From: Nitrospira sp.
GTDB lineage: Bacteria > Nitrospirota > Nitrospiria > Nitrospirales > Nitrospiraceae
Assembly: GCA_030653545.1 (NCBI GenBank)
Contig: JAURZE010000038.1
Location: 186,001-250,000, forward strand
DNA: 64,000 nt
Reading direction: 5' to 3'
The notes under the pieces were generated by a model, which ran no database searches, had not been told where the DNA came from, and worked only from the letters and a program-made list of their open reading frames with translations. Of this stretch, positions 1 to 64,000 are shown one piece after another. The translations under genes and the position numbers were made by a program. Position 1 is the first letter of the stretch; each line of letters opens with the position of its first letter.

Positions 1-23
1 AACACCTTTGAAGGCATACGCTC

Positions 24-470
24 ATGAGTCAAGACGAACAGGATTCCACGCACCATCTGGCAACCGGCGCGCTTGAGACGCTCTTTGCCGATCCTCCGTG
101 GAATTCGACGTCTTTCCTCGGCGCAGGAGCCACGACCCTCGCCGGACTCGGGGCCTGGATGAATGACATGATGTCCCCGGCCCTCGCACGCGGAGGCGCC
201 AGCTTTATGGGAGGGTTCTTGATCGGCTGGGCGATTCGCCGGACAATCAAGCTCGCCGCAATTGTCGCCGGCCTGCTGTTGACGCTTCTGGCTGCCGTGA
301 AAATGAGCGGCATCGTCGACCTCGACTGGACGGCCATCGAAGCCAATATTTCGCACAGTGTCGCCTGGGCACAGGGCAAGACCGAGGGCTTCAAAGAAAT
401 CCTCACAGGCTATCTCCCCTCAGCCGGAGCAGGCGGCGCCGGAACGTTTTTAGGATTTCGGAAGAAGTAG
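24..470 (+). CDS. FUN14-like small membrane protein
   Basis: Predicted 148 aa protein. Residues about 60-95 form two close hydrophobic segments rich in Gly (GGFLIGWAIRR, then a leucine-rich stretch), followed by a D-L-D-W-T-A-I-E motif. This resembles the FUN14 family pattern of a Gly-rich helix, a basic turn, a second helix and a conserved W-x-x-I-E. Bacterial members are small inner-membrane proteins of unknown role. The start ATG at 24 has no strong ribosome-binding site. The family match rests on pattern recognition, so the name is tentative, but the reading frame looks genuine. Confidence 0.7.
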   Translation: MSQDEQDSTHHLATGALETLFADPPWNSTSFLGAGATTLAGLGAWMNDMMSPALARGGASFMGGFLIGWAIRRTIKLAAIVAGLLLTLLAAVKMSGIVDLDWTAIEANISHSVAWAQGKTEGFKEILTGYLPSAGAGGAGTFLGFRKK

Positions 471-505
471 AAGAGCAATCAGAAACATTCGAGAGAACAG
501 ACGGC

Positions 506-796
506 TTAGTCGTTCAACTTTTCTTTGATCTTATTCCCGGCCTTTTCGAACCCTTCGGCCGTTTTCGTCGCAGCCTTCTTGAGCTTCTCGCCGACCTTGT
601 CCACAACGTGCTTCTCTTCGACCTTTTTCACCACCGCTTTGGTCTTACTCTCAATCTTTTCGCCGATATGTTTCGCCGTGGCTTCAACCCGCTGCATCAT
701 CCCCTGCGGCTCTTCGGCGAAAACAGGACAGGCTGCGAGCACCACCACCGTCGACAGCGCACAGAGCACCCGCATCCAAACTATTCTTGTAGGCAT
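506..796 (-). CDS. secreted Lys/Glu-rich helical protein
   Basis: Predicted 96 aa. An N-terminal signal peptide (MPTRIVWMRVLCALSTVVVLAAC) ends near A-C-P-V-F-A, and the cysteine could make it a lipoprotein. The mature part is one amphipathic, highly charged helix with repeats of the type V-x-K-V-x-E-K, ending G-x-K-I-K-E-K-L. An AAGGAG ribosome-binding site lies 7 nt before the ATG. The mature region resembles apolipoprotein-like or stress-related helical proteins but I cannot assign a function. It is divergent from the protease gene at 928. Confidence 0.7.
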   Translation of the reverse strand: MPTRIVWMRVLCALSTVVVLAACPVFAEEPQGMMQRVEATAKHIGEKIESKTKAVVKKVEEKHVVDKVGEKLKKAATKTAEGFEKAGNKIKEKLND

Positions 797-884
797 ACCG
801 CACTCCTTTTATAAAGATAGCATAGCATGCGAATCACCTCTTGTCCCTGTACCCCCCCCTTTCCCCTTAGCCTACGCTCTGGAT

Positions 885-890
885 TATACT
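885..890 (+). promoter_or_regulatory. candidate -10 box for the serine protease gene
   Basis: TATACT at 885-890 lies in the divergent intergenic gap, 37 nt upstream of the ATG at 928. The -35 region is weak, so only the -10 element is proposed. Confidence 0.35.
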
Positions 891-927
891 AGAATGGTTT
901 ATCGGCTCTGACATGAAAGGATCTTGC

Positions 928-1953
928 ATGCGACGCACTGCTCTCATTCGTTCAATTTTCCGTGGCTCTGCCCTCTTCATGCTTGCACTCCCGATACTTA
1001 TGCTGACAGCACCCGCGCATGCAGAACTATCCCCTGCGGCGCTCGACCGCGCCAAGCTCGCGACCGTCGGCGTGCTCGAAGATACGCAAGATCAGCGGAC
1101 GCCGGATAAACCGGGAAAGATTCTGGTGCGCGGCACCGGCTTTCACCTGCGCGACGGCTACATCGTGACCGCCCGTCATGCCGCAGAGAAGCACGATGTC
1201 ACCACCGGCACCATCATTGAGAAGCAGATCCATATCCTGACGACGGATCTGCACGAGCTCACCGCGGACCTGGTCGGCGACAGCGCCTTCATGGATGTCG
1301 TCGTCTATCGCGTGGCGGAAGCCCACCGGGCCAAGCTTCACGCCACCGCCTCCTTTGCCGCCGGCGACGTGCAGCCCGGCCAAGATGTCTTCACCGTCGG
1401 CTATCCGATGGGCTGGGGACCCACGATGTCCTTCGGGCATTTGGGCAATACGAATACATTCCTCCAAACGGTGGACACCAGACTGATCCAGGCCGACGTC
1501 GCGGCTTGCAGCGGCAACTCCGGCGGTGGACTCTTTAACGACAAGGGGGACGTGGTCGGCATTATGCACGCCATCATCCAAACCGAACGGGACGACTCCA
1601 CCGCCCACTGCAGCCGCATGGCCTTTGCGATTCCGGCGTTGCTGGCTGAACGGATCGTGAAGTCGGCCATCGACGGAAAGCCGATGACCTTCTCGAAGAT
1701 GGGCATTCACATGATGGCCGTGAAGGACGGCACGAAATGGCGCATGGCGGTGAAGGAAGTGAATGAGCCGTCCAAGTCAGCCGGCATTCAGAAGCACGAC
1801 ATCATCATCGCGGTGGATGGAACCGAGATCAACGACGCGGCGCATTTGAAGAATTATCTGATCGAGCGAACCACCCCGGGCCAGCAAGTGCGTGTCAAAG
1901 TCCGCCGCATTGATGCGGATCTGACGTTTACGGTGACGTTAGGAGGCGGATAG
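928..1953 (+). CDS. exported trypsin-like serine protease with PDZ domain (HtrA-like)
   Basis: About 341 aa. The start is placed at the ATG at 928 because GAAAGGA lies 6 nt upstream; an in-frame ATG at 913 is less well placed. A signal peptide ends at A-H-A-E. The trypsin-like domain carries a full catalytic triad: His about 84 (V-T-A-R-H-A-A), Asp about 123 (F-M-D-V-V-V-Y) and Ser about 198 (C-S-G-N-S-G-G-G-L). A C-terminal PDZ-like domain covers about residues 255-341 (S-A-G-I-Q-K-H-D-I-I-I-A-V-D-G). Periplasmic proteases of this type degrade or sense misfolded envelope proteins. With one PDZ domain it is closer to DegS-like than to DegP-like enzymes. Confidence 0.9.
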   Translation: MRRTALIRSIFRGSALFMLALPILMLTAPAHAELSPAALDRAKLATVGVLEDTQDQRTPDKPGKILVRGTGFHLRDGYIVTARHAAEKHDVTTGTIIEKQIHILTTDLHELTADLVGDSAFMDVVVYRVAEAHRAKLHATASFAAGDVQPGQDVFTVGYPMGWGPTMSFGHLGNTNTFLQTVDTRLIQADVAACSGNSGGGLFNDKGDVVGIMHAIIQTERDDSTAHCSRMAFAIPALLAERIVKSAIDGKPMTFSKMGIHMMAVKDGTKWRMAVKEVNEPSKSAGIQKHDIIIAVDGTEINDAAHLKNYLIERTTPGQQVRVKVRRIDADLTFTVTLGGG

Positions 1954-1984
1954 CAGACGGCTCGATTGAAAATCGATGGCCACA

Positions 1985-2374
1985 TTAGTTCTTCGTCACC
2001 GACCGCACATCTAGAACGCCGGAAAAGTGTGCGTCGATCGTCACACGGTCACCGTTTCTGAGCATGACTGTTCCCATATCGCAAAGCGTCGCATACGTGG
2101 CATTGATAGTACCGGTGTCGTCTGCGACCGCAAATTCCTGAATACACTTCTCGAGCTTACTGCGGGCACCGATAAACTGTTGCATGCGATAGCGACTGAC
2201 GGTGCCCTCGACCCGCACCAATTTCATATTGTACGACTGAGGATACGCGAGCAAGGAATTGACCTTCACCGGTTCCGCCGCCCACGCCATGGAAGCCAAC
2301 ACACTGCACAGGAACGCCAGCGTTCCCGCAAAGCCGACCAGCCGTTTTGTCGTCTCAATCTGATGACGCATCAC
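1985..2374 (-). CDS. exported OB-fold-like hypothetical protein
   Basis: Predicted 129 aa with a signal peptide ending A-S-M-A-W-A-A-E. The mature part has a beta-rich pattern (V-R-V-E-G-T-V-S-R-Y, later G-D-R-V-T-I-D-A-H-F-S-G-V) typical of small OB-fold proteins that control nucleic-acid or metal binding. The gene start overlaps the end of the Lon-like protease gene by 20 bp, so the two are probably co-translated. There are two cysteines, which could pair in the periplasm. The function is unknown. Confidence 0.7.
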   Translation of the reverse strand: MMRHQIETTKRLVGFAGTLAFLCSVLASMAWAAEPVKVNSLLAYPQSYNMKLVRVEGTVSRYRMQQFIGARSKLEKCIQEFAVADDTGTINATYATLCDMGTVMLRNGDRVTIDAHFSGVLDVRSVTKN

Positions 2375-3269
2375 TCCCCCTCTTCGTGTGTGTTAGTGGA
2401 CCGCCTGACGCAGCGGTGTATGCCTCAGCCAACGTATGGACCTCGATGACATGAATAGCCTTCTCCGCTCCGGTAAAATTGAGATGGCTGTTGTCCAATC
2501 CGTCCGGCACGATCATCGTGGTCTTTTTGAGATCCCGGCAGGCGTTCATCTTATCCACCAGTCGGCCAACCGGCTTGATCTCCAGCGTCGGCTCAATCGT
2601 TCCTGACATGCACACATCGGGGCGAATCGGATCACCGAGGAGAGCCGCAGCAATGCCGACAGCCATCATTCCACCGGCGCTCGGACCATCCATCTTCGTC
2701 GGGATCAGCAGGCGAACGGTCAAATATCGAGGGTCGTATCCCACAGCCCTCGCTGCCGCAATCACAGCCGTATGCAATGACCCAACCGATACCGGCTTCA
2801 AATTCTCATTGGGCAGAATCTCCGGCCCCCTGCCGTCCTCTCTGTAGCCGACTGTAATCCGCGCAACGAGCCCATTCCACGAGCCGGTAATCGATCCCAG
2901 CGTGCCTTCTGATGAAATGCCGAGAACCGGCACGGCCAAAGATACATCAGGAAATAGAGCCGGCTTATTCAAATTCTGGACAGGCATGTGCACAGCGGTC
3001 GATTTCGACTCAGGGACAGAACTGGCTTTGAGCGGTGGGAGGATAGGCGCCGGAACAACTTCCAAAGACGAATAGGTCTTGGGCTCCCCCAGCTTCCAAC
3101 AGCCCGGCCCACTATGGTCCGTGTACAGATCTGATTGTCCAGGCCGTGGACAGACCCAGGTCTCCGCCCAGGCTGTCGGGACGAAGATTTCCCCGGAGTG
3201 GAAACACCAGAGACCGAATAGCCAGGACAACATGTGCAGATGTCGATGCTCAGATAAGCGTTCCAACAT
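2355..3269 (-). CDS. exported Lon-like protease (S16 proteolytic domain only)
   Basis: Predicted 304 aa with a hydrophobic N-terminal segment (residues about 13-34, ending T-A-W-A-E) that looks like a signal peptide or anchor. There is no AAA+ domain. The C-terminal half matches the Lon protease domain: D-G-P-S-A-G-G holds the catalytic Ser, and P-V-G-R-L-V-D-K places Lys at the position of the second Lys of the Lon G-G-L-K-E-K motif, so the Ser-Lys dyad is intact. ATP-independent S16 proteases anchored outside the cytoplasm are known. The linker at about residues 70-100 is Pro/Ser-rich. The partner is the OB-like protein encoded immediately downstream. Confidence 0.82.
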   Translation of the reverse strand: MLERLSEHRHLHMLSWLFGLWCFHSGEIFVPTAWAETWVCPRPGQSDLYTDHSGPGCWKLGEPKTYSSLEVVPAPILPPLKASSVPESKSTAVHMPVQNLNKPALFPDVSLAVPVLGISSEGTLGSITGSWNGLVARITVGYREDGRGPEILPNENLKPVSVGSLHTAVIAAARAVGYDPRYLTVRLLIPTKMDGPSAGGMMAVGIAAALLGDPIRPDVCMSGTIEPTLEIKPVGRLVDKMNACRDLKKTTMIVPDGLDNSHLNFTGAEKAIHVIEVHTLAEAYTAASGGPLTHTKRGSDASSD

Positions 3270-3492
3270 ATGGAGCTCGTTATGGGACTCCCGATTCGTC
3301 CATCGGAAGAAAGAGACCTCAACCTCGTCTATTCCTCAGACCCTCGCCATAAGGAACACTTATCTGTGAAACGTACCCCTCAAGACAGACTTCGTCAAAA
3401 GAAAGAGCGGTTCGGACACTGGCAGAAGATTCGCAACTAGAAAGAAGGGCAGAAACGATGGGGGCAGATCATACGAGATGCGTCGAACCACG

Positions 3493-4785
3493 TTACCCAG
3501 GCAGGGCTTGATACCAACCGTTGGCCCGGACAAGCGTCACGGGCTGCTCAAAAAGCCGGCTGAGGTTTATATCTGTGAGCAGATTGGCTTTGCTCCCATC
3601 AGCGACAATCTGCCCCTCTTTGAGCAAGACGACCCGCTCAATCTCCGGCGGGATCTCGTGCAGATGATGCGTGACGAGGAGCACGGTCTTCCCTTTGCGG
3701 ATCTGCGCACGCAAGAGGTCTAGGTATTGGAAGCAGGCTTTCAAATCGAGTCCACTTGTCGGCTCATCCAAAACCAGCACAGAAGGATCATGCACCAGCG
3801 CGCGGCCAAGGAGAAAACGGCGCTGCTCGCCGGTTGAGAGATGGCCGAAGCGGCGGCCGGCCAGCGACTCGATCCCCAACTCCTTCATCACCTCACGCGC
3901 CCGTGCAATCTGCGCCTCGCTGAACTCCTGATATTCGTAGGTGTCGTTGCTCGCGTAGTACCCGGACAGAATGACATTCAGCCCCTCCGCACAGATAAGA
4001 TAGTCCCGCTGAAGGTCGTGCGACACAATCCCGAGCCGCTTGCGCACTTCCCAGACATTCCCGCCTTCCTCGCCGAAAAGGCTGATCCTGGTCTCGTCCA
4101 ACGGCAACGGATGGACGCCGCCCGCTAAGAGTTTGAGCAACGTCGATTTACCCGCCCCGTTGGGGCCGACAATCGCCGCATGCTCTCCTTCTTGTAGCGC
4201 AAAGGAGAAGTCCGAGAACACGCAGGTCTCCCCTCGATAGACGGTTGCATGCTGAATATCGAGGATAGGACGAGAGTTGCCTATACGACGCGTCTCTTTG
4301 ACGGGAGTTGCGACCGGCACGGCAGGGGGCAGGGGACCGCCGACTTTCTTCCCAGCACTGCGCGACTGTTCAAGCCCCGTGCGTGCCAAGGCATCTACGC
4401 GTTCATTCTCCGGATGCCCGTTATGCCCCCGCACCCAATGCCATTCAAGCTTGTGGCCGGAAGCCAGCGCATCGAGTCGACGCCACAAATCCTCATTCTT
4501 CACAGGCTCTTTGCCGGCCGTTTTCCAACCGCGCCGTTTCCAGCTATGGATCCATTCACTGATGCCCTTCTGGACATACTGCGAATCGGTATAGACGCGC
4601 GCTTCCACCGGCGATGCAAGCGACTGCAAAGCTTCGATGACGGCGAGTAATTCCATCCGGTTGTTCGTCGTCGCCGGCTCTCCGCCGCAGAGTTCCGTCT
4701 CAGCCGTGCCGACACGCAGCAAGACGCCCCAGCCACCAGGACCGGGATTTCCGCTGCAGGCACCGTCCGTGTAGATTTCGATCAT
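3493..4785 (-). CDS. fusion of ribonuclease HI with an ABC ATPase domain
   Basis: About 430 aa from the ATG at 4785, which has a GAGGAG ribosome-binding site; a longer GTG start exists at 4827. Residues about 1-140 are a complete type 1 RNase H: Asp in [10 protein letters not shown], Glu in R-M-E-L-L, Asp in Y-T-D-S-Q-Y and the final His/Asp in [12 protein letters not shown]. After a Pro-rich linker, residues about 175-430 form a complete ABC ATPase with Walker A (G-P-N-G-A-G-K-S-T), signature (L-S-T-G-E-Q), Walker B (V-L-V-L-D-E-P-T) and H-loop (T-H-H). The ATPase resembles stand-alone ModF-like proteins without a membrane partner. No stop or frameshift separates the two halves. Confidence 0.9.
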
Positions 4786-4912
4786 CGGCCCAGGCTCCTC
4801 GTAAACCGTCAGAATAATTTCCGGCACACCCGCTCATCGAGCGCAGACACGATTCTACACCGCCCCGGAAAGACCGGCCAGGAGTAGAACGAGGCTCTGC
4901 TTCGTAACGTAA

Positions 4913-6076
4913 CTATGCTTCGGCAGGATCGGAGTTGATCTTCGCAGTCGATTTCTTGCCCGCTGAGGAAGCAGTCTTCTTCGACAAACCGGAAATCTTC
5001 GGGGTCGCGGTCTTCACGTCGGCGTTCTGCGCGCGATGCAGCAGAGCGTGATCCATGAGGACGAGGGCCAGCATGGCTTCGGCGATCGGCGTGGCTCTGA
5101 TGCCCACGCAGGGGTCGTGGCGGCCATTGGTTTCAACCACAACGGCATTGCCGCTTTTATCGATAGACCGGCGCGGGACGCGGATGCTGGAGGTCGGCTT
5201 GATCCCAATGGTCACGACCACATCCTGACCGGTTGAAATACCCCCGAGGATGCCGCCGGCATGATTGGTCACAAAACCTTCCGGCGTCAGTTCGTCGCCA
5301 TGTTCGGAGCCGCGCTGGGCGACCGAGGCGAAACCTGCACCGATTTCGACCGCTTTGACCGCGTTGATGCTCATCATTGCGCCGGCCAGATCGGAATCCA
5401 GCTTTGCATAGACCGGGGCGCCCCACCCGACCGGCACATGCTCGGCCACGGCCGTGATCTTCGCGCCGACGGAATCGCCGGACTTCCGCAAGTCATCCAT
5501 AAACGTTTCGAGCTTCGCAACAAGGTCGGCATTGGCGGCAAAGAACGGATTGGCTCTGACGACGTCCCAACTCTGGAACGGCACGTCGATCGGGCCCAAC
5601 TGGCTCAGATAGCCCCGGATGACGACTCCATAGGTCTCATGCAGCCACTTCTTCGCAATGGCCGCCGCCGCGACGCGCACCGCCGTTTCACGCGCGGAGG
5701 AGCGTCCCCCGCCGCGATGATCGCGAATGCCGTACTTCTGCCAATAGGTATAGTCGGCGTGGCCCGGACGGAACGTATCGATGAGATTGCCGTAATCCCG
5801 GCTGCGCTGGTCTTCGTTGCGAATCAGGAGGGCGATCGGTGTCCCGGTCGTCTTTCCTTCAAAAACACCCGAGAGAATCTCGACAGTATCCGATTCCTGT
5901 CGCTGCGTGACGTGGCGTGACGTGCCCGGCTTGCGCCGGTCCAAATCCCCCTGAATATCTTCGGCCGACAGCGCCATCCCCGGCGGGCACCCGTCCACCA
6001 CACAGCCGATCGCCGGCCCATGGCTCTCGCCAAAGGAGGTAACGGTAAAGATGTGTCCGATCGTATTGCCAGCCAT
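4913..6076 (-). CDS. aroC: chorismate synthase
   Basis: Catalyses the last step of the shikimate pathway, turning 5-enolpyruvylshikimate-3-phosphate into chorismate with reduced FMN. The start M-A-G-N-T-I-G and the motifs [19 protein letters not shown] and [13 protein letters not shown] are diagnostic. A GTG start at 6082 is the alternative. The protein is slightly longer than usual because of a Lys/Ala-rich tail of about 35 residues after the core. It directly follows the broken toxin gene. Confidence 0.96.
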
Positions 6077-6082
6077 GAACAC

Positions 6083-6651
6083 TCAGTCTCCCGCTTGAAG
6101 TCGCCGCAGCACGGCGTTCCAAATCTCTCGAAGCCCTAACCGATCCGCCCACTCTCCGATATAGGGCTCATCGATCATACCGGCACTGACTTTCAGTATC
6201 CCCGCGATATCGCGAAGATGCTTCTCGGACCCTCCCTCGCGATAATATTCCATTTTCTTGAGAATCACATCCTCCGGAGAGGCAAACGAGGCACCTCGAA
6301 CATCGGTGTAGTGAATCAGCCTTGCGCGTTTGAAGCGGCTTTCCTCAAACGGTGTTCCCTTCTGGATCATGACATCAATTTTTAATCCGGAAGCGGGATG
6401 GATAATATTGAACTGCCCCTTACGAACCAGCGCATCTCGAATTGCCTCGTCGCTGAGATAGAACTCCTCCGGCGAGAACTGCGCCAGCAGGCCCCGCACA
6501 TGGGTCTCTTTCAGATCAACCACAACATCGATATCGTTCGTCAGGCGTGGCTCGCCTAGGCCATCGACGCGACCGACCCGGTAATGAGATACGGGATCTG
6601 CAATCGTTCGAGCGCGGTCACTAACCGTTCAAGCAGCTCCTGCAGCTCCAT
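6083..6651 (-). pseudogene. frameshifted MenT/AbiEii-like nucleotidyltransferase (toxin part of a TA pair)
   Basis: Reading from the ATG at 6651, the frame gives an N-terminus ending P-Y-L-I-T-G-S-V-A-S-M-A, then stops at TAG near 6557. The next frame continues G-E-P-R-L-T-N-D-I-D-V-V-V-D-L and runs to 6083. Together these give the polymerase-beta-fold signature G-S ... D-I-D-V-V expected for this nucleotidyltransferase family. Restoring one base at the T-A-G (as in TAC-GGC) would rebuild one protein of about 190 aa. It is either a true pseudogene or a base-calling error. Confidence 0.75.
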
Positions 6652-6871
6652 GCGATAATCTCCGCACCACCTCTCGGTGGACGTGCGGCATACTCCAATC
6701 CGGATGTTCAGCGGAAAGATGGGCGGTCAATATGCGCTTGGCGGAATCCCACATTGCAAAACCAATACTGATGCGCTGAGCCGGAGACTTGCGCCGCAAG
6801 ACCTCGGCCATCATGGTATCGACGACCTCAATCTGCCCGTTATCCAACCTCATGCAGCGCTCACTCAACAA
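6629..6871 (-). CDS. small antitoxin-like protein (Rv0078B/MenA-related)
   Basis: Predicted 80 aa; an internal ATG at 6853 is a possible start. The core pattern is [27 protein letters not shown] and a closing V-R-R-L-S-H-G. I recognise this as the small partner that precedes MenT-type nucleotidyltransferases (the Rv0078B-related antitoxin group). It overlaps the 3' end of aspS by 11 bp and the following toxin gene by 23 bp. That fits an antitoxin-first cassette inserted behind aspS. The family name is from memory. Confidence 0.68.
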
Positions 6872-8624
6872 GATCCAGCTTGATCCGGAGTTCCTTCAAC
6901 TGTTCCGCACTCACGGCCGAGGGCGCGTCGGTCAACGGGCATTGCGCGCGCTGTGTCTTGGGGAACGCGATGACGTCGCGGATGGAATCTGCGCCGCCCA
7001 GCAGCATGATCAAACGATCGAGGCCGAACGCGATGCCGCCGTGCGGTGGCGCGCCATACTCCAGAGCTTCCAACAGAAACCCGAACTTCGCCTGCGACTG
7101 CTCTTTGTTGATACCGAGCAACTCCAGAATCTTGAGCTGGATATCGCTGCGGTGGTTCCGGATGCTGCCGCCGCCGATCTCGCTCCCGTTCAACACCATA
7201 TCGTACGCCTTCGCGCGCACTTTCAACGGCTCTGAATCCAGCAATGCCAAGTCTTCATCCATCGGCGCGGCAAACGGGTTATGCATGAAGATGTAGCGTT
7301 TCTCTTCCGGCGAATAGTCGAGGAGCGGAAACTCGGTCACCCAGAGCGGCTTCCAGGCATTCTTGTCGATCAGGTTCAATTCCTCGCCCAACATGAGCCG
7401 GATGCGACCCAGCACATCGTGCACCACTGCCGGTTTGTCGGCGCCGAACAGCACGAGATCGCCGGGCTTGGCTTCCGGCAAGGCTGCGGCAAACGCTTTG
7501 GCATCCAGGAACTTCGCAATGACGGATTCCAACTGCCCTTCGGGCGTGATCTTCAGCCAGGCCAAGCCTTTGGCGCCGAAGCTCTTCGCCGTTTCTCCCA
7601 AAGCATCGATTCTGGTTCGAGAGAGCGTGCCGCCACCCTTCACGATCAAGGCCTTGACCAATCCGCCCTTCGTCGCGGCATCCTTGAACACCTTGAACTC
7701 GCTGCCCGCGGCAAAGGCCGTCACGTCGTGCAACGGCATGTCGAAACGCAGATCGGGCTTATCCGACCCATATCGCCCCATCGCGTCGGCGTAGGTCATC
7801 CGCGGAAACGGCGTCGGCAATTGCACGCCGCCGGCCTCGCGGAATACGGTGACGATCATCGTTTCCATCAAGCTCATCACGTCCAGCCGATCGACGAACG
7901 ACATCTCCAGATCGATCTGAGTAAACTCCGGCTGGCGATCGTTGCGCAGATCTTCGTCGCGGAAGCAGCGGGCGATTTGATAGTAGCGATCCATACCGCT
8001 GACCATGAGCACCTGCTTGAAGAGCTGCGGCGACTGCGGCAGCGCAAAGAACGTCCCGGGGTTCACGCGGCTCGGCACCAGATAGTCCCGCGCCCCTTCC
8101 GGCGTGCTCTTCGTGAGGATCGGCGTTTCAATTTCAAGAAAGTCTTCCTTGTTCAGGAACCCGCGCACGGCCTGCGCGATGTCGTGCCGGGTCTTCATCA
8201 GCTTCTGCATACGGGGACGGCGCAAATCCAAGAACCGGTACTTCAGACGGATGGCTTCCGTCACTTCGGCGTCGTCTTCGATCACGAACGGAGGCGTCTT
8301 GGACTCGTTCAAGAGCTCGACGGCATCGACAAAGATTTCGATCTCACCGGTCGACAGATTCGTATTTTTTGACTCATCCGGACGCGCCATCACCTGGCCG
8401 GTGATGGAGACCACGCATTCGCTCCGCAGCGTATGGCCGCCTTGATGGACCGCCGCGTTACGCTCCGCGTTAAACACCACTTGCGTCAAACCGGTCCGGT
8501 CGCGGAGATCGATGAAGATCACCGTGCCGTGATCGCGCCGGCGCTGCACCCAGCCGTTCAAGACGACGGTCTGGCCGACATGGGTCTTGTTCAATTCGCC
8601 ACAGCGATGCGTTCTCACCTTCAT
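6861..8624 (-). CDS. aspS: aspartyl-tRNA synthetase, bacterial type
   Basis: Charges tRNA-Asp (or tRNA-Asp and tRNA-Asn if non-discriminating). The 587 aa length and order are typical: an N-terminal OB anticodon-binding domain (R-T-H-R-C-G-E-L), a class II core with Q-S-P-Q-L-F-K-Q, a bacterial GAD insertion, and motif 3 G-L-D-R-L-I-M-L-L. The gene overlaps the end of the upstream pseudouridine synthase gene by 4 bp (ATGA), so translation is coupled. Confidence 0.96.
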
Positions 8625-9469
8625 GCCACGTGTCTCGCTTTCTTCGCGGAGTGTCGTTTAGTCTTCGATGGTTTGGCCCAGCCGGGTCGCCGGGGAGGCT
8701 TGGGCGGTCGGACACCCGGGTCCTTCCCTTCCTTCTCCAAAGTCATGCGCTGCTCGACGATGTCGCGCAAGGCATTCGCTTCCCGATCCGTCAAGAATCG
8801 GAACTCGCCGGACTCCAGATTGCCGAGCGTCAGCGGCCCCATCTTCACGCGGGTCAATTTGATCACCGGATGGCCGACGGCTTCCAGCATCCGCTTTACT
8901 TGATGCTTGCGGCCCTCGTGAATCGTAATTTCCACCCAGGAGTTGGCTTCGGCCTTGCGCACTTTTTTCACCGTGGCCGGACTGGTCATGCCGTCTTCGA
9001 GCTTGATCCCCTTCTCAAGCTGGGCGATCTCTGCATCCGTCAGGACACTCTTGACCTTGATCAGATAGGTCTTCGGCACATGATAGCGCGGGTGCAGCAG
9101 CGCCTGCGTCAGATCCCCGTTGTTCGTGAGCAGCATGAGGCCTTCGCTGTCGAAATCCAGCCGGCCGACCGGAAACACCCGCACCGACACGCCGTGCAGA
9201 AAATTCTTGACCGTCGGCCGGCCGCCCGGATCGTCTAGCGTCGACATGACGTTCTTCGGCTTATTCAAAATGAGATAGACGAAGGGCTGTGCGTCTTCGA
9301 GGTGCTTACCGTCCACCTTCACGTGATCGCGCTCGGGATCGACCTTCGTCCCGAGCTCCGTGACCACCTTGCCGTTGACGGTGACGCGCCCGCTCGCGAT
9401 CAACATCTCCGCCTTCCGGCGCGATGCCAGGCCCGTCGTCGCGATTATTTTCTGCAGTCGAGTTTCCAT
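8621..9469 (-). CDS. rluB: rRNA pseudouridine synthase (RluB/RsuA family)
   Basis: Modifies uridine to pseudouridine in rRNA, most likely 23S helix 89 as in RluB. An S4 RNA-binding domain covers residues about 1-60 (L-Q-K-I-I-A ... A-S-R-R-K-A-E). The catalytic domain has [15 protein letters not shown], in which the first Asp is the nucleophile. The C-terminus is a Lys/Arg/Pro-rich tail of about 40 residues. The ATG at 9469 is preferred over TTG at 9472. The choice of RluB over RluE/F or RsuA is inferred from length and tail. Confidence 0.9.
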
Positions 9470-9624
9470 CAATCTCTTTTCTTCACTGCTTTCTCAGCAG
9501 GAGCAGTTCTATTGGCTCTTATTGCGCGCATCCGGCGAGCACCGCCCGCCACCTAGCATGTCACATCAAGTCCCTCTGCGCGCCGGGCAAGCACAAGAGA
9601 CAATAGGACGGCTCCTGCCCTCCC

Positions 9625-11181
9625 CTACTCCCACTCAATCGTGCTTGGCGGCTTCGAGCTGATGTCGTAGACGACGCGGTTCACGCCCTTCACTTCATTG
9701 ATGATTCGGCTCGACATCCGGCCCAGCACATCGTTCGGAATCTTGGCCCAGTCGGCGGTCATCCCGTCGACGCTGGTCACCGCGCGAATCGCCACAACAT
9801 TGTCATAGGTCCGCTGATCGCCCATAACGCCGACCGTGCGGATCGGCAGGAGCACGGCAAAGAATTGCCAGATTTCGCGATACAGTCCCGCTCCGCGGAT
9901 TTCCTGATCGACGATCGTTTCCGCTCCGCGAAGGATCGCCAATCGTTCCTTCGTCACGGATCCGAGCACCCGAATCGCGAGACCGGGACCGGGAAACGGC
10001 TGCCGCCAGACGATCTCATCCGGCAACCCGAGTTCCGTACCCAACACCCGCACTTCGTCCTTGAACAATTCCCGGAGCGGCTCGATCAATTTCAGCTTCA
10101 TCCGCGCGGGCAGCCCGCCGACATTGTGATGCGTCTTGATCGTAGCCGACGGGCCCTTGAAGCTCACGCTCTCAATGACGTCGGGATACAGTGTGCCCTG
10201 TACCAGATACTTGACGCCCTTCAACTTCTTGGACTCGACATCGAAATTCTTAATGAACAGGCGCCCGATGATCTTGCGCTTCTTCTCAGGATCGGTGACG
10301 CCCTTCAAGCCATCCAGGAACTGTGTCGTGCGATCGAGCACCCGCAGATTCAGATGCATCTGCGACGCAAAGGTCTTCTTCACCTGGTCGCGTTCACCGG
10401 CCCGCAGCACTCCATTGTCGACGAAAATGCAGGTCAGCTGGTCCCCGATAGCCCGATGTGTGAGGGCCGCGGCGACCGACGAGTCGACTCCGCCGCTCAA
10501 CGCGCAGATCACGCGATCTTTCCCGACCTGCTCGCGGATCTGGGTCACCGCCTGATCCACATAGGACTGCATGGTCCAGGTCGGCGTGCAGCCGCAAATC
10601 TCATACACAAAGTTGCGAAGGATCTTGGCACCTTCCGGCGTATGCGCGACCTCCGGATGGAACTGCAGGCAATAGATCCGCCGCTGCGCATCCTCCGATT
10701 TCATGGCCGCGACCGGCGAGTTGCTTGTATGGGCGATGGACCGGAACCCCTTCGGCATGCGCTCGATCCGGTCTCCATGGGACATCCACACCACCGAAGA
10801 GCCGCCTGCGCCGATTCCTTTAAAGAGGTCGCTGCGGTCATCGATCAGAAGGTCCGCGCGGCCGTATTCCCGATGCGGCGCCTTCACGACTTTGCCGCCG
10901 GACAGGTGCGTGACCAACTGCATGCCGTAACAGATGCCCAGAATCGGAATGCCCTGATCGAATAATTCCTTCGCGACGGACGGCGCCTTCTTTTCATACA
11001 CACTGGAAGGTCCGCCGGAGAGCACGATGCCCTGCGGACGATAGGCCAGGATGGTCGCGAGGGACGCCGTGCAGGGCAGAATCTGCGAATAGACCTGCGC
11101 CTCGCGAATACGCCGGGCGATCAGTTGCGTGTATTGCGATCCAAAGTCGAGGACGAGAATGCGATTGTGCCAAAGTTCCAT
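9625..11181 (-). CDS. guaA: GMP synthase (glutamine-hydrolysing)
   Basis: Converts XMP to GMP. Residues about 1-200 are the class I glutamine amidotransferase domain (catalytic Cys in G-I-C-Y-G-M-Q-L, His/Glu in F-H-P-E-V). Residues about 205-400 hold the ATP pyrophosphatase P-loop [10 protein letters not shown], followed by the C-terminal dimerisation domain ([13 protein letters not shown]). The 518 aa length is normal. It follows guaB on the same strand with a 125-bp gap, so the two steps from IMP to GMP are clustered. Confidence 0.97.
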
Positions 11182-11306
11182 GATTTTAAGAGCCTATGGC
11201 TGATAGCTGATGGCTGATAACTCAGAAAGAGAAGTCGGCAGGCAGTACAGAATCGGCATCCGGCGCTTCTGCTATCGGCTTTGCGCCATCAGCCATTCGC
11301 TCCGGC

Positions 11307-12773
11307 TCACTCCCAATCCATCCGGTAGTTCGGTGCTTCTTTGGTGATAATGACGTCATGCACGTGGCTCTCGCGAAGACCGGCCACGGTTTGCCTGATG
11401 AAGGTGGCATTTTTCTGAAGCTCGGCGATCGTCTGACAACCGCAGTACCCCATCCCCGACTTGACGCCACCGACCAACTGATAGATGACCGCTCCCAGCT
11501 GCCCTTTGTACGGAACGCGGCCCTCGATCCCTTCCGGCACGAGCTTCTGGGCCGGACGTCCGCCTTGGCCATACCGATCGCCGCCGCCGCGCTCCATCGC
11601 GCCGATGGACCCCATCCCGCGATAGACTTTGTAGGTTCTCGCTTGATACAGCACGGTCTCTCCCGGCGATTCTTCCGTTCCGGCCAGGAGTCCGCCCAAC
11701 ATCACAGAGGACGCACCCGCCGCCAGGGCCTTGGTCACGTCGCCGGAGAACTTGATTCCGCCGTCCGCGATGATCGGTACCCCGCTCCCGCGAAGCGCTT
11801 TGGCGCAATCGGCAATGGCGGTCAACTGCGGCATCCCTGCGCCGGAGACGATGCGCGTCGTGCAAATCGAACCGGGCCCCACGCCGACCTTCACGGCATC
11901 GACGCCCATCTTCAGTAAATCCTTGGCCGCTTCCGCCGTCGCAATGTTGCCCGCAATCAATTCTAGAGACGGATGTTGCTTCTTCAGCCGTTTCACCGTA
12001 TCGAGCACGGCCTGGGAATGCCCGTGCGCGGTATCGACGACGATCAGATCGACGCCGGACTTGATCAAGAGGCTCGCCCGTTCATCGGTATCCGGCCCCA
12101 CGCCGACCGCCGCGCCCACGCGCAGACGCCCATGGGTATCCTTGCAGGCATTGGGATACTTGATCCGCTTCTCGATGTCCTTGATCGTGATCAGCCCTTT
12201 GAGCTCGTAGTTCTTATTCACGACCGGCAGTTTTTCAATACGGTGCTCATGCAAAATATCGCGGGCTTTTTCAAGGCTCGTCCCCACCGGGGCCGTCACG
12301 AGCTTGTCGCGCTTCATGACTTGCGACACCTTGAGGTCCATGCGCGTTTCGAACCGGAGATCCCGATTCGTCAGAATGCCGACCAGCTTACCCTCTTTCG
12401 TGACGGGAATGCCGGAGATGCGATACTTCGCCATCAGCGCGTGCGCGTCGCGGATCGTCTGCTCGGGTGAGATCGTCACGGGATCCATAATCATCCCGCT
12501 CTCCGACTTTTTCACCCGATCCACTTCCGCGGCCTGATCCACCGGCGACAAGACCCGATGGATGATCCCAATCCCGCCTTCACGAGCCATCGCAATAGCC
12601 AGCCGCGCCTCGGTCACGGTATCCATTGCCGCGCTCACGAAGGGGACGTGAATGCGAATATTGCGCGTCACTAGCGTCGACGTCTCGACTTCGTTCGGCA
12701 AGACTTGAGACTTCGCCGGCACCAGGACGACGTCGTCATACGTGAGGCCCAATCGCGGTTCTTTATCCAGCAT
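11307..12773 (-). CDS. guaB: inosine-5'-monophosphate dehydrogenase
   Basis: Oxidises IMP to XMP with NAD, the committed step to guanine nucleotides. The 488 aa protein has the TIM-barrel core, a pair of CBS domains inserted at about residues 95-205, and the catalytic cysteine loop G-P-G-S-I-C-T-T-R. The mobile flap G-G-G-D-R-Y-G-Q-G and the C-terminal [10 protein letters not shown] are present. The gap upstream contains only about 39 bp to the NHL-protein gene, so the two may share a transcript. Confidence 0.97.
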
Positions 12774-12812
12774 GATCTCCCCGTACCAACCCTGCGGCCC
12801 GTTCGTCAGGCC

Positions 12813-15776
12813 CTATCGCGTCTGTTGCGCTTTATCGAGTTCCGCCATCGCTTCGGCATTTTCCTGCAGCCGCTCGCTGCCTTCATCGGCCGGCATGAAC
12901 TGCTGCACCCGCGTATTCCCGCTGTCCACGACGAACACGCTGCCCCGGGCGTCGACCGCGATGCCATACGGGAAATTGAATTGCCCGTCGCCGTTCCCGT
13001 AGCCGCCCCACTGCGTGATGTAATTGCCTTCTTTGTCGAATTTCTGCACGCGCTGGTTTCCCGCATCCGTCACATACACATCGCCGGCGCCGTCCACCGC
13101 CACGCCCCAGGGATTCCGCAACTGTCCGGCTTCCTGCGCGAGCGGACTGCTCGCATGGCCGGCCTCTGGACTGCCGCCCCACTTGGCCAGCAACTGCGGC
13201 AACACGTTGGTGCTGGTGTCGAACTTCTGGATGCGGTGGTTGCCCATGTCCACGACATACACCGCACCGTCGTTCTGGTCTACGGCCACGCCACGCGGGA
13301 AGTAGAACTGCCCGTCGCCGCTGCCGAAGCTGCCCCAGGCCATGATGAACTCGCCGGCCATATCGAACTTCTGCACACGGAAATTCGCGCTGTCCACGAC
13401 GTAGACGAACCCGCGCACGCGATCGACCGCGATGCCCCATGGGGCATTGAACTGGCCTTCGCCGTTGCCGCGCGATCCGAACTTCATCAGGTACCCGCCG
13501 AGCTTCCCGTCGAACTTCTGCACGCGATGGTTGTTTGTGTCGACCACCCACACATCGCCCTTGCCGTCGCAGGCGATGCCCGTCGGATTATGGAAGTTTG
13601 AGTTGGCCGATCCGAAGCAGCCCCAGAGAATAATGAAGTTTCCGGCGTTATCGAATTTCTGGATGCGGTTGTTGCCGTTATCGACGGCGAACAACGACCC
13701 CTGCTGATCCACGCACAAGCCGTACAGCGGCGCCATGAATTCGCCCCCGTGCAGGAGCGACGCACCGCGGCCCGGCTGGCCCCACTTGGAGACACAGACG
13801 TACCCGGACGTGTTGACGAGAATGCTCGCGCTGGCCGGAGTCGAGACGTTGTTGCCGACGTCCTTGAACCAGACATAGATGGTCTTCGGTCCGTCGGTCG
13901 GCGACAGAATGAAGGGAATCGTGGCGCCGAACTTGATCGCCGTCGTGACATCGACCCATCCGGGCGTGCCTCCCATCGGCGTCAGCGGACTTTCCGAAAT
14001 GAAATAGGCCGTCACTCCGGTATCCAAATCCGTGGCGGAGATCGTCACCACGACTTCCGGAGAATTCGTCATGAACGCGCCGTGATTGATGACGGCGTAG
14101 GGATTCTGCGGAGCGGTAATGTCGATGAGAACCGGCGTCGACGTGACTTCTTCCGACACCTCGCTCTCGGTGCCGTCTTCGAACACCGCCGTGATCGCAT
14201 AAAAGTACGGCGTATCGTTGGTCAATCCGGAATGCGTATAGGGACTGGTGACCCCTTCGATCTTGGTCCCGGTCTGGATCGTGACGCCCTGCGCGGTATT
14301 GAAATATAGATTATAGGAGACCGCACCCTGCACATCCAGCCAGCTCAAATAGATTTCCGTGTCGCCCGGCTTGACGGCCACGCTGCGCGGAGGCTGCACC
14401 GCACCCGCCGCCGGAGCCGGCAGCGACTGCTCTTTCCCTCGATTGATTTCTTCTTCTGTCGGCACATACTTCACGACGCGGCTGTTCCCGCTATCGACGA
14501 CGATGACTGCGCCCTCTTTATCGACGGCGATGCCGGAGGGGAAATTCAACTGCCCCTCTGTCTTTCCGCGGTTTCCGAAGGAGCAGAGGAAGGTGCCGTT
14601 GCCGTCGAACTTCTGGACACGATGATTGCCGTTATCGACGACGTAGACATTCCCCAGCGCATCGCAGGCAATGCCCCACGGCGATTTAAATTGCCCCGGC
14701 CCATGCCCTTCGCGCCCCCACTTGGTCAGAAAGCTGCCGCGCGAATCGAATTTCTGAATCCGGTTGTTGCTCTCATCCGCCACAAAGATATTGCCGACGA
14801 AATCGACCGCCACGCCGCGCGGGAAAAAGAACGCGCCGTCGAAGCTGCCGTCACGCCCCCACTTCAACAGCGGCTGGCCATCGGACTGAAATTTCTGAAT
14901 GCGGGCGTTGCTCGTGTCGGACACGTAGACATTGCCCTCTTGATCGGTGGTGATCCCCCAGGGCACATCGAACTTGCCCATGTCGGCACCGCGCCAGGCA
15001 AATCCGAACTTACCCCAGGCCTTCATGGCGTTGCCTTCGAGGTCGAATTTCTGCACGCGGTTATTGCCGCTGTCGGCAATGTAGATGACATCGTCCGGCC
15101 CGACCGCCAATCCGCGCGGATAATAAAAACACCCTTCCTGCGAACTCGGCTCGCTCCCCCATCGGGCAATGAACTTGCCATCTTTCGTGAATTTCTGAAT
15201 CGAATGGTTATCGGTATCGGCAACATAAATGTTGCCGTCTTTGTCGAGCGTCAATCCCGTCGGAGAGCTGAATTCTCCATCGTCGGGGCCTTCCTGACCG
15301 AAGGCCATGGCCAAGAGATAGGGCGAGGGAATCGCCATGACTTCCTGCGACTCCAGACTCTCCCCCTTCTGCGTGACGACGGTCACGACATAGTGGTAAC
15401 AGGTCCCGTTGGCGAGATCGTCATGGAGAAACGGAGCGGTCGCACCTTCGAGACAGGTCGCTTTCTCCTTCTTCACACCAATGACGGCCTTGAAATCCTC
15501 GGCGCTGGCGATGGGGCGCGTGAGTTCTGAAAACTTGATCTGCACGCCCTTCGTGGTCTGGAAATAGAGGTTGTAGTACATGGCCTCGGGGACCGCATCC
15601 CACGTGATCGTAACCCGACCATTGCCTGCTTTGGCCTGAACGTTTTGCGGCGCGGGCGGCAGCTCTTCATCCGCGGCGACCGAATCGCCGGCACCCCACT
15701 CACTCTGGGTGCCTTCGGCGGACAAGACCAGCCGATCAAACTGGAACATTTCGTCAAAAAGCCATGCCTTCATCAT
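12813..15776 (-). CDS. double NHL beta-propeller protein with fibronectin III-like domains
   Basis: 987 aa with a symmetric layout. It has an FN3-like domain (about 35-125), six NHL repeats (about 155-455), a second FN3-like domain (about 470-560), an Ig-like domain (about 565-665) and six more NHL repeats (about 675-960). The repeats carry the classic pattern F-x-x-P-x-G-[IV]-A-V-D ... V-x-D-x-G-N-x-R-[IV]-Q-K-F. Each group of six is expected to close a six-bladed propeller. There is no clear signal peptide. The many near-identical blades suggest internal duplication. A scaffold or binding role is likely; the ligand is unknown. Confidence 0.88.
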   Translation of the reverse strand: MMKAWLFDEMFQFDRLVLSAEGTQSEWGAGDSVAADEELPPAPQNVQAKAGNGRVTITWDAVPEAMYYNLYFQTTKGVQIKFSELTRPIASAEDFKAVIGVKKEKATCLEGATAPFLHDDLANGTCYHYVVTVVTQKGESLESQEVMAIPSPYLLAMAFGQEGPDDGEFSSPTGLTLDKDGNIYVADTDNHSIQKFTKDGKFIARWGSEPSSQEGCFYYPRGLAVGPDDVIYIADSGNNRVQKFDLEGNAMKAWGKFGFAWRGADMGKFDVPWGITTDQEGNVYVSDTSNARIQKFQSDGQPLLKWGRDGSFDGAFFFPRGVAVDFVGNIFVADESNNRIQKFDSRGSFLTKWGREGHGPGQFKSPWGIACDALGNVYVVDNGNHRVQKFDGNGTFLCSFGNRGKTEGQLNFPSGIAVDKEGAVIVVDSGNSRVVKYVPTEEEINRGKEQSLPAPAAGAVQPPRSVAVKPGDTEIYLSWLDVQGAVSYNLYFNTAQGVTIQTGTKIEGVTSPYTHSGLTNDTPYFYAITAVFEDGTESEVSEEVTSTPVLIDITAPQNPYAVINHGAFMTNSPEVVVTISATDLDTGVTAYFISESPLTPMGGTPGWVDVTTAIKFGATIPFILSPTDGPKTIYVWFKDVGNNVSTPASASILVNTSGYVCVSKWGQPGRGASLLHGGEFMAPLYGLCVDQQGSLFAVDNGNNRIQKFDNAGNFIILWGCFGSANSNFHNPTGIACDGKGDVWVVDTNNHRVQKFDGKLGGYLMKFGSRGNGEGQFNAPWGIAVDRVRGFVYVVDSANFRVQKFDMAGEFIMAWGSFGSGDGQFYFPRGVAVDQNDGAVYVVDMGNHRIQKFDTSTNVLPQLLAKWGGSPEAGHASSPLAQEAGQLRNPWGVAVDGAGDVYVTDAGNQRVQKFDKEGNYITQWGGYGNGDGQFNFPYGIAVDARGSVFVVDSGNTRVQQFMPADEGSERLQENAEAMAELDKAQQTR

Positions 15777-15901
15777 TGGTGTTGCCTCGTGTTGCTAAAG
15801 CCGTCCCGCGCCAAGAACCAAGGGTCTTTCAATCACTTAGAATTGGATTGGCGAGTCTAACAAAGCGCTGGAAACAGAGTCAAGGAGCGGGGGGAATAGG
15901 A

Positions 15902-15996
15902 CCGGACAAGGCAGAAGCCCTTTGTGCTCGCTGAACGCGCGGTCTCAGAAGACCCTCGTTCAATGCGCGCATTAAAAGGACTTACGCCTTGCCCGG
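15902..15996. repeat. palindromic intergenic repeat, family R2, copy 1
   Basis: Outer arms CCGGACAAGGC (15902-15912) and GCCTTGCCCGG (15986-15996) enclose GTGCTCGCTGAACGCGCG and TTCAATGCGCGCA. Similar inner motifs recur at four other places in the window. It sits between the scpB end and the NHL-protein start, on the side where both genes read minus. Confidence 0.6.
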
Positions 15997-16030
15997 CTGG
16001 AAGAAAAAACAGGAGGGAAGGACCAACCAG

Positions 16031-17041
16031 CTAACTCTGCGGAATGGACTCTTCTTCGACAAACACGTCCTCACTTTTCGACTCGATCTCGATCGTGATT
16101 TCTTCCTCAACCGTGAGTTCAACCGGCGCTTCCCCGGCATCCGTCAGGGATGAAGCCTCTTCACTCAAGGCCTTAATCGCTTCTGTGGTGCTATCGATCA
16201 CCGCGGCTTCGGCAGCCGTTGGCGCAGCCACCTCCATGGATTCCATCGGCAACAGCGACTGATCGGACTCGCCCAATTCCGTGAATTCCCGCAGAGGCGG
16301 CAATTGGGTCAAGTCGTTCAAACCAAAATGCTCAAGGAAGAACTTGGTCGTGCCGTACATAATCGGACGCCCCGGCACTTCCTTCCGGCCCACGATGCGC
16401 ACGAGCTTCCGCTCCAACAATGTCCGCACGACCCCGGAGGTTTCGACGCCGCGAATCTCTTCGATCTCCGACCGAACGATCGGCTGTTTGTAGGCAATGA
16501 TCGCAAGGGATTCCAATGCGGATCGGGACAGCTTGGCCGCCGACTTCGTTTTATCCAGGCGCTTAATCCAAGTGGCATATTCCTGCTTGGTCACCAGCCG
16601 GAACCCGCCGGCGATTTCGACCAGCCTGACTCCGCGCCCCTCCTGCTCCAATTCCTCTCCCAGGCCGCGCAGCGCTTGCGCAACATCCGACTTCGTCACG
16701 TCGCCCATGATCGCCACCAGACGCTGCACGGACAAGGGCTCAGGGGAGACGAACAACAGGGACTCGACAATGCCGCGCAGTTCGCGCTCGGCAATCGCCT
16801 GCACGGCGCCATCATTCGCCGGCGCAGCCTCTGTGGCGGTCTCTACGGAGGGGGATTCAGTCGATTCAGCTTCAGCCGAAACGTCCGGTGCAGCCGAGGC
16901 CTCACGTCCTTCAGATCCCTCAGAAACCACTTCGCCGGCCGATAGGTCGCATGCCGTCGCGTCGATGGATTCCACCGATTCAGCAGCCTCACTCTCGACC
17001 TCAACCGAGGTCAGATTCAATTCGTCGGTGATCGGAGTCAT
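16031..17041 (-). CDS. scpB: segregation and condensation protein B
   Basis: Partner of ScpA in the SMC condensin complex that organises and separates chromosomes. Start at the ATG at 17041, which has GGAGGGGG directly upstream and overlaps the scpA stop by 4 bp (ATGA). The winged-helix core lies at about residues 85-245 (L-R-G-I-V-E-S-L-L-F-V-S, I-A-Y-K-Q-P-I-V-R-S-E-I, G-R-P-I-M-Y-G-T-T-K-F-F-L-E-H-F). The core is flanked by unusually long acidic Glu/Ser/Ala-rich tails on both sides, making the protein longer than typical ScpB. Confidence 0.93.
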   Translation of the reverse strand: MTPITDELNLTSVEVESEAAESVESIDATACDLSAGEVVSEGSEGREASAAPDVSAEAESTESPSVETATEAAPANDGAVQAIAERELRGIVESLLFVSPEPLSVQRLVAIMGDVTKSDVAQALRGLGEELEQEGRGVRLVEIAGGFRLVTKQEYATWIKRLDKTKSAAKLSRSALESLAIIAYKQPIVRSEIEEIRGVETSGVVRTLLERKLVRIVGRKEVPGRPIMYGTTKFFLEHFGLNDLTQLPPLREFTELGESDQSLLPMESMEVAAPTAAEAAVIDSTTEAIKALSEEASSLTDAGEAPVELTVEEEITIEIESKSEDVFVEEESIPQS

Positions 17042-17856
17042 GTCCCCCTCCATTCGGCGTCTAAGTCATCGAGCTCAGCCGGATCCGGCACGAGCGAGAA
17101 CGTTCGTGAAACCAAAATTGGCCCGAAGGTCTCGCTTTGAAACACGTGTGCGACCCGCAACCGGATCAGTTCCAGCAAAGCCAAGAATGTCACAATAATC
17201 ACCAGCCGGTGGCAGGAGCCGTCAAAGAGCGCGGCAAACGATACCGAGTCCTTGCCTTCCAGTGTTTCCAAAATCACGTTCATCCGCTCTCGCACCGTCA
17301 GATTGTCCGGCACAATTTCAATCAGCGTCTTTCCCGGATTCCGCTCGACGATCGCCTTCAGCGCATCGACCAGATCGAAGAGCGACACGTTCTCCATCGA
17401 CATCTCATCAGACTCGACTTCAACGACGAGGGGCTCCGGTTCGCGACTAAAAATCTCCCGCCACATTTTCTCCTGGCCGTCGAGCTGCCGGGCCGCTTCC
17501 TTGTAGGTCTTGTACTCCAGCAGCCGCCTGACCAGTTCTTCGCGCGGGTCCGGCCCGTCTTCTTCGTCCTCCGCCGCCTCGTCCGCCGGCAGCAGCATCT
17601 TGGACTTGATCTGCAGCAGAGTGGCGGCCATGACCAGAAACTCCCCCGCCACGTTCAGATTCAAATCCTTCATCGCCTCGACATACTCGAGATATTGCTG
17701 GGCGATCAGGTTGATCGGAATATCGTAAATATTGATTTCGCTCTTCTTGATGAGATGCAGAAGGAGATCCAGCGGCCCTTCGAAATTCTCGATACGGACC
17801 TGATACGGCAGCTCGGTTTGTTCAAACCCGCTGGTCTGTTGGTTGGGCTGATCCAC
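17038..17856 (-). CDS. scpA: segregation and condensation protein A
   Basis: Kleisin subunit that bridges the SMC heads. The N-terminal motif F-E-G-P-L-D-L-L-L-H-L-I and the following D-I-P-I-N-L-I-A-Q-Q-Y-L are diagnostic. There is no ATG in the N-terminal region. I choose the GTG at 17856 because a promoter lies 6 nt upstream and a longer reading frame would run back through that promoter. The C-terminal winged-helix region (V-I-I-V-T-F-L-A-L-L-E-L-I-R-L) is intact. It is coupled to scpB. Confidence 0.93.
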   Translation of the reverse strand: MDQPNQQTSGFEQTELPYQVRIENFEGPLDLLLHLIKKSEINIYDIPINLIAQQYLEYVEAMKDLNLNVAGEFLVMAATLLQIKSKMLLPADEAAEDEEDGPDPREELVRRLLEYKTYKEAARQLDGQEKMWREIFSREPEPLVVEVESDEMSMENVSLFDLVDALKAIVERNPGKTLIEIVPDNLTVRERMNVILETLEGKDSVSFAALFDGSCHRLVIIVTFLALLELIRLRVAHVFQSETFGPILVSRTFSLVPDPAELDDLDAEWRGT

Positions 17857-17862
17857 GGGGGC

Positions 17863-17892
17863 GTTATAGCAAGTTATAGGGGGGCGGGGCAA
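17863..17892 (-). promoter_or_regulatory. scpA promoter, positioned for a leaderless transcript
   Basis: On the minus strand TTGCCC (17887-17892), an 18-nt spacer and TATAAC (17863-17868) precede the GTG by 6 nt. Transcription would start at or next to the GTG, and no ribosome-binding site is visible. Confidence 0.6.
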
Positions 17893-17931
17893 GCCTGAAA
17901 CTATATGTTGGGGGTCCGAGACTTCATGGGG

Positions 17932-19026
17932 TTATTTCAATTTGACGGCGTAGGCGACGAGGAAGGCTGCCACCAGCAGAATGCCCAGCGTAATGGCATA
18001 TTGCTGGAAGTCGGATTGCCCCCCCTTCCCCGCCCCTTCCTGCGCGATTCCCTTTGTCCCGTTGGTCAACGGCTTCTGATCGAAGCGGACCTTGGCCAGA
18101 TCGTCGCCCCGCTTAAAATCGGCATTGGAGAAATCCGCTGCTTGGAGAAATTGAGCACCGGCAAACCGCGCTTCACCGGAAAAAACCACGAAGGCAAAGA
18201 ACGCCTCCCGACTGAATATGGCATCGGAGAAATTCGCCAGCTTCTTGAAGTGCGCGCCGGAAAATCCCGTCCCCAACCCGAATCGCGCCCGCTCAAAATT
18301 CACCGGGGCTTCACAAACCACTTCAAGAAACTCCGCCATCCCATCAAACAGACTTCCCTGGCAATCCACCGGCCCCCGAAAGACGGAACGATGGAACCGG
18401 GTATGGGGACCGAACTTGGCCTCGGCGCAGCTAAGCCCCTGGGCAAAGTGCCCTTGAACAAAATAGGCCTCCCGCTCAAATAGAGCGCCATCTATGGCCA
18501 GGCTCTTCTGAAAGACCGACCGCGACAGATCCACGCCATCCGTAAACCTGGTGCCATGAAAATCGACCGTCCCCTCGAACTCCAGCGTCCCCTTCGCCGA
18601 TCGATGCCGGAGGGCTCCGTCAACGACTGAATCACGAATGATCAGATTCCCCGCCACGATCCGCGGCTCTTCGTCGTTCAGCGCGCTGAGCGCGGCCTGT
18701 TGCTCGGGTGTGAGTCCTTTGGGGATTTGCGATTTTCGAACCGGCAGCTGATCGAAGATCAGATCGCCCTGCAGCACCACACCGACCAGATCCACCGCCT
18801 GTCTCTGCGTGAGCGCCTGCATCACACTCGCTGCAGAAACAACCTGCGCTTCACGCTCAGCTTTCGTACAATCCGGGCTCAAATGCTTCATGAGCGGGCC
18901 GGGTTTCCCACCGGGGGAGGATTCAACCGTACAGGCCGCTTCAACGGCGCCGGTCCGGTAAATCCCGCACAGCAGCAGGGACAAACACACCAGCCCGATC
19001 CAACGAAGTGTTTCAATAGAGATCAT
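17932..19026 (-). CDS. exported pentapeptide-repeat protein with C-terminal membrane anchor
   Basis: About 364 aa. I start at the ATG at 19026 (M-I-S-I-E-T-L-R-W), which begins a clean signal peptide; the open frame extends 89 codons upstream only because it crosses an intergenic repeat and the promoter. The mature part has a Cys pair near the N-terminus, then a long region of A-[DN]-[LF]-x-X type repeats (about 190-320, for example A-N-F-S-D-A-I-F, A-D-F-S-N-A-D-F). It closes with one transmembrane helix and a K-L-K end. Its place suggests an envelope protein with a right-handed beta-helix. Function unknown. Confidence 0.82.
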   Translation of the reverse strand: MISIETLRWIGLVCLSLLLCGIYRTGAVEAACTVESSPGGKPGPLMKHLSPDCTKAEREAQVVSAASVMQALTQRQAVDLVGVVLQGDLIFDQLPVRKSQIPKGLTPEQQAALSALNDEEPRIVAGNLIIRDSVVDGALRHRSAKGTLEFEGTVDFHGTRFTDGVDLSRSVFQKSLAIDGALFEREAYFVQGHFAQGLSCAEAKFGPHTRFHRSVFRGPVDCQGSLFDGMAEFLEVVCEAPVNFERARFGLGTGFSGAHFKKLANFSDAIFSREAFFAFVVFSGEARFAGAQFLQAADFSNADFKRGDDLAKVRFDQKPLTNGTKGIAQEGAGKGGQSDFQQYAITLGILLVAAFLVAYAVKLK

Positions 19027-19033
19027 GGTCGCC

Positions 19034-19062
19034 GTTATACGAGATGCCCGAGGCCAAGGCAA
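19034..19062 (-). promoter_or_regulatory. promoter of the pentapeptide-repeat gene, leaderless type
   Basis: On the minus strand TTGCCT (19057-19062), a 17-nt spacer and TATAAC (19034-19039) end 7 nt before the ATG at 19026. No Shine-Dalgarno sequence is present between them. Confidence 0.6.
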
Positions 19063-19099
19063 GGCGGAGTGCACAGACAGTCGACACGGTTGCGCTAAC

Positions 19100-19300
19100 A
19101 GAGTGTTGACAAACTCTATGACGACCCCGGCGAGGGTGGCTCGACTGAGATCTTGAACCGAATCTGTATGGCCCGCAGGCTTTTCAGAAAGGCCGTCCAG
19201 CAAGGCCGCAGCAAGCGAAGAGGCGAAATCGTACTCTCTGCCGTACGTTGAGCCTCTGAGCGCCGCGAGAACGCCGCTGGCGAACTTTGTCAACAGTCTG
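19100..19300. repeat. palindromic intergenic repeat, family R1, long copy
   Basis: Terminal arms AGAGTGTTGACAAA (from 19100) and TTTGTCAACAGTCT (to 19299) are inverted. The interior has GGCCGTCCAGCAAGGCCGC, a CGTACTCTC ... CGTACGTTGAG core and GAGAACGCCGCTGG. The same ordered motifs occur at 58955-59073 and 60103-60223. This copy carries an extra internal stretch of about 80 bp. Confidence 0.75.
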
Positions 19301-19744
19301 CTAGTGGAGGCCGGTCAGGATGGCCTGATACTCGTCTTCCGTCAAACGATGCATCCCCAAGCTCAGCCGCCGGGTGAGTTCCGCCTGATCCGCAATCTGT
19401 AGGACCGACTGCAATAGACCATGGCTCTCCTGCGGGGTCGAGGTCCACTGCTTCCTCAGCTCGACGCGCACGAACCCGAACCGCGCCTCAGTCTTAAAAT
19501 CCTCACGCAGGAACTCATCCATCTGCTGCAGGGGGAGGACGGCGGAGACAATCTTGATATCGGCGCAAATCCCCGCCTTCAGCACATAGACCAGCGCATG
19601 GGAATCGGGGGTCAGGAACGTGGTCAGATTGTCGCGAATCAAAGCCGAGCAACAGCCCCACAACCCGTGGGTCAATTGGAGCGAGGCGCTTTCAGGTGAG
19701 CTGCGCTCGCGGAGGGTACCGGCCACAAATAAAAAATGACTCAT
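19301..19744 (-). CDS. conserved hypothetical protein
   Basis: Predicted 147 aa, cytoplasmic, without membrane segments. The C-terminus has a helical pattern with L-S-L-G-M-H-R-L-T-E-D-E-Y. I do not recognise a family. The gene ends at the border of the R1 repeat and is followed on the same strand by the pentapeptide-repeat gene, which has its own promoter. Confidence 0.6.
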   Translation of the reverse strand: MSHFLFVAGTLRERSSPESASLQLTHGLWGCCSALIRDNLTTFLTPDSHALVYVLKAGICADIKIVSAVLPLQQMDEFLREDFKTEARFGFVRVELRKQWTSTPQESHGLLQSVLQIADQAELTRRLSLGMHRLTEDEYQAILTGLH

Positions 19745-19852
19745 GGATGTTCGGGATCAGAAACCAGGAAGGAATGAGACGGTCGCCACGCTCACCTGTG
19801 CCGATCCTTCTCGATCTCCGGGAGGACCGGCACATGCAACAGGAATAGTCCG

Positions 19853-20422
19853 TCAGTTATTACGATAATCGTCGGTGTCGTCCAACAGGTCTTCGGACTT
19901 CTCGAGGAAGTCAGCGGCTTCGTCGTCATCGGTGAGCGCCAGATCTCCTTGCAGCTCTTCTTCGATGTCGCCTTCCGCTTCGGCTTCGGCCTCGACCTCT
20001 AATTCCTCGTCGACCAGCTCTTCATCTACATCGATCTCTTTCGGCATCGATACCGGAGCCGGCCTGGCCGCCACTGAAAGCCTCGGGGCTTCCTCAACCG
20101 GAGGCACCACGGACTTCACCGGAGCCACGGACTTAGGGGCTGAGGGAGCCGCAGGCTTCTTCGCGGCGACGGCTTTCCTGGGTGCCGCCTTGGCAGCGAC
20201 CTTCTTTTTCGGAGCCGGCTTGGCGGCCTTCTTCGCACTCGCCTTTTTCGCAGGCTTCTTGGCCACTACCTTCTTCGCCGATTTCTTCGCCGACTTTTTC
20301 GCGACCGCTTTCTTCGCAGGCTTCTTGGCGGCCACTTTCTTGGACGGCTTGGCGGCCTTCTTCTTGCCCGACGACTTCTTGACGGCCTTCTTTGCCACGA
20401 CCTTCTTCTTAGACTTCGCCAT
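19853..20422 (-). CDS. histone H1-like Lys/Ala-rich protein with acidic tail
   Basis: About 189 aa from the ATG at 20422 (M-A-K-S-K-K-K-V-V), chosen because GAGGAAATC precedes it. Residues 1-95 are dense repeats of K-K-x-A-K-K / A-K-K-P-A-K-K, as in bacterial histone H1-like (AlgP/Hc1-type) DNA-binding proteins. The second half turns sharply acidic (E-E-L-E-V-E-A-E-A-E, D-D-D-E-A-A-D) and ends D-D-Y-R-N-N. A basic domain for DNA or RNA and an acidic regulatory tail is the simplest reading. Repeat number probably varies between strains. Confidence 0.78.
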   Translation of the reverse strand: MAKSKKKVVAKKAVKKSSGKKKAAKPSKKVAAKKPAKKAVAKKSAKKSAKKVVAKKPAKKASAKKAAKPAPKKKVAAKAAPRKAVAAKKPAAPSAPKSVAPVKSVVPPVEEAPRLSVAARPAPVSMPKEIDVDEELVDEELEVEAEAEAEGDIEEELQGDLALTDDDEAADFLEKSEDLLDDTDDYRNN

Positions 20423-20751
20423 CAGATTTCCTCCTGATTCAAGTGCACAACGCATGGCGGATCGCATTGCGGCCTCCATCTAGCATGAACCCATAGCCTC
20501 TTGCAACCGGTAGAATGATCGACCGAAACCTGCGCAGTTTTGGCTAGGGATCGCCCCACTCCCTGGAGCACTCAACAGGACAAGCCCCCCCATCACCCGG
20601 CTGGATCCTCAACCCCGAATGCTCCCAGGACTAGCCCCGGAGGGACGGCCTCGTGGTAAACTGCACTTGCAACCCGTTACTGTTTCATGAATCGTTCGCC
20701 GCAATTCCGGCTCCAATTATGCACAACAGCCTAAAGAGGACTTCTCAGCCC
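20423..20751. other. divergent intergenic region, no gene seen
   Basis: This 329-bp gap lies between the histone-like gene (minus) and the cupredoxin gene (plus). It should hold both promoters. I see no convincing -35/-10 pair, RNA or repeat; short in-frame upstream codons before 20752 are probably untranslated. Confidence 0.4.
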
Positions 20752-21129
20752 ATGACACGCTCTCTGACCATCGCCCTCGTGAGCCTCTTCATCACCAGTC
20801 TGGCCTGGCCGACGACAGCAATGCCCATTGCGACGCAAATCATGATCGAAGACGGATCCCCCTACTTTGCCCCGTCCAAAGCCATCGCCACCAGCGGGAG
20901 CCCGATCCTCTGGAACAACCCGACGCCGACCGATCATACCGTCACGCATAACGGCTGCGTTGAAGACGGCACCCCCTGCCTCTTTGACTCGGGCATTATT
21001 CCTCCCGGAGAGCAATTCAGAGTGACCGGCCTCCCCCCCGGCCGCTATCCCTATCACTGCCGCATCCACCCCATCATGCGTGGCGTCCTGACCGTGACGG
21101 ATGCCGCCACCATGCCGTCTCAGCTTTAA
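20752..21129 (+). CDS. periplasmic cupredoxin (plastocyanin-like)
   Basis: About 125 aa from the ATG at 20752, preceded by AGAGGA; a longer start at 20719 is possible. A signal peptide ends near P-T-T-A-M-P. The fold shows the type 1 copper site: the first His in P-T-D-H-T-V-T-H, then Cys, His and Met in Y-H-C-R-I-H-P-I-M-R-G. Such small blue copper proteins carry electrons in the periplasm, and Nitrospira genomes encode several. The second Cys pair (G-C-V-E-D-G-T-P-C) may form a disulfide. Confidence 0.88.
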   Translation: MTRSLTIALVSLFITSLAWPTTAMPIATQIMIEDGSPYFAPSKAIATSGSPILWNNPTPTDHTVTHNGCVEDGTPCLFDSGIIPPGEQFRVTGLPPGRYPYHCRIHPIMRGVLTVTDAATMPSQL

Positions 21130-21276
21130 ACTCGTCGTTCGCAATTCATCAATCGTCTCTCGCAAACGGTGCTTCTATCGAGAGGCGCTTCGCCAACGAC
21201 GCGTCACGCGGGACTCTTGCGAGTTCACTGTCCGCTCAGGTAGGCTGCGCCTTCCCACGGGGTAGGAACACAGGTC

Positions 21277-22767
21277 ATGAAGCCCGTTGCCGCAGTCCAA
21301 GAACCGCTCCAGTTGACCGGCGAGACGCTGTCTCTCCTCGCCTGGCACATTCCTGATCTTGTCGCCTATCAACATCGCGAAGACGAATACTGGCTCGCGC
21401 CGCTCGACGATAATTTTCCGCTGATCCGGCTCAACCTGACCGGCATCGAGATGCTGAAATCGATGAACGGCCACATCACCGTCGGCGCGCTGCTTGAAAA
21501 ATACGGTACCAAAATCTGCGGACCCGACGGCCAGCCCGGCCAATGGCATCTGGAACGCTGGGCCACCCCGAACTACTCCCTCTGCTACTTCGGGACCGAA
21601 CCGCCGGGCGGTCATCGACACCAAGCCAAGTGGGACATTCTGCTTCAACAAATCCGCGAAGGCTGGTCCGGACACGAAGGGTTCGAAGGCGAAGAACACC
21701 TGGAAGATTTCCACCACCATGAATTGACCGAGAGCGCCGAGGACGACGGCCATTTCGACCTGATCGAAACCACCGTCTCCCATCTCTTTCGAGAACCGAA
21801 TGAGGCGTTGAACGGTCTGACTTATGGCCGGCTCCTCATGCGGCAGCTCCGTCAGCTCGGCTGGTTTAATCCCAAACCTAAAGTCATTGTAGAAGTCGGC
21901 GGAGGGCTCGGCTACGTGGCGCGAGAACTCGCCAAAGAGCTGCTGCCGTTCGAGCGGCAAAGTATCCGCTACATCTCCCTCGACATCACCAGCCCGTTTT
22001 TGAAATTGCAGACCAAGCGGGCCAAAGAGGGCGGCTGGGGAGGCCTGGGAACCAGGGCCAATGCCGAAGCCCTCCCCTTCACGGACCACTCCGTCGATCT
22101 GGTCATCGACAACGAAAACATGGCCGACATGACGCCGGTCAAACTGACGCGCAATGAACTGCTTACAAACAAAGGCGAGACCGAGCAGCATCAAGAAGCG
22201 CTCGATTGGATCAGACGCATCCGGCTCCCGATCGAAGCCAATCCGCCGGACGATGTCATTTTTAACCTGGGGCCGATCCGCTTTGTCGCAGAGCTCTGGC
22301 GCGTACTGAAACCGGGAGGCCATGCCTTCCTGACCGAATTCGGCGTCGAAGAAGGCTGGCCGGCCTCAGTGAAACTGCCGGGGCATACCGAATATGAAGT
22401 GCAATACAGCCACCTGCGGCAGGCCGTGCGCTGGCTGGGATTCCAGGAGCGCTACCTCTCACTCCCCCAGTTCCTCGCCATGAAGCCGGACACGAAAGTC
22501 CTCTGCACCGGCGCGGCCTATACCATTCAGCGATTCTGCCAGGCCATGAACAAGCCCTTTACTGTCCGCGCCTACACCGAGGGCGAACTGAAGCAGACCC
22601 TCAACGACATGCTCCCCAAAATCCACGGCGCCCACTATCACGACGTGGTCGATCCCGCCTGGTTCGGCCTCATCGACTTCAAAGTACTGTTACTGGAAAA
22701 GCCCGGTGGCGCACCCAAAGCCCAGTTCACCGAGAACAAAGGCTATCGGTGGTATTCGCAGAAGTAG
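21277..22767 (+). CDS. SAM-dependent methyltransferase of unknown substrate
   Basis: 496 aa. The N-terminal 170 residues are unassigned but contain short motifs (V-A-Y-Q-H-R-E-D-E-Y) that could bind substrate. A class I Rossmann core starts near residue 207 with V-I-V-E-V-G-G-G-L-G-Y-V-A-R-E-L. Later A-E-A-L-P-F-T-D-H-S-V-D-L-V and L-K-P-G-G-H-A-F-L-T-E-F match motifs of small-molecule methyltransferases. Its last 101 bp are repeated at 23792-23892 and, decayed, near 24842-24893. It has a reasonable ribosome-binding site (GTAGGAACA). Confidence 0.82.
   Translation: MKPVAAVQEPLQLTGETLSLLAWHIPDLVAYQHREDEYWLAPLDDNFPLIRLNLTGIEMLKSMNGHITVGALLEKYGTKICGPDGQPGQWHLERWATPNYSLCYFGTEPPGGHRHQAKWDILLQQIREGWSGHEGFEGEEHLEDFHHHELTESAEDDGHFDLIETTVSHLFREPNEALNGLTYGRLLMRQLRQLGWFNPKPKVIVEVGGGLGYVARELAKELLPFERQSIRYISLDITSPFLKLQTKRAKEGGWGGLGTRANAEALPFTDHSVDLVIDNENMADMTPVKLTRNELLTNKGETEQHQEALDWIRRIRLPIEANPPDDVIFNLGPIRFVAELWRVLKPGGHAFLTEFGVEEGWPASVKLPGHTEYEVQYSHLRQAVRWLGFQERYLSLPQFLAMKPDTKVLCTGAAYTIQRFCQAMNKPFTVRAYTEGELKQTLNDMLPKIHGAHYHDVVDPAWFGLIDFKVLLLEKPGGAPKAQFTENKGYRWYSQK
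22667..22767 (+). repeat. direct repeat DR1: native 3' end of the methyltransferase gene
   Basis: Codes for the last 32 residues of the methyltransferase plus stop. It matches 23792-23892 at 97 of 101 positions over exactly equal length, and 24842-24893 more weakly. Confidence 0.9.
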
Positions 22768-22779
22768 AAGGGTTAAGGG

Positions 22780-22890
22780 TCGCCTGATCAGTCCCCTGTG
22801 CTCGCCAACCGCGCACACAAGAATTATCAAATTCCTATATCAAGGGCGGTGCTCGGTCAATGCCCGCAGTAAGGAACCAACCAGGTGCCC
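22780..22890. repeat. palindromic intergenic repeat, family R2, copy 2
   Basis: CCTGTGCTCGCCAACCGCGC and, about 40 nt on, GGTGCTCGGTCAATGCCCGC form the family's two inner motifs. It lies directly behind the methyltransferase stop and matches, in reverse complement, the copy at 55615-55696. Confidence 0.6.
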
Positions 22891-22989
22891 CTCAGTAGAG
22901 TGGGAGGGAGAAAACAGCCTCGTTGAACACGCGTGATGAAAGGCAATCAGGCCACATCACCACCGCCTTCTCGTCTCAAGCAGCGCTCC

Positions 22990-23273
22990 TTACGCTGCGA
23001 ATTCAACCCGAACAGTACGTCCCAGACGCGCTTCGAGCGTAATGAGCATTTCGAGACTGAACTTATCCCACTTGCCGCGCACAAGATCAGACACCCGGGA
23101 TTGGGCGATTCCTAAGCGCTTGGCCGCTTCGGCCTGGGTGAGTTTCTGCTTCTCAATATAGAGACGAAGGCGCTCATCAGGCTGGAGCGCATTTGAAGGA
23201 CCGCAGCCTCAGCCGGATGGAAACCGAGGTCCACAAAGACATTGCCGCTCGACTTCGTCGCTTTCTTCTTCAT
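22990..23273 (-). pseudogene. frameshifted XRE-family (HigA-like) antitoxin
   Basis: From the ATG at 23273 the frame reads M-K-K-K-A-T-K-S-S-G-N-V-F then F-H-P-A-E-A-A and soon loses sense. One base shift later it reads P-D-E-R-L-R-L-Y-I-E, T-Q-A-E-A-A-K-R-L-G-I, R-V-S-D-L-V-R-G-K and ends E-F-A-A at 22990. The 284-nt span is one base short of a whole frame. This is the helix-turn-helix antitoxin type found next to RelE/HigB toxins. No toxin gene is seen upstream of it. Confidence 0.8.
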
Positions 23274-23385
23274 GACCGAACAGTCCAACAATCAGCAGCA
23301 GCACTTAATCCTGATTTGGCTTGCACACGAAACGCTGTTTATTGAGAGAGGCCCACTTCTTGGGCTGAAATAGAAACGAGAACGC

Positions 23386-23700
23386 CTACGCGGTAAGCCC
23401 GAGATGTTGCTCAATGCTACGAACCCGTTGTTCTAAACGTTCGACGCGTTCTTGAATCTGGCCGTAAGAGAGCTGAATGAGCGATCGGGTTTCCTTAAAC
23501 TGTTCATCCAGATACGCTCGATCATCGGCATGGCGCCGATCAAGATGCAACTGAAACCCTTCGGCTACTAGCTGAAGCTCGTGCCTGACCCCTTCGGTCA
23601 AAACACCAGTATGTCGCTTGGCATCAGCAATGTCGGCGCGAAGTGCTTCAGCAGCCGCACCGACGATCTGTTGAATTTGCGCAAGCGATTCCTGGTCCAC
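23386..23700 (-). CDS. small coiled-coil protein
   Basis: About 104 aa from the GTG at 23700, chosen because AGGGGA lies 6 nt upstream. The sequence is almost all helix with heptad spacing (I-Q-E-R-V-E-R-L-E-Q-R-V-R-S-I-E) and an internal V-A-E-G-F motif. I recall similar small coiled-coil proteins as common accessory genes in Nitrospira, without known function. It shares the island with the broken antitoxin. Confidence 0.6.
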   Translation of the reverse strand: MDQESLAQIQQIVGAAAEALRADIADAKRHTGVLTEGVRHELQLVAEGFQLHLDRRHADDRAYLDEQFKETRSLIQLSYGQIQERVERLEQRVRSIEQHLGLTA

Positions 23701-23791
23701 TTCCAATCCCCTGAAAGAATTTTGCAAAGTTTAGGACGCAAGACTGGCGAAGTCAACGCCTCCACATTCCTACAAATATAACCATTTTTCA

Positions 23792-23892
23792 GCCTCATCG
23801 ACTTCAAGGTGCTGTTATTGGAAAAGCCCGGTGGCGCACCCAAAGCCCAGTTCACCGAGAACAAAGGCTCTCGGTGGTATTCGCAGAAGTAG
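23792..23892 (+). repeat. direct repeat DR2: displaced copy of the methyltransferase 3' end
   Basis: 101 bp with four differences from 22667-22767. Three differences are silent (AAA/AAG, GTA/GTG, CTG/TTG) and one changes Tyr to Ser. There is no start or upstream gene, so it is not expressed as a protein. The excess of silent changes suggests an origin from a functional homologue. Confidence 0.9.
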
Positions 23893-23903
23893 AGAGTCTC
23901 GCG

Positions 23904-24320
23904 TTAGATCAGCCCGGCAATAGCCGCACGAAATGCCCGGAGGTCAGCGAGCCTCGTGGTGATAACCTCGTACACCTGACCGTAGTCGATCTTCCAATAC
24001 ACATGCACTAGCAGATTTCTGAAGCGCGCCATCTGTTGCAAGCGGCTCGAAAGATCGGCAGGGATCAATCCGGCACGCTCAAGCGTACTGAAGCACCCGG
24101 CATACTCCTCGGGAACCTGATGCAATCGTTTCGCGGACACGTGAAAGCAGAGGGCTAATGCCGCTTCGATGGCGATCAGCAAACGATAGCAGGCCACATC
24201 GAGACCGTCTTGATTGGCTAGGAATTGGTCGCGGGACAGGCGGCGAAATTCTTCGAGGCGGCTCAAGGACGAATCAATTTCCCCACAACGCGCCCGGATA
24301 AGATCCGGATTGAGGCTCAT
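23904..24320 (-). CDS. hepT: HepT-like HEPN toxin
   Basis: 138 aa helical protein of the DUF86/HepT group. The HEPN active motif is present as R-N-L-L-V-H-V-Y, which fits R-x4-6-H. HepT is an RNase or a target of adenylylation by its partner nucleotidyltransferase MntA. Here the MntA gene comes first and overlaps by 4 bp (24317-24320), the usual order. The pair lies between two copies of the methyltransferase 3' end. Confidence 0.85.
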   Translation of the reverse strand: MSLNPDLIRARCGEIDSSLSRLEEFRRLSRDQFLANQDGLDVACYRLLIAIEAALALCFHVSAKRLHQVPEEYAGCFSTLERAGLIPADLSSRLQQMARFRNLLVHVYWKIDYGQVYEVITTRLADLRAFRAAIAGLI

Positions 24321-24736
24321 GCTGCGAAGGCGTCCTTCGTGCCTTGATAGAGCAAGGGAGCGAGATCTAGATAGCGCCTGGCGATATCTTCCAGCTTTGA
24401 GGTCAGGAGATCTTCATCCCGACAGACTAGCAACCGCCCACGCAGGACGTGATAGACAAACGACAGCGGCGCCTCGTTCAACACACGAACATCCACCGGC
24501 AATCCCGCCATAGCCGTGAGCCGAGCAGATAGCACTGAAGCAACTGCCGCGCCTCTTTCGGCATCGGACTCACAAAGATACAGCCCAACATCGACATCAT
24601 GCACGGTGTCAGAGTCGAGCAGCGATCCATGGAGATAAGCGAATGCAACCGCCGACTCTTTCTCCAGCTCAGCCGTGAGACGGCAGGCCAGCGCTTCGCG
24701 GGCTTCCGGTTGAATTGTATAGCGTGTTCGCTTCAT
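24317..24736 (-). CDS. mntA: MntA-like nucleotidyltransferase antitoxin
   Basis: 139 aa minimal nucleotidyltransferase. The G-S motif (Y-L-H-G-S-L-L-D-S-D) is followed by H-D-V-D-V-G-L-Y, giving the G-S-x10-D-x-D pattern needed for AMP transfer. MntA neutralises HepT by adding AMP to a tyrosine. The C-terminal part (P-V-D-V-R-V-L-N-E-A-P) is complete. The coupled gene order confirms the assignment. Confidence 0.85.
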   Translation of the reverse strand: MKRTRYTIQPEAREALACRLTAELEKESAVAFAYLHGSLLDSDTVHDVDVGLYLCESDAERGAAVASVLSARLTAMAGLPVDVRVLNEAPLSFVYHVLRGRLLVCRDEDLLTSKLEDIARRYLDLAPLLYQGTKDAFAA

Positions 24737-24841
24737 TCAAAAAACCGCACTGAGGTGTACTGACGAGATTCGATGTGCATCTTACACCGCCATCAGAGGG
24801 AGAACAAGAAACCCGCTCTCCCCTTGCACCAAACGGAGCCC

Positions 24842-24893
24842 ATAAAGCCCAATCGCCGAGACCAAGTGCTATCGGTGGTATTTGCAGAAGTAG
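24842..24893 (+). repeat. direct repeat DR3: decayed third copy of the methyltransferase 3' end
   Basis: AAAGCCCAA, then after an indel GCCGAGACCAAG and CTATCGGTGGTATTTGCAG, ending at the equivalent TAG (24891-24893). The sequence just behind (to about 24933) also resembles the flank behind the native gene, including CCCTGCGCTCGCC of repeat family R2. Confidence 0.7.
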
Positions 24894-25113
24894 CGGGATT
24901 GAGGGTTCCTGAGTGGTTCCCTGCGCTCGCCGATCAGGCAACCTCTCAGTAGAGAGGCGGGGAGGAAAAGGTCTTCGTTGGACGCGACCACAGCAGACAC
25001 TTTGCGCAAGAGAATGAGAAAGAGTCTTTCGAACTGAGCACTCACTCGATGTACCGAGAGGAATCCCTCAGTTCTACAGAATAGAACGTCACCGATTAGT
25101 TCTCTTCTATGGG
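24894..25113. other. island end with degenerate R2 repeat, no gene seen
   Basis: From 24903 to about 24990 the sequence matches the flank behind 22767 (GGTTCCCTGCGCTCGCC, CTCAGTAGAGAGGCGGGGAGG versus CTCAGTAGAGTGGGAGGGAG). The rest shows nothing I can assign. A minus-strand open frame across it has no coding character. Confidence 0.5.
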
Positions 25114-25359
25114 TCACGCCCCTCCACCGTCACCGCCACCAGCGTTAACACCATCATCGCCAATAGAACCTCGACCTTCTCGGACAGACTGATTTGAATG
25201 GAGCCTTGCACCCCGAGGTCCTCCTCTTTCTGTAGGGTCTGTGGGGTCGCTTGAACTATGATCCTCTGATATTCGACGATCATACGATCGAACCAGAAAG
25301 AACACGAGTCCCCCGAGGAGGATAAGCAGAATAAGAACCGCTGCCGTTTGAGTAATCAT
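25114..25359 (-). CDS. small single-pass membrane protein
   Basis: 81 aa. Residues about 4-24 are one hydrophobic helix (A-V-L-I-L-L-I-L-L-G-G-L-V-F-F-L-V), followed by a polar Ser/Asp/Gly/Arg-rich tail that ends G-G-G-D-G-G-G-A. The start overlaps the ppx/gppA stop by 4 bp, which supports translation. The low-complexity tail has no known family. It may be the last gene of the recG operon. Confidence 0.5.
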   Translation of the reverse strand: MITQTAAVLILLILLGGLVFFLVRSYDRRISEDHSSSDPTDPTERGGPRGARLHSNQSVREGRGSIGDDGVNAGGGDGGGA

Positions 25360-26312
25360 CGCGTTTGGTAGCCCCTGAATAGATTAATCAACACCCCCTC
25401 CCGCAATCCCAAATCACTCACCAGCACCGCCGTCATACCTAATGTCTCCATCACAGTCCTGATGATGATGGCGCCGGCGGCGATGACTTCTTCGCGGTTC
25501 TTTTCCAGGCCTGGGAGGCCGATACGGTCGGCTTTCTTGCGGCTCAGCAAGATCTGTTCAAGCTCCTGAACGGTGGCGAGGGTTAGGCGATAGTTGTGGA
25601 TACGGATAGGCTCGTATGTAGGAAGTTTCTGAGCCATGGCGGCAAGGGCCGTCACCGTTCCGGCGGTCCCGACGAATGTCGCCGCTTCATAGCCCGCCAT
25701 CTCCGTAACGGCTGCCTGCGTCTCCCGAGCAATCCATTCCCGCGCCTGTCCAACCTCCTCACTCGTTGGAGGATCGTGATGGAGCAATCGTTCGCAGAGG
25801 CGCACGACGCCGATATCGATGGAGCGGACAACCGGCTGCTGGCCTGGCCGGTCCAGAATGAATTCCGTGCTGCCACCGCCGATATCGAGGGCCAGCATAT
25901 CGGTCACACCAGCAGGTAGACCGGAACGAATCCCCAGAAGTGTGCGCCGCGCTTCTTCGTCGCCGGTGATCACTTCGACATCGAACCCGGCTTCGCGCTT
26001 CACCCGATCCAGAAATTCTGCACGATTGGCAGCATCGCGGACGGCGCTCGTGGCAACGGCCGTACAGCCATCGACTCGATAGGTCTCAATGACGGCCTTC
26101 CACTCACACAAACAGTGGATCACCCGATCCATCGCCGCCTGGCTCAGGCGCTTATTCTGATCGACGCCTTCGCCCAGGCGAAGAATACGCCGCTCAGATC
26201 GCAGCTCTTTGAGAAGCATGTTCGGGGAAAGATCGGCGATGAGGAGCCGACAGGTAAGGGTGCCGATATCGATACCGGCAAGCCGGCGCGGGCGAACGGA
26301 GAGGGCGCTCAT
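25356..26312 (-). CDS. ppx: exopolyphosphatase / pppGpp phosphatase (Ppx/GppA family)
   Basis: 318 aa, the length of the two-domain core without the C-terminal HD-like half. The actin-like phosphate loops are present: G-I-D-I-G-T-L-T-C-R-L-L at the N-terminus and L-A-L-D-I-G-G-G-S-T-E-F with the catalytic Glu region upstream. It hydrolyses polyphosphate or converts pppGpp to ppGpp; which one cannot be read from sequence. It overlaps its upstream neighbour by 4 bp (ATGA). Confidence 0.9.
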   Translation of the reverse strand: MSALSVRPRRLAGIDIGTLTCRLLIADLSPNMLLKELRSERRILRLGEGVDQNKRLSQAAMDRVIHCLCEWKAVIETYRVDGCTAVATSAVRDAANRAEFLDRVKREAGFDVEVITGDEEARRTLLGIRSGLPAGVTDMLALDIGGGSTEFILDRPGQQPVVRSIDIGVVRLCERLLHHDPPTSEEVGQAREWIARETQAAVTEMAGYEAATFVGTAGTVTALAAMAQKLPTYEPIRIHNYRLTLATVQELEQILLSRKKADRIGLPGLEKNREEVIAAGAIIIRTVMETLGMTAVLVSDLGLREGVLINLFRGYQTR

Positions 26313-26632
26313 TGCTCTTCCCGGATCTCGTCCATCTCGGCTTCGAGTTTCTTCCGGGCGTCTTTCAACTCCTGAATCTCGCGGACCACACGACCGATTT
26401 CTTCGTCGTATGTCACCCGTTCGGCCGTCTCGCCCCGCTCTTTCATTTCAACGGCCCGCTCGCCGATGTCTTTGTAGAGATCGGACAATTGCTGATCGAT
26501 TTTCCGGATCTCCAACCGCATCCGGAGTAATTCAGTCTCTTCCAGCGCGCGACCGGCGACATGCGCCGTACCCAGTCGCAGTGTGGCCAGGCCAGACCGG
26601 AAATCGTCTTTCAACCGCTGCAACAGTCCCAT
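26309..26632 (-). CDS. coiled-coil protein between recG and ppx
   Basis: About 107 aa from the ATG at 26632, which has GGAGAGGC immediately before it. Nearly all of the protein is charged helix (E-E-T-E-L-L-R-M-R-L-E-I-R-K-I-D, E-I-Q-E-L-K-D-A-R-K-K-L-E-A-E-M), predicting a long coiled coil. The longer open frame to 26827 only overlaps recG out of frame. No function is known, but the tight arrangement recG - coiled coil - ppx suggests one operon. Confidence 0.72.
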   Translation of the reverse strand: MGLLQRLKDDFRSGLATLRLGTAHVAGRALEETELLRMRLEIRKIDQQLSDLYKDIGERAVEMKERGETAERVTYDEEIGRVVREIQELKDARKKLEAEMDEIREEQ

Positions 26633-26640
26633 GCCTCTCC

Positions 26641-29172
26641 TTAACTGATCGACCCCAACTCCAGCTTCTGCTCCCACTTCCTCAGCATCGCTTCTTTCAA
26701 TCCCTGATGCCCCGGCGCGCTCAACTGTGGATCCTGTTTGAGCAATGAGAAGGCTTCCAGCCTGGCCTGCTGTAACAAATCGCCGTCTCGTACGATGTTG
26801 GCCACGCGAAACTCCGGCATGCCCCACTGGCGAAACCCGAAGAATTCCCCCGGTCCCCTGATGCGCAAATCTTCTTCCGCAATTACGAAACCGTCATTCG
26901 ATTGCACCAGAGCATCCAGCCGCTCCCGCGCGTTCGATACCGGCTCATCCCCGCCGAGCGGATGCAACCCCAGCGTCGGACGATTCCGCCCCAACCCGGC
27001 CGCCATCAGCAGGCAATAGGACTGTTCCGCTCCCCGCCCGACCCGCCCGCGCAGTTGATGCAGTTGCGCCAGGCCGAACCGCTCGGCATGTTCGATCATC
27101 ATAATCGTCGCGTTCGGTACATCCACCCCGACTTCTATCACGGTGGTGGCAACAAGCAGGTGCAGTTTCCCGGCCTTGAAGTCGGCCATCACCGTTTCTT
27201 TCTCAGCCGATTTCATGCGCCCATGCAACAGCCCGACCTTGAACTCAGCGAACTCGCCGTTCTGCAACAACTCGGCTCCTTGGATGGCCGCCTGCAAATC
27301 AGTCTTCTCTGACTCCTCAACCAACGGATAGACCACATAGGCCTGCCGCTTGTTCCGCAATTCATCTTTGAGAATCTGATAGGCCCGCCGTCGCTGAGCC
27401 TCGCCGAAGAGGAACGTTCGCACCGGCCGGCGGCCGGGCGGCAACATGTTGATGACGGAGACATCCAAATCGCCATACACCGTCATCGCCAGCGTGCGCG
27501 GAATCGGCGTCGCCGTGAGCACGAGCACATCCGGCTTATACCCTTTATCGATCAGATTCTTTCGCTGCATCACACCGAACTTGTGCTGCTCATCCACGAC
27601 CGCCAGCCCGAGGTTCTTGAAGGCCACGCCCTTTTGAATCAAGGCATGGGTCCCGATCGCCACCTGCACCTCCCCGGATGCCAACTGCACCGCTTGTGCT
27701 TTCTTCACCGCCGCCTTATCGCTCCCGCGCAGCAACACCACGCTCAACCCCAGCGCCTCCAACGTACCTTTGAGATTGCGATAGTGCTGCTCGGCCAGAA
27801 TTTCCGTCGGGGCCATGAGCGCGGCCTGATATCCGGATCCGCAGGCCATGACGATGGCATGGAGCCCCACCACGGTCTTCCCCGACCCGACATCGCCCTG
27901 CACCAGGCGGTTCATCGGTTTGGACGAGATCATATCCCGATAGATCTCGCGAATGACCTGATCCTGCGCGGCCGTCAAGCGGAACGGCAACAAGCGGCTC
28001 AACTTATCGACGATCGGCGCCCGCGGATTGAACTTCAACCCCTTCGGCTGCTCCTGCACTGACCGTTGCCTGGTGGCCAAGGCCATCTGCAATAGAAACA
28101 ATTCTTCGAACGCGAGACGGCGATGTGCTGGCGTCTTGCCCTGCTCCAACAGTCGGGCATCTGCCTCCGTTTTAGGGAAGTGCACATCTTGAATGGCCTC
28201 TTGAATCGGAATCAGACGTTGGCGGGCCCGCAGAGTCACCGGCAGATGATCGCGCAACTCTCTGGCATATTCATCCAGCAATCCCTTCACCAGCACACGC
28301 GATTGCCGGGAGGTCCAGCCCTTCGTCTCATGGTAAATCGGCACAATGCGGCCTACATGCAGCGCCGACTCCGCCGCCTCGCCCACCACTTCATACTGCG
28401 CCACGTCCATGCGCGGGACCATCCATCCCTGTTTTCCAGAGATGATGCGACCGCTCATCATGACGACTTTCCCGACCGCCAGGACGTCTTCAAGATAGGC
28501 CTGATTGAAGAACACCACCTGCATCTTCCCGGTCTCATCCTCGACACCGACCTCCAGCACAGACAAGCGCCGATTCCTCGTACGCTTCGCTTCGCATTTC
28601 GCGATGGTGCCGCAAATCGACGTGACCATACCCGGCACCAGGTTGCCGATGGGTGTCATGACGGATCGATCTTCGTAGCGCCAGGGGATCGTCCACAAGG
28701 CATCCTCCACCGTCGCCACCCCGAGCCGTTGCAGCAAGGCCATCCGCTTCGGCCCCACCCCTTTCACAAATTGGACTGGAAGATTCCAGATGTCCCCTCG
28801 CGTCGATCCCGCGGACGACGCCGCGTCGTCGATCTGGCCTTCACGGGCAGCTATCGCCTCAGGCGCCGATTCGCGAAGCCGCCCGAGAATAGCGCAGGCC
28901 GCTTGCAACCGCCGCTGTTGTTCGTCGATCGGGAGAGCCTGCTGGAAATCGATGAAGAGTTCACGGAGCGAACGCAGACGGGATTCAATAACCGGGGGAA
29001 TCCATTCCTGAGCGAGAGCGGATTGCACCTGACTCGACACGAAGCTGCTGAGATTCTTCACGGCCCCGGCGTGGGCGCAGTCGTCCTTCGTCGCAAACTC
29101 AATCGGCCGCGCGAGGCGATCGAGCCACTCGTGAAACGTCGCAGGCAAGCTGGACTCGGCGGGAGGCTCCAT
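26641..29172 (-). CDS. recG: ATP-dependent DNA helicase RecG
   Basis: Remodels stalled replication forks and branched DNA. About 843 aa from the ATG at 29172 (a GTG at 29208 is the alternative), so it has an N-terminal extension of about 130 residues relative to E. coli RecG. The wedge/OB domain (F-V-K-G-V-G-P-K-R) is followed by Walker A G-D-V-G-S-G-K-T, Walker B D-E-Q-H-K-F-G, and the C-terminal helicase half with R-G-R-V-G-R-G. All helicase motifs look intact. Confidence 0.95.
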   Translation of the reverse strand: MEPPAESSLPATFHEWLDRLARPIEFATKDDCAHAGAVKNLSSFVSSQVQSALAQEWIPPVIESRLRSLRELFIDFQQALPIDEQQRRLQAACAILGRLRESAPEAIAAREGQIDDAASSAGSTRGDIWNLPVQFVKGVGPKRMALLQRLGVATVEDALWTIPWRYEDRSVMTPIGNLVPGMVTSICGTIAKCEAKRTRNRRLSVLEVGVEDETGKMQVVFFNQAYLEDVLAVGKVVMMSGRIISGKQGWMVPRMDVAQYEVVGEAAESALHVGRIVPIYHETKGWTSRQSRVLVKGLLDEYARELRDHLPVTLRARQRLIPIQEAIQDVHFPKTEADARLLEQGKTPAHRRLAFEELFLLQMALATRQRSVQEQPKGLKFNPRAPIVDKLSRLLPFRLTAAQDQVIREIYRDMISSKPMNRLVQGDVGSGKTVVGLHAIVMACGSGYQAALMAPTEILAEQHYRNLKGTLEALGLSVVLLRGSDKAAVKKAQAVQLASGEVQVAIGTHALIQKGVAFKNLGLAVVDEQHKFGVMQRKNLIDKGYKPDVLVLTATPIPRTLAMTVYGDLDVSVINMLPPGRRPVRTFLFGEAQRRRAYQILKDELRNKRQAYVVYPLVEESEKTDLQAAIQGAELLQNGEFAEFKVGLLHGRMKSAEKETVMADFKAGKLHLLVATTVIEVGVDVPNATIMMIEHAERFGLAQLHQLRGRVGRGAEQSYCLLMAAGLGRNRPTLGLHPLGGDEPVSNARERLDALVQSNDGFVIAEEDLRIRGPGEFFGFRQWGMPEFRVANIVRDGDLLQQARLEAFSLLKQDPQLSAPGHQGLKEAMLRKWEQKLELGSIS

Positions 29173-29283
29173 AACTGGGCGGGATCGTAGCATACCGCCG
29201 CAAGTCACTCAATGAAGTCCTCCGGCGCTCACCGATAGCTCGCCGGCCTCGCGCTGACCGGTCGTTCATTATATGGGGATTTC

Positions 29284-29312
29284 TTGGCCCGCTCCTTCTC
29301 AGGTGTTACACT
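29284..29312 (+). promoter_or_regulatory. promoter of the TPR metallopeptidase gene
   Basis: TTGGCC (29284-29289), 17-nt spacer, TACACT (29307-29312). The ATG at 29330 lies 17 nt further on, giving a leader of about 10 nt with no Shine-Dalgarno sequence. Confidence 0.5.
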
Positions 29313-29329
29313 GAGCCACCCTAACCACT

Positions 29330-30760
29330 ATGTATCGCCGCAACATCCAACATGTCCTCATTCCCCTGGCCGTAGGCCTGATTTTCTTCCTGGCCTATCA
29401 GCTGTATTTCAAAGCCCTGTGGGTCACCGTACCGGTTGCGCACACACCCGCCCAGGCAACCGGCGAGTTAACAGAGCCGCGCACGGCCGGATTGCAGGCT
29501 GAGCCGCCTCCGACCGAGGAAGAGATCAAACAGGTTCGTGGGATTGACCCTACTATCGTTCCAGAAACCGATTCCAGCCAGCTCCTGGAAGCCATTCGCG
29601 ATGAAATTGAAAAGAAGCAGCTCCCTGTTGCTGAACGAAAGCTGATGAGTCTGGCCCCGTCAGTCCTCGCCGATGCCAAAGCGAAGCCCTACGTCGCGAT
29701 TCTCTGGAACAATCTCGGGCTGGAACAGGAACGGATCGACGGAACCAAGGTGTCCGTTAAAGCGTTCAAGAAAGCCGCCGCACTCGACAACAGCAATCCG
29801 ATCATCCAATTGAACCTGGCCCACGCCTATTGGGAACTGCGCGATCCGGCTCTCAATCAGGACTTTTTGATCAATCTGATCACCCTCGCACCAAACGAGC
29901 CTTTCCCGCATCTCGCAATGGCGGATCTGCTCTACGAACAGGACCAGCTGACAGAGGCGACCAAGCATCTGACACAGGCAACGGAACGGGCCGGCAAAGA
30001 TCCGCGCGTCCAGTCCTATCTCTCGACCGTCACGGAGAAAGTACGCCATACCGACGCGGTGGAATCCCGCATGAATGCCAGAAGTAGCAGCCACTTCCTG
30101 GTGAAATACAACGGAGCGGAAGATCACGGCACCTGGACGGTGGTACTGGAAATCTTAGAAGAGGCCTATCGCGAAATCGGGCAACGATTCGGCCATTTCC
30201 CCGCCAAACCGATCGTGGTGGTCCTGCACACCAAAGATACGTTTCAGACGGCCACCGGCAGCCCGGCCTGGGCCGACGGCCTCTACGATCCGACGCTCGG
30301 CCGCATCCAAATTCCGACACAAGGCGCCACCACCGATACCAAGTGGCTTGCCAATGTCCTGCGGCATGAATATGTGCATGCCCTTTTACATGATCGCCTG
30401 GAGGGCCAGATCGGTTTGCTGCCGGTGTGGCTCAACGAAGGGCTGGCCATGCAACTAGCCGGTAGTGCCTGGCCGGACCTCGATCAGGCCATGCCGAACG
30501 GCGGCTCAGTTCTGCACTTGCGCTACTTGGAAGGGGGATGGGGACAGATGCCGAACGACGTGGCGACCCTCGCCTACCTCGAGGCCAATTCCGCGACGCA
30601 CTATATGATCGAACGATTCGGCATGAGCCGCGTCGTCGATCTCCTGGATGCCTTTAAGGGAAAAGCCACCGTGGCAACCGCCCTGCAGGATAAGCTTTAT
30701 CTCTCCTACGATCAGTTTCACCAACAGTGGCTGGATACGTTCCTGCAAAAGCGCGGCTAG
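29330..30760 (+). CDS. membrane-anchored TPR protein with gluzincin (peptidase MA-like) domain
   Basis: 476 aa. A signal anchor covers residues about 8-28. TPR-like helices follow at about 110-225 (N-P-I-I-Q-L-N-L-A-H-A-Y-W-E-L). The C-terminal zinc peptidase domain has the H-E-x-x-H motif in R-H-E-Y-V-H-A-L-L-H, and the downstream Glu in W-L-N-E-G-L-A, as in the peptidase MA family. The active site would face the periplasm. Substrate unknown. Confidence 0.85.
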   Translation: MYRRNIQHVLIPLAVGLIFFLAYQLYFKALWVTVPVAHTPAQATGELTEPRTAGLQAEPPPTEEEIKQVRGIDPTIVPETDSSQLLEAIRDEIEKKQLPVAERKLMSLAPSVLADAKAKPYVAILWNNLGLEQERIDGTKVSVKAFKKAAALDNSNPIIQLNLAHAYWELRDPALNQDFLINLITLAPNEPFPHLAMADLLYEQDQLTEATKHLTQATERAGKDPRVQSYLSTVTEKVRHTDAVESRMNARSSSHFLVKYNGAEDHGTWTVVLEILEEAYREIGQRFGHFPAKPIVVVLHTKDTFQTATGSPAWADGLYDPTLGRIQIPTQGATTDTKWLANVLRHEYVHALLHDRLEGQIGLLPVWLNEGLAMQLAGSAWPDLDQAMPNGGSVLHLRYLEGGWGQMPNDVATLAYLEANSATHYMIERFGMSRVVDLLDAFKGKATVATALQDKLYLSYDQFHQQWLDTFLQKRG

Positions 30761-30771
30761 CCGTCACTCGC

Positions 30772-31659
30772 TTAGACCCACTCTTCCCGTAGTGGTCGTC
30801 CTGCTTGGCCAGACCAGGTCGGCAACTGCAGCGCCTTCTCCTCCACGACTTCTGATTCAGCGACGTCTTCGGCTTCCGTCTGAGCAAATTGATCTTCCCA
30901 GAGAATGTGGCGCCCTTCGTCCTCGGACATCCGGATCCTGAAATCAAACGAGCGGCTGAGTTCCGGGTTATCACGATCCTCGCTCACACGGCGATCGGCG
31001 ATACGTTCCATCCTGGCGCGGTTGTTTCCATCCGTTGAAAACTCGTCTTCCCAGACCAGTCCGCCTGTTTCAGGATCAAGCGCGCGGAGCAAAAAAGACG
31101 GTCGAGGAGACGCAGACGACATCTCGCGGACTCGGGTCACTGTCGCGCGCCTCGGCACCAGGGTCGAAACCAACTGCCCCGCACTCTCTGCATCACGGGG
31201 CGTCAGATTCAGGTTTCCTTCCCATTGAAACTTTCCGGTCGTCGCGTCATAGACACGCAGCACGAAATTGGAGAGGTCCGTCGCGCCCGGGCCGACCCCG
31301 CCTGCAAAGATTCGAGCTTGCGACTGCGGTCCGTTCGTCGCGTGTTCTTCTTTCACATTCAACTCATAGGTGTCATCCGAAAGCACTTCGCCGCTCTGCG
31401 GGTCGTAGATCTTCACGGTGATCGTCGAGACGTCCCCGACCTGATAGCCGAACCCGGCCGCGACAATCCCCGCTTTGACTGGAGCCACCTCGGCCCACGC
31501 CAGCGACGGGCCGAGCAGGATACCGACAAGAACCCAGGCCAGGCTTTTTATGGAATGCCGCAGACGGCTGGACGAGTGGAGCTTCTTCACTGGAAGCTTG
31601 GGAGACATGGCACCGGTTATTGACTGCAGAAGACGGCTGATCCAAGAAATGATTGGCAT
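30772..31659 (-). CDS. exported hypothetical protein with three D-x-x-T-G-x-x-x-W-E repeats
   Basis: 295 aa, start at the ATG at 31659 with GGAGGGGCC adjacent. A hydrophobic segment ends P-S-L-A-W-A-E (about residue 57), after a long basic N-region. The mature protein repeats a beta-strand unit ending in W-E: Y-D-A-T-T-G-K-F-Q-W-E, L-D-P-E-T-G-G-L-V-W-E-D and S-E-D-E-G-R-H-I-L-W-E-D. A related first unit reads Y-D-P-Q-S-G-E-V-L. I do not recognise a named family. It is tail-to-tail with the peptidase gene, 11 bp apart. Confidence 0.65.
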   Translation of the reverse strand: MPIISWISRLLQSITGAMSPKLPVKKLHSSSRLRHSIKSLAWVLVGILLGPSLAWAEVAPVKAGIVAAGFGYQVGDVSTITVKIYDPQSGEVLSDDTYELNVKEEHATNGPQSQARIFAGGVGPGATDLSNFVLRVYDATTGKFQWEGNLNLTPRDAESAGQLVSTLVPRRATVTRVREMSSASPRPSFLLRALDPETGGLVWEDEFSTDGNNRARMERIADRRVSEDRDNPELSRSFDFRIRMSEDEGRHILWEDQFAQTEAEDVAESEVVEEKALQLPTWSGQAGRPLREEWV

Positions 31660-31784
31660 GGCCCCTCCGTGATGTTGGGGTCATTCTGCCTGCGTCGAAC
31701 CCTCCTCGTATATTCCCCACTGTGGGAGGATTCCCCTCGAAAGAGGGGGGGGAATGGGCCGAAGAAGCCGAGAACAGGCGACGC

Positions 31785-32180
31785 TCATGCGTGAGGATTT
31801 ACAGCGCCAAACAGGCGATAGCGATGTCGGGCGATCCAACGATAGACCCGTTCAGCCAAGCTTCGAGCGATGGGGGCTTTCACTATCCACCGGACGAATG
31901 TCCCACCTGGGAGGCCGTGCATCAACGGAAGGAATGCGTCAAGGCCTTGCGATACCCCGCCTGCAGGGCTGATGAGATAGGCCATGGACGGAGGGCCTGG
32001 CCGATACTGCGCCCCCAATGCGCTGGCCGCTTCCTGACTCTCGTAGGGAATCATCTGAACTCCTATTCCCGCCCGGTCGAGGCGCTCCTTGGCGGCAACA
32101 CAGAGCCGGCAATGTGAATCATAGATCAGCAGGCTGGTATGCAGAGAATCTCTCGGACAGGCAGGCAACGGCTCTTGCAT
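31785..32180 (-). CDS. DCC-family (DUF393) thiol-disulfide-like protein
   Basis: 131 aa. The family signature is visible as Y-D-S-H-C-R-L-C-V-A-A-K-E-R-L (normally D-G-x-C-x-x-C) and the C-terminal V-Y-R-W-I-A-R-H-R-Y-R-L-F-G. DCC proteins have a thioredoxin-like fold with a C-x-x-C redox pair. A Pro-Ser-Met loop (P-P-S-M-A) stands where the cis-Pro is expected. Its redox partner is unknown. Confidence 0.82.
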   Translation of the reverse strand: MQEPLPACPRDSLHTSLLIYDSHCRLCVAAKERLDRAGIGVQMIPYESQEAASALGAQYRPGPPSMAYLISPAGGVSQGLDAFLPLMHGLPGGTFVRWIVKAPIARSLAERVYRWIARHRYRLFGAVNPHA

Positions 32181-32226
32181 GATGCGAACAGGCTATCACC
32201 CAGAGATTTCGCTCATCAAGGCGCCG

Positions 32227-32255
32227 TTGTCGCTGCCGACTGAACAAGCTATAGT
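32227..32255 (+). promoter_or_regulatory. leaderless-type promoter
   Basis: TTGTCG (32227-32232), a 17-nt spacer and TATAGT (32250-32255). Only 6 nt separate the -10 box from the ATG at 32262, so the mRNA should begin at or next to the start codon. Confidence 0.65.
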
Positions 32256-32261
32256 GACACC

Positions 32262-32681
32262 ATGATACGCCCATGGGGATTGATGATCAGCTTGATCGGC
32301 CTCACCGCCGTCGGCATGGCGACTCTGTTTCTCGTGGGTCAGCCGGACCAGGCAGAGCCCAGCCGCTTCCTCATCGGGTTTCTCGTTGGCATCCCGCTGT
32401 TCATGCTGGTCGTAGTGCGCCTGGGGTATCGATGGGCGCTTATGGCGAGTGTGATCTATGGAACCGTGGGATTGGCCCTGGACTTGTCGACGATCGTGCA
32501 GTTGATTACGAAAGAGCAACCGACCGTCGCTTCGCTGACGGCCAACGGGTTCAGCGGGATTTTGAACTTTCTCGTGATTGCCTTCGGCGGACGCGCGTTC
32601 TTGGACGTGCCCCAGGCGCCACCGCCTCCAGGATCCCATCCTCCCAATCCTCCGTTTCCGGCTTCATCCGCAACACCCTAG
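32262..32681 (+). CDS. four-helix membrane protein of unknown function
   Basis: 139 aa with four predicted membrane helices (about 5-25, 36-53, 61-80, 98-115) and a Pro-rich C-terminal tail (P-Q-A-P-P-P-P-G). The start is fixed by the promoter 6 nt upstream. The last 131 bp overlap the end of the convergent methyltransferase gene, so the Pro-rich tail is coded opposite that gene's basic tail. No family recognised. Confidence 0.7.
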   Translation: MIRPWGLMISLIGLTAVGMATLFLVGQPDQAEPSRFLIGFLVGIPLFMLVVVRLGYRWALMASVIYGTVGLALDLSTIVQLITKEQPTVASLTANGFSGILNFLVIAFGGRAFLDVPQAPPPPGSHPPNPPFPASSATP

Positions 32682-33618
32682 TCGTGGCGAATCCGGCCTT
32701 CTTGAGCCAGGCACTCGTCTCCTTCGCCGAATACGTATTGCCCTCTTCCGTGAAGAGCAGCATCGACACGGCAAAGAGACTGGCTTCGGCAGGATGGAGG
32801 CTTTCGCGATCGTGCAGAAACGCATCCTGAATCAATAGACGCCCGCCGGGATTCAAGGCCGCACGCGCGCGCCGAAAGATGACACGATTCGTAGCCGGTG
32901 AATAGATGTGCAGCACATTCGAATACCAGATGACATCGTACGTGCCCGGGATGTCCTCCTGCGTGAAATCGAGCGGCACATAGCTGAGTCGAGGGCCCGC
33001 CTTATGCGTCGCGGCAATTTCCCTCGCCACCTCGAGGGCCGCCGGTCGGTCGCCGACGGCGGCACGCAAACGCGGGTGTTTGGACAGAAAGGCCATGGCA
33101 TAGGTGCCCGGTCCGCCGCCGAGATCGAGCAACGTCGTCGCCCCGCGCAAGTCCACTTGTGCGGCAATCTTCGGCGCCGTCTCCAACGTCCGATAATGCA
33201 TGGCCCAGGTGAATCGTTGGCGATAACCCGGCTCTTCCGGTTCATCCTGATCCAACGGACGGCCTGATCGCACGGACTCGTCCAGGCGCGCCCAATCCTG
33301 CCAATGGCTCGTCATGAGATCCAGGTAATCTTTGCGATAGGCCGGATCTCGGGCATTCAATGCCGTCGCCGCCAGCCGGCTATTACGGTAGATCGGTCCG
33401 GCTTTCGTGAGCAGGCCGGACATCGCCAAATTGCGGCAGAGGATCGAGAGTCCCCGCTCGCTCATAGCCACGGCCTTCGCCAACTGAGGGATCGTCCAGC
33501 GGCGCGTGCCGATCTTCGTAAAGAGATCCAACTCCAACGCCGTAAGGAGAATGCGCGGCAACCGATAGGCTGACACCGCATCACGAAATTCATTGAAACT
33601 GGTGATGCGCGGCTTCAC
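32551..33618 (-). CDS. O-methyltransferase-like SAM-dependent methyltransferase
   Basis: About 355 aa from the GTG at 33618. That start overlaps the upstream stop as GTGA and has GGCGGAG in front, so it beats the longer frame to 33648. The N-terminal 100 residues form a winged-helix dimerisation domain (L-P-R-I-L-L-T-A-L-E-L-D-L-F), as in plant-type and bacterial O-methyltransferases. The Rossmann motif is T-L-L-D-L-G-G-G-P-G-T-Y-A. The last 25 residues are an Arg/Ser-rich extension coded inside the overlap with the convergent gene. Confidence 0.85.
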   Translation of the reverse strand: MKPRITSFNEFRDAVSAYRLPRILLTALELDLFTKIGTRRWTIPQLAKAVAMSERGLSILCRNLAMSGLLTKAGPIYRNSRLAATALNARDPAYRKDYLDLMTSHWQDWARLDESVRSGRPLDQDEPEEPGYRQRFTWAMHYRTLETAPKIAAQVDLRGATTLLDLGGGPGTYAMAFLSKHPRLRAAVGDRPAALEVAREIAATHKAGPRLSYVPLDFTQEDIPGTYDVIWYSNVLHIYSPATNRVIFRRARAALNPGGRLLIQDAFLHDRESLHPAEASLFAVSMLLFTEEGNTYSAKETSAWLKKAGFATTRVLRMKPETEDWEDGILEAVAPGARPRTRVRRRQSRESSKSR

Positions 33619-34052
33619 GAGGCTCCGCCGATTTGCCGCAAACACCACCGCATAAGATCCTGCACCTTGGACGGATTCGTGACATCGACCGGACGCGCAA
33701 AGGTCGCCGCCACGAACTCGTCGTTCATTTCCGTTTCCTCGGTAAATCCGGATTGCAGAAGCAGCGCGCGATACTTCCCGACCGCCGGCTGAATAAAATA
33801 CTTCGCCTGCTTCGCCACTTCGTCCGTCCCGAGATCCTCCGGCGTCCCGTCGGACATCAACGCCATGACATCGTCCATCGCGATCCCGTACTGGCAGAGC
33901 ACGGCGCCCTCCGGCTTGACCTCAAGTAACCAGCCGTCGGACCCGAGATCCATCGCGAGGGCGCCGCCCGGTTCCAATTCATAGAGTTGGGGAAACGCCT
34001 GCGTCAGCGCCGTACGGAGCTGCAACCAGGCAGACACAGCCGGATCACTCAT
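33615..34052 (-). CDS. conserved hypothetical protein, possibly chaperone-like
   Basis: 145 aa, acidic, with the alternating strand/helix pattern of small secretion-chaperone folds (L-E-L ... D-G-W-L-L-E-V-K-P-E-G-A-V-L-C-Q-Y-G). I do not recognise it with certainty. It overlaps its upstream neighbour (TPR protein) by 4 bp and its downstream methyltransferase by 4 bp, so the three are translationally coupled. Confidence 0.65.
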   Translation of the reverse strand: MSDPAVSAWLQLRTALTQAFPQLYELEPGGALAMDLGSDGWLLEVKPEGAVLCQYGIAMDDVMALMSDGTPEDLGTDEVAKQAKYFIQPAVGKYRALLLQSGFTEETEMNDEFVAATFARPVDVTNPSKVQDLMRWCLRQIGGAS

Positions 34053-34873
34053 GCATGCGACTCACGATAGGGAGGAGTCGGATCGGTCTCCGCCAGCCTG
34101 GCACGGAGCCGTATCAGACGATTCGTATTTTCTTCCAGCTTCGGCAGCTGATATTTGCGGTCCATATGCACGACGAGCTCGAGAAGATCCGCCGCTTCCT
34201 GCAACCGGCCTTGTTCTTCATAGCACTGCGCCAGCACAAACCGCGCCCCGCCGGTCCGCAGTTCGTCACGAGACCGTTCAGCGATCGACTGGCTGGTCTG
34301 GCAACAGGCGATCGCATCGTCGTAGCGTTTCTGGAGCAGGAACGTCCGGCCGATCATCCGCCAGGCATCGGCCACGCCGCCTTGATTCCCCAAGCGCCGC
34401 ATCAGTACGAGCGAGTGCTCATAGTATTGAATCGCCTGATCGAATTGACCGTTCTCGCGCGCGACCAAGCCAAGATCCGAGAGCAACACCGCCTTGGCCG
34501 CTTCATCATGGGTCTTGGTCAGGAGATCCAGCGATTCGAGATAGTAGGCACGGGCACGATCCCATTCCCCGGCGTCGGCGCGCAGATTGCCCAGATTCCC
34601 GAGCGTCGTCCCGATGCCCTTCTCGTCGCCGAGAATCTTTTGCAGCTCCAACACTTCTTGGTAGTACGTCTGCGCCGAGTCTCGCCGGCCGCTGACCGCG
34701 CAGATATTCCCAAGATTTCCGAGCGTCGCGGCCATCGCGCGCTGATCCCCGGTCATCCGGTCGCATTCCAACGCCTTGGCGTAGCAGGTGTAGGCTTCCG
34801 TATAGAGGCCGCGCGCGAAATGCTCGTTCCCCTGGCGATTCAATTCTTCGGATAGCCCGTTTCGTAATGGCAT
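34049..34873 (-). CDS. TPR-repeat protein
   Basis: 274 aa made of about six tetratricopeptide repeats (A-L-E-C-D-R-M-T-G-D-Q-R-A-M-A-A-T-L-G-N-L-G-N, then repeated L-G-N-L-G-N units). The G-N-L-G-N spacing of about 40 residues is that of LGN/Rapsyn-like TPRs used for protein binding. No signal peptide, so cytoplasmic. First of three coupled genes. Confidence 0.82.
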   Translation of the reverse strand: MPLRNGLSEELNRQGNEHFARGLYTEAYTCYAKALECDRMTGDQRAMAATLGNLGNICAVSGRRDSAQTYYQEVLELQKILGDEKGIGTTLGNLGNLRADAGEWDRARAYYLESLDLLTKTHDEAAKAVLLSDLGLVARENGQFDQAIQYYEHSLVLMRRLGNQGGVADAWRMIGRTFLLQKRYDDAIACCQTSQSIAERSRDELRTGGARFVLAQCYEEQGRLQEAADLLELVVHMDRKYQLPKLEENTNRLIRLRARLAETDPTPPYRESHA

Positions 34874-34885
34874 AGGGACATGTCG

Positions 34886-35479
34886 CTACTGCAGCGCCTG
34901 CTCCAGAATGGGTTTCGCCCCGGTCATGATCGAGGTGCCATCGCCGACTAATACAGAATCGAACTCATACTTCAACAAGCGCCGTAACCCCTCTTTGGCC
35001 TTCTCACGATCGGCATACCTTTCGGCCGGCAGCATGGAAAGCGCGCCGGCCGGCTTCCCGATTAAGGCGTCACCAAGGATCAAGACGCCCTTCCGTTGTT
35101 GGATGAAGAGCGCGGACTCTCCGGGAGATTTCTGATCTTTGAGTTGAATCGCCCAGATCCCGCCGACCAGCAGTTCCCCGTCTTTAAAGGTCTTCGTCGG
35201 CTTGAGATCCATCTGCGGCGCGTCCGCTTCCGGGACATGGAGCTGACACTGAAACTCGTCCCGATAGCGGGTCGCTTCACGGAGATGGTCCCGATTCGTC
35301 ACGATAATGTAATCGACGGGACCGTTGCGCAGCACCACCGCGCTCGCATCGCCGGTCATCGGCGGAGGGTCCACGAGAATCTTATGTTCGCCAACCGTCA
35401 AGAAGAGCCCATTGAAATCTAGCTGCTTCTCCTCGGAGAACCAGGACCATTGCCAGATACCGGGAAGAATGTTTTTCAT
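34886..35479 (-). CDS. degenerate metallo-beta-lactamase-fold protein
   Basis: 197 aa with the strand order of metallo-beta-lactamases, but the zinc motif H-x-H-x-D-H is replaced by T-N-R-D-H-L-R. Only the D-H pair remains. Later G-D-A-L-I-G-K-P-A-G resembles the usual G-D family motif, and the C-terminal V-L-V-G-D-G-T takes the place of G-H-G. It may bind ligand without hydrolysis. It lies just upstream of the TPR gene. Confidence 0.68.
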   Translation of the reverse strand: MKNILPGIWQWSWFSEEKQLDFNGLFLTVGEHKILVDPPPMTGDASAVVLRNGPVDYIIVTNRDHLREATRYRDEFQCQLHVPEADAPQMDLKPTKTFKDGELLVGGIWAIQLKDQKSPGESALFIQQRKGVLILGDALIGKPAGALSMLPAERYADREKAKEGLRRLLKYEFDSVLVGDGTSIMTGAKPILEQALQ

Positions 35480-35526
35480 AGATAGAAGCCGATGGCGCCT
35501 CGCCGATCACGGATGACAGGACGGGC

Positions 35527-35766
35527 TCACAGGGCGGCGACGGCGTCCTTTACGACTTTCGTAACCTTGGTCAAAATCCCGGCGTCATTGGGGAGATCCA
35601 GAATATCGTCTTCCGAAACCGTAATGAATTTGCGGTTCGGCCCTTTGGTGAGGGAGATTAAAAACATGCTGTTCGACGGAGTGACCGGAATCACCACCTG
35701 TACGGCCCCATCCACACCCTTGATCATATCCAGAAACTTCTGCTTCCCCGCTTCCATCTCATCCAT
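35527..35766 (-). CDS. small conserved hypothetical protein
   Basis: 79 aa, one compact alpha/beta unit (F-L-I-S-L-T-K-G-P-N-R-K-F-I-T-V-S-E-D-D). No signal peptide or known motif. The C-terminus is an amphipathic helix (V-T-K-V-V-K-D-A-V-A-A-L). Confidence 0.6.
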   Translation of the reverse strand: MDEMEAGKQKFLDMIKGVDGAVQVVIPVTPSNSMFLISLTKGPNRKFITVSEDDILDLPNDAGILTKVTKVVKDAVAAL

Positions 35767-35822
35767 GCATCATCACCCTTTTGCTCATCAGGCCCGCAGA
35801 GACATTGGATCCTGGAATCGCC

Positions 35823-36359
35823 TTACATCTTCGCAGGAGCCGCCAGCAACTTCTCAACCTCCACAACGATTTCGTTCGCTCCTGCAAGATCGATATCCAT
35901 GTTGCCTACCCGCTGCCACCGGATCACTCCTGCCTGGTCGATCACATAGACATTCGGAATAAATTTTCCGCCACCATAGAGCTTGTCGGTCACTTTCCCC
36001 GGATCGAGCAAATAGGGATAGGTGACTTTCACGGGAAAAGCAGACAAGAACTCACCGACGTCTTTCTTTGAATTTCCCGACGAATTGACACCGACGACCG
36101 CTACATCTTTTCCTTTGGTCAGCTCTGATACTTTCTGAAGGTTTGAGCCCTGCATCATGCAGGGATCGCAGATATGGAACAGCCCGAGGACGATGACTTT
36201 CCCTTTATACGCATCCAACGATACCGTCTCGCCGGTAATCGCCGTCAACGTAAACGACGGCGCCTTCTCGCCCACTTTGAAGAATCCGGCCGCCAGCACC
36301 AGATGCGCCGCGAAGACCGGAAAGAGTAACGCACCGAATATCCACAGAGATCGCTTCAT
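35823..36359 (-). CDS. exported TlpA/AhpC-type thioredoxin-fold protein
   Basis: About 178 aa from the ATG at 36359, which has AGGAGG 5 nt upstream (an ATG 18 nt earlier is weaker). A signal peptide ends at H-L-V-L-A-A-G. The thioredoxin domain begins G-E-K-A-P-S-F-T-L and has the redox pair in H-I-C-D-P-C-M-M, with a cis-Pro loop at F-I-P-N-V-Y-V-I-D. Such proteins reduce disulfides or peroxides in the periplasm. It lies downstream of the peptide-modification locus but its promoter is not obvious. Confidence 0.85.
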   Translation of the reverse strand: MKRSLWIFGALLFPVFAAHLVLAAGFFKVGEKAPSFTLTAITGETVSLDAYKGKVIVLGLFHICDPCMMQGSNLQKVSELTKGKDVAVVGVNSSGNSKKDVGEFLSAFPVKVTYPYLLDPGKVTDKLYGGGKFIPNVYVIDQAGVIRWQRVGNMDIDLAGANEIVVEVEKLLAAPAKM

Positions 36360-36498
36360 GAGAGCCTCCTTCGCCATCGATCGAACAACCGAATGAACGA
36401 CGACAGCTATCCTACCATGCAGAATTTTTCAGGGGCAACGGCAGACAACGGATCCATCTGTTCTCGCCCCACACCCCAGCATTGCGAGAGAGCTCAAC

Positions 36499-37755
36499 TC
36501 ACCGATGGAAGAGGTGTCGAATCGAAGCCGGAGGAGAGAGCCAGCGTGAGAGCGTGTGGACAGGGCTGACGCCGCGAGCGAGCCAGTGCAACGACCGGCG
36601 CCAGCGGAACCACGCCGGCGCCGCATGAATCACGGGATCGTGACTCCGACACAAGGCAATCCCGTAGCGCCACCGCGCCTTCCAATCCTCCTGAAGTGTA
36701 AACAACAGCGCCCCGACGTCCTGATCCTCAATCCCCTCTTGCTGCTGTAGGAGGAGGCTCTTCGGCATGCGGTGGGCCAAACCCATGACATCGGAATCGG
36801 CCGCAATCATGTTCAGAATCTGCGGAGGAATAGGCGCATCCATGAGTCGATAAGACAACGCCAGACCGAGCAACAGGACCCGATAACATCTCCATTCCAG
36901 AGCGGTCGTGAGCACCCGCTTCCAATTCAGCCGTCCGGCACGGATGAGTCCGGCTACTTCCGTCACCAGACTAAGTTGTCCCCAAGCCTGATGCGCTCCA
37001 TGCACGCAGAGTACGAGCAACGCTTCCTCCGGAGCCATTCCTTTAGTCTTCCGGCCGTCCAGCGAAACCGGCCTAACGCGGCCCCACACCTCCGGCCGAT
37101 CAATAGGGAACTTCTGATGTGCATGTCTCACCGCCCACAGCAGTTCGATCTGACGCGACGTATTGCCGTGAAGGTAGACGAGCGGCCGCTCGCACGCACC
37201 GGCATCGACTGTGCGGTCACCCGCCCCTCCTCGCACAGCATAGCCCTGCGAGACCAACACTTGTTCTGCATTCGCAAGCTGGTCCCGACGCACAAGCGCA
37301 ACCGGATCGGCGGGAGCACAGAGCGTGAGATCGCCGTAGATCATGGCGGCGAAACCTACGCCCCTGAAAGGAAGCACGGAGACTCCGGCCTCATCAAAAG
37401 CGCGGAACAGTCGAAGCAGTTCCCCCGCTCCGGCTTGATTCGCGGCTGCCGCCTCTTCCGTCCTCCGAATAAGGGCATCCAGATCCGCCGGAGGAATACG
37501 GTCGGCACACAGTTCGGTCAGCGTCCGGGAGAGCAGAGACTCGACCCCATGGCTCTTGGCCAACTCCATCAACAAGGGCCAATTCAAACCGGCTTGCGCC
37601 ACCTCACGAATCCGGCGGCGGAGAGATTCAGGCACAGCGGCTCTGGCGCACCAGATGAGGAATTGGGCCTCCCGAAAGCGCACCGGGTTCACCCATCCAG
37701 CAGCCCCAACAGAGGGTGCCTTCCCATCGACCGGATGTCGGAGCGAGAATCCCAC
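36499..37755 (-). CDS. degenerate nucleotidyltransferase-family protein (PF14907-like), peptide locus
   Basis: 418 aa, GTG start at 37755 with AGGAGG about 8 nt upstream, 2 bp behind the hydroxylase gene. It is a paralogue of the protein at 47031-48254: both have the Y-G-D-L-T-L segment, followed there by S-D-L-D-L-L but here by A-D-P-V-A-L. The K-G before it is R-G, and no D-x-D remains, so nucleotidyl transfer is unlikely. These proteins accompany PqqD and HprK-related kinases in known clusters. It may now act as a scaffold. Confidence 0.75.
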   Translation of the reverse strand: MGFSLRHPVDGKAPSVGAAGWVNPVRFREAQFLIWCARAAVPESLRRRIREVAQAGLNWPLLMELAKSHGVESLLSRTLTELCADRIPPADLDALIRRTEEAAAANQAGAGELLRLFRAFDEAGVSVLPFRGVGFAAMIYGDLTLCAPADPVALVRRDQLANAEQVLVSQGYAVRGGAGDRTVDAGACERPLVYLHGNTSRQIELLWAVRHAHQKFPIDRPEVWGRVRPVSLDGRKTKGMAPEEALLVLCVHGAHQAWGQLSLVTEVAGLIRAGRLNWKRVLTTALEWRCYRVLLLGLALSYRLMDAPIPPQILNMIAADSDVMGLAHRMPKSLLLQQQEGIEDQDVGALLFTLQEDWKARWRYGIALCRSHDPVIHAAPAWFRWRRSLHWLARGVSPVHTLSRWLSPPASIRHLFHR

Positions 37756-37757
37756 CG

Positions 37758-38792
37758 CTACGCCCTCCTCTCGAGCGAGCGCGTCACGCCGCGAAACGCG
37801 TTCACAAAGGGAATCCCGTAAAGCTTGGAGATAGTGGCAAACTGCCCGGAGTCTGCCCCTGGAATTCCGACGCGCAATACCTCCGGCTTGCCTGGGGCAT
37901 ACAGCGTGCCGAATAGCGCATCCCAGAGAGTGAACTTCACCCCAAAGTTCTTATTCCAGTGCCGAGGGTCAATGCTGTGATGGAGTTGATGATGCGCCGG
38001 ACTCATCACCACCCGGTTCAACCAAGGCCCATAGGACATCCAGATATGGGAGTGCCGAAGATGAGTCCCCAGTAAGCCATAGAGAAATCCAAAAATACTC
38101 ACGCCAAAGATCATCATGAACTGCCGGTCCCGACCAAGCACATTCTGAAATACCAGGGCCGATAGTCCGGCCACCGGCGCCTGAAGCACCACCGTGATCA
38201 GATTCTCAACCGGATGCACCCGAAATGCGGCCGCCGGTGTCAGCACCTCGGCGGAATGATGCACCTGGTGAAATGACCAGAGGACGGGATTGCTGTGGAG
38301 CCACACATGCGCCCAGTAATTGATCAGATCGGACAAGAGCAGAAACCCCATCGTCGCGGCGGCGATCGCCGCCGGGGACAATGACCCGGGAGGCTCCCAG
38401 CCCAATCGCTGGATGACCACCGCCGAGAGAATCTTGGCAGTCAGAAGACCGACCCCGGAAAAGACCGGGATCCAAATGAGAAAATTCAGCACAGTATCGA
38501 CGGCCATGAAACGTAGATCCAGCAACGTGGACGGATGGCGATAGATGTGCGCCGGAAACGCATACTCGCGAAACGACTTGGCGCTCGTTCCTCCCTGCCG
38601 CATGGCGACATGATAGAGCCCCCACGCCAGTACCAGGCTGGAGAGCAGATAGGGCCAGGCCAGCCCGTTCGTAAAGTTAACGAACACCAGCGGAATCCGC
38701 TCAATGGCCTCTTGAAAGCTGGACCAGGAGCGGAATGACGCAAACACCGTCTCCCACACCCGTTCGAAGAACCAGCTGATCCGTTCAATCAT
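37758..38792 (-). CDS. fatty-acid hydroxylase / sterol desaturase-family membrane enzyme 1
   Basis: 344 aa integral membrane protein with the di-iron histidine clusters of the family: H-V-W-L-H, then F-H-Q-V-H-H-S, H-S-H and a final H-H-Q-L-H-H-S. Several hydrophobic helices frame these boxes. The family inserts oxygen or double bonds in lipids and related substrates. It stands 181 bp behind precursor gene 1 and 2 bp before the nucleotidyltransferase-like gene. Its paralogue is at 39471-40547. Confidence 0.88.
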   Translation of the reverse strand: MIERISWFFERVWETVFASFRSWSSFQEAIERIPLVFVNFTNGLAWPYLLSSLVLAWGLYHVAMRQGGTSAKSFREYAFPAHIYRHPSTLLDLRFMAVDTVLNFLIWIPVFSGVGLLTAKILSAVVIQRLGWEPPGSLSPAAIAAATMGFLLLSDLINYWAHVWLHSNPVLWSFHQVHHSAEVLTPAAAFRVHPVENLITVVLQAPVAGLSALVFQNVLGRDRQFMMIFGVSIFGFLYGLLGTHLRHSHIWMSYGPWLNRVVMSPAHHQLHHSIDPRHWNKNFGVKFTLWDALFGTLYAPGKPEVLRVGIPGADSGQFATISKLYGIPFVNAFRGVTRSLERRA

Positions 38793-38897
38793 GGCGACGA
38801 CCTATCCCACAAACGATCATCAGGCACAGTCTCTTCTCTTCCCACGAGGCACTCTGAGGGGCAGCGGCTTGGGCATCACCGCCCGTTCAGGAACACC

Positions 38898-38935
38898 GCT
38901 AGACTGGTTGGCGGTTTTTCACCAACCAGTCTAGC
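38898..38935 (-). terminator. stem-loop behind precursor gene 1
   Basis: Perfect 14-bp inverted repeat GCTAGACTGGTTGG / CCAACCAGTCTAGC with a 10-nt loop, about 40 nt after the stop at 38974. No U-run follows, so it may stabilise or process the mRNA more than end it. Confidence 0.7.
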
Positions 38936-38973
38936 CAGCGCACTCCTCGCACCTCCGTCACCAGAGGCATCGA

Positions 38974-39102
38974 TTAGCTGACGCAGACGGCGTCCACCGC
39001 CTTCTGACACTGCTCCTTGTACTTCTGGCCCGTTACATCGCGCAGCAATTCATGCGCGACCAACACGGGCTCTGAGTAGGATTCCTTCTTCTGCTGCTCC
39101 AT
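38974..39102 (-). CDS. precursor peptide 1 of the peptide-modification locus
   Basis: 42 aa. The leader starts M-E-Q-Q-K-K-E-S-Y-S-E-P-V-L-V and continues A-H-E-L-L-R-D-V-T-G; the variable part is QKYKEQCQKAVDAVCVS with two Cys. A strong site AAAGGGGGTGAAG precedes the ATG. Precursors 2 and 3 have nearly the same leader. The Tyr-x-x-Pro and the late Thr are the features that PqqD-like recognition elements and B2 proteases read in lasso leaders. Too short for normal ORF calling. Confidence 0.88.
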   Translation of the reverse strand: MEQQKKESYSEPVLVAHELLRDVTGQKYKEQCQKAVDAVCVS

Positions 39103-39241
39103 TGTTCTTCACCCCCTTTCGTTCCGCAAAGTCCCCCGTGCCTCTGCGGCTCACGGGAGCGGCGACCCTCTATCTGCCTTCAGCCTGCGTCGTCCTCTCG
39201 CTCCACTAACCCGCCTCAACGGAAGCGCGCTGCGTTCAAGT

Positions 39242-39279
39242 CATGAGCTGGCCCGTCCTCTCGAACTGGCCAGCTCATG
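39242..39279 (-). terminator. stem-loop behind precursor gene 2
   Basis: Perfect 12-bp inverted repeat CATGAGCTGGCC / GGCCAGCTCATG with a 14-nt loop, about 30 nt behind the stop at 39310. No U-run. Confidence 0.7.
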
Positions 39280-39309
39280 TTTGCGAACAGCGATCCGAGC
39301 AACCCCAAC

Positions 39310-39447
39310 TTAGAACAAGACGCCGTCGCTCTCCTTGCCAGCCTTGTCGCTGACCTTTTCCTTGTACTTCTGACCCGTTACATCGCGCAGCAATTCATGC
39401 GCGACCAACACGGGTTCCGAGTACGATTCCTTCTTCTGTTGCTCCAT
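39310..39447 (-). CDS. precursor peptide 2 of the peptide-modification locus
   Basis: 45 aa. Its first 29 residues equal those of precursor 1 (same leader through Q-K-Y-K-E), then the tail diverges to K-V-S-D-K-A-G-K-E-S-D-G-V-L-F, without Cys. The 5' region also matches: GGGACTTT, then GAAAGGGGGTGAAGAA, then ATG. It lies 23 nt before the hydroxylase-2 stop side, directly downstream of that gene on the same strand. Confidence 0.88.
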   Translation of the reverse strand: MEQQKKESYSEPVLVAHELLRDVTGQKYKEKVSDKAGKESDGVLF

Positions 39448-39470
39448 TCTTCTTCACCCCCTTTCCATCA

Positions 39471-40547
39471 TTAAAGTCCCTCAGAACGCACGGCATCCTG
39501 AGAGCGAGTGAGCGGATCGGAGGCGAGGCTGCGCCGGATTCGCCCTCCGGCACGTTGAAACGGCCCGACATACAGCTTCCCGACTGTCGCAAAATCGTCC
39601 TTTTTTATGCCGACAAGCCCGAATCGAAGGCGTTCGTGGCGATCCGGCAGGCACAGAGTGCCAAACAACCAATCCCACAACGCAAACTTCACCCCGAAAT
39701 TCTTGTTGTGATGCCGCGGATCGAGGCTGTGATGCGTTTGGTGCACGATCGGAGTCACCAGAATGCGATCCAGCAGGGGACCGTAGGAAATCGGAAGATG
39801 CGAGTGCTGCAGATGAAGCCCTGAGAGTCCATACATAAACCCCACGAGGCTGACCCCGAACATCGTCGTGACGGCTAAGTCCTGCGCAGGAAAGTTCTCA
39901 TAAAAGACAAAAGCCAAGCCGATCACCGGCGCGCGCAGGATCGCCGTCACGAAAAATTCCAATGGATGCGCACGGTACGCTGAAATGGGCGTCAACACCT
40001 CAGCCGAATGATGGACCTGGTGAAAGGCCCACAACAGTGGGACTTTGTGGAGCAGCAGATGAGCCCAATAATTCACGAAATCGTGCAGCAGGTAAAACCC
40101 CAGCGCCGCGGCGAAGAGGGCGGGCACCGGCAAGGTGGCCGGAGGTTCCCACGCCAAGTATCCGATCAAAAACCCCTTCCCCATCTTCTCTGCGAGGACC
40201 CCGACGCCGGCCAACATGGGAACAAAGAGCAACACATTGAGCAGAGCGCTCACGAGATAGAAACGATAGTCCAGCAGCGCAGAGGGGTGACCGTACACAC
40301 CGCGAGGAAACAGAAACGCCCTGAAGGAGGGGGCGGGCGGCACGTCGCGCTTCTTGGACACATGGTACGCCACCCCGGCAATCGTCACACTGGCCAGCAC
40401 ATAGGGCCAGGCCAGGCCGCTCGTGAGCCTGGTGAAGGTCCCGAGGACCTCTCCGATCGCTGCCGTGAAACTGTCCCAGGATGAAACGGCAGACAGGGAA
40501 TACTCTGCCACGCGCTCCAGAAACCATCGTACTGCGTCAATCACCAT
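39471..40547 (-). CDS. fatty-acid hydroxylase / sterol desaturase-family membrane enzyme 2
   Basis: About 358 aa. Di-iron ligands are complete: W-A-H-L-L-L-H, F-H-Q-V-H-H-S-A-E, H-S-H and V-H-Q-T-H-H-S. It is clearly paralogous to 37758-38792, with shared motifs such as H-H-S-A-E-V-L-T-P and R-H-x-N-K-N-F-G-V-K-F. It is flanked by precursors 3 (upstream) and 2 (downstream). The enzyme could modify a peptide, its lipid carrier or a lipid partner. Confidence 0.88.
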   Translation of the reverse strand: MVIDAVRWFLERVAEYSLSAVSSWDSFTAAIGEVLGTFTRLTSGLAWPYVLASVTIAGVAYHVSKKRDVPPAPSFRAFLFPRGVYGHPSALLDYRFYLVSALLNVLLFVPMLAGVGVLAEKMGKGFLIGYLAWEPPATLPVPALFAAALGFYLLHDFVNYWAHLLLHKVPLLWAFHQVHHSAEVLTPISAYRAHPLEFFVTAILRAPVIGLAFVFYENFPAQDLAVTTMFGVSLVGFMYGLSGLHLQHSHLPISYGPLLDRILVTPIVHQTHHSLDPRHHNKNFGVKFALWDWLFGTLCLPDRHERLRFGLVGIKKDDFATVGKLYVGPFQRAGGRIRRSLASDPLTRSQDAVRSEGL

Positions 40548-40602
40548 CACCCTCTATCAGTTCTTGCACCACGTGAACGACGGAACCTGCCTTGTAATAT
40601 CG

Positions 40603-40634
40603 GTGGGTTGGCCGACCGAAGCCGGCCAACCCAC
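40603..40634 (-). terminator. stem-loop behind precursor gene 3
   Basis: Perfect 12-bp inverted repeat GTGGGTTGGCCG / CGGCCAACCCAC with an 8-nt loop, 8 nt after the stop at 40643. The downstream hydroxylase is still transcribed from the same strand, so it is probably not a full terminator. Confidence 0.75.
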
Positions 40635-40642
40635 ACTCGCGG

Positions 40643-40774
40643 CTACGCAGGCGATTCGTTGCCGACTTTCTCCCGCGCGTTCTTCACGGCGGACGCTCCA
40701 CCCGTCACATCGCGCAGCAATTCATGCGCGACCAACACGGGCTCTGCGTACGATTCCTTCTTCTGTTGTTCCAT
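40643..40774 (-). CDS. precursor peptide 3 of the peptide-modification locus
   Basis: 43 aa. The leader is the same as in precursors 1-2 with one change (Y-A-E-P). The variable part is GASAVKNAREKVGNESPA and has no Cys. GGGACTTT and GAAAGGGGGTGAAGAA precede the ATG, as for precursors 1-2. It sits between the HprK-like kinase gene (upstream) and hydroxylase 2. Confidence 0.88.
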   Translation of the reverse strand: MEQQKKESYAEPVLVAHELLRDVTGGASAVKNAREKVGNESPA

Positions 40775-40896
40775 TGTTCTTCACCCCCTTTCGCTTGTTA
40801 AAGTCCCTCATGACCAGGTGCGTCACGAGAGCGTATTCACGGTTTTCTTGCGCAGCACAATTCCCATCCTTACCGCTAAGCCCCCGCGCAGGCCGA

Positions 40897-41931
40897 CTAC
40901 GCCGCGGATCGGGCTTCAAGCAGCGGACGGATCAACGTGGGCAGATCGAGGATGTCCCGGCCGAAGTGGAGCCGATAGCAATCGACCTGCTGGACGAGTT
41001 TCGATAAGGCCTGAAACTCACGGCGGGCCACCGTCTGATCGTAGACCAGGAGGCCTTGCGGCATCAGGGCTTCTAGCGCGCGGCTCTTGGGCAGCGGTTC
41101 CAGACAGCTATGCGGCATATCGACGACGTGCGGGAACATGATCATGGCCGGCGTGCAGGAGCGGCCGATGGACTCGGCATAGAGGTCTTCAGACTGAAAG
41201 TGCTTCTTCTGAACCCCTTGTTTCAACAGGCCTGGTGGCGCATTGCGTAACTCAGGGAAAAACTCGATCGTCCGATCCGTCACATCGATCTTCATGGGAA
41301 AGGCCAGCAGTTCCATCTGCGTGCCCCGATCGCGCAGCAAGGGATAGTCGTCCGACAGGTACCGGAACCCCGAACGCAGGAGCGAGAGAAACGACGTGGT
41401 TTTCCCCTGGCCGCTATAGCCGGGAATCAAGATGCCTTGCCCCTCATACTCGAGCGCCGTCGCATGCACGGTATAGAGGCCGTTGCGCTTCAGCAGCTCA
41501 GCGAGCGCGAAATGGAGAAAGCTCGTCCGCACATCGGGATGCAGCGCATCGGGCTGAATGAAGTAGCCCTCCACCAGATTCCGGACGCCGTCGATCACCA
41601 GCACTCCCTGTTCATGAAAGTCGGCAATGAGCCGGTTCCCGTCCTGCACGATCTCGCATTGCCACAGCGGACGCACCGCATCCCCCAAGGAAGGCCGCTC
41701 CCCTGCAAACAACACCTTCGAGCCTGCTGACATCGTCACCGGCACCTCCGCTCGACTGGCAACTTCGTCAAACTGGATCGTCAGCACCGGCGCTCCCTGC
41801 GCCACGTCCGTCTGGAAATGCCGGAGGAAGGTAAGTGTCGGCTCGACAAATGCGGGAACGGACGTCCGAAACCGGAGATCGAGGCCATGACAATTGAAGA
41901 GATATTCGCCTGTCGTGATCGTTGCGCTCAT
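40897..41931 (-). CDS. HprK-related kinase 2 (peptide locus)
   Basis: About 344 aa from the ATG at 41931 (GAGGG 6 nt upstream; ATGs up to 41982 also open the frame). It has the HPr kinase-type P-loop G-Y-S-G-Q-G-K-T-T, preceded by H-A-T-A-L-E-Y-E-G, and a conserved L-S-D-D-Y-P-L-L that coordinates metal. HprK-related kinases in peptide clusters phosphorylate precursor peptides or an accessory substrate instead of HPr. It is a paralogue of 48251-49270, with the same C-terminal C-Y-R-L-H-F-G-R-D-I-L-D-L-P. Confidence 0.88.
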   Translation of the reverse strand: MSATITTGEYLFNCHGLDLRFRTSVPAFVEPTLTFLRHFQTDVAQGAPVLTIQFDEVASRAEVPVTMSAGSKVLFAGERPSLGDAVRPLWQCEIVQDGNRLIADFHEQGVLVIDGVRNLVEGYFIQPDALHPDVRTSFLHFALAELLKRNGLYTVHATALEYEGQGILIPGYSGQGKTTSFLSLLRSGFRYLSDDYPLLRDRGTQMELLAFPMKIDVTDRTIEFFPELRNAPPGLLKQGVQKKHFQSEDLYAESIGRSCTPAMIMFPHVVDMPHSCLEPLPKSRALEALMPQGLLVYDQTVARREFQALSKLVQQVDCYRLHFGRDILDLPTLIRPLLEARSAA

Positions 41932-42010
41932 TGCATCCCTCATTAGAGAAGTTGATTTCTTCATCATCCCCGGCCAGCCCATACGACCTGCGCGCCGCTC
42001 CCCTGCGTTC

Positions 42011-42469
42011 TCACACCTCTTCCAGGCTCAGCAGTCCTTCGTGACTCAGATGGGTCACGAGGGCGAATAGATCATCGGCGATCCGCTCCGGCGGAGCGTC
42101 GAACCGCCCGCACAGCGCCACGTGGATCGCCTGAAGGGATAGACTTCCGTTGCAGGCCTCCCAGATCGCACTGCCAACCCGATTCAAGGTGTAATAGCGG
42201 CCGGTCCCCAAGTGGAGCAACACCGTTTCGCCGTCCAGTGTCGTTCCCTGGACATCCTGATTGGGGCGCGGCACCGCCGACAGGAGGTCCTGACGGGTAT
42301 CTTGCCGGCCACGTTCAATCTGCTGCTGTTCTCCTTCCGACAGGACGGCCCGAGCCGCTTCGGCCAGCTGCGCGGTCGTCGCGCTCCCCGCCGGCGAGGC
42401 TTGTCCGGGCTCGGACTCGACGGTCATATCCGGTCTCAAATCGGCGGTGATAAACGGCTGTCGCCCCAT
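42011..42469 (-). CDS. PqqD-like peptide-binding protein 2
   Basis: 152 aa. The last 90 residues are the PqqD/RRE winged-helix fold: V-Q-G-T-T-L-D-G-E-T-V-L-L-H-L then Y-Y-T-L-N-R-V-G-S-A-I-W-E. The first 60 residues are an unusual low-complexity extension rich in Ala/Gln/Ser that the second copy lacks. PqqD domains bind leader peptides and present them to modifying enzymes. The gene is 41 bp behind the ATP-grasp gene. Confidence 0.88.
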   Translation of the reverse strand: MGRQPFITADLRPDMTVESEPGQASPAGSATTAQLAEAARAVLSEGEQQQIERGRQDTRQDLLSAVPRPNQDVQGTTLDGETVLLHLGTGRYYTLNRVGSAIWEACNGSLSLQAIHVALCGRFDAPPERIADDLFALVTHLSHEGLLSLEEV

Positions 42470-42510
42470 GATGACGCTCCCTTCGTTGTGACTCGACGTG
42501 TCCGTACGCC

Positions 42511-43410
42511 TTACGCCCGTCCGGCACAGAGCAAATCGGCCAAGGCATCGCCGATCCGCTGACCCGTATAGTTTTCGAAAAAGGTAAACCCCGGGCTGGT
42601 ATTGACTTCGAAACAGTAGTAGGCACCATCCGGCGTCCGGCGAAGATCGATCCCGCTCAGGCTCAATCCCAGTCCCTTGGCGAGATTGAGACAGCGGGTT
42701 TGAACGCTCGGCTCCAATTCGACCGCTCGCATGGTGCGCTGCTTGTCCTCGCGCTCGGCATACCGGTAATCCGCCCCGTCCGACAGTACCTCCGTCGCGA
42801 ACAATCGGTCTCCGACCGTGTGGACACGTAAGTCTGCGCCGGGAATGGTTTCTTGTAGTTGCACCGGGCAGGTCCGGATCTGTTCCAGGCGAGGAAAATC
42901 GGCCGGCGTGAGCGGCCGCACGATTGATCGCTCCGCGCTGATGGATTTGTAGATGACGCGCCCCTGACAGGCGTCATAGAAGCGGCGCGCTGCCTCCGGC
43001 ACCATCGTCACCAGGGTCTTCGGAACCAGGAAGCCATACTGCTCAATCAATCGCTGCTGATAGGGCTTCGACATGTTCGTATGCCCGGCCTGGCGCCGGT
43101 TGACGACCAGGACCGGAAGGCTTTCGGCGAACTCCCACAGCGTCGTCGCCACCATGCGCTCGCGCGGCGTCGAGGCTGAACGGGCGCCGACTCCGCGGAG
43201 ATACACGGCTTCAATGCTTGCCGCATCAATGACCCGCTGGCCAAGCCGAATGCGTCCCACCACCCGGCCGCCGTCGGTAGACCAGGAGACATCCCAATCC
43301 TGTCCGTCCGACTCCGGATGGACCAGCATGAGGTCAGCGTTCCGGACTGCAAGTCGGGCACACACGTTCGCGAGCACCGGATCGGCCATCGGCCCCATGA
43401 GAAGAATCAT
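42511..43410 (-). CDS. ATP-grasp ligase of the peptide-maturase type
   Basis: 299 aa. The ATP-grasp fold is complete: Y-K-S-I-S-A-E-R-S-I-V supplies the ATP-binding Lys, Q-L-Q-E-T-I-P-G-A-D-L-R-V-H the adenine side, and F-E-V-N-T-S-P-G-F the magnesium Glu and Asn. It resembles RimK-like and graspetide (microviridin-type) ligases that form amide or ester links on peptides. Its N-terminal region has V-Y-L-R-G-V-G. The upstream ATP-grasp gene overlaps it by 77 bp. Confidence 0.88.
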   Translation of the reverse strand: MILLMGPMADPVLANVCARLAVRNADLMLVHPESDGQDWDVSWSTDGGRVVGRIRLGQRVIDAASIEAVYLRGVGARSASTPRERMVATTLWEFAESLPVLVVNRRQAGHTNMSKPYQQRLIEQYGFLVPKTLVTMVPEAARRFYDACQGRVIYKSISAERSIVRPLTPADFPRLEQIRTCPVQLQETIPGADLRVHTVGDRLFATEVLSDGADYRYAEREDKQRTMRAVELEPSVQTRCLNLAKGLGLSLSGIDLRRTPDGAYYCFEVNTSPGFTFFENYTGQRIGDALADLLCAGRA

Positions 43411-44326
43411 GATGCGAAAGACTCCTGAGTTCGGAAAGATGTTTGAGCAGATGTTCTACGATCTGCTGCTGGGCATCCTGCGGACAGCGCCAGAAATTCG
43501 GCGCACTGCTGACATCGAGACACGCGATTCCCCCGTCATGGGTGATCACAATCTGGCACTCGGCGAAGCTGAGCCCCAATGCGCGCACGAGACGAAGGCA
43601 CTGCGCGGCATGAGCCGACCGCACCTCCATCGGCTGCGGCACGGCCTCACTGGGACGAAGCACCGTGGCGACCACTTCTTCTCCAACCACATAGACTGTC
43701 GCCTGTTGCCCCGGTGGAATCGCTTGGAGTGATACCGCCTGCTGCTCCATGACCCGGCGGATCTGCTCGCCCCCATCGTGCGAATGGAGAAACCGCCCCG
43801 GCTCGACCGACCCCAGCGGCTTGAGATAGGCCGACTCGCCCCAGGTCATAAATTGTTGCAGCGCATCGGCCTGGCTTGACGTGCAGCGAGACGCCGGAAG
43901 GATAAATCCATGATCCTGAGCGAGCTGCGCCAGCAATGGGCTCCCCGAAAGGAGCGTGGGCCTCCCGCCGGGCATCGGTCGGTTGACCACGGAACAGGGC
44001 ATGGCATTCAGGAAGGCCAACCAGGCCGCCGTGGCTTCCTTCGTCACATATTGGCCATCAGCGTCCGAGAGCCCTTCAAGATCCAAACGGAGAGGGAAAG
44101 GGAGGAGAGCGAAAATCCCGGTCAAATCATCGAGGGGAATCGTCCGGCCGTCGATCTCCAGGAATCCTGGAACGACCGCCTCTCCGCCCACGACCGGCCA
44201 ATCGAGCAGGATCTTATCCAGAAGTTGCACGGGCTCCACCCAGAAGACATCTCCACCCGTCCGTTGGGCCTCCCGATGGACCAACGTCGCCCAGGGATCG
44301 GTCGAATCGGCAAGAATGAGAATCAC
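43334..44326 (-). CDS. second ATP-grasp-like protein, probably inactive or altered
   Basis: 330 aa, GTG start at 44326 with GAGGAG 9 nt upstream. It shares the fold of the neighbour (Y-L-K-P-L-G-S for the ATP Lys, L-S-F-A-E-C-Q-I-V-I), but the magnesium motif E-V-N is changed to C-L-D-V-S-S-A-P-N-F, so Glu becomes Asp and Asn becomes Ser. Catalysis may be lost or altered. The C-terminal 30 residues, rich in Ser/His/Arg, are coded inside the next gene. Confidence 0.78.
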   Translation of the reverse strand: MILILADSTDPWATLVHREAQRTGGDVFWVEPVQLLDKILLDWPVVGGEAVVPGFLEIDGRTIPLDDLTGIFALLPFPLRLDLEGLSDADGQYVTKEATAAWLAFLNAMPCSVVNRPMPGGRPTLLSGSPLLAQLAQDHGFILPASRCTSSQADALQQFMTWGESAYLKPLGSVEPGRFLHSHDGGEQIRRVMEQQAVSLQAIPPGQQATVYVVGEEVVATVLRPSEAVPQPMEVRSAHAAQCLRLVRALGLSFAECQIVITHDGGIACLDVSSAPNFWRCPQDAQQQIVEHLLKHLSELRSLSHHDSSHGADGRSGARERVCPTCSPER

Positions 44327-44585
44327 TGAGGGTGACTCCTCTCCGGCGCCTAAGATGGTGGAATGGCTGCTTCGGATACAGTAAGGCGCGCCACGTCTTC
44401 GAGAAGAGTAACCCCGGCCTGACGTTCTGCCTAGATCACTAGAAGCGGGGGCCTCCCCCTACGGAGGTCCGTCCGTAGCACTACGTACGCCGGAACATTT
44501 GGCCGGGAGGGTAAACCGCAGGCACGACACAACAAGCCACGCTATTCAAGTCTGCCAAAGGAAAGAAGCGATCAAGGGGGAGAGA
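44327..44585. other. intergenic gap in the peptide locus, no further precursor seen
   Basis: 259 bp between the exporter and the ATP-grasp genes. Neither strand has a short gene with the shared leader. A weak GC-rich inverted repeat lies near 44450-44475. Nothing else stands out. Confidence 0.4.
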
Positions 44586-46397
44586 CTATTGGTAGTGTTG
44601 CGCTTGGGTGAGGAATAACGAGGCATAGAGGCCTTGGCGGCTCATCAAATCATCATGCGTTCCCTGTTCCACGATCTGACCGCGATCCACGACGAAAATC
44701 CGGTCGGCCATTTTCACCGTGGACAACCGATGACTGATTAAAATCGCCGTCCGTCCTTGTGCGAGTTCGTGGAACCGTTCGAACAGCTCCGCCTCCGCCT
44801 TTGCGTCCATGGCACTGGTCGGTTCGTCGAGAATCAGGATCTGGGAATTGCGGAGAATGGCTCTCGCCAGCGCCACCTTCTGCCATTCCCCGATACTCAG
44901 CTCATGCCCCCCGTCGAATAACTTACCCAACAGGGACTCGTAGCCCTTCGGCAAACGCTCGATGGCCTCATGGACCCCGGCCTGCCTGGCCGCCTGCACG
45001 ACCATCGGAAGCGCGACATCCGGCGCGTTCACCCCCAACGTGATGTTGTCTTTGGCGGAAAACTGAAACTTCACAAAGTCCTGAAAAATCCCGCTGACCG
45101 CCCCGCGGACATCGGCGATGGCATAGTCACGCAGGTCCGTCCCGTCGATCGTAATACGACCGCTCGTGGGATCGTAGAGACGACACAACAGCTTCACCAG
45201 CGTGGTCTTCCCTGCGCCGTTGGCTCCGACGAATGCCACATGCTCGCCGGGCTTGATCGTAAAGGTGAAGTCGCGGACGGCCACCCGTTCTTCGTGGGGA
45301 TATTGAAACGAGACCTGCTCGAACGTAATTCCCTGCCCGAGCGAGGCAGGAAACGGTCGAGGCTTGACCGCTTCGGGCAATTTCGAGCGAATCGCCAGGA
45401 ATTCGTTCAGCGTCGTCAGAAAAAGATTGCTCTCATACAAATTCGACACACTCCAGCCCAGCCCTTCGAGAAACCCCGAGGCCCGCTGAATGGCCTGAAA
45501 GAACATGACCAGGTCGCCCACAGTCAGGAGCCCGTGAAACGTTCGCACCGCCACGAAACTGTAGACCCCGAAGACTCCTACGACCCCCACGATCTGCGCA
45601 GCCAACCCGGCAAACGCCCATCGCCGCTCTAGAGCGACCCGCTCCCGACGCAGCACCGTTCGCGCATCGCGGAACCATTCCCGCAACCGGGGGCCCAGGT
45701 CGAACAGACGCACCTCTTTGGCCGCGGTGGCCTGGGTGAGCAGCATGTTGACGTACCAGGCCTTCCGTTCCAGCGGCGTGCGCTCGCGCTCCCAGGCAAA
45801 CAGCCGATTGGACTGTTGCAAGCGGACAAAGAAATACGGAATCGCCGTCAGGGCCAGGACCGGAATGACCGCCCAATGCAACCACCAGAGAATGCCCGCC
45901 ATCGCCAACAGCGAGATGCCATCCTGGAAACATTGCAAGAGCGCGTTGAGAATCGCGGTGGGACGATACGGCGCTTCCTGCTGCGCTCGATGCAGCGTAT
46001 CTTGGTACCGCGCGTTCTCGTAATACTCGAGGTCGACCTCGACGGACTTCGCCTGCAGCAGCGCATGCATATGATCGGTGACGACTTGGGCATGGATCCT
46101 GGAGATCAGGGAGGATACAACTGTGAGCATAGCACTGATCACTGCAGCCCCTGCCAGGCCCGCAAGAATTGTCGTGATGGGGGTCAACGAGGCATCCTGC
46201 GCGGGAGCCTTGAGCCCCTCCGTCACCGCATCGATCAACAGTTTGGTCAGATACAGCACGGCCAAGGGAAGCACCCCCTGGATCACCCGTACGACAATAC
46301 TGCCAACTGCGAGACTCGGACTGCTCTGCCAGACAAACGAGAGGGCATACCGCAGTGTCTGGAGAAAGGGACGTATGCGGAACAACAGGCTATTCAT
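44586..46397 (-). CDS. ABC exporter (fused membrane and ATPase domains)
   Basis: 603 aa half-transporter that works as a dimer. The membrane domain (residues about 1-320, six helices) is followed by an ATPase with Walker A G-A-N-G-A-G-K-T-T, signature L-S-I-G-E-W-Q-K, Walker B I-L-I-L-D-E-P-T and H-loop S-H-R-L-S-T. There is no N-terminal C39 peptidase, which agrees with a separate protease in the cluster (46424-46897). Likely exports the finished peptides. Confidence 0.93.
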   Translation of the reverse strand: MNSLLFRIRPFLQTLRYALSFVWQSSPSLAVGSIVVRVIQGVLPLAVLYLTKLLIDAVTEGLKAPAQDASLTPITTILAGLAGAAVISAMLTVVSSLISRIHAQVVTDHMHALLQAKSVEVDLEYYENARYQDTLHRAQQEAPYRPTAILNALLQCFQDGISLLAMAGILWWLHWAVIPVLALTAIPYFFVRLQQSNRLFAWERERTPLERKAWYVNMLLTQATAAKEVRLFDLGPRLREWFRDARTVLRRERVALERRWAFAGLAAQIVGVVGVFGVYSFVAVRTFHGLLTVGDLVMFFQAIQRASGFLEGLGWSVSNLYESNLFLTTLNEFLAIRSKLPEAVKPRPFPASLGQGITFEQVSFQYPHEERVAVRDFTFTIKPGEHVAFVGANGAGKTTLVKLLCRLYDPTSGRITIDGTDLRDYAIADVRGAVSGIFQDFVKFQFSAKDNITLGVNAPDVALPMVVQAARQAGVHEAIERLPKGYESLLGKLFDGGHELSIGEWQKVALARAILRNSQILILDEPTSAMDAKAEAELFERFHELAQGRTAILISHRLSTVKMADRIFVVDRGQIVEQGTHDDLMSRQGLYASLFLTQAQHYQ

Positions 46398-46423
46398 GGA
46401 AATCGCTTGCGTATGGACTCATA

Positions 46424-46897
46424 TCAGATCGCCGCCGTCGTCCCCTTCCGGGGGCGCACTGGCGGCGCCTGCTCACGGTTGACCGGTTGATCGGGCGGGA
46501 ACGCATAGGTGACGGTGAAACGCTGCCAATGCTGGCCGGGCTCGTGAAACGGCTGACGATCGAGCGTCAGCCAGGCATGGCCATCGAGTCCGGACCCGTC
46601 CTTTCTGACCCCGCAATGAAACGACACCGGATACCCTGATCGTGTGGCGAACCAATACAACGCCAACGACCGGGGAAAGCAATTTCCTTTCGCATTGTAG
46701 GGAAAGAGTTGGAGCCAGCGGTCCACATAGTAGACGAGGTCCTCGAACCGCGACGAATCCGGCGTCCCGGAGAGCGCGCCAGGGGCCAGCCGCTTCAGCA
46801 CAGCCGGAAGGTTCTCGCCGCGCAGTCGGAGACGAATCCGGGACACGATCACCGCCACCTGCAGCAGCATCCAATATTTTCTTACGACTCGCTTCAT
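46424..46897 (-). CDS. lasso-B2-type transglutaminase-fold leader protease
   Basis: About 157 aa from the ATG at 46897; the open frame extends to 46939 and the start is uncertain. The cysteine-protease triad is readable: Cys in G-N-C-F-P-R-S-L-A-L, His in D-G-H-A-W-L-T and Asp in T-L-D-R-Q-P-F. This is the Transglut_core3 / lasso peptide B2 pattern that removes leader peptides with help from a PqqD-like B1 protein. It ends 26 bp before the exporter gene. Confidence 0.85.
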   Translation of the reverse strand: MKRVVRKYWMLLQVAVIVSRIRLRLRGENLPAVLKRLAPGALSGTPDSSRFEDLVYYVDRWLQLFPYNAKGNCFPRSLALYWFATRSGYPVSFHCGVRKDGSGLDGHAWLTLDRQPFHEPGQHWQRFTVTYAFPPDQPVNREQAPPVRPRKGTTAAI

Positions 46898-47030
46898 CGC
46901 GGGCTCACTGGAAGAAATCGCCCGGCACATTCCAGCCATCGCCGCCGCACCGGACCTGCCGGAGAGGTCGCCCAGCCTTCGCCGAACGTGGAAGAGTGAC
47001 GGCCCGACCTGAATCGGCTCGACGACACCA

Positions 47031-48254
47031 TCAGCCTCCGTGCTCCACCCACCGATTGATCGCGCCTCGAATTGAAGAGGGAACCAGATTCCTTACCGCT
47101 CGCTGGCACGGCCGAACGAGATGAGCCAATCGCGCGAGCCCCCCGCCACGGGAAAACCAGCGTGGCGGATTCTCCACTATTGAAGAGCCGTCCCGGCACA
47201 GCACCAGGCCGAATCGACACCGTTCCCACCAGGTATCTTTCAACGTCAAGTAGAACGCCACGGCCTGCTCCTCAGTGACGCCCTCTCGTGGACTCGCCAA
47301 GAGACTAGCCGGCATGCGTTCGGACAACATCCGGACATCGGCATCGGTCGAATAGCGGGCAAGAATAGAGTCCGGGATGGGCGCATCCAGCACACGATGG
47401 GCCAGCGCCAATCCCATGTGCATCAATCGCTGGCAATGCCAGGCCGTTGCATTCGCAAAGATCCGCTCCCAATCAAGGTCCGGGTGTGAACGGAGCACTT
47501 CGGCGACATCGCACACCCACTTGAGCTGCTCCCAGGCATGCTTCGATCCATGCACGCAGAGAAGAATCAGAAGCTCCTCCGGCGCCAATCCTTGCACGGT
47601 CGAATTCCCCAGCCGCACCGGCGACCGATGCGCCCAGAACTCCGGACGATCCAGTTGAAAGGCAAAATGCTGATGCGCCATCACCCACTGAAGATCGACC
47701 CGAAACAGGCTGCGCTTCTTGATAAACACATGATAGGGCCCCTCTTCGTGCTCCGCTTCCGCAGGGTCTGTCGACGGATCTTTCCGTTCATAACCCTGGG
47801 CGATCAACACGGCTTGCGCGGCCCCGATCGCAGATTCGGGAATCAGGAGATCGAGATCGCTGAAATCGCGGAGCGTCAGATCGCCGTAAGCAGACACCGC
47901 TAGCGTCGCGCCTTTGATCGGCACGACCGGCACGCTGCGCGCGGCAAATGCGTCACACAGACCTCCCAGCTCCTGGGCGAGCGATCGATTCAGCATGGCA
48001 CAGGCTTGCGTCTTTTGACGCAGCTTCGTCAACGTATCGGCCGGCACAAGAGCCGGACAGAGGGTCGACAGATTCCGGTGGAGCAACGGAAGCACACCGT
48101 GATAGGCGGCGAGGTCCAGCAGTAGTCCCCAATCAAGAGGCTCCTGGACCCGCGAGCAGATGCGCGCGCGCAGGTCCTCGGTGACGCATGTTCGGGCGCA
48201 CCAGACCAGCAGCTCTCCTTCAGGCGACCAGGGAAACTGTCGCGGTTCCTTCAT
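47031..48254 (-). CDS. nucleotidyltransferase-family protein (PF14907-like), peptide locus
   Basis: 407 aa from the ATG at 48254, which overlaps the kinase stop as ATGA and has GGAGAAGG in front. The nucleotidyltransferase core is intact: P-I-K-G-A-T-L-A, Y-G-D-L-T-L-R-D-F-S-D-L-D-L-L-I. This family often travels with HprK-related kinases and PqqD-like proteins. The C-terminal helical half matches that of the degenerate paralogue at 36499. Substrate unknown; nucleotidylation of a precursor is possible. Confidence 0.87.
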   Translation of the reverse strand: MKEPRQFPWSPEGELLVWCARTCVTEDLRARICSRVQEPLDWGLLLDLAAYHGVLPLLHRNLSTLCPALVPADTLTKLRQKTQACAMLNRSLAQELGGLCDAFAARSVPVVPIKGATLAVSAYGDLTLRDFSDLDLLIPESAIGAAQAVLIAQGYERKDPSTDPAEAEHEEGPYHVFIKKRSLFRVDLQWVMAHQHFAFQLDRPEFWAHRSPVRLGNSTVQGLAPEELLILLCVHGSKHAWEQLKWVCDVAEVLRSHPDLDWERIFANATAWHCQRLMHMGLALAHRVLDAPIPDSILARYSTDADVRMLSERMPASLLASPREGVTEEQAVAFYLTLKDTWWERCRFGLVLCRDGSSIVENPPRWFSRGGGLARLAHLVRPCQRAVRNLVPSSIRGAINRWVEHGG

Positions 48255-49270
48255 CGCCCCTTCTCCAGCAACGGAGTGATCAGGTTCGGCAAGTCCAGAA
48301 TATCGCGACCGAAATGCAGGCGGTAACAATCGACCTGCTGCACGAGTTTGGCCAGCACCTTAAATTCACGCCTGGCGACCTCTTGATCGTACACCAGCAG
48401 GGCTTGCGGCAAGAGCGCTTCCAAGGCCCGGCTCTTGGGAAGCAACTCCAGGTGGCTTTGCGGCGCATCCACCACATGGGGGAAAAGCACCAGGGCCGGC
48501 TGGCAGCGCTCTCCGACCGCCGTAGGATAGAGATCTTCGGCGTAGAAGAATCGCTTGGGCACACCCGGATGGAGTACCTGCTCTGAGGCCGCTCTGAGTT
48601 CCGGAAAAAACTGCACCGTGGCGTCCGTCACATTGATCTTGATCGGAAACGACAACACCTCCACGTGGGTCCCCGAATCCTGGAGGAGCGGATGGTCGTC
48701 AGATAGATAGCGGTAGCCCGAACGGAGCAAGGAGATGAAGGAGGTGGTCTTCCCGCGCCCGCTGTTGCCGGGAATCAAAATGGCTCGGCCGTTGTGTTCC
48801 AAGGCCGTCGCATGAATCGTATAGAGCCCGCGCCGCCGCAGCAGTTCGATCAGCGCCAGGTGAAACAGATATTCAATGAGATTCGCGGGCAGGCGATCGG
48901 GATTGATCAGATACCCCTCGGCCCGGCTCTGCGCGCCGTCGATCACCAGGACCCCGATGCCATGAAACTCCGCGATCAGAAGCCCCTGATCCAGGAGCAC
49001 ATCATAGGGCAATCCGGTGGCTCGCCGATCCCCGACGGCCTCGCCGGTACCGGACGCCAGCTTCCTGGCCGATGCAGAAATCGCGAGAGGGACCGCGGCC
49101 CGATCCTGCACCTGGTGAAAGCGAATAGCTAGATCCGCGTCGGCTTCGAGCGCATCATCCCGACGAAAATGCCGCAACAACTCGCGCACCGGTTGCGCCA
49201 GAATCGGCACATCCGTTTCATATCGGACCGATGTCCCATATAGTGAATACCGAGAGTCAGCCATGCTCAT
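48251..49270 (-). CDS. HprK-related kinase 1 (peptide locus)
   Basis: About 339 aa from the ATG at 49270, with GAGGA about 10 nt upstream. The P-loop is G-N-S-G-R-G-K-T-T and the metal motif L-S-D-D-H-P-L-L. It shares the closing C-Y-R-L-H-F-G-R-D-I-L with the second kinase. In paeninodin-type lasso clusters a related kinase phosphorylates the precursor. Here the gene follows precursors 4-5 and is fused by overlap to the nucleotidyltransferase gene. Confidence 0.88.
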   Translation of the reverse strand: MSMADSRYSLYGTSVRYETDVPILAQPVRELLRHFRRDDALEADADLAIRFHQVQDRAAVPLAISASARKLASGTGEAVGDRRATGLPYDVLLDQGLLIAEFHGIGVLVIDGAQSRAEGYLINPDRLPANLIEYLFHLALIELLRRRGLYTIHATALEHNGRAILIPGNSGRGKTTSFISLLRSGYRYLSDDHPLLQDSGTHVEVLSFPIKINVTDATVQFFPELRAASEQVLHPGVPKRFFYAEDLYPTAVGERCQPALVLFPHVVDAPQSHLELLPKSRALEALLPQALLVYDQEVARREFKVLAKLVQQVDCYRLHFGRDILDLPNLITPLLEKGR

Positions 49271-49334
49271 TTCTACCATGTCCTCAGGATTCAACCGACG
49301 TATTTCGCGCTCTCACCCGTCGCCGCAAGGAGAC

Positions 49335-49365
49335 GGGCCGGCCTGCTCATTCAGCGGGCCGGCCC
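49335..49365 (-). terminator. stem-loop behind precursor gene 4
   Basis: Perfect 9-bp GC arms GGGCCGGCC / GGCCGGCCC with a 13-nt loop, 7 nt after the stop at 49373. No U-run. Confidence 0.7.
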
Positions 49366-49372
49366 CTTCACG

Positions 49373-49504
49373 TTAGTCGTTATTCCACCATCGGCGCTTC
49401 TTATTGTCATCGCAATTGTAGCCTGATTGACCCGCCGTAATATCGCGCAACAGTTCGTGCTTCACAATCACCGGCTGAACGTAGGACTCTTTTTTCTGTT
49501 CCAT
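49373..49504 (-). CDS. precursor peptide 4 of the peptide-modification locus
   Basis: 43 aa. The leader reads M-E-Q-K-K-E-S-Y-V-Q-P-V-I-V-K-H-E-L-L-R then D-I-T-A. If cut two residues after Thr, the core is GQSGYNCDDNKKRRWWNND: Gly at 1 and Asp at 8 and 9, the layout of a lasso macrolactam. The core also has one Cys, four basic residues in a row and W-W. GGAGG lies upstream. Confidence 0.88.
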   Translation of the reverse strand: MEQKKESYVQPVIVKHELLRDITAGQSGYNCDDNKKRRWWNND

Positions 49505-49534
49505 CGCGTTGTGGCCTCCTCAATTTTGAATATA

Positions 49535-49565
49535 GGCTGGCCAATCCCTGTGAACCGGCCAGTCC
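49535..49565 (-). terminator. stem-loop behind precursor gene 5
   Basis: Arms CTGGCC / GGCCAG, extended by a G-T pair, with a 14-nt loop, 9 nt after the stop at 49575. Weaker than the other four. Confidence 0.55.
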
Positions 49566-49574
49566 ACTGCCTAT

Positions 49575-49691
49575 CTACTTATCCTCACACTGCCGACAGA
49601 TCACCTGACCTGACTGGCCCGCCGTGATGTCGCGCAGCAACTCGTGCTTCACGACTGCCGGCTGAACATACTCTCCTTTCTTCTGCTCCAT
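49575..49691 (-). CDS. precursor peptide 5 of the peptide-modification locus
   Basis: 38 aa. The leader is M-E-Q-K-K-G-E-Y-V-Q-P-A-V-V-K-H-E-L-L-R then D-I-T-A, and the core is GQSGQVICRQCEDK, with a C-x-x-C pair and no acid at positions 7-9. An ideal ribosome-binding site AAGGAGGTGA precedes the ATG. It is 7 bp behind the PqqD-like gene and is the first precursor of the locus. Confidence 0.88.
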   Translation of the reverse strand: MEQKKGEYVQPAVVKHELLRDITAGQSGQVICRQCEDK

Positions 49692-49698
49692 TTACTCT

Positions 49699-50040
49699 TC
49701 ACCTCCTTTCTTGTTGAAGTAACCCTTCTTGAATCAATTCATTGACCAACGCCACCAGATCATCGAGGGCTCGCTCTGGCGCCACCTCAAACCGGTCACA
49801 GATGGCCGCATGAATATCGGCCATCGTGCTCTGCCCGGCACAATGCTCCCAAATTACGCTCCCCAATCGATTCAATGTGTAGTAGCGCCCGCTGCTCAGA
49901 TCGAGGAGGACGGTTTCTCCATCCATCGTCGTGCCCTGCACGTCCGGGTTCGGCCGCAGCACGGTGCGGCTCAACTCATTCCGGTCGATCGAAGACCCTG
50001 TCGTAGGCGGCAATATTGTCGTCGATGCTAAGTCGGCCAT
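49699..50040 (-). CDS. PqqD-like peptide-binding protein 1
   Basis: 113 aa from the ATG at 50040 (AAGGAG 7 nt upstream; longer frames start at 50064 or 50157). The PqqD fold covers residues about 30-110: V-Q-G-T-T-M-D-G-E-T-V-L-L-D-L, Y-Y-T-L-N-R-L-G-S-V-I-W-E. It is the paralogue of 42011-42469 but without the low-complexity N-terminal extension. It opens the peptide locus. Confidence 0.87.
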   Translation of the reverse strand: MADLASTTILPPTTGSSIDRNELSRTVLRPNPDVQGTTMDGETVLLDLSSGRYYTLNRLGSVIWEHCAGQSTMADIHAAICDRFEVAPERALDDLVALVNELIQEGLLQQERR

Positions 50041-50478
50041 GGGCACTCCTTCTCGATTTGTCATTGCCGGGTTTTCCCTCTTACGAAAGACCCACCTGAG
50101 GTCAATTGTCCACGCCGCTCCCTCGCAGCCCCGACCACATCGTGTCAGCGTCTTCAAGAAAGGTAGCCTGGCATTGGGTTTCTGCCTATACCTCTAAAGA
50201 CCCGTGGAGACACCCTACCTTGGTAGGTGCCTGGAACAGGCTGGTTGCCGCAGGCATCGGGAGAAGAAATTTCAGGCGTATCAAGGCAGGCGCGCAACGA
50301 CCGCACAGGCTTACCCTGGCTGCTCGCACCCGTCAGACCTGCGAGAGTTAGCCGTAGTGGCTATCAAGAGACACTCCGAATGCCGCCGACAAGAAGAAGA
50401 GCTCAGGAGGTTGTCGAGTGATGGGGACGAGGGGATGGGGGCGGTACCTAGATTCGCTACGTGGGAGTATCGGCTTTC
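50041..50478. other. 438-bp region upstream of the peptide locus, no gene seen
   Basis: Expected to hold the promoter of the locus and the end of the PilZ transcript. I find no open frame with coding character on either strand and no clear -35/-10 pair. A short palindrome CCTACCTTGGTAGG lies near 50214-50227. Confidence 0.45.
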
Positions 50479-50799
50479 TTACGGGGCAGAATTCGTATCG
50501 CTCTGATTCAGCATCTCTTCAAGCTGGGCTTTGGCATTGCCTTCGAACCGGACAAACTCCACGCCGAACCGATGATCCCCTTGCCAGCGAACCGTTGCGA
50601 TGGCGATGTCGATGGGACTCCGTGCACCGGACAGCTGAATGTGCACACGGAAATGGGCACCGATTTGGGCATGCAGATCTGAATCGATCTCGCCGCCGGT
50701 AATGGTGAGATTCGTCATCGTCCCGCTTCCGTTGCCCCCCTCGCCGCTCAAGGTAACAGGGTAGTTTACTTCGATCCTCGGCCGACCGCGTTCATGCAT
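50479..50799 (-). CDS. PilZ-domain protein
   Basis: 106 aa single PilZ domain. The N-terminal R-G-R-P-R supplies an R-x3-R pair, and N-L-T-I-T-G-G-E-I stands for the usual [DN]-x-S-x-x-G motif, so cyclic di-GMP binding is possible. The closing R-W-Q-G-D-H-R-F-G-V-E-F-V is typical of the fold. It lies between purF and the peptide locus and could link the latter to c-di-GMP signalling only by position. Confidence 0.82.
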   Translation of the reverse strand: MHERGRPRIEVNYPVTLSGEGGNGSGTMTNLTITGGEIDSDLHAQIGAHFRVHIQLSGARSPIDIAIATVRWQGDHRFGVEFVRFEGNAKAQLEEMLNQSDTNSAP

Positions 50800-50842
50800 A
50801 TCGAAACACCCTCCCGCGAGGCACAGGTTAGAGAATGACCGC

Positions 50843-52291
50843 CTACGTCAACTTCCGTGGGTCGGCCGACGGCTCGAACAGCCCAAGTTGCATTTCCTCC
50901 GCCCGGGTAAATGCGATCGGATACTGTTCGGTGAAGCAGGCATTGCAATATTGCGAAGGCACACCAGGGGCCGATTGCAGCATCCCGTCCAGACTCAGGT
51001 AGGCCAGCGAATCCGCCGTAATGTATTTGCGGATCTCTTCGGTCGAATGATTCGATGCGATCAGTTCCTTCTTAGTTGGCGTATCGATGCCGTAGAAACA
51101 AGGCGAGACGATCGGCGGGGAGCTGATCCGCATATGGACCTCTTTCGCGCCGGCATTCCGCAACATCTTCACGATCTTCCGGCTCGTCGTCCCGCGTACC
51201 AGCGAATCATCGACCACCACCACCCGTTTGCCCATCAGTACCTCAGGAACCGCGTTCAACTTCACTTTGACGCCGAAGTGGCGGATGGATTGTTCCGGTT
51301 CGATAAAGGTCCGGCCGACATAGTGATTACGAATCAATCCCGTCTCGAAGGGGATCCCCCCGCCTTCGCTATAACCGAGCGCGGCCGGCACGCCGGAATC
51401 CGGCACGGGAATCACGATGTCCGCTTCCACCCAGGATTCCTTGGCCAATCGACGACCTAACGCCTTCCGCGTGGAATAGACCGCATTCGCACCATAGATT
51501 CGGCTGTCCGGCCTGGCGAAATAGACATACTCGAACACACACATAGCCGGATCGACTTTAGGAAACGGCCGGTGACTGTCGATCCCTTGATCGCTCAACA
51601 CCACGAGCTCGCCGGGCTCGATCTCGCGAATGTATTCGGCATCCAAGAGATCGAACGCGCAGGTCTCCGACGCCACCACCCAACTCCCCCGCACACGCCC
51701 CAAGCACAGCGGACGCAGGCCATGGGGATCGCGCACCGCAATCAACCCGTTATCCGTCATCAACACCAGCGAGAAGGCGCCCCGCACCTGATTCAACGCG
51801 TCCATGACGCGCGCCAGGAACGTGCTGGCCCGGGAATGGGCGATCAGATGGATGATGACTTCGGTATCGGACGTGGATTGAAAGATCGCACCGTAGGCTT
51901 CGAGTTCGTTGCGCAAGACCTGGGAGTTGATCAGATTGCCGTTGTGCGCCAGGGCCAGATTCCCGAAGGCAAAATTGACGTTGAAGGGCTGGACGTTCTT
52001 GAGATCGTTTCCGCCGGCCGTGGAATACCGATTGTGGCCGATGGCCATCCGTCCCGGCAGCTTCTCCAGCGTCGTCTTATTGTAGATATCCGCGACCAGC
52101 CCCATCCCCTTCTGGATATAAAACTGTTCGCCGTCGCCGGACACGATGCCCGAGGCTTCCTGTCCGCGATGTTGCAACGCATAGAGTCCTAGATAGGTCA
52201 GATTCGCGGCTTCTTCGTGGCCGAAGATGCCGAACACGGCGCATTCGTCGTGAAACTTGTCGGGCGAGATAATCGGAAGTTCTTTGTGCAT
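50843..52291 (-). CDS. purF: amidophosphoribosyltransferase
   Basis: First committed step of purine synthesis: PRPP plus glutamine to phosphoribosylamine. 482 aa. A short propeptide ([16 protein letters not shown]) precedes the catalytic Cys of the Ntn-hydrolase domain (C-A-V-F-G-I-F-G). The PRPP-binding loop [12 protein letters not shown] is present. Cysteines in the C-terminal half suggest an iron-sulfur type enzyme. Directly behind purL. Confidence 0.96.
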
Positions 52292-52307
52292 AGTCGTACG
52301 AACCAGC

Positions 52308-54548
52308 TTATTCCTGGCTCAATCTCCGTTCCAGCGAAAAGCCCCAGCGATCGGCAATGGTCGCGACCGGGAGATCAATCGTCTTCGTCGTCGACCGCTC
52401 GTCTCCCACGTAGATGACCAGCGCCGCGTCCCCCACGGCTCCGACGACGGCAGCGGGAACGCCCAACCGCTGCGCCTGCGCCAGAATCGCCTGCCGTTGC
52501 GCCGGCTTGGCCGATACGATAATCCGTGACTGGCTTTCACCGAACAGCACTGAATCGATCCTCTGACGGCCAGGCGTTAATCGTACCACAGCCCCGCGCG
52601 TCTGATCCGGACCGGACATGCAGCATTCGGCCAGCGCCACGGCGAGTCCTCCATCGGAACAATCGTGGGCGGACTGCACGAGCCCGGAACGAATCAGCTG
52701 CAGCACGCAACTCTGCACCGCCTGCTCCGTCTCCAGATTCAGATACGGCGGAGAGCCCTGCTCGCGCGAATGCTGGACTTTCAGATATTCCGACCCGCCC
52801 AGATCCTCCCGCGTCGTCCCGAGCAGAATGATGTCGTCACCTTCGTTCCGGAACCATTGCGTCATCGTCTGATCGGCGGATTCGATGAGCCCTACCATCC
52901 CCAGCATCGGCGTGGGATAGATCGAGAGGCCGTTGGTCTCGTTGTAGAAGCTGACATTGCCGCTCACGATCGGAATCTTGAAATGCTCGCAGGCATCCTT
53001 CATGCCCTCGATCGCCATCACGAACTGCCACATGATGTCGGGGCGTTCGGGGTTGCCGAAGTTCAGGCAGTCCGTCAGCCCGATCGGCTCCGCGCCGGAA
53101 CAGGCGAGATTCCTCGAGGCTTCTGCCACCGCCAGCCGCGCCCCTTCATAGGGATTGAGCAGACAGTACCGGCTGTTGCAATCCACCGTCATCGCCACCG
53201 CTTTGTTCGTGCCCTTGATACGCACGACCGCCGCATCCGAGCCGGGCCGCACCATCGTATTCGTCCGCACCATGTGGTCGTACTGCTCGTATACCCAGCG
53301 CTTGCTCGCGATCGTCGGGGACTCCAAGAGCGCCAACAGAGCCGCATTCGCATCCTTCACATCGGGCAACGCGTCGTAATTCAAATTCGTAAGCATGTCC
53401 TGATAGCCGGGCGGCGAAAAGGGGCGTTCATAGCGCGGCCCGTCATCGGCCAGCGATTTCGCCGGAATCTCCGCGACGACTTTGCCTTGATCGAGTACGC
53501 GCAGAATACCGCTGCCTGTGACCTTCCCGACCACCGCCACATCCAGATCCCACTTCTTGCAGATCCGGATGCACTCCTCTTCCTTGCCGGCCTTCGCCAC
53601 CATCAACATGCGCTCTTGCGACTCGGACAACATGAGCTCATAGGGCGTCATGCCCGGCTCACGGCGCGGGACATGGGTCAGATCGAGATCGATCCCGTTC
53701 CCGGCCCGCGACGCCATTTCGCAAGACGAACTCGTCAGCCCCGCCGCGCCCATGTCCTGAATGCCGACCAGAAGATCGCCCGCCATCAGTTCGAGACAGG
53801 CTTCCAGCAAAAGCTTTTCCTGGAACGGGTCACCCACTTGCACCGTCGGCCGCTTCTTTTCCGATTGGTCATCGAAGGAATCGGACGCCATCGTCGCGCC
53901 ATGGATCCCGTCGCGCCCCGTCTTCGAACCAAAGTAGATCACCGGATTGCCGACACCGGCCGCGGTCCCGAGGAAAATCTTGTCCTTCTGCGCGACACCG
54001 AGGCAGAACGCATTCACCAGCGGATTGAGCGAATAGATGTCGTTGAATACGACTTCGCCGCCGACGGTCGGCACGCCCATGCAATTGCCATAACCGGCGA
54101 TCCCCGCCACGACACCTTTCACAATATGGCGGTTCTTCGCCGTATCCAACCCGCCGAAACGCAACGAATCCAGCAAGGCAATCGGGCGCGCCCCCATCGT
54201 AAACACATCGCGCAGAATTCCGCCCACTCCCGTCGCCGCGCCCTGATAGGGCTCGATGAACGACGGATGGTTGTGCGACTCCATCTTGAACACGACGCAG
54301 AGACCGTCGCCGATATCCACCACGCCGGCGTTTTCGCCGGGGCCCTGGATAACACGCGGCCCGGTCGTAGGCAGCTTCTTCAAATGCACCCGCGACGACT
54401 TATAGGAGCAATGCTCCGACCACATAACGGAAAACATCCCAAGCTCCGTCAGATTCGGCTCCCGCCCAAGGATCTCGACGATCTTTTTGAACTCGTCGTC
54501 CGTCAGATTATGCTGCGCGATCAGTTCTTTGGTAATAACAAGCGACAT
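52308..54548 (-). CDS. purL: phosphoribosylformylglycinamidine synthase subunit PurL (small type)
   Basis: 746 aa, the small PurL that needs separate PurQ and PurS. The N-terminal E-H-C-S-Y-K-S-S and [11 protein letters not shown], and the second-half [13 protein letters not shown] motif, are characteristic. It makes FGAM from FGAR, ATP and glutamine. purS, purQ, purL and purF follow in pathway-logical order on one strand. Confidence 0.96.
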
Positions 54549-54612
54549 CGACCCGTTCCTCTATTGACAATCCACTCGTCAGACTTACGGCCAGTGCTTC
54601 GCGACCACAGAC

Positions 54613-55311
54613 TTAGACTTTGACCTTCATCGCCTTGAGCAGCGATTGAAAGATCAGCTTCCCGTCCTGATTCCCCAATATCTCTTCCGCACAACGCTCC
54701 GGATGCGGCATCATGCCCAGCACGTTGCCCTCGGGATTGATGATGCCGGCGATATTGTCGAGCGATCCGTTGGGATTCGCCTCCGGCGTGACCTTCCCTT
54801 CCGGAGTGCAATAGCGCAAGACGATCTGGGCATTCGCCTGCATCGCCGCCAGCGTGACCGGATCGGTGTAGTAATTGCCGTCCGCATGGGCGACGGGAAT
54901 CTTCAACACCTGTCCCGATTCGCAGGCCTCCGTAAAAGCCGTGGCCGCGTTCTCCACCTTCACATGCACATCTTTGCAGATAAAGTGGAGCGACTTGTTC
55001 CGGAGCATCGCCCCGGGCAACAGACCGGCCTCCAGCAGAATCTGAAACCCGTTGCAGATCCCGATAACCGCCCCGCCGTCCTTGGCAAACGCCTTCACGG
55101 CGCCCATCACTGGCGAGAATCGCGCAATCGCGCCCGTGCGGAGATAGTCACCATAAGAAAACCCGCCCGGGAGAATCACTGCATCGATCCCCTTGAGCGA
55201 GGTTTCCTTGTGCCAGATCATCTGCACCGATTGCCCCAGCACATCCTGAAACACGTGCCGGCAATCGTGATCGCAATTACTGCCTGGGAAAACTATGACT
55301 CCAACATTCAT
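54613..55311 (-). CDS. purQ: phosphoribosylformylglycinamidine synthase subunit PurQ (glutaminase)
   Basis: 232 aa from the ATG at 55311 ([16 protein letters not shown]), 2 bp after the purS stop; the longer frame runs into purS. Catalytic Cys lies in G-I-C-N-G-F-Q-I-L and the His/Glu pair in M-M-P-H-P-E-R. It supplies ammonia to PurL. Confidence 0.96.
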
Positions 55312-55313
55312 GG

Positions 55314-55553
55314 CTAGACCAATTCGTAGCGATATTCTTCGATGATGGTGTTGGCCAGCAGCTTTTCGCACATCTGCTTCACCTGTGCGTCGGCTTTAGC
55401 CTTATCCGTTTCCTGTACGTCCACTTCCATATATTTGCCCACCCGCACATTCGCCGCATTCTTGAACCCGAGCGAATCCAGCGCATGCTCGATCGCCTTC
55501 CCCTGCGGATCCAGAATCCCCTGCTTCAACGTCACATGAATTTTCGCCTTCAT
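55314..55553 (-). CDS. purS: phosphoribosylformylglycinamidine synthase subunit PurS
   Basis: 79 aa, typical length. Start [18 protein letters not shown] and the later K-Y-M-E-V-D-V are family hallmarks. PurS bridges PurL and PurQ. It is the first gene of the purS-purQ-purL-purF group. Confidence 0.95.
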
Positions 55554-55614
55554 ACCATCCCTCTCTTCTTCGCTTCCTCTTGTCCTCTCTCACGGATTCG
55601 GTCAGGAGTGCTGT

Positions 55615-55696
55615 TTGACTGCGCGCATTGACCCAGCACCTTCCATTGGTCCCCTTACAATTGATCCCGCGTGCGCGATCAGCGAGCACAGGGACC
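55615..55696. repeat. palindromic intergenic repeat, family R2, copy 4
   Basis: CTGCGCGCATTGACCCAGCA and GCGCGATCAGCGAGCACAGG are the reverse complements of the two inner motifs of the copy at 22780-22890 with few changes. It lies between the small membrane-protein gene and purS. Confidence 0.6.
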
Positions 55697-55718
55697 ATGC
55701 ACACAAGCTTCACCCCTC

Positions 55719-55937
55719 CTACGCCCCTGTATCCGGCGGCTTCGACAACTCCGTCAAATGCCGCTTCGCCCACGTGATCCCCGCCATCAGGCCCACACCC
55801 AACAACGCAAGCGCCACAAAACCCAGACGATGCAGCGTCTTCTCCGTCACTATCGCAAACGCGACAATGCACGTCGTCCCGATCCCCAACGAAATAATGG
55901 GGCCGTTATCACGAACAAACATCACGAAGCGTCTCAC
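55719..55937 (-). CDS. small two-helix membrane protein
   Basis: About 72 aa from the GTG at 55937 (GGGGAGAAG upstream). Two hydrophobic helices (I-S-L-G-I-G-T-T-C-I-V-A-F, then F-V-A-L-A-L-L-G-V-G-L-M-A-G-I) are joined by a short turn. No family recognised. It sits between purC and purS with R2 repeats on both sides. Confidence 0.55.
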   Translation of the reverse strand: MRRFVMFVRDNGPIISLGIGTTCIVAFAIVTEKTLHRLGFVALALLGVGLMAGITWAKRHLTELSKPPDTGA

Positions 55938-55971
55938 TACTCTTCTCCCCTTCTCTCTCCCCTTACCCTTC

Positions 55972-56098
55972 GCGGGTGAGATGAGGTTGCTGCGCTTCCC
56001 TGCGCGCATGCACCGAGCATTGTCCGCAATCTCAATTCCAATTGAGTCCCGAATGCGCGGGGCGCGAGCAAGAAGCGCAGCAACCCCATCTTACCCGC
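55972..56098. repeat. large hairpin at the purC end, family R2, copy 5
   Basis: Outer arms of 27 nt (55972-55998 and 56072-56098) match at 25 positions in inverted orientation, for example TTGCTGCGCTTC / GAAGCGCAGCAA. The inner motifs TGCGCGCATGCACCGAGCA and TGCGCGGGGCGCGAGCA belong to family R2. The purC stop codon (56091-56093) is inside one arm, so the hairpin probably ends or protects the purC transcript. Confidence 0.7.
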
Positions 56099-56795
56099 AT
56101 ACTCTCTTCAACACTTCCTGATACGCCTCTTCAATCTTGCCCATGTCTTTCCGGAACCGGTCCTTGTCCATCGAATCGCCGGTCGTCATATCCCAGAAAC
56201 GACAGGTATCGGGAGAAATCTCATCGGCCAGGACCAGCTTGTTATGAAACACGCCGAACTCCAGCTTGAAGTCCACGAGCTGCATCTTCCGTTCGGCGAA
56301 GAACGGCTTCAGCACCGCGTTGATCTTGTGGCCCAAGTCCCGCAGATCCTTCAGCAAAGCCGGCGTCGCGATATTCATCAGCCGCAAATGATCGTCGTTC
56401 ACCAGCGGATCGCCGAGGGCATCGTCCTTATAATAGAACTCTACGATGGCCGGCTGAATCGGATCCCCTTCCTTCAGCCCCAGGCGCTTAGCCAGACTCC
56501 CGGCGATGACATTCCGCACCACCACTTCCACCGGGACAATCGTCACCTTCTTCGTGAGCATTTCCCGATCGCTGAGCCGCTTCACAAAGTGGGTGCGGAT
56601 GCCTTCCGCCTCGAGCAGCGTAAACAACCGCTCCGACACCTTATTATTGATGATGCCCTTGTCGACGATCGTACCGCGCTTCTGCGCGTTGAACGCCGTC
56701 GCGTCATCCTTGAAGTAATGGACGACTTCGTCGGCCCGCTCGGCGGTGAAAATCTTTTTGGCTTTGCCTTCGTAGAGCAGCGTTCCTGTCGTCAT
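56091..56795 (-). CDS. purC: SAICAR synthase
   Basis: Joins CAIR and aspartate with ATP. 234 aa, usual length. Diagnostic motifs are Y-E-G-K-A-K-K-I-F, V-P-V-E-V-V-V-R-N, L-V-D-F-K-L-E-F-G and D-E-I-S-P-D-T-C-R-F-W. The gene lies 23 bp behind chlorite dismutase. Confidence 0.97.
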   Translation of the reverse strand: MTTGTLLYEGKAKKIFTAERADEVVHYFKDDATAFNAQKRGTIVDKGIINNKVSERLFTLLEAEGIRTHFVKRLSDREMLTKKVTIVPVEVVVRNVIAGSLAKRLGLKEGDPIQPAIVEFYYKDDALGDPLVNDDHLRLMNIATPALLKDLRDLGHKINAVLKPFFAERKMQLVDFKLEFGVFHNKLVLADEISPDTCRFWDMTTGDSMDKDRFRKDMGKIEEAYQEVLKRVCG

Positions 56796-56818
56796 AAGAT
56801 TCCCTCGCTCGCCAGGCG

Positions 56819-57604
56819 CTATTGCGCCAACACTTCGATCAACTGATCCAACGACCGCACCGTGCCCACCAGCGTCGGATTGCCCATGCGCCGGTTGTGC
56901 TTGGCTTCCTTCACTCTATTCAACGCCAGGATCAGGGCATGAAACTCATCCGGCTTGGCCGTCTCAAAATAGGTGATGAAATCGAAATCATCAAGGCCGG
57001 TGGAATGATAGAGCTTCCGCTTCACCGTCTTCTGATAGGGCAGCGCCGCTTCGGTATGTTCCTGCATCATCGCAGCACGCTTCTCTTGAGGCAGCGACCA
57101 CCACTCCGTGTCTTTGCGGATCGGCAGTACCATGACATAGGGCCCCGATTCGCTTGAGCCCTTGAGATCCGATTTCAACTGTTCAGGAAATCCCGGCACA
57201 TAGTTAGGCTTCTTCGTGAGGCCATTGAGCAACACCACGCTTGAGAGATACCGGCCAAAGGCGCTGTTCTGCAGGTCCACCAGAAACTGCTGGGCATCCT
57301 TTAAATCCGTGGCGTGCACCCGCAACATAAAGTCGGCATGGTCCGACAGGCCGCGCATCAAATAGGTATCGATCGCCAATTTCTCCCGATGCTGCTCCAC
57401 GACCCCTTTGAAGGACGTGAGGTTGGCGATCCGTGTGGCCTGATCCAGCTTCCCCCAATCGGTCTCGATGCGAAACGCGGCAAAGGTGCCATACACCCCG
57501 GGTTCGCTCAGCAACTTGTCACGGTCGGACGCCGAAGCGGCGGTCACGCAACCGAGCAGAAACATCACACAGGCCAATCCGATTCCACACAGGCGATTCA
57601 TCAT
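56819..57604 (-). CDS. cld: periplasmic chlorite dismutase (Nitrospira type)
   Basis: Heme enzyme that splits chlorite into chloride and oxygen. 261 aa with a signal peptide ending A-A-S-A-S. The long (pentameric, lineage I) form is indicated by length and by its close resemblance to the Nitrospira defluvii enzyme as I remember it. The proximal His is in M-Q-E-H-T-E-A-A-L-P (about residue 183), and the distal Arg follows 13 residues later in T-V-K-R (about 196). Its start overlaps the purB stop by 4 bp (ATGA), so it is coupled to purB. Confidence 0.93.
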   Translation of the reverse strand: MMNRLCGIGLACVMFLLGCVTAASASDRDKLLSEPGVYGTFAAFRIETDWGKLDQATRIANLTSFKGVVEQHREKLAIDTYLMRGLSDHADFMLRVHATDLKDAQQFLVDLQNSAFGRYLSSVVLLNGLTKKPNYVPGFPEQLKSDLKGSSESGPYVMVLPIRKDTEWWSLPQEKRAAMMQEHTEAALPYQKTVKRKLYHSTGLDDFDFITYFETAKPDEFHALILALNRVKEAKHNRRMGNPTLVGTVRSLDQLIEVLAQ

Positions 57605-58941
57605 CGACGTCTCCTTCCGCTTTGCTTTCCTGCCGTAGATCCCGCCTTGCGACCGAACACCCGGCGATAGATCTGATCGAGATGGCGCAGATAGTATTTC
57701 GGATTGAAACAGGCGGCAATCTCGCTCTTCTTCAAGTGCTGCGAGATGAAGGGATCCTTCCCGACCAGTTCCTGCAGCCCGCCGGCCCCTTTCCAGGAGG
57801 CCATGGCATTCCGCTGCACCGCTTCGTACGACTCCTTGCGCTGCGCGCCTTTTTCAACGAGCGTGAGCAAGAGCCGCTGCGAATAGACCAACCCGCCGGT
57901 CAAATCGAGATTCCGCTGCATGTTGGCGGGATAGACCATGAGATCCTTGATGAGATCCGTCACCTTCGACAGCATGTAATCCATGAGGATCGTGCTGTCG
58001 GGCATGATGACCCGCTCCACCGACGAATGGCTGATGTCCCGCTCATGCCAGAGCGCCACATTCTCCATCGCCGCCAGACTATTCGCCCGCACGATCCGGG
58101 CGAGCCCGCAGAGATTCTCCGAAACGATCGGATTGCGCTTGTGCGGCATCGCCGAGGAGCCCTTTTGTCCCTCGGAAAAGAACTCTTCCGCTTCAAGCAC
58201 TTCAGTCCGCTGCAGGTGGCGAATTTCCGTGGCGATTTTTTCGATGCTGGCCGCCAGCAGCGCCAGCGCCGTGGCATAGGAGGCATGACGGTCGCGCTGC
58301 ACCACCTGATTCGACACCGGATCCGGCCGCAGACCCATCCTGGCGCAGACAAACTCTTCGACCTCGGGCCCCTGATGCGCGAAGGTACCCATCGCCCCGG
58401 ACAGCTTGCCGACGGCAATTTCCTGGCGTACCGCCTGGAGGCGCACCCGATGCCGGCACATTTCCTCGTACCAGATGGCGAGTTTGAACCCGAACGAGAT
58501 CGGCTCGCCGTGAATGCCGTGCGAGCGGCCGACCATCACCGTCATTTTGTGGCGCATCGCCTGGCGCTTGAGGATGTCGATCAATCCATCGAGACCCTCA
58601 AGAATCATGTCGAGCGCTTCAGTCATCTGCACGGCAAGCGACGTGTCGACGATGTCCGACGACGTGAGGCCCATGTGCAGAAACCGGTGTTCCGGCCCGA
58701 CCGTGTCCGTCAGGGATTCGAGAAAGGCGATGATGTCGTGCTTCGTGACTTTCTCGATCTGGGCGATCCGGGCGACATTGATCTTCGCCTTCTTGCGGAT
58801 CTTCGCGGACGTGCCGCGCGGCGCCTGCCCGGCCTTCTCAAACGCGGCGCAGGCCTGCAGCTCCACTTCCAACCAGATTTCATACTTATGCTTGAGCTCC
58901 CAGATGGCTTTCATCCTGGGTCTGGTATACCGTTCAATCAC
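57601..58941 (-). CDS. purB: adenylosuccinate lyase
   Basis: Acts twice in purine synthesis (SAICAR to AICAR, and adenylosuccinate to AMP). 446 aa with the signature loop G-S-S-A-M-P-H-K-R-N-P holding the catalytic Ser, and the N-terminal M-I-E-R-Y-T-R-P-R-M. The C-terminus ends in an Arg-rich G-R-R-R-R that overlaps the cld start. Confidence 0.97.
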   Translation of the reverse strand: MIERYTRPRMKAIWELKHKYEIWLEVELQACAAFEKAGQAPRGTSAKIRKKAKINVARIAQIEKVTKHDIIAFLESLTDTVGPEHRFLHMGLTSSDIVDTSLAVQMTEALDMILEGLDGLIDILKRQAMRHKMTVMVGRSHGIHGEPISFGFKLAIWYEEMCRHRVRLQAVRQEIAVGKLSGAMGTFAHQGPEVEEFVCARMGLRPDPVSNQVVQRDRHASYATALALLAASIEKIATEIRHLQRTEVLEAEEFFSEGQKGSSAMPHKRNPIVSENLCGLARIVRANSLAAMENVALWHERDISHSSVERVIMPDSTILMDYMLSKVTDLIKDLMVYPANMQRNLDLTGGLVYSQRLLLTLVEKGAQRKESYEAVQRNAMASWKGAGGLQELVGKDPFISQHLKKSEIAACFNPKYYLRHLDQIYRRVFGRKAGSTAGKQSGRRRR

Positions 58942-58954
58942 GACGCCTCCTGCC

Positions 58955-59073
58955 GGCTGCTGAAAAAGGCCCCCGCCTTTGTTCTCGGTCGTGTGTCTCC
59001 CTCAACGTACCTTCCAGGTACGCCTCGGAACCCGCACTCCCTGCGGCCTCGCCGAAGGCCTTTTTGACCAGCC
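58955..59073. repeat. palindromic intergenic repeat, family R1
   Basis: 119 bp flanked by GGCTGCTGAAAAAGGCC and GGCCTTTTTGACCAGCC. Its reverse complement shares the order of motifs with 60103-60223, including GAGGCGTAC ... GGTACGTTGAGG and ACCGAGAAC. It lies between nusB and purB. Confidence 0.8.
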
Positions 59074-59088
59074 GCATCATACGAATAG

Positions 59089-59538
59089 CTAGCGCTTCCA
59101 TATCGCCCGCTCGGGAGTCGCCCGCTTTTCAGCCAGCCGCACCTCCGTCGCCAGCACCTTATCCAGTACACCGTTCACAAACTTCGACGCTTCCTCGTCG
59201 CCGAAACTCTTGGCCAGCTCGATCGCCTCATCCATCGTCACGTTCGCCGGCACGTCATCCATCCACATCAATTCATAGAGACCCGCGCGCAGGATGTTCC
59301 GGTCCACGATGGGCATGCGGCTCACTTTCCAATTCGTCGCATACTTCGTCAGCAGAGCATCGAGATCTTTTTTCTTCTCCAGCACGCCTGCCACCAGTCG
59401 TTCGGCAAACGCTTTGGTCTCTTCGTCCGCGGTGAGCGGCTTCCAGAACTCGTCGAGCCACAGGCCCGGCTTGCCGTGAATGTCGTACTGAAACAAAATC
59501 TGGAGCGCCCGTTCGCGCGCTTCGTGGCGTGATCCCAT
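59089..59538 (-). CDS. nusB: transcription antitermination factor NusB
   Basis: 149 aa all-helical RNA-binding protein that forms the rRNA antitermination complex with NusE. Motifs [25 protein letters not shown] and [10 protein letters not shown] are standard. It follows ribH with a 2-bp gap, the common ribH-nusB arrangement. Confidence 0.95.
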
Positions 59539-59540
59539 AA

Positions 59541-60071
59541 CTAGGTGCTTTTCTTTCGTACGGTCCGCTTGGGACGGGGCGCGGCGGCCGTAGACGCCGG
59601 CGCCAAGACGTTCAGTTGCTTCATCACACTGGCCATTTCAATCGCCGACTTCGCCGCCTCGCCGCCCCGGTTGAACTTCGCCGTATCGGCGCGTTCGATC
59701 GCCTGCGCCACCGTCTCGGTCGTCAGGACGCCGAAGATGATCGGCACACCGGTCTCCAGCGATGCCTGCCCGATCCCCCGGCTGGCTTCATGACAGATAT
59801 AGTCGAAATGCGGCGTGTCGCCGCGAATCACCGCGCCGAGACAAATCACCGCGTCGAATCGCCCGGACTTGGCCAGCGTCTTCGCCACGAGCGGAATCTC
59901 GAACGCGCCCGGCACTCGGGCCACGTCGATGTCCGACTCCTTCACGCCGTGCTTCGTCAAACCGTCGAGACAGGACGAGAGCAACTTACTCGTCACAAAC
60001 TTATTGAACTTCGCGACGACCACACCGAACCGCATCCCCGTCGCATCATGCGAACCTTTACGCAGCTTCAT
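59541..60071 (-). CDS. ribH: 6,7-dimethyl-8-ribityllumazine synthase
   Basis: Penultimate step of riboflavin synthesis. The family core has [31 protein letters not shown] and the loop with the catalytic His. The protein is 176 aa, about 20 longer than usual, owing to an Ala/Pro/Lys-rich tail ([12 protein letters not shown]). Confidence 0.95.
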
Positions 60072-60102
60072 GACCTTCTCTTCATACGTTCAATTACTAT
60101 CA

Positions 60103-60223
60103 GGCTGCTCAAAATGGTCGTCCAGCAAGGCCGTAGGAGAGAAAAGACCGGAGGCGTACTCTCCGGGGTACGTTGAGGATCTTTTCAAACCGAGAACGCC
60201 GCTGGGGGCCATTTTCAGCAGCC
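60103..60223. repeat. palindromic intergenic repeat, family R1
   Basis: 121 bp between GGCTGCTCAAAATGG and CCATTTTCAGCAGCC. The interior has TCGTCCAGCAAGGCCG, GAGGCGTACTC, GGGTACGTTGAGG and GAGAACGCCGCTGG, matching the copies at 19100-19300 and 58955-59073. It starts 2 bp past the ribBA stop and could act as its terminator. Confidence 0.82.
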
Positions 60224-60224
60224 G

Positions 60225-61433
60225 TCACACCTTCTTTAAAAGATGTCCCATCTTGTTTTTCTTCGTGCGGAGATACCGCACATTCGCCTCGCGGGGGGCG
60301 ATTTCGATCGAGACCCGCTCCACGACTTTCAATCCATAACCTTCGATCCCGACGATCTTGCGCGGGTTGTTGGTGATCAGCTTGATCTGATGCAGGCCGA
60401 GATTGACGAGAATCTGCGCGCCGACGCCATAATCGCGTAGGTCGGCCTTAAAGCCCAGCCTGAAATTCGCCTCGACCGTATCGCTGCCTTCGTCCTGAAA
60501 CCCGTAGGCCTTAAGCTTATTCAACAAGCCGATGCCCCGGCCCTCTTGATTCAGGTAGAGCAACACCCCGCGGCCCTCGGCTTCGATGATCTGCATCGCG
60601 CGATGGAGCTGATCCCGGCAATCGCACCGGAGCGATCCCAGGGCATCGGCGGTGAGACAGCCGGAATGCACGCGGACAAGGGTCGGGGCCCCCCCGTTCA
60701 CTTTGCCCTTCACCAGCGCAATATGCGTCACATTGTCGACTTCGTTTTCAAACGCGACGGCTTCGAAGTCGCCGAAGATCGTCGGCATGCGGGCCGTCGC
60801 TGCTCGCTTCACAAACGTCTCGCGCTGCATGCGGTATTCGATCAAGGCCTTGATCGTCACCATTTTGAGCTTGTGCCGCTTGGCAAATTTGGCCAGCTCC
60901 GGCACACGGGCCATGGTGCCGTCTTCATTCATAATTTCGCAGATGACGCCCGCCGGCTGCAGCCCTGCTAGACGCGCGAGATCGACCGAGCCTTCCGTCT
61001 GCCCCGCCCGTTTCAGCACCCCGCCTTTTTGCGCCTTGAGCGGAAAAATATGTCCGGGCCTGGCCAGATCGGCCGGCTTGGATTTCGGATCGAGCGCCAC
61101 CTGAATCGTAGTCGATCGATCAGCCGCGGAAATCCCGGTGGTAATGCCTTTGCGAGCATCCACGGAGACGGTGAACGCCGTGCCGAAGGTCGCCGTATTC
61201 TCAATGGCCTGCGGCGGAAGCTGCAATTCTTCGCAACGTTCCGGAGTCAACGCCAGGCAGATGAGGCCCCGCGCATGCTTGGCCATGAAATTGATGGCCT
61301 GGGGCGTTACTTTGTCTGCGGCAATGACCAGGTCGCCTTCATTCTCGCGGTCTTCGTCATCGACCAGAATGATGCACTTACCCTTGCGAATGTCTTTGAT
61401 CGCGTCTTGAATCGTATTGAATGGATTAGGCAT
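60225..61433 (-). CDS. ribBA: bifunctional DHBP synthase / GTP cyclohydrolase II
   Basis: Supplies both precursors for riboflavin. 402 aa. Residues about 1-200 form the DHBP synthase ([11 protein letters not shown], acidic metal site). Residues about 205-402 form GTP cyclohydrolase II with the zinc cysteines in [14 protein letters not shown] and the R-E-x-R-G-I-G-type loop G-R-G-I-G-L. Both halves look active. Confidence 0.96.
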
Positions 61434-61535
61434 GGTCGGAAAAGTTAACTGATTAATTTTAGGTTGAAAATTGCCCGTACAGGAGGCCCACAGATAACCC
61501 TGTTTTGACCCCGCCTGTCAACGGGAAAAACAACC

Positions 61536-62741
61536 CTACGGAGCCCCCTCCCCATCCGCTACCGTACCGCCCCGTAGCCGGAGAAACACCATCCCCCAAG
61601 CACAGAGGCCAAGCCCGGCAAAAAACCATAGTCCTGCGTCGTAACTCCCGGTTACCAGCTTCAAACCGGAGAGCACTATCGGAAAAGCAAAGCCGCCGAT
61701 ACTCCCGACGGCGCCGATGAGACCTGAGGCCATCCCGATCTGTTGGGGAAACTCTTCCGCCACCATTTGAAACACGACCCCGTTGCCCACTCCCATCGCC
61801 CCGCTCGCCAACACAATCATCGCAATGCCCATCGCCTGGGAAGGACTGGTCACCGCTACAATCGATCCGACGATAAGCGGCAGCACAAGATACAACACCC
61901 GCATGCCGCCGCGCCGGTCTGCGGCATAACCTCCGAAGGGGCGAATCACGCTTCCGACGAATCCGCAGAGCGCCGCGACCGACCCGGCAGCCACCGCATC
62001 GAAGCCATAGGTTTCATACAGCAGCATCGGGAGCACACTGCAGAGTCCGACAAACCCACCGAACGTGATCGCATAGAGAAAACAGAGCCAGTACGCCGAC
62101 CGTTGGCGCAACAGCGTGGCCGCATGATGCCACCACTCGACATCGCGCCGGTGCCGGTCGCCCTGCCGGCTCTCTCGCACGAGCAGGATGAACAGCACAC
62201 AGGTCACCGCGACGACAGCGGCCATGACGCCGAAGACTTGCTGCCAACCCAGCGACTCCGCCCATCGAGGCGCGAGAAACAAAATGAGCACCGTACCGAT
62301 ATTCCCCGAAGCGGCGAGCCCCAGCACAAGCCCCTGCGATGTGGGCGGATAGGCTTGTCCGGCCAACGGCAAGGCCACGGCAAAACTCGCCCCGCCCAAC
62401 CCCAAACACAAAGCCAGGCCCCACAATCCGATCGACGCCGGATCCGCCAGCCAGCCCCAGAGCAAAACCGCCAGCTCTCCGATCAGGATAGCGACAGCCG
62501 TATTCTTCGCCCCAAACCAATCGCAGCTCCACCCTCCCAGGACGCGCAACAAAGCCCCGCCCAGCAGCGGCAACGCCACCAGCATCGACAGATCGGTCCC
62601 GGTGAGTCCGAGCGCCCGAGCCATCGGCAGACTCAGCGCCCCGATCAGCAGCCAGACCATGAAACTCACGGTGAGATGCAGCCAAGCCCCCAGCAACGTG
62701 GGCCAATGACCGCCGCGCACCATCCGCCAGATATCTGCCAC
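61536..62741 (-). CDS. NarK-type nitrate/nitrite transporter (MFS)
   Basis: About 401 aa from the GTG at 62741, which has GGAGGA 7 nt upstream; the upstream part of the frame (to 63014) runs under the sigma-factor gene and is not coding. Twelve membrane helices are expected. The nitrate signature is clear as G-V-G-N-G-V-V-F-Q-M-V and, further on, G-A-V-G-S-I-G-G-F; the helix 2 loop has L-R-V-L-G-G-W with the substrate Arg. In a nitrite oxidiser it could import nitrite or export nitrate. Confidence 0.87.
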   Translation of the reverse strand: MADIWRMVRGGHWPTLLGAWLHLTVSFMVWLLIGALSLPMARALGLTGTDLSMLVALPLLGGALLRVLGGWSCDWFGAKNTAVAILIGELAVLLWGWLADPASIGLWGLALCLGLGGASFAVALPLAGQAYPPTSQGLVLGLAASGNIGTVLILFLAPRWAESLGWQQVFGVMAAVVAVTCVLFILLVRESRQGDRHRRDVEWWHHAATLLRQRSAYWLCFLYAITFGGFVGLCSVLPMLLYETYGFDAVAAGSVAALCGFVGSVIRPFGGYAADRRGGMRVLYLVLPLIVGSIVAVTSPSQAMGIAMIVLASGAMGVGNGVVFQMVAEEFPQQIGMASGLIGAVGSIGGFAFPIVLSGLKLVTGSYDAGLWFFAGLGLCAWGMVFLRLRGGTVADGEGAP

Positions 62742-62826
62742 GCACAGTCCTCCGGTTGAACGGATTACTATAGGGGAGCCCCTTTCTCCGGCGCAACCGC
62801 TTGTGCGCGTCACATCCCCACCGCCT

Positions 62827-62854
62827 TTGTCCGGTCCTGTGGTTCTGTTATAGT
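62827..62854 (+). promoter_or_regulatory. promoter of the sigma-factor gene, near-leaderless
   Basis: TTGTCC (62827-62832), a 16-nt spacer and TATAGT (62849-62854). The ATG at 62864 is 9 nt further on and has no Shine-Dalgarno sequence. Confidence 0.6.
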
Positions 62855-62863
62855 CAGCGTCCC

Positions 62864-63868
62864 ATGAGTGGTCGCAACCCAACAGATGACGAGTCCGAGA
62901 GCGCGCTGGAACCGGAAATTCTCGATCCGTCCGACGACGAGGTGATCGAGGCTGAAGCGGCTCCCGTCGTATTGGATGTCCCGCAGGCTGACGGACGCAT
63001 GCCGGCCGATGCACAGGCCGTCGCCCCCGTCACCGGCCTCCAGCAATATCTTGCTGAAATCCGACGCTATCCCTATCTCTCCAAAGAAGAAGAATTGCTC
63101 TTGTTCCATGAATACCACGCGCAAGGCAGCCGCGAGGCCGCCGTGAAACTCATCATGGCCAACCTGCGCGTGTCGGTCGCCATCGCCTCTGAGTATCTCC
63201 ATACCGGCGCCGACCATATGGACCTGATTCAGGAAGGCAATGTCGGCCTGATGCAGGCGATCAAGAAATTCGACCCGACGAAAAACGTGCGCTTCTATGC
63301 CTATGCCGCCTGGTGGTCCCGGGCCTACATTCTCCGCTACCTGTTAAACACTTTCAGGCTCGTCAAAATCGGCACCACCCAGGATCAGCGGAAGCTCTTC
63401 TATAATCTCAAAAAGGAGAAGGCCAAGCTTGCCCGGGAAGGCTTCGCCCCCGACACCAAACTCCTAGCCGACCGGCTCAACGTCCGCGAGCGCGATGTCA
63501 TTGAGATGGACCAGCGGCTAGGGAATTGGGAGTTGTCTCTAGATCAGCCGATCGGGGAAGAGCAGGACGGCACCCTGCTCGATGTCCTCCCCTCCCAGCA
63601 ATCCGGCGTTGACGACGTCATTGCCGACAATGAACTCCGCACGTTGTTCAGGAAGAAGCTGGCCGAATTCGCCAAGACGCTGGACGAACGGGAAGAAGAC
63701 ATTCTGCGGAACCGGCTCCTATCGGAAACACCGCTCACACTCGATGATCTAGGAGAGAAATACGGCGTAACAAAGGAACGCACCAGACAGCTGGAGGCCC
63801 GTATCATCAAGCGATTGCGCGAATACATCAAGAAAGACGTCAAGGACTTCGACCGCCTGAAGATCTAG
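62864..63868 (+). CDS. rpoH: RpoH-type alternative sigma factor
   Basis: About 334 aa from the ATG at 62864, fixed by the promoter just upstream (the frame continues back to 62801). After an acidic N-terminal tail of about 50 residues, region 1.2 (L-Q-Q-Y-L-A-E-I-R-R-Y-P) and region 2 (D-L-I-Q-E-G-N-V-G-L, Y-A-A-W-W-S-R-A-Y-I) are complete. Q-R-K-L-F-Y-N-L-K-K-E is the RpoH box, and region 4 ends T-K-E-R-T-R-Q-L-E-A. It should direct heat-shock or envelope-stress genes; the acidic tail is atypical. Confidence 0.88.
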   Translation: MSGRNPTDDESESALEPEILDPSDDEVIEAEAAPVVLDVPQADGRMPADAQAVAPVTGLQQYLAEIRRYPYLSKEEELLLFHEYHAQGSREAAVKLIMANLRVSVAIASEYLHTGADHMDLIQEGNVGLMQAIKKFDPTKNVRFYAYAAWWSRAYILRYLLNTFRLVKIGTTQDQRKLFYNLKKEKAKLAREGFAPDTKLLADRLNVRERDVIEMDQRLGNWELSLDQPIGEEQDGTLLDVLPSQQSGVDDVIADNELRTLFRKKLAEFAKTLDEREEDILRNRLLSETPLTLDDLGEKYGVTKERTRQLEARIIKRLREYIKKDVKDFDRLKI

Positions 63869-64000
63869 CCGGACAACACCAATTAGTATCCTCTCGTATC
63901 CTCGCATTTTCCCACTAGAATTCATGAATCTCAATGGGTTATGATTTCGTCAGTCCAGCCGCTGGGATTGTAAAAGAATTTCTTTTCCCGCCCCCTTGAC

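Follow-up and report, generated by a model that had tools for sequence, protein, structure and literature searches.

The locus described here probably specifies a family of linear, phosphorylated RiPPs similar to the Linear Polyphosphorylated Peptides (LPP), but with a B2-type leader peptidase and a second module. It occupies positions 36499-50157 on the minus strand of the window, a stretch of 64,000 nucleotides from a Nitrospira sp. genome, where 12 enzyme and transporter genes are interspersed with five genes for precursors of 38-45 aa that share one leader (Table 1). This reading draws on what can be taken from the sequence, i.e., gene content, conservation, an invariant acceptor position, a linkage between Tyr-type precursors and one of two HprK-like kinases (HprK2), and catalytic motifs that are either intact or lost. 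An earlier sequence-only reading had listed these genes and proposed that leader-binding PqqD-like proteins, a B2 protease, an exporter and a peptide family form a RiPP locus between 36499 and 50040. All the listed genes are present on that strand, their assignments are backed by Pfam and NCBIfam profile scores, which cover every gene of the locus, and the RiPP interpretation is strongly supported; the cluster extends further than had been stated, to 50157. The two-module structure, the Ser/Tyr acceptor, the Tyr-HprK2 link and the match to LPP had been missed.

Table 1. Features of the locus (positions in the window).
Feature	Positions	Strand	Assignment and remarks
PqqD1	49699..50157	-	discrete RiPP recognition element (RRE), module I; PF05402 67.7 bits, residues 81-147
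Precursor 1 (38 aa)	49575..49691	-	Ser-type, module I; ...HELLRDIT-A|GQSGQVICRQCEDK
Hairpin 3' of precursor 1	49532..49567	-	conserved
Precursor 2 (43 aa)	49373..49504	-	Ser-type; ...DIT-A|GQSGYNCDDNKKRRWWNND
Hairpin 3' of precursor 2	49335..49365	-	conserved
HprK1	48251..49294	-	predicted Ser3 kinase of precursors; TIGR04352 62 bits
NT1	47031..48329	-	nucleotidyltransferase; PF14907 (NTP_transf_5) 214.8 bits; DxD intact and conserved
B2	46424..46939	-	transglutaminase-like cysteine leader peptidase; NF033537 43.8 bits (cut-off 33)
ABC exporter	44586..46397	-	MsbA-like; TIGR02203 286 bits
GRASP1	43334..44326	-	degenerate ATP-grasp partner; TIGR04187; ExN replaced by LDxS
GRASP2	42511..43410	-	active-looking ATP-grasp peptide ligase, graspetide-macrocyclase family; TIGR04187 124.4 bits, MvdD 89.5 bits
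PqqD2	42011..42469	-	RRE of module II; PF05402 63.5 bits
HprK2	40897..41982	-	predicted Tyr3 kinase of precursors; TIGR04352 61 bits
Precursor 3 (43 aa)	40643..40774	-	Ser-type; ...DVT-G|GASAVKNAREKVGNESPA
Hairpin 3' of precursor 3	40603..40634	-	conserved
FAH1	39471..40550	-	membrane di-iron hydroxylase (fatty acid hydroxylase superfamily); PF04116 (FA_hydroxylase) 86.8 bits; His boxes intact
Precursor 4 (45 aa)	39310..39447	-	Tyr-type; ...DVT-G|QKYKEKVSDKAGKESDGVLF
Hairpin 3' of precursor 4	39242..39279	-	conserved
Precursor 5 (42 aa)	38974..39102	-	Tyr-type; ...DVT-G|QKYKEQCQKAVDAVCVS
Hairpin 3' of precursor 5	38898..38935	-	conserved
FAH2	37758..38792	-	membrane di-iron hydroxylase; PF04116 (FA_hydroxylase) 88.2 bits; His boxes intact
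NT2	36499..37755	-	PF14907 homologue; 134.4 bits; no DxD

Synteny extends over the entire locus in six other genomes, and likewise in additional genomes in a wider comparison; the order purF-cluster-resA recurs in many genomes, and the short genes are present wherever the cluster is intact. The sequence-only reading had named a lack of these short genes in related genomes as a refutation of its own proposal; they proved to be conserved in dozens of genomes. Two modules can be distinguished: module I, a putative minimal phosphopeptide system, is widespread, while the second kinase, the hydroxylases and the ATP-grasp pair come with module II. The minimal version, present in about 30 other Nitrospira genomes, consists of an RRE, a precursor, HprK1, a nucleotidyltransferase, B2 and the exporter, with neither cyclase nor ATP-grasp. 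The exporter is kept in orthologous loci, the B2 motifs GNCFPRS and GHAWL are conserved, and PqqD1, whose true start is probably internal, is duplicated along with extra precursors in L024, L027, L028 and L087. NT1 overlaps HprK1 by 79 nt, which suggests a later start than annotated. NT2, present as the sequence-only reading had it, has lost the DxD motif in 6/6 orthologues and is therefore probably a pseudoenzyme rather than a catalyst. No known RNA families were found in the locus, and promoter and terminator scans matched it no more than shuffled sequence.

Leader constraint, core variation and Shine-Dalgarno sites together indicate that the five short reading frames are genuine genes: substitutions in the conserved leader are mostly synonymous, those in the variable core alter amino acids, and a strong Shine-Dalgarno site is found at 107 of 111 precursor gene occurrences. 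Each peptide gene of the locus is followed by a conserved hairpin (5/5). All 80 distinct precursors compared carry the Y..P leader motif, its Y and P being partly imposed by the search pattern. Most core positions are variable, but at the position four residues beyond the leader Thr (T+4) all module I peptides have Ser (50/50) and all module II peptides have either Ser or Tyr (22/22); the leader, too, is conserved in those 50 module I precursors. Provided that B2 cuts by the lasso rule, T+4 corresponds to core residue 3. The register is not absolute, since class III peptides have Ser at T+5 and L155 has its Tyr one residue later.

These features recall the LPP, described in 2026 from the lpp cluster of Paenibacillus alginolyticus and restricted to Bacillota according to the authors, whose genes include an RRE, an NTP transferase and an MsbA-like exporter but no cyclase, and whose kinase LppK phosphorylates Ser3 of the linear precursors and rejects S3Y (PMC13381572). 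The Nitrospira locus shares with them a discrete RRE, a YxxP leader with a His equally distant from the Tyr, an HprK-like kinase with a His-Lys-Asp-Asp motif, an NTP transferase and an MsbA-like exporter (both by family profile score), the lack of a macrolactam cyclase, a conserved Ser at predicted core residue 3, and one or several precursors whose leaders are constant while their cores vary. It differs in its host phylum, Nitrospirota, and in its leader peptidase: no signal peptidase is found among the assigned genes, and the cysteine protease B2 stands in place of the SpI-like (SipW) LppS. In the Nitrospira precursors the Ser also lies one residue further from the Thr, which fits a B2 cut after Thr(-2)-x(-1) in place of the LppS cut after Thr(-1). 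Further additions are a second kinase accompanied by Tyr-type precursors, the hydroxylases and the ATP-grasp pair.

The combination of B1 (RRE), B2, kinase and nucleotidyltransferase with a YxxP...T leader is equally that of phosphorylated lasso clusters. In the Bsf-type clusters of Bradymonas sediminis, which likewise encode an exporter, the HprK-like BsfK phosphorylates core Ser3, aided by the RRE BsfB1, and rejects S3Y, while B2 cleaves (PMC10368454). A lasso pathway with its cyclase encoded elsewhere in the genome nevertheless appears extremely improbable and was rejected, as the search gave no candidate over the cut-off: the locus has no lasso cyclase, and in none of 79 genomes of the genus does a protein reach the cyclase cut-off (NF033535). 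Moreover, core positions 7-9 of the compared precursors hold no conserved acidic residue that could serve as ring acid, the three full-length Asn-synthase proteins of the same genome read as MCGI-type asparagine synthetases, and genuine lasso clusters with a kinase elsewhere in the genus look different and carry their own cyclase. Judged by eye, two of the three Asn-synthase proteins adjoin glycosyltransferase-like genes.

The two kinases form separate clades, both with the His-Lys-Asp-Asp motif intact (H161, K182, D199 and D200 in HprK1). Of 48 kinases compared, 45 retain this motif intact; no precursor was detectable for the other three (L124, L153 and L154). HprK1 orthologues (66-74%) are found in about 30 Nitrospira genomes, all with Ser-type precursors only. 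Tyr-type precursors occur in 11/11 genomes with HprK2 vs 0/4 module II genomes without it (Fisher p 0.0007, shared ancestry ignored). This link depends on about three losses of HprK2, placed on weakly supported branches of the phylogeny (FastTree), along with lineages of shared ancestry. Four HprK2-only genomes fetched after the hypothesis had been made (G212, G248, G217 and G282) have Tyr-type precursors only. From these patterns, HprK1 apparently serves Ser and HprK2 is apparently dedicated to Tyr, although a Tyr kinase activity of HprK2 is a prediction.

An alternative holds that Ser3 is phosphorylated but that HprK2 does not act on Tyr, the Tyr-type core being another substrate class and HprK2 targeting another residue or protein. 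It is in line with the relatives BsfK and LppK, the only two tried with Tyr at residue 3, neither of which phosphorylates it, and with the invariant K(T+3) and E(T+6) of Tyr-type cores, which change along with the Tyr, so that the whole motif tracks HprK2 rather than Tyr alone. We regard it as a serious but minority possibility, given that Tyr occupies the exact position of the invariant Ser, that it is the sole hydroxyl side chain in the L024 core VKYKEQCQKAADAACAD, and that the four module II genomes without HprK2 retain PqqD2 and the ATP-grasps and yet have exclusively Ser-type cores. No clear specificity determinant emerged from a screen of the kinase alignment for residues separating Tyr from Ser acceptors: only positions 154, 165 and 227 are invariant among the Tyr-type kinases while differing from HprK1, and two of them also occur in class III Ser kinases. 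To our knowledge, Tyr phosphorylation by this kinase family has no known case, and nothing relevant to Tyr phosphorylation in RiPPs was found in the set of papers searched.

The ATP-grasp pair, which the sequence-only reading had listed as two ATP-grasp proteins, consists of two unequal partners. TIGR04187 (ATP-grasp ribosomal peptide maturase) scores them at 51.7 and 124.4 bits and matches GRASP1 in 10/10 orthologues. The ExN metal ligands are intact in GRASP2 of 11/11 genomes and lost in GRASP1 of 11/11, so GRASP1 is probably non-catalytic. The AF2 model of GRASP1 (pLDDT 74, built from only 10 sequences) has MdnC and PsnB as best Foldseek matches (E 1e-12), which, at a TM of only 0.33, is counted as fold-family support only. 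The best PDB relatives of GRASP2 are PsnB (7drm, 4.6e-25), then MdnC, PruB, MdnB and CdnC.

GRASP2 thus lies nearest the graspetide macrocyclases in both PDB and NCBIfam, sharing their family and ATP-grasp motifs, and Tyr-type cores have K-Y-x-E in common and are rich in Lys, Asp and Glu. One could accordingly envisage a graspetide (omega-ester/omega-amide) pathway whose defining macrocycle is formed by the ATP-grasp pair, with K(T+3) and E(T+6) of Tyr-type cores lactam-linked and the kinases and hydroxylases accessory. This appears unlikely: the minimal system runs without ATP-grasp in about 30 genomes, which argues against ATP-grasp as the founding step, and Tyr-type precursors follow HprK2 and not the ATP-grasps, the latter being retained in the four genomes lacking such precursors. 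Furthermore, Ser-type module II cores have no K(T+3)/E(T+6) pair, and the L028 module II core GASGVSGGQCQSTSALNCVL, with no Asp, Glu or Lys, fits an ATP-grasp side-chain crosslink poorly. The locus also departs from graspetides in the degenerate GRASP1 and in its discrete PqqD-type RREs, and the possible crosslink pattern K-Y-x-E is shared by Tyr-type but not by Ser-type cores.

For the favoured LPP-like phosphopeptide pathway, the following steps can be proposed, those of leader binding, residue-3 phosphorylation and B2 cleavage by analogy with characterised relatives. The YxxP...HELLRD[I/V]T leaders would be bound by PqqD1 or PqqD2, and core residue 3 would be phosphorylated, Ser by HprK1 and Tyr by HprK2; NT1 may subsequently act on the phosphate. 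GRASP2/GRASP1 are predicted to modify module II peptides, most plausibly by an amide or ester bond joining Lys, Ser or Thr with Asp or Glu side chains. FAH1 and FAH2, whose role is a guess, may hydroxylate the module II peptide or a lipid attached to it; the set of papers searched held nothing relevant on RiPPs with sterol-desaturase/fatty acid hydroxylase enzymes. B2 would then cleave one residue beyond the leader Thr, making it residue -2, and the MsbA-like transporter would export the product.

The sequence-only reading had also brought up HPr-rel-A systems. A kinase alongside a PqqD-like protein is a trait shared with them; however, membership was rejected, as TIGR04352 and TIGR04353 both fall far below their curated cut-offs (62 of 200 bits, with both kinases under the cut-off, and 21.8 and 15.7 of 35). 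No description of the present enzyme combination was found in the literature. We tentatively raise the possibility, short of a probable one, of a new Nitrospirota RiPP class of linear peptides, defined by a residue-3 phosphate or polyphosphate, two HprK paralogues that divide the Ser and Tyr acceptors between them, membrane di-iron hydroxylases, and a heteromeric ATP-grasp ligase one of whose subunits is a pseudoenzyme.

On our reading, the recently described linear phosphopeptide RiPPs would reach into a second phylum, where another type of leader peptidase is used. Two paralogous kinases beside precursors of the Ser and Tyr types, whose leaders are nearly identical, constitute a natural experiment on acceptor choice in a group of kinases whose characterised members reject Tyr. 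Should HprK2 be a Tyr kinase, it would represent a compact, genetically encoded peptide tyrosine kinase. Finally, the locus may provide a tractable example of phosphopeptide modification by an ATP-grasp pair, and this in nitrite-oxidising bacteria, a group in which secreted peptides have hardly been studied.

The cluster lies on the minus strand (50157-36499) and is transcribed in the order PqqD1, precursors 1 and 2, HprK1, NT1 (a PF14907 nucleotidyltransferase homolog), the cysteine leader peptidase B2 and an MsbA-like ABC exporter, followed by the ATP-grasp proteins GRASP1 and GRASP2, PqqD2, HprK2, precursor 3, the membrane di-iron hydroxylase FAH1, precursors 4 and 5, FAH2 and NT2, with tight intergenic spacing throughout (-79 to 259 nt). 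The single leader that the sequence-only reading had proposed for five short peptides is borne out by the Y-x-x-P...H-E-L-L-R-D-[I/V]-T common to all of them. A third PqqD-domain protein is encoded on the same contig (own genome, G000:C38:56099-56302).

GRASP2 and HprK1 were used as queries against 79 genus genomes and the matching loci were fetched; six further genomes have the complete locus, with purF/PilZ on one side and a resA-like gene on the other, and a public-genome scan adds named carriers including the Nitrospira isolates RSF6, RSF11 and REEB81. Intact clusters always carry peptide genes, with a constant leader but variable peptide number, order and core sequence; the short genes, whose presence with the gene set in other Nitrospira had been proposed as a check, are thus kept wherever the cluster is intact. 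A minimal version, composed of PqqD1, one to three precursors, HprK1, NT1, B2 and the exporter, is present at another genomic site in about 30 other Nitrospira genomes, where ATP-grasp, hydroxylase and cyclase are all absent. Because this version stands alone, the locus consists of two modules: module I (PqqD1, Ser-type precursors, HprK1, NT1, B2, ABC exporter) and module II (GRASP1-GRASP2, PqqD2, precursors, HprK2, FAH, NT2). Module II also occurs without module I (L112 and the sister-genus loci L150-L152, accompanied by B2 and a nucleotidyltransferase and in some by an ABC exporter). As the minimal system works without ATP-grasp, a graspetide crosslink is not the founding modification.

Eighty distinct precursors were gathered by a pattern fixing the leader up to its Thr and nothing beyond. 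At the fourth residue after this Thr (T+4), all module I precursors (50/50) have Ser; of the 22 from module II, 12 have Tyr and 10 have Ser. Entropy is about 2 bits at T+2 and T+3 and reaches 3.7 at later core positions; pairwise codon differences are mostly synonymous in the leader and mostly non-synonymous in the core. In lasso systems B2 cleaves one residue past Thr, and this rule (Thr at -2) would place the acceptor at core residue 3. In Linear Polyphosphorylated Peptides (LPP), an SpI-like peptidase cuts after Thr(-1) and LppK phosphorylates Ser3 (PMC13381572), whereas here the Thr-Ser spacing is one residue longer and the peptidase is B2, so that the acceptor would again fall at position 3. 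Ser3 is likewise phosphorylated in the Bsf lasso cluster, by BsfK aided by its RRE (PMC10368454). The Ser acceptor had been spotted in the alignments before the likeness to either system was found.

HprK1 and HprK2 fall in separate clades. Tyr-type precursors (Tyr at T+4) occur in all genomes with HprK2 (the window, L024, L025, L026, L089, L112, L113, L150, L151, L152 and L155); the module II genomes lacking it (L027, L028, L029, L087) have no such precursor (Fisher p = 0.0007, uncorrected for ancestry). A weakly supported ATP-grasp tree suggests about three separate HprK2 losses. L150-L152 and L155, fetched as a test after the hypothesis, have one precursor apiece, all four Tyr-type (the Tyr of L155 one residue later), and a single HprK-related kinase per genome. 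In the Tyr-type core of L024, Tyr is the sole hydroxyl residue. Since S3Y substrates fail with both BsfK (PMC10368454) and LppK (PMC13381572), it would be reasonable for Tyr to have a second kinase of its own. The His-Lys-Asp-Asp motif (PMC9266682) is intact in 45/48 kinases; the three exceptions (L124, L153, L154), damaged in this catalytic motif and without detectable precursor, lie between purF and resA with little or nothing else of the cluster beside them and are relics of a lost cluster. A third compact variant at this site (L114, L115, L116, L118, L119, L120, L156, L157, L158) contains B2, PqqD, a nucleotidyltransferase, a kinase in its own clade and precursors with DVTAI[QA][LYI]SR cores, their Ser one residue later.

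GRASP2, closest to PsnB, MdnC, PruB, MdnB and CdnC, keeps its ExN ligands in 11/11, while GRASP1 has LDxS in 11/11 and is therefore probably a non-catalytic partner. The DxD of NT1 is kept and is lost from NT2 in 6/6; FAH His boxes are intact in every full-length sequence (FAH2 is broken in L027), and B2 retains its Cys and His motifs. Other Nitrospira genomes hold distant GRASP1/GRASP2-like pairs (L030, L032, L034, L035, L036) or a GRASP2-like protein with an adjoining ORF (L031, L033, L037), next to large proteins (~400-900 aa; by eye, one lectin-like and one tyrosinase-like) and not short peptides.

A conserved stem-loop, often GGCTGGCCGGTTCGTGAGGATCGGCCAGCC, lies 3' of the stop codon of each window precursor and in most related loci. 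Perfect stems of at least 8 bp follow 49/80 precursors (1.4 expected from shuffles), at a median offset of 17 nt. Base pairing appears to be preserved across the sequence variants. Within the own genome, the consensus is confined to the sites following precursors 1 and 4; no Rfam family matches. The hairpin may set precursor expression over enzyme expression.

Hairpins 3' of the precursor genes, one per window precursor
Feature	Position
Hairpin	49532-49567
Hairpin	49335-49365
Hairpin	40603-40634
Hairpin	39242-39279
Hairpin	38898-38935

A lasso identity is rejected, as no protein scores above cut-off for the cyclase in any of the 79 genus genomes, extending its absence from the gene set noted in the sequence-only reading, and no conserved ring acid is found in the cores. 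True lasso clusters with a kinase in the same genus have a cyclase and an LTQG-type precursor, and their kinases are only 24-30% identical. In the genus's lasso-type loci L130, L131, L132, L133 and L137, a YxxP...KLTQGxPSGM precursor accompanies a kinase and a nucleotidyltransferase, with a cyclase also seen in L130 and L137 and a PRMT-like methyltransferase in L130; L134 and L135 combine B2, an HprK-like kinase, PqqD, a nucleotidyltransferase and a radical SAM protein (checked against Pfam for L134). The defining SpI peptidase of LPP is absent here, and the system is therefore described as LPP-like in its working and not as a member, LPP being the closest known kind by gene content and acceptor.
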